Source: a bacterium
GTDB taxonomy: Bacteria > NPL-UPA2 > JAUVJM01
Length of the DNA: 8,302 nt
Assembly (NCBI GenBank): GCA_030606215.1
Contig: JAUWGW010000033.1
Coordinates: 1-8,302 of the forward strand
Direction of reading: 5' to 3'
A program made the translations under genes and the position numbers. This document shows, piece after piece, positions 1-8,302 of the stretch (position 1 is its first letter; every line of letters begins with the position of its first letter). The notes below the pieces were generated by a model, which had not been told where the DNA came from, made no database searches, and worked only from the letters and a program-made list of their open reading frames with translations.

Positions 1-309
1 AATGCCTAATTCCTTCAAGTCCTCATAGGCTCCTGCTCCTATTCTTCCGGCAATAACCACCTCGCAGTCTTTTACCACTTCTCCCATTTCCTTATGTCTC
101 TGGGAAGCTTTGGCAGTGAAACCATGAGTCCCTCTTTCATCTACCTGTGCATGTTCCTCTTCTGCCGAAAGCTGCTTGTGGCATGGCTTATCTCTCATTT
201 CTTCATTGGCTATCTTCTCTCCTTCCACTTCCGCCACAAAGAAATAAGGAGCAGTCCCAAAATGCTCACTAACGTTTACTTTATCAGTAGTAACTACAGC
301 AATCTTCAT
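1..309 (-). CDS. NifX/NifB-family (dinitrogenase Fe-Mo cofactor-binding type) protein, 3' end outside window
   Basis: The visible 103 residues start MKIAVVTTDKVNVSEHFGTA and match the Nitro_FeMo-Co fold (PF02579) shared by NifX, NafY, the NifB C-terminus and many small stand-alone proteins of anaerobes. Family signs are the opening beta strand with a conserved T, the SEHFGTAPYF segment at 13-22 and a VVIAGRIGAGAYEDLKELGI stretch near the cut. Known members bind iron-sulphur or iron-molybdenum clusters or their precursors; most stand-alone members have no known role, and nothing here shows nitrogen fixation. Possible ligands are the Cys-His pair at 42-43 and several other histidines (52, 61, 71). 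The start is fixed by a purine-rich AAGGGGGTG site about 8 bases upstream. The gene has its own promoter and sits 86 bases after a histidine-rich reading frame. The window edge removes the C-terminus. Family assignment is firm; function is open. Confidence 0.85.
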   Translation of the reverse strand, partial: MKIAVVTTDKVNVSEHFGTAPYFFVAEVEGEKIANEEMRDKPCHKQLSAEEEHAQVDERGTHGFTAKASQRHKEMGEVVKDCEVVIAGRIGAGAYEDLKELGI

Positions 310-358
310 CTTCTCAACACCCCCTTTCTGATTCCTCGTTTTAACTTCCAGCATTTGC

Positions 359-388
359 ATAATACCAACTTCAATGGTATCGTGTCAA
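359..388 (-). promoter_or_regulatory. Sigma70-type promoter for the NifX/NifB-like gene
   Basis: Read on the minus strand, a perfect -35 box TTGACA (383-388) is followed after 18 bases by TATTAT (359-364), one base from the -10 consensus. The predicted start of transcription, near 352, leaves a leader of roughly 43 bases before the ATG at 309. The promoter begins right after the stop codon of the upstream reading frame (396), so this gene can be transcribed separately from the cyclase. The call rests on sequence alone. Confidence 0.65.
362..380. promoter_or_regulatory. Inverted repeat overlapping promoter spacer and -10 box (operator candidate)
   Basis: The arms ATACCA and TGGTAT (362-367 and 375-380) are exact inverted copies separated by 7 bases. 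They fill most of the spacer and run into the -10 box. No T-tract follows on the minus strand, so it is not a simple terminator. The position fits a repressor operator or a start-site hairpin in the DNA; the cognate regulator is unknown and no regulator gene is in the window. Confidence 0.4.
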
Positions 389-395
389 TTTAAAC

Positions 396-614
396 TTATT
401 CCTCTTTCTTCAAATCATGCTCTGCTTCAATGTGATGCATATGACTTAGCACATCATGCAAATGATTATCCATATCCTGCACATGACTCCCTATCTCAGG
501 TGCAACTTTACACTCAGGGTGTTCTCTTAGATGAGACTCAAGATGCTCAATATCTGCATGAATATGTTCTAAGTCCTTCACCACGTGGTTTATATCTTCA
601 TACAACTTTCCCAT
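396..614 (-). CDS. Possible separate small histidine-rich helical protein, nested in frame at the end of the cyclase frame
   Basis: An ATG at 614 lies 6 bases after AAAGGAGGTG, a near-perfect anti-16S match, and opens a 72-residue product in the same frame as the cyclase. It is soluble and probably mostly helical, starting MGKLYEDINHVVKDLEHIHA. Thirteen of its 72 residues are histidine (10, 17, 19, 24, 28, 32, 44, 51, 53, 58, 60, 61, 66), with one cysteine at 35. Two helical halves rich in His, Asp and Glu flank an EHPECKVAPEIG turn, a composition that suggests metal binding or a helical hairpin. The next gene downstream is a NifX/NifB-family cofactor protein, which fits a metal theme. I do not recognise the family. 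It could be translated alone, only as the cyclase tail, or both ways. Confidence 0.6.
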   Translation of the reverse strand: MGKLYEDINHVVKDLEHIHADIEHLESHLREHPECKVAPEIGSHVQDMDNHLHDVLSHMHHIEAEHDLKKEE

Positions 615-1958
615 ATATTTCACCTCCTTTACGGCAAAATGGTAAACCCGGTTACGACCTGCTCCCTTAGCTTGATATAAAGCCTGGTCAGCTTGGAAGA
701 CAAGTTTCTGTTCGTCAGCAATATCTTCTGAATCCGGTTTCATAGTGGAAACTCCCAGGCTAACAGTTATTGTCAATTTCTTCCCTTTACAGGTATATTG
801 TTTCCCGGCTAATCTACCGCGAATCCGCTCCGCCAGAGTTAGCGCACCTTCAGAATCTGTCTCTGGCAAAATAACAATAAACTCCTCACCTCCATAACGA
901 GCGACAATATCTACTTCTCTGGTAAGATTTTTCAATAACCCCGCTACTTCCTTGAGTACTTCATCACCAAATTGATGACCATAGGTATCGTTAAAATTTT
1001 TGAAGTGGTCTATGTCAAGCATAATACAACTGAGCGGGAAACTATATCTTTTTGCCCGCCTGAATTCTGAATGCAGAAGTTTCTCAAAATGTCTGCGGTT
1101 GAAAATGTTTGTAAGAGGGTCCTTGATAGCTAATTCGTGCAATTTGCGCTTATCCTCTTCAATAACCTGTTTTGATTCTTCTAAGTTGACATTCTTCTTT
1201 TGTAAAATTGAGAGAAAAGAAACGAGACCGGATGTTATCATAAATCCCCAACCCCAGGTAAAAATTCTATCCCAGGGAAATTCTTCTTTTTCCTTTGGTG
1301 TGAGCTTTAAGACAAACGGTACTTGAGCTAAACCGAGATGAGCTTTGACTGTGTGCTGACTTTCTGAAAGTTCACCATTAACAAGGACTCCCTTTTCATA
1401 TGGGCCTGATACTTCTATAGAATATCTCGAAGACAGGCGTTTTATATGCGGGCGATTAAGAATTAAATCAGTATTTATCTCCACTAACAATACTTTGCCA
1501 GTCTGACCGATGGGGAGAATATGATATAGACCATTTTCCTTTTCAGAAATTTTCTCCATTGCTACATTTCCCATACCTTCCTTTTTTGCCTTCTCTACTA
1601 AAAACAAGACCTTTTTTGTCAGTTTCTTAGATTTCCCCTGGTTTGTCAGACAAGTAACTTTTGTTCCATTTATGACAAATAAATTCATTGGTTTAATCTG
1701 TTTCATTTTATTTTGTAGAAGCTTTGGCTGATTTGGAAGATTTGGAGCGGTTAACAAACCAGCGATGTCCTTTCCTCTTTGACACGATTTCCCGAATAAG
1801 TATTGGATATCTTCCCGTGCAATTTCCAGTTCCACATTATACCGCTTTTCTCTCTCTGCTCTCTTTTTTTTACAACGATTGATATCAGTAAGATAGGTAA
1901 TAAATAACCCTGCAATTATCAGGATTACCGGAGAATATTTAGAGAGTTTCTTGTTCAT
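396..1958 (-). CDS. Membrane diguanylate cyclase (GGDEF) with in-frame histidine-rich C-terminal extension
   Basis: This 520-residue protein should make cyclic-di-GMP from two GTP at the inner membrane. Helix 1 lies near residues 9-25, a probable periplasmic sensor region runs to about 230, helix 2 is near 233-252 and a short coiled linker follows. The GGDEF domain spans about 278-442: DPLTNIFNRRHF at 280-291, metal and substrate residues in LDIDHFKNFND (314-324), and the active-site GGEEF at 356-360. The inhibitory I-site REVD (347-350) lies five residues ahead of it, so product inhibition is likely. The sensor region matches no domain I can name. The domain would normally end near GRNRVYH (434-440), but the frame continues for 80 residues. 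The last 72 begin at Met449, which has its own strong ribosome binding site, so the extension may be a separate protein joined by loss of a stop. AGGTG 9 bases upstream supports the start at 1958. Confidence 0.9.
   Translation of the reverse strand: MNKKLSKYSPVILIIAGLFITYLTDINRCKKKRAEREKRYNVELEIAREDIQYLFGKSCQRGKDIAGLLTAPNLPNQPKLLQNKMKQIKPMNLFVINGTKVTCLTNQGKSKKLTKKVLFLVEKAKKEGMGNVAMEKISEKENGLYHILPIGQTGKVLLVEINTDLILNRPHIKRLSSRYSIEVSGPYEKGVLVNGELSESQHTVKAHLGLAQVPFVLKLTPKEKEEFPWDRIFTWGWGFMITSGLVSFLSILQKKNVNLEESKQVIEEDKRKLHELAIKDPLTNIFNRRHFEKLLHSEFRRAKRYSFPLSCIMLDIDHFKNFNDTYGHQFGDEVLKEVAGLLKNLTREVDIVARYGGEEFIVILPETDSEGALTLAERIRGRLAGKQYTCKGKKLTITVSLGVSTMKPDSEDIADEQKLVFQADQALYQAKGAGRNRVYHFAVKEVKYMGKLYEDINHVVKDLEHIHADIEHLESHLREHPECKVAPEIGSHVQDMDNHLHDVLSHMHHIEAEHDLKKEE
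621..630 (-). promoter_or_regulatory. Strong internal ribosome binding site inside the cyclase frame
   Basis: AAAGGAGGTG on the minus strand is followed by AAATAT and then ATG at 614. It is one of the strongest such sites in the window and stronger than the AGGTG site of the cyclase itself. Such a site inside a reading frame, at the natural end of the GGDEF domain, is the main evidence for a separate downstream start. Confidence 0.7.
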
Positions 1959-2002
1959 TTTAATCTACACCTGCTTGGGATTAACCTTTCGGTCTTGTCA
2001 TA

Positions 2003-2033
2003 TCAAAGAAATAACTCACCAGTCGTGTCAATT
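2003..2033 (-). promoter_or_regulatory. Weak promoter candidate ahead of the cyclase gene
   Basis: A perfect TTGACA (2026-2031) overlaps the stop codon of the LamG pseudopilin, but no good -10 box sits at 16-18 bases; the nearest is TTGATA after 19 bases. The 11 bases AATTGACACGA (2023-2033) are identical to those around the -35 box of the NifX-like promoter (380-390). It may be a weak or activated promoter, or chance. Confidence 0.2.
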
Positions 2034-2957
2034 CACAGTAACAATAGGATACCCTGATGGTGCCCCCATATTGTAATGGTCTGCTACCTCACCTTGATCT
2101 AAGACGCGGTTGTAGACAATTACTTCATCAATTACAAAGGGAATATTTGGAGTAGTGGCATGACCTGCAAATATTTTCAAATTGGAATCATTCGGAAGAT
2201 TGCCACCGCATGATTTGCTTCCCCTGAATACTCCATTGAGATAAAATTTTAATGTACTTCCATCATAAGTAAAAGCCATATGGTTGTATCTATCCAGGAA
2301 GAGCTCGGCGTTCTCGTCAGGGTCATCTGAAAATAGGGTAGCAAAATGCACCTCTTCGTCGGCTTTCAGATATACATAAGCCATTGCTGTATCAGGACCG
2401 CTCATGTTCCAATAGCCCATATGCCAGCAACTACCGGCGTTAAAAACTATTGGGAATGTAGAGTTACTTTCAGCACCACATAGTCCACCTCCACAGACAT
2501 GTAGACCTGACATGACTTTCCCCCAGACCTCCGCAGATAATTTATTTGTAATACCAAAATCAGCCCACTTGCCACAGAAAAAATTAACAGTTCCTCCACC
2601 GGTGTTATTAACTTTAAGCACATAATAACCTTTAAATCGACTATCTTTAACCCATTTAATTCCTCTGTGATTGGTTGTTTCTCCAGAAGTTATTCTATCT
2701 CCCATATTCCCCCAATTTTTGGTTTTCAGTCCTCTTCCTTCTCCCAGTGTCCAGTGCCCTACTTTTCCTACATTTTTGGTGAGGCAACCAGCCATGCATG
2801 AACCATATTTCACAGTTATCCTTGCCTGCGTTCTTGCTCGTTGTAGCGCCGGAAGAAGCATTGCCGCCAGTAGTCCAATTATGGCTATGACGACCAGCAA
2901 CTCAATAAGCGTAAAACTTTTCTTTCCACCTAATTTAAAACCAGAGCACTTTCGCAT
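2028..2957 (-). CDS. Pseudopilin fused to a LamG / concanavalin A-like lectin domain
   Basis: This 309-residue protein joins a type II secretion/type IV pilin N-terminus to a LamG_3-type jelly roll. A basic leader (MRKCSGFKLGGKKS) precedes [13 protein letters not shown] at 15-27, with the pilin Glu at +5 (E19); the helix continues to about residue 50. A prepilin peptidase would cut between S14 and F15, and Ser rather than the usual Gly occupies -1. The C-terminal domain shows the LamG pattern: HMAFTYDGSTLKFYLNG at 226-242 and FVIDEVIVYNRVLDQGEVAD at 274-293. LamG domains usually bind sugars or other surface ligands. Seven cysteines lie in the mature part, including C154 and C160, so disulphides are possible. 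It is probably a minor pilin or tip protein exposing the lectin domain. The start is supported by GGAGG 7 bases upstream. It lies 39 bases after DUF4198, and its leader is copied from, or shared with, the pilin gene at 4213-5040. Confidence 0.85.
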   Translation of the reverse strand: MRKCSGFKLGGKKSFTLIELLVVIAIIGLLAAMLLPALQRARTQARITVKYGSCMAGCLTKNVGKVGHWTLGEGRGLKTKNWGNMGDRITSGETTNHRGIKWVKDSRFKGYYVLKVNNTGGGTVNFFCGKWADFGITNKLSAEVWGKVMSGLHVCGGGLCGAESNSTFPIVFNAGSCWHMGYWNMSGPDTAMAYVYLKADEEVHFATLFSDDPDENAELFLDRYNHMAFTYDGSTLKFYLNGVFRGSKSCGGNLPNDSNLKIFAGHATTPNIPFVIDEVIVYNRVLDQGEVADHYNMGAPSGYPIVTVN

Positions 2958-3000
2958 TTTCCCATCCTCCTTTTACGGGTCGGATAAATCCGACCTCTAC
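2951..3000 (-). repeat. REP-like GTAG hairpin within a duplicated pilin leader, copy 1
   Basis: The hairpin GGTCGGAT-TT-ATCCGACC (2978-2995) is preceded on the minus strand by GTAG (2997-3000), the layout of bacterial REP elements. Bases 2951-2995, from the hairpin through the ribosome binding site into the first codons of the LamG pilin, are identical over 45 bases to 5034-5078. The TAG of this GTAG is the stop codon of the DUF4198 gene. The hairpin lies just upstream of the ribosome binding site and may affect translation or protect mRNA ends. Confidence 0.75.
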
Positions 3001-3806
3001 GGCACTTCAAAAGTCAAAGTTGCTGTATAGTGCAGTTGATTACATTTATCTTTTAATTCTTCTGAAGCAGGTAACCTCATTTCTGCCTTTATTAGCCATG
3101 GACCATAATGAATGAGCCTTATTTTCGCTTTGCCTTCTGCATTGGTAGAGGTGGCATAGGCAAATTCTTCTCTTGTAGAAAATCCACTGTAGGTTGCTTT
3201 CACTCCACAGAATTTTGCCGGTTTACCTCTAAATAAAACCTGGATGGGTAGAAAGTCTCCATTTTTGAGAGTAGCAGGATTTTTCAAAGTAATTATCTCA
3301 AGATTATGACCAACTGGTTTTGAAAAGAGATTACCAGAAACCTCTCCTGCATTTATCAAACTCTTTGCATACTGTTCGTAGTAAAGGCTCAAGATAATGC
3401 CTTTAAGTCCGGTCTTTGGTCCCATTTTGTGATGCGTCTTCCCCTTTTCCGTGTACATCGTATAGAAACCGGGTTTTAGAGTAGCAGTGATTATATATGT
3501 TCCTTGTTTTTTGAAGTTTAGTTGTGTGGCTAAGAACCCAGCCTCACCAAGATCAATTTTTCCCTTATCACCGTTAGATGAAATCATGGAACAGCTTTCT
3601 AAATCCTCCTCAGTCAGAAAATCGTCTACCGGATAGTGATGTCCCCAGCCAAAATAAATTTTGGTTGCTGCCCCATGCCTCGGGTGAACTTTCGGAGAAT
3701 AGTCAGTGGCATTTATCCACATTGCGTGGGCATAAACAGATACCGGCAAATACGCACAAAATCCTAGAACCAAAAACATTCCCCAAAATCTTCTAATCTT
3801 TCTCAT
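2997..3806 (-). CDS. Secreted DUF4198 protein, probable periplasmic metal-binding protein
   Basis: This 269-residue protein has a Sec signal peptide (basic start, hydrophobic 9-21) with a cleavage motif VYA at 24-26. The mature chain would begin His27-Ala-Met-Trp. It fits DUF4198 (PF10670), a beta-sandwich family found beside nickel, cobalt and other metal uptake genes and sometimes annotated as NikM-like. Family features are GWGHHYPVDDF at 53-63, PVGHNLEII at 164-172, a mid-chain RGKPAKFCGV segment (193-202) and the closing YTATLTFEV strand at 260-268. H56, H57, H125, H126 and the predicted N-terminal H27 are candidate ligands. No transporter gene is in the window, so the metal and partner are unknown; the pseudopilins around it are the only clear context. 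GGGAGG 10 bases upstream supports the start. The stop codon lies inside a REP-like repeat, so the original C-terminus may have differed slightly. Confidence 0.82.
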   Translation of the reverse strand: MRKIRRFWGMFLVLGFCAYLPVSVYAHAMWINATDYSPKVHPRHGAATKIYFGWGHHYPVDDFLTEEDLESCSMISSNGDKGKIDLGEAGFLATQLNFKKQGTYIITATLKPGFYTMYTEKGKTHHKMGPKTGLKGIILSLYYEQYAKSLINAGEVSGNLFSKPVGHNLEIITLKNPATLKNGDFLPIQVLFRGKPAKFCGVKATYSGFSTREEFAYATSTNAEGKAKIRLIHYGPWLIKAEMRLPASEELKDKCNQLHYTATLTFEVP

Positions 3807-3866
3807 TTTCTTTTTTCCTCCCTTACGTTTCTCGTCCGTCTCACAATAACCTTTTATTTCTCCGAA

Positions 3867-4169
3867 CTAAGGTTTATTTTCCACCTGCGCATTTTTCTTA
3901 ATCTGTTCCAATTGTTCCAATCGCTTCTCGTGACGCTCCTTGCGGGTCGCTTCATCTATTCCCCAGAAGGCATCGCGGAGCGCACGGTCTTTAACAATCT
4001 GTTCAGCTTCAACAGGGTCACTGGGAAGAAACAGCTCTGGCATAAGTTCCGCTGGTACAGGCGCTCGAGAACGTTTGGAACTAACAATTGTTCCCACAAG
4101 AATGACAATCCCCACGACAGCTAATGCAATTGCAAACCAGAGTTTATTCTTAGCTTTGTTTTTACTCAT
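3867..4169 (-). CDS. Small single-helix membrane protein of unknown function
   Basis: This 100-residue protein has a lysine-rich start (MSKNKAKNK), one membrane helix near 11-30, a Ser/Arg/Pro-rich link and an acidic, then strongly helical C-terminal half. Residues 52-93, including DRALRDAFWGIDEATRKERH, are highly charged and probably coiled coil. No cysteine or catalytic motif is present. It lies 43 bases after an H-x9-DG pseudopilin and 60 bases before DUF4198, with GAAGGTG upstream of its ATG, so it is very probably co-transcribed with them. Size and layout would suit a small assembly or anchoring protein, but I recognise no family. Positive charge on both sides of the helix leaves the orientation open. 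Confidence 0.8.
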   Translation of the reverse strand: MSKNKAKNKLWFAIALAVVGIVILVGTIVSSKRSRAPVPAELMPELFLPSDPVEAEQIVKDRALRDAFWGIDEATRKERHEKRLEQLEQIKKNAQVENKP

Positions 4170-4212
4170 TAATTTTCACCTTCTCTCTCTGACACTCCCA
4201 TCATTGAATGGA

Positions 4213-5040
4213 TCACGGTCGTATCCAGCCATCCCATTCATTGGGTTCGTAGACACCCCATGCTGGAGCAATCCCACCGCTACCTGGCAGGGCTGTCCAT
4301 GCAGTATCCATCATTTCTGTGGCACTTACCCATGCCACATGACCGTCCATATAAGCGATATTCAGCCCACCGTTGTGTGGTGCTGTGTACTTCATCCATG
4401 TCGGATCTGTAAGTTCGCCTTCCATCGCGGAACGAATAGTGCCTCCAAGAAAACAGCTGCCCTCATCGGTATAAAAGCCCATTGGGTCTTTATGTTCATA
4501 GAGAAAAATTTCCTGCGATGGCATCCTGACGTGCCCGAGTTTCCGGCCGCGGGCATGTGGAAGCCATGGACCCTGGCAACTAAAATTGATGGCATAGCCT
4601 GAACCAAAGATTTGGTGCGCGTCTGCACCAAGTGCTTCCCATTTATTCTTCTCAAACAAATGTTTACGAGTTGGGCATTGGAAAATATCTATCTTCTCAA
4701 CAGGTGGTAAAGAGCCAAACATATCTATGCCATTGTAGAGGTAGGGCATCAAAAACCACCAAAAGCTTGAGGCTGACTGAATCAGGGCATAACCCTCATT
4801 ATATGGGTCACTGACTTTGCCGCCAATTAGATGCTCATTGTAGGTGTCCCAGTACATCATACTCGCCGTGCCAAGCTGCTTGAGGTTGTTGAGACAGGAA
4901 ATTCGTTTTGCCATCTCCCTGGCTTTGGATAAAGCAGGTAATAGCATTGATGCCAGTATAGAAATAATTCCGATGACAACTAACAACTCAATCAGCGTAA
5001 AACTTCCCTCTCTGGACTTAAACCCAGAATGCATTCGCAT
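4213..5040 (-). CDS. H-x9-DG type pseudopilin
   Basis: This 275-residue protein carries [13 protein letters not shown] at 14-26 with Glu18 at +5 of the predicted cut, and an N-terminal helix ending in [18 protein letters not shown]. It continues into C49-LNNLKQLG, a typical PVC-group pilin start. The C-terminal part holds the prepilin processing-associated motif: H222, nine residues, then D232-G233-H234 within [16 protein letters not shown]. Cysteines 49, 122, 155 and 196 may form disulphides. Such proteins are cut by a prepilin peptidase and assembled by type II secretion or pilus-like machines; none of that machinery is in the window. Residue -1 is Ser, not Gly. GGAGG 7 bases upstream fixes the start. 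It probably heads the unit with the 100-residue protein, DUF4198 and the LamG pilin. Its specific role is unknown. Confidence 0.88.
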
Positions 5041-5083
5041 TTTCCCATCCTCCTTTTACGGGTCGGATAAATCCGACCGCTAC
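5034..5083 (-). repeat. REP-like GTAG hairpin within a duplicated pilin leader, copy 2
   Basis: The hairpin GGTCGGAT-TT-ATCCGACC occupies 5061-5078, with GTAG at 5080-5083 and one variable base between them (C here, A in copy 1). Bases 5034-5078 are an exact 45-base copy of 2951-2995 and include the ribosome binding site and first codons of the pilin gene ending at 5040. Unlike copy 1 it is preceded by another repeat at 5086-5115. Confidence 0.75.
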
Positions 5084-5085
5084 AA

Positions 5086-5115
5086 GCGATGCCTCTGGTT
5101 ATCCAGTCGGTATCT
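5086..5115 (-). repeat. Dispersed 30-base repeat, copy 1
   Basis: On the minus strand it reads AGATACCGACTGGA, TA, then ACCAGAGGCATCGC. The two 14-base flanks are identical to those of the copy at 5967-5997; only the centre differs (TA against CAG). CTGG and CCAG can pair into a small hairpin. The GTAG of the REP-like hairpin follows almost directly, suggesting one composite element. Confidence 0.7.
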
Positions 5116-5148
5116 GTAAATATAGCTTTCAGTCTTCAGCCATCAGCA

Positions 5149-5160
5149 ATTCTATAGAAT
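5149..5160. repeat. Perfect 12-base palindrome in the leader region
   Basis: ATTCTATAGAAT is self-complementary and lies about 110 bases upstream of the pilin start at 5040. It could be a regulator site, but its AT-rich make-up means chance is possible. It partly overlaps the 18-base match to the HAMP gene. Confidence 0.3.
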
Positions 5161-5263
5161 CCATCTTTCCTCGTTGCTTCTTATATATCACTTCTTCTCG
5201 TTTTTTTATCCATTCCTGTTTTCAGCTGTTCTGTTCCATGGAAATGAGACCTTAGCATTAAAA

Positions 5264-5869
5264 CTATTCTGCTCTTACTGTAGGATGGTTTGTGCCTGTA
5301 ACCCCACCTTGAGGCCATTCCGATTGCGGCAGCCATTTTATGTGCATCTCCGTATAAAGGACATTACCACCGGCTCCTTTATGATTGCCTCCTCCAGAGT
5401 TTCCGCCATCATAATCCCACATTAAGGAAGTGGATTCGAACATACCGCCAAAAAATATAACAGTTTTCTTAAATGGACGCGCTTCCTTTTGATACGAATA
5501 ACTATTAATCGTATCAACGCCAGATTTAGACACAACTACCGTTATAGTTGTAGGATTAACAGTTTTATCCGATGGGCAGCAAAGAAGCTGTGGTGTTTTA
5601 ATATATCCATTTAGAATCCCGTTACTAACATCAGCCTTAAAATAATCACCATCAGGCGGATATGCATCCCACTCATCAGCATACATGGTTAGTGCATGTT
5701 TAAGCTGATGCAGATTTGATATGCAGACAGCCCTTCGTCCCATCTCCCTTGCTTGACTTAAAGCAGGCAACAACATTGCTGCCAGCAGACTAATAATAGC
5801 TATGACGACGAGCAATTCTATCAGCGTAAAACTTCTTTCCCCTAATTTAAAACCAGAGTGCATTCGCAT
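5264..5869 (-). CDS. Pseudopilin with degenerate H-x9-DG end
   Basis: This 201-residue protein shares its start with its neighbours: [10 protein letters not shown], then [13 protein letters not shown] at 14-26 with Glu18 at +5, AAMLLPAL, and C49[20 protein letters not shown]. The C-terminal region [18 protein letters not shown] (162-179) aligns with the usual H-x9-DGHVxW motif, but the Asp-Gly pair is replaced by Glu-Met and one extra residue follows the His. The motif is therefore altered, not absent. Cysteines 97 and 98 are adjacent. The frame stays open upstream to a TTG at 5941, but AGGAGG 7 bases before the ATG at 5869, and the shared MRMHSGFK start, show that 5869 is correct. It is probably a secreted pilin-like subunit of unknown role. 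Confidence 0.85.
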
Positions 5870-5921
5870 TTTTCGTCCTCCTGTTACATTGTAGCCGCAT
5901 AGCATGTTCATCTTTACTAAC

Positions 5922-5933
5922 ACTACTACTACT
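5922..5933. repeat. Short trinucleotide repeat, four ACT units
   Basis: Four tandem ACT units (AGT on the minus strand) lie in the leader of the pilin gene about 50 bases upstream of its ATG. Slippage could change leader length, though four units is short for a phase-variable tract. Confidence 0.5.
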
Positions 5934-5966
5934 ATTGGCAAAGTTCCGCTCTACAGCTACACTTTT

Positions 5967-5997
5967 GCGATGCCTCTGGTCTGTCCAGTCGGTATCT
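5967..5997 (-). repeat. Dispersed 31-base repeat, copy 2
   Basis: The minus strand reads AGATACCGACTGGA, CAG, then ACCAGAGGCATCGC. It lies about 100 bases upstream of the pilin ATG at 5869. A GTAG-containing stretch follows (TGTAGCTGTAGAGCGG), perhaps a decayed REP-like element, but no clean hairpin remains. Confidence 0.7.
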
Positions 5998-6020
5998 TTT
6001 TGGTTACTGATTTTTCTTAT

Positions 6021-6578
6021 TTAAACTTTTTCTACAGGTTTCTCCTCCTTTTCAAGCTGAGCCATCAACTGATTGAATGATTCTGCCATGTCTCTGAAAT
6101 GGTCGTTTTTCCTTACCTCAATCCTGACCGTGTAGTCTCCTTTACTTGCAAGCTGAAGATACTTACACACTCTGTGAGCAGGTCCTGCAATTCTGTGTGT
6201 TCTGCATATCTCAAGATAACCTACTCCAAAAGCTATAACCAATCCTGCCACCACTGCTTTCAGCAAGACAATCTTTGCATCCCTGACAGCTATACTGTGT
6301 GCCTCCTGCGATGCTGACATAAACTGAGAAGCTTGCGAATCTGACACAGATTCCATCATTCCTATTCCCGTCTCAGCCCTCAGCAATTCTGCAAACTCGG
6401 AGAAGTAGCAGTAAGTTCCAGCAAGCAAGAGACCAAAGAATATGGAAATTGTTAGCACCACTCCTCCTGTTCTTAAAGCTGATGCGAGTTGTAATCTCTT
6501 GTTGGTGAGACAACAGCTCCTCCCTTCAGCCATACTGCATTCCTTTAATCTGCTCCCCTTAATCCTATTTACACTCAT
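6021..6578 (-). CDS. Orphan HAMP-domain protein with two membrane helices
   Basis: This 185-residue inner-membrane protein has a basic cytoplasmic start, helix 1 near 38-58, a short periplasmic loop of about 45 residues, helix 2 near 103-122 and a HAMP domain at about 126-178. The HAMP pattern is clear: HRIAGPAHRVCKYLQLASKG, then DYTVRIEVRKNDHFRDMAES. No kinase, methyl-accepting or cyclase domain follows, so any signal must pass to a partner. HAMP-only proteins occur in several Gram-negative phyla, and their outputs are mostly unknown. The ATG at 6578 is preferred over a GTG at 6587, because AGGAAGGAG overlaps the GTG and sits 8 bases before the ATG. It lies 151 bases before a pseudopilin gene and shares a leader repeat with it, which hints at common regulation. 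Confidence 0.82.
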   Translation of the reverse strand: MSVNRIKGSRLKECSMAEGRSCCLTNKRLQLASALRTGGVVLTISIFFGLLLAGTYCYFSEFAELLRAETGIGMMESVSDSQASQFMSASQEAHSIAVRDAKIVLLKAVVAGLVIAFGVGYLEICRTHRIAGPAHRVCKYLQLASKGDYTVRIEVRKNDHFRDMAESFNQLMAQLEKEEKPVEKV

Positions 6579-6586
6579 CTCATGCA

Positions 6587-6595
6587 CTCCTTCCT
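6587..6595 (-). promoter_or_regulatory. Ribosome binding site fixing the HAMP gene start at 6578
   Basis: AGGAAGGAG ends 8 bases before the ATG at 6578. The upstream GTG codon (6585-6587) overlaps it and cannot be the start. Confidence 0.75.
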
Positions 6596-6603
6596 ATGTA
6601 GGG

Positions 6604-6629
6604 TGCCTCCAGTTGTCCAGTCAGCATCT
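6604..6629 (-). repeat. Dispersed repeat, diverged copy 3
   Basis: The minus strand reads AGATGCTGACTGGA, CA, then ACTGGAGGCA. It matches 21 of 26 positions of the copy at 5086-5115. The small CTGG/CCAG pairing is lost here. It ends 9 bases before the HAMP ribosome binding site. The rest of this 150-base gap (6579-6728) shows only a small CTGC/GCAG hairpin at 6652-6663 and no clear promoter. Confidence 0.55.
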
Positions 6630-6728
6630 TGCCATTGTTTTTTTCACACCTCTGCTTATGCAGTAGATTGGCTACCTTTAAATTCACCATTTTGCAGACT
6701 ATTCCATTGCATGTTCAAATTTTATATT

Positions 6729-7343
6729 TTATTTCTCCGCATAACTTAATTGACAGAACATTCCCATATTCTTAACTTCGACTGTTTGAAATCCTGCCTG
6801 CTTAAGCATAGATTCCATAACTGAGTTCTTATAGAGATGCATGGAATGAAACCAGAGCACAAACAACAATTTTGGTAATATTGAATCTTCTGTTGAGGTA
6901 ATAACAAGTCTTCCACCCGGCTTTAGAACACGGTAAAATTCCTTCAAAACAGTCATGGGCTTTTCAATAAAGAAAAACATGTTTGCAGCGGTAGCAGCGG
7001 TAAAAGTATTATCATTCCATGGCAATGATTCAGCATTACCCTGAATAATTTCAACCCTGCAATCAGATAGTGCTTTTTGATTCTTTTGTTTAGCAATCTG
7101 AACCATATCATAGCTGTGGTCTATTGCTTTTGCCTGTTTTACAATTTCCAGCGCCATATTTAGTAAAACTCCTCCACCACAACCAATTTCAAGAAATATG
7201 TCATCCGCTTTGAGCTTTAGTTTATCAAGGGTTAATCTAAAAGCCCTATAATGCCCACTGGGATTGCTATACATCTTTTTTGCAAACCATCCTGCCGGTT
7301 TTTTTGCTATCATATTTTCAAGTTTACCTTGCCATTTAATCAT
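6729..7343 (-). CDS. Class I SAM-dependent methyltransferase (Methyltransf_11 type)
   Basis: This 204-residue protein is a Rossmann-fold methyltransferase of the UbiE/Methyltransf_11 group. Motif I is LEIGCGGG (51-58), the acidic SAM-ribose residue is D75 in AIDHS, the adenine loop is GNAESLPW (102-109), motif IV lies around NMFFFIEKP and post-motif RVLKPGGRL spans 138-146. The substrate cannot be read from sequence. The stretch LPKLLFVLWFHSMHLY (156-171) is unusually hydrophobic for the lid region and could suit a lipid or quinone-like substrate, which is inference. Its ATG overlaps the end of the upstream membrane protein gene in ATGATTAA, so translation is probably coupled. Length is slightly short but complete for the family. 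Confidence 0.88.
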   Translation of the reverse strand: MIKWQGKLENMIAKKPAGWFAKKMYSNPSGHYRAFRLTLDKLKLKADDIFLEIGCGGGVLLNMALEIVKQAKAIDHSYDMVQIAKQKNQKALSDCRVEIIQGNAESLPWNDNTFTAATAANMFFFIEKPMTVLKEFYRVLKPGGRLVITSTEDSILPKLLFVLWFHSMHLYKNSVMESMLKQAGFQTVEVKNMGMFCQLSYAEK

Positions 7344-7737
7344 AATCTTCCTTCATCCATCTGAAAGCAGCCACGTTCAGCAGAATGCTTGTAAGCAGTA
7401 CAAAAGTCAACAGTGTTACCTGAACAAAATCAACAGGAGCTTGTGAAAAATGTTTGAATAAATGAAAAACATTCATCAGCGAAAACAGGCCTGAAAACAC
7501 AAAATTGGTAATTTTATACCAGCTTGATTTGACAAATAAAGTGGTGGCGATAAAAATCATTGGCAATAAATAGAATGCCAGTGCCATCCACATCATTGAA
7601 GCCGGGACAGCACCGGTGGTATCCGGCATGGCGATACTCGCGTCAAAGAAAAGTGGCATCACCGCTAACAGCGAGTGAAACACCATTCCGAATAGAAATA
7701 ATACCCACAATACAATTATTTTTAATCTGTTAGTCAT
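7336..7737 (-). CDS. Four-helix integral membrane protein of unknown function
   Basis: This 133-residue protein has four predicted membrane helices near 7-29, 46-68, 75-95 and 103-125, with short loops and both ends probably cytoplasmic. The first loop holds FFDASIAMPDTTGAVPAS (30-47). I recognise no family. The start follows an AAGGA element that overlaps the flavodoxin stop codon 16 bases upstream; the spacing of about 13 bases is long, so translation may depend on coupling with flavodoxin. Its stop overlaps the methyltransferase start, so the two products may work together. Confidence 0.75.
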   Translation of the reverse strand: MTNRLKIIVLWVLFLFGMVFHSLLAVMPLFFDASIAMPDTTGAVPASMMWMALAFYLLPMIFIATTLFVKSSWYKITNFVFSGLFSLMNVFHLFKHFSQAPVDFVQVTLLTFVLLTSILLNVAAFRWMKEDYD

Positions 7738-7753
7738 TTTTTTACTTCTTTCC

Positions 7754-8194
7754 TTAGCTTTTCCGTATTTCCTCTAAAATCTTTTTGCCATACTCTCTGC
7801 ATTTTTCAAGACCTTCCTCATCCGGAGTCAGGTTTACTATTAACCCATCCCCAATGACATTAAACCCGTCTTTTTCTAACCTGTCGACAAAATCTCCCAT
7901 CCATTCTCCATCTCCCCAGTCATACGAACCAAAAGCTCCGGCAATTTTATCTCTTACCTTTGCATCTTCTATCCGTTTCAGGAATTCATCCATTTCCTCT
8001 GCTAATTCTTCCGCTCCCATAGAAGGAGAACCTAAAACTAAAGCTTTTGCATCTTTAACATCATCAAGTGAGATTTCTTCAACCGGCTTTAGTGAAACAT
8101 TTCCTCCTTCCTGCTCAATGCCTTCCCTGATAGCATTTGCCATCATTTCCGTATTTCCCGTCCCGCTCCAGTAAACTATGACTATATCTGGCAT
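7754..8194 (-). CDS. Short-chain flavodoxin
   Basis: This 146-residue protein is an FMN-binding one-electron carrier of the cytoplasm, commonly used by anaerobes instead of ferredoxin. The phosphate loop is SGTGNT at 10-15. The first isoalloxazine loop is GSPSMG at 55-60, where W or another aromatic is often found. The second is GSYDWGDGEW at 89-98. Length fits the short-chain class, and the acidic composition is typical. The frame extends to a TTG at 8221, but AGGAGG (8202-8207) lies 7 bases before the ATG at 8194 and the conserved first strand (MPDIVIVYWS) begins there. A probable DUF2023 gene lies 23 bases upstream, a pairing known from other bacteria. The electron partner is unknown. Confidence 0.93.
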   Translation of the reverse strand: MPDIVIVYWSGTGNTEMMANAIREGIEQEGGNVSLKPVEEISLDDVKDAKALVLGSPSMGAEELAEEMDEFLKRIEDAKVRDKIAGAFGSYDWGDGEWMGDFVDRLEKDGFNVIGDGLIVNLTPDEEGLEKCREYGKKILEEIRKS

Positions 8195-8201
8195 CTCCAG
8201 C

Positions 8202-8207
8202 CCTCCT
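8202..8207 (-). promoter_or_regulatory. Ribosome binding site fixing the flavodoxin start at 8194
   Basis: AGGAGG lies 7 bases before the ATG at 8194. It falls inside the longer open frame, which argues against the TTG at 8221 as start. Confidence 0.8.
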
Positions 8208-8217
8208 CTAATTTTCT

Positions 8218-8302
8218 TCAAACAGTTATTTTTCTTCTAAGATAACGCTCGCATTGTTTCAATCGGTCATAACCCAGCATTATGCCAAGGATAAAATCTT
8301 CT
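8218..8302 (-). CDS. C-terminal end of a probable DUF2023 protein (5' end outside window)
   Basis: Only the last 27 residues are visible. They run EDFILGIMLGYDRLKQCERY and then LRRKITV before TGA at 8218-8220. The LGIMLGYDRLKQCERYL pattern resembles the C-terminus of DUF2023 (PF09633), a small family of unknown function known next to flavodoxin genes in Helicobacter and Porphyromonas relatives. The flavodoxin gene begins 23 bases downstream, which supports the call. The assignment is from memory of the family and from context, on a short fragment. Confidence 0.6.
   Translation of the reverse strand, partial: EDFILGIMLGYDRLKQCERYLRRKITV

Follow-up and report, generated by a model that had tools for sequence, protein, structure and literature searches.

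The diguanylate cyclase DgcZ is regulated by zinc and carries an N-terminal CZB domain with a three-histidine, one-cysteine (3His/1Cys) site (PMC8262984). Cas11d is a small protein with its own start within the 3' part of cas10d, in frame with the larger gene (PMC10212523). A third relevant arrangement is that of coupled operon genes, where the Shine-Dalgarno (SD) sequence of the downstream gene overlaps the upstream stop codon. The locus described here bears a partial resemblance to each. Like DgcZ-type CZB-GGDEF proteins, it joins a GGDEF cyclase to a helical, histidine-containing segment that could bind metal. However, the CZB domain of those proteins is N-terminal, whereas the segment found here is C-terminal and has no CZB match. 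As in cas10d, translation of a small protein would begin internally, towards the 3' end of a longer gene and in its frame, but the segment is not homologous to Cas11d, it is known from one sequence, and the nested product is predicted. The placing of a strong SD and ATG right where the upstream gene finishes is shared with coupled operon genes (56 such sites in our genome sample). In contrast to these, no in-frame stop separates the two parts as assembled, and the nearby TAA is one base out of frame; the upstream stop at the SD or ATG that marks an ordinary coupled pair is thus absent from the assembled sequence.

We analyzed the whole 8,302-nucleotide stretch (the window), which is a contig of 8.3 kb in all. 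The features relevant to the locus are the following.

396 to 1958, minus strand: single open frame of 520 amino acids, diguanylate cyclase plus His-rich tail (open reading frame and profile matches).
648 to 1127, minus strand: GGDEF domain, residues 278-437 (Pfam PF00990, E 1.3e-49).
Within the GGDEF domain, minus strand: GGEEF active-site signature, residues 356-360, and RxxD inhibitory-site motif REVD, residues 347-350 (read from the sequence).
636 to 639, minus strand: TTTT run, in which the loss of one base would make the cyclase end YHLP-TAA (read from the sequence).
629 to 631, minus strand: out-of-frame TAA (+1 frame) abutting AGGAGG (read from the sequence).
620 to 630, minus strand: Shine-Dalgarno sequence AAAGGAGGTGA, an 11-nt match to the anti-SD, longest among the 20,144 ATGs of a 616-kb sample of the same genome.
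396 to 614, minus strand: His-rich tail or small protein, 72 amino acids with 13 His, predicted helical hairpin (helices 3-31 and 39-71).
359 to 388, minus strand: sigma-70-like promoter of the next gene, TTGACA-18-TATTAT (11 of 12 consensus positions, TG before the -10).
1 to 309, minus strand: Nitro_FeMo-Co domain protein gene, cut by the contig end, a separate transcription unit (PF02579, E 9e-12).

The first-pass annotation described a GGDEF cyclase that runs in phase through the SD and the ATG at 614 into a 72-residue product with 13 histidines. We find exactly this arrangement, as one frame of 520 codons from 1958 to 396 on the minus strand, and the histidine count is correct. The minus strand from 641 to 612 reads CATTTTGCCGTAAAGGAGGTGAAATATATG, with the tail ATG at 614-612. 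The junction codons past the GGDEF domain are CAT TTT GCC GTA AAG GAG GTG AAA TAT ATG, followed by 71 more. One T fewer in the TTTT run does give the YHLP-TAA end that had been proposed; the run had been placed at 639-642 and lies at 639-636.

The strength of the internal ribosome binding site was judged against the organism's own genome. Every ATG on both strands of a 616-kb sample (GC 42%) was scored by its longest match to AGAAAGGAGGTGATCC at the proper distance; the standard anti-SD sequence served as reference, and the 16S 3' end is absent from the sample. The tail start is the only one of the 20,144 ATGs with an 11-nt match, so the perfect ribosome site claimed for it is not a product of chance. 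Next come four ATGs with matches of 10 nt, three of which precede open reading frames of 66-272 amino acids. We also compared coupled and internal starts outside the window, requiring a match of at least 6 nt and at least 60 downstream codons. ATGs that overlap the last part of an upstream frame (n = 56) have matches of up to 9 nt, and those inside open frames (n = 39) of at most 8 nt. Potential RNA structure masking the tail SD shows no excess over shuffled sequences (z -0.45). The locus shows two of the features of a nested gene, a strong ribosome site and an in-frame start inside a longer open frame.

The SD-like sequence could be a by-product of the K-E-V codons in a protein that is made only in the fused form. 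The codons AAG GAG GTG specify residues that are common, the peptide KEVK is unremarkable, and chance produces a few AGGAGG-ATG sites within genes: a properly spaced AGGAGG precedes an in-frame internal ATG seven times in the 132,810 codons of the 616-kb sample (about 1 per 19,000), the tail site included. However, an 11-nt match is unequalled in the sample and falls exactly at the domain boundary, and we consider a fused product alone improbable.

The point at which GGDEF proteins normally end also bears on the junction. The cyclase matches NCBIfam TIGR00254 over residues 274-440 (E 3e-57), and the Pfam and TIGR00254 profile bounds put the end of the domain at residues 437-440. Among 35 other GGDEF domains, taken from the same genome and from genomes of different phyla, 31 lie in frames that end within 31 residues of the position equivalent to residue 440, and the three other GGDEF proteins of this genome stop at +1, +2 and +3. 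The present frame continues for 80 residues. An extension of similar length (75 residues, different sequence) occurs in one of the 35, L005. One apparent split homologue, G007, in which the match to our query extended to residue 505 across a single TAA, was rejected, as its sequence past the GGDEF stop does not convincingly resemble the tail.

These end points are pertinent to the possibility that the locus consists of two ordinary adjacent genes, with a cyclase ending ...NRVYHLP-stop, and that the fusion results from a one-base indel near the TTTT run, either an assembly error or a recent mutation. With one base fewer, the cyclase would end two residues past its domain, as its paralogues do at +1 to +3. 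The TAA at 631-629 would then overlap the SD, its T at -17 from the ATG, within the stop-start distances of coupled genes in this genome. The layout produced by removing one base had been called a common operon layout, and it does match the operons of this genome. However, a run of four Ts is not a homopolymer prone to error in short reads, and chance alone can readily place a stop in one or other of the remaining frames close to an AT-rich SD. We give the indel slightly less than an even chance. It is compatible with a separate start for the tail.

The same slightly-below-even chance applies to a true dual-product gene, in which a His-rich segment is fused to the C-terminus of the cyclase and initiation at the internal start yields it as a free protein as well, one gene being nested in another. 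Taken at face value, the assembled sequence reads this way. There is precedent both for in-frame C-terminal products from internal starts, in Cas11d within cas10d (PMC10212523), and for diguanylate cyclases inhibited by zinc, in DgcZ (PMC8262984). However, the fusion is not kept in any relative, the extension in L005 is the sole one of similar length among the other GGDEF domains, and no known metal-sensor family matches the tail. The choice between a true dual product and a one-base indel is about even. Both explanations offered by the first-pass annotation, a dual product and a stop lost by frameshift, thus survive, and the separate tail start is supported.

The tail is highly unusual in composition. 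Across 11,480 windows of 72 amino acids from long open reading frames of the same genome, histidines average 1.3 and never exceed 8, against 13 in the 72 residues of the tail. Codon use in the tail is genome-typical, at the 63rd percentile among windows of the genome, and the other two frames score lower. Alone, it is predicted to form a two-helix hairpin (pLDDT 81); in an AlphaFold model of the fused form the tail is helical too, in what is a poor model (pLDDT 56). The histidines of helix 1 lie on one side, off the hydrophobic face (helical moment 0.58), and the pattern is weaker in helix 2 (0.24). The placement in helix 1 resembles a surface metal site. We infer that the tail probably binds a metal, such as zinc, nickel or copper.

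No family in Pfam or NCBIfam matches the tail, and sequence and fold searches of the PDB returned nothing meaningful. The CZB zinc domain (PF13682), with its 3His/1Cys core, has no match in the protein at E values up to 0.1, nor anywhere in the genome at E values up to 10 in a search that detected its controls. The metal-sensing role given to the tail in the earlier description is conjectural, as the tail resembles no known metal-binding family, CZB included. Relatives of the tail were found in none of 386 genomes of various related ranks, the phylum of genome G123, viral contigs, plasmids or GTDB contigs; hits in these collections were low-complexity or antisense chance matches. A Beijerinckia hit (L032) lies on the antisense strand of a large open reading frame, and the frames hit in L013, L014, L018 and L017, which scored best among the genomes, are unrelated. 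No tail homologue that could show conservation of its start was thus found in the searched collections. The locus as a whole, cyclase plus tail, occurs in none of the other genomes of the phylum (nine-genome set), and no orthologues of the cyclase sensor region were found in the eight other genomes.

The cyclase itself belongs with the GGDEF diguanylate cyclases by its PF00990 domain and GGEEF signature. A hydrophobic segment at its N-terminus is followed by approximately 200 residues with no assigned family and a second hydrophobic segment at about 233-252 (by eye); the region between the two is presumably extracytoplasmic. The enzyme is probably of the membrane type, active and product-inhibited, the latter two because both the GGEEF signature and the RxxD motif are present.

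Directly behind the tail stop, a consensus scan identified the sequence TTGACA-18-TATTAT, heading for the Nitro_FeMo-Co gene. This is a consensus match only, in a region that overall has no more such sites than shuffled sequences. The cyclase transcription unit probably closes with the tail, which would belong to the cyclase transcript because the next gene's promoter sits right behind its stop. An imperfect dyad at 353-389 (minus strand) overlaps this promoter, with 15-nt arms that are 73% complementary and a core, ATACCA-7-TGGTAT, between the -35 and -10; it is possibly an operator of the kind bound by spacer-binding regulators. The sequence AATTGACACGA is found at 380-390 and 2023-2033 (minus strand), upstream of the Nitro_FeMo-Co gene and of the cyclase, perhaps as a shared -35 region. 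No riboswitch or other Rfam RNA was identified within the window.

The Nitro_FeMo-Co protein has no relative in other members of the phylum at E 1e-6. A relative with 50% identity is present in the distant genome G123 (L034, 1405-1803), and horizontal transfer of the gene is possible. The neighbors of that relative include no small His-rich open reading frame. Three proteins encoded elsewhere in the window (2028-2957, 4213-5040 and 5264-5941, minus strand) share a near-identical prepilin-like N-terminus (HSGFK...), and the first continues into what appears by eye to be a concanavalin-like domain. A DUF4198 protein is encoded at 2997-3806 (minus strand; E 2e-39). This family often accompanies nickel or cobalt uptake, and the gene possibly provides a metal context for the His-rich protein.

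We conclude that 396-614 is probably a translation unit of its own, with the fusion either a lesser product or an artefact that a one-base indel has created. Independent translation of the small His-rich protein is likely. Four observations together give good support to a separate start: its SD heads the genome ranking, it coincides with the domain boundary, GGDEF proteins usually terminate near this point, and codon use in the tail is genome-typical. A two-helix, His-rich protein of 72 residues would be translated from an SD of its own, on the mRNA whose upstream part encodes a membrane-bound c-di-GMP synthase. Since the frame has no stop as assembled, ribosomes finishing the GGDEF domain would also make the cyclase-tail fusion. 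The cyclase's own ribosome site, GCAGGTGTAGATTAAAATG, is weak as read from the sequence and the internal one is very strong; therefore free tail should predominate among the products of each mRNA. The two products, metal binding and any effect on the cyclase are all inferred. A more elaborate scheme, in which the cyclase carries a C-terminal, non-CZB metal-binding hairpin that is also freed via the internal start and that, as a free tail, buffers metal or competes with its fused counterpart, tuning the cyclase, seems unlikely.

If the dual product is real, the organism would possess a c-di-GMP enzyme whose metal-binding tail is built in and also produced as a protein in its own right, and metal status would be tied to second-messenger signaling via internal initiation. 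If it is not, the locus would be an ordinary two-gene operon, in which annotation would hide an orphan His-rich protein inside a cyclase.
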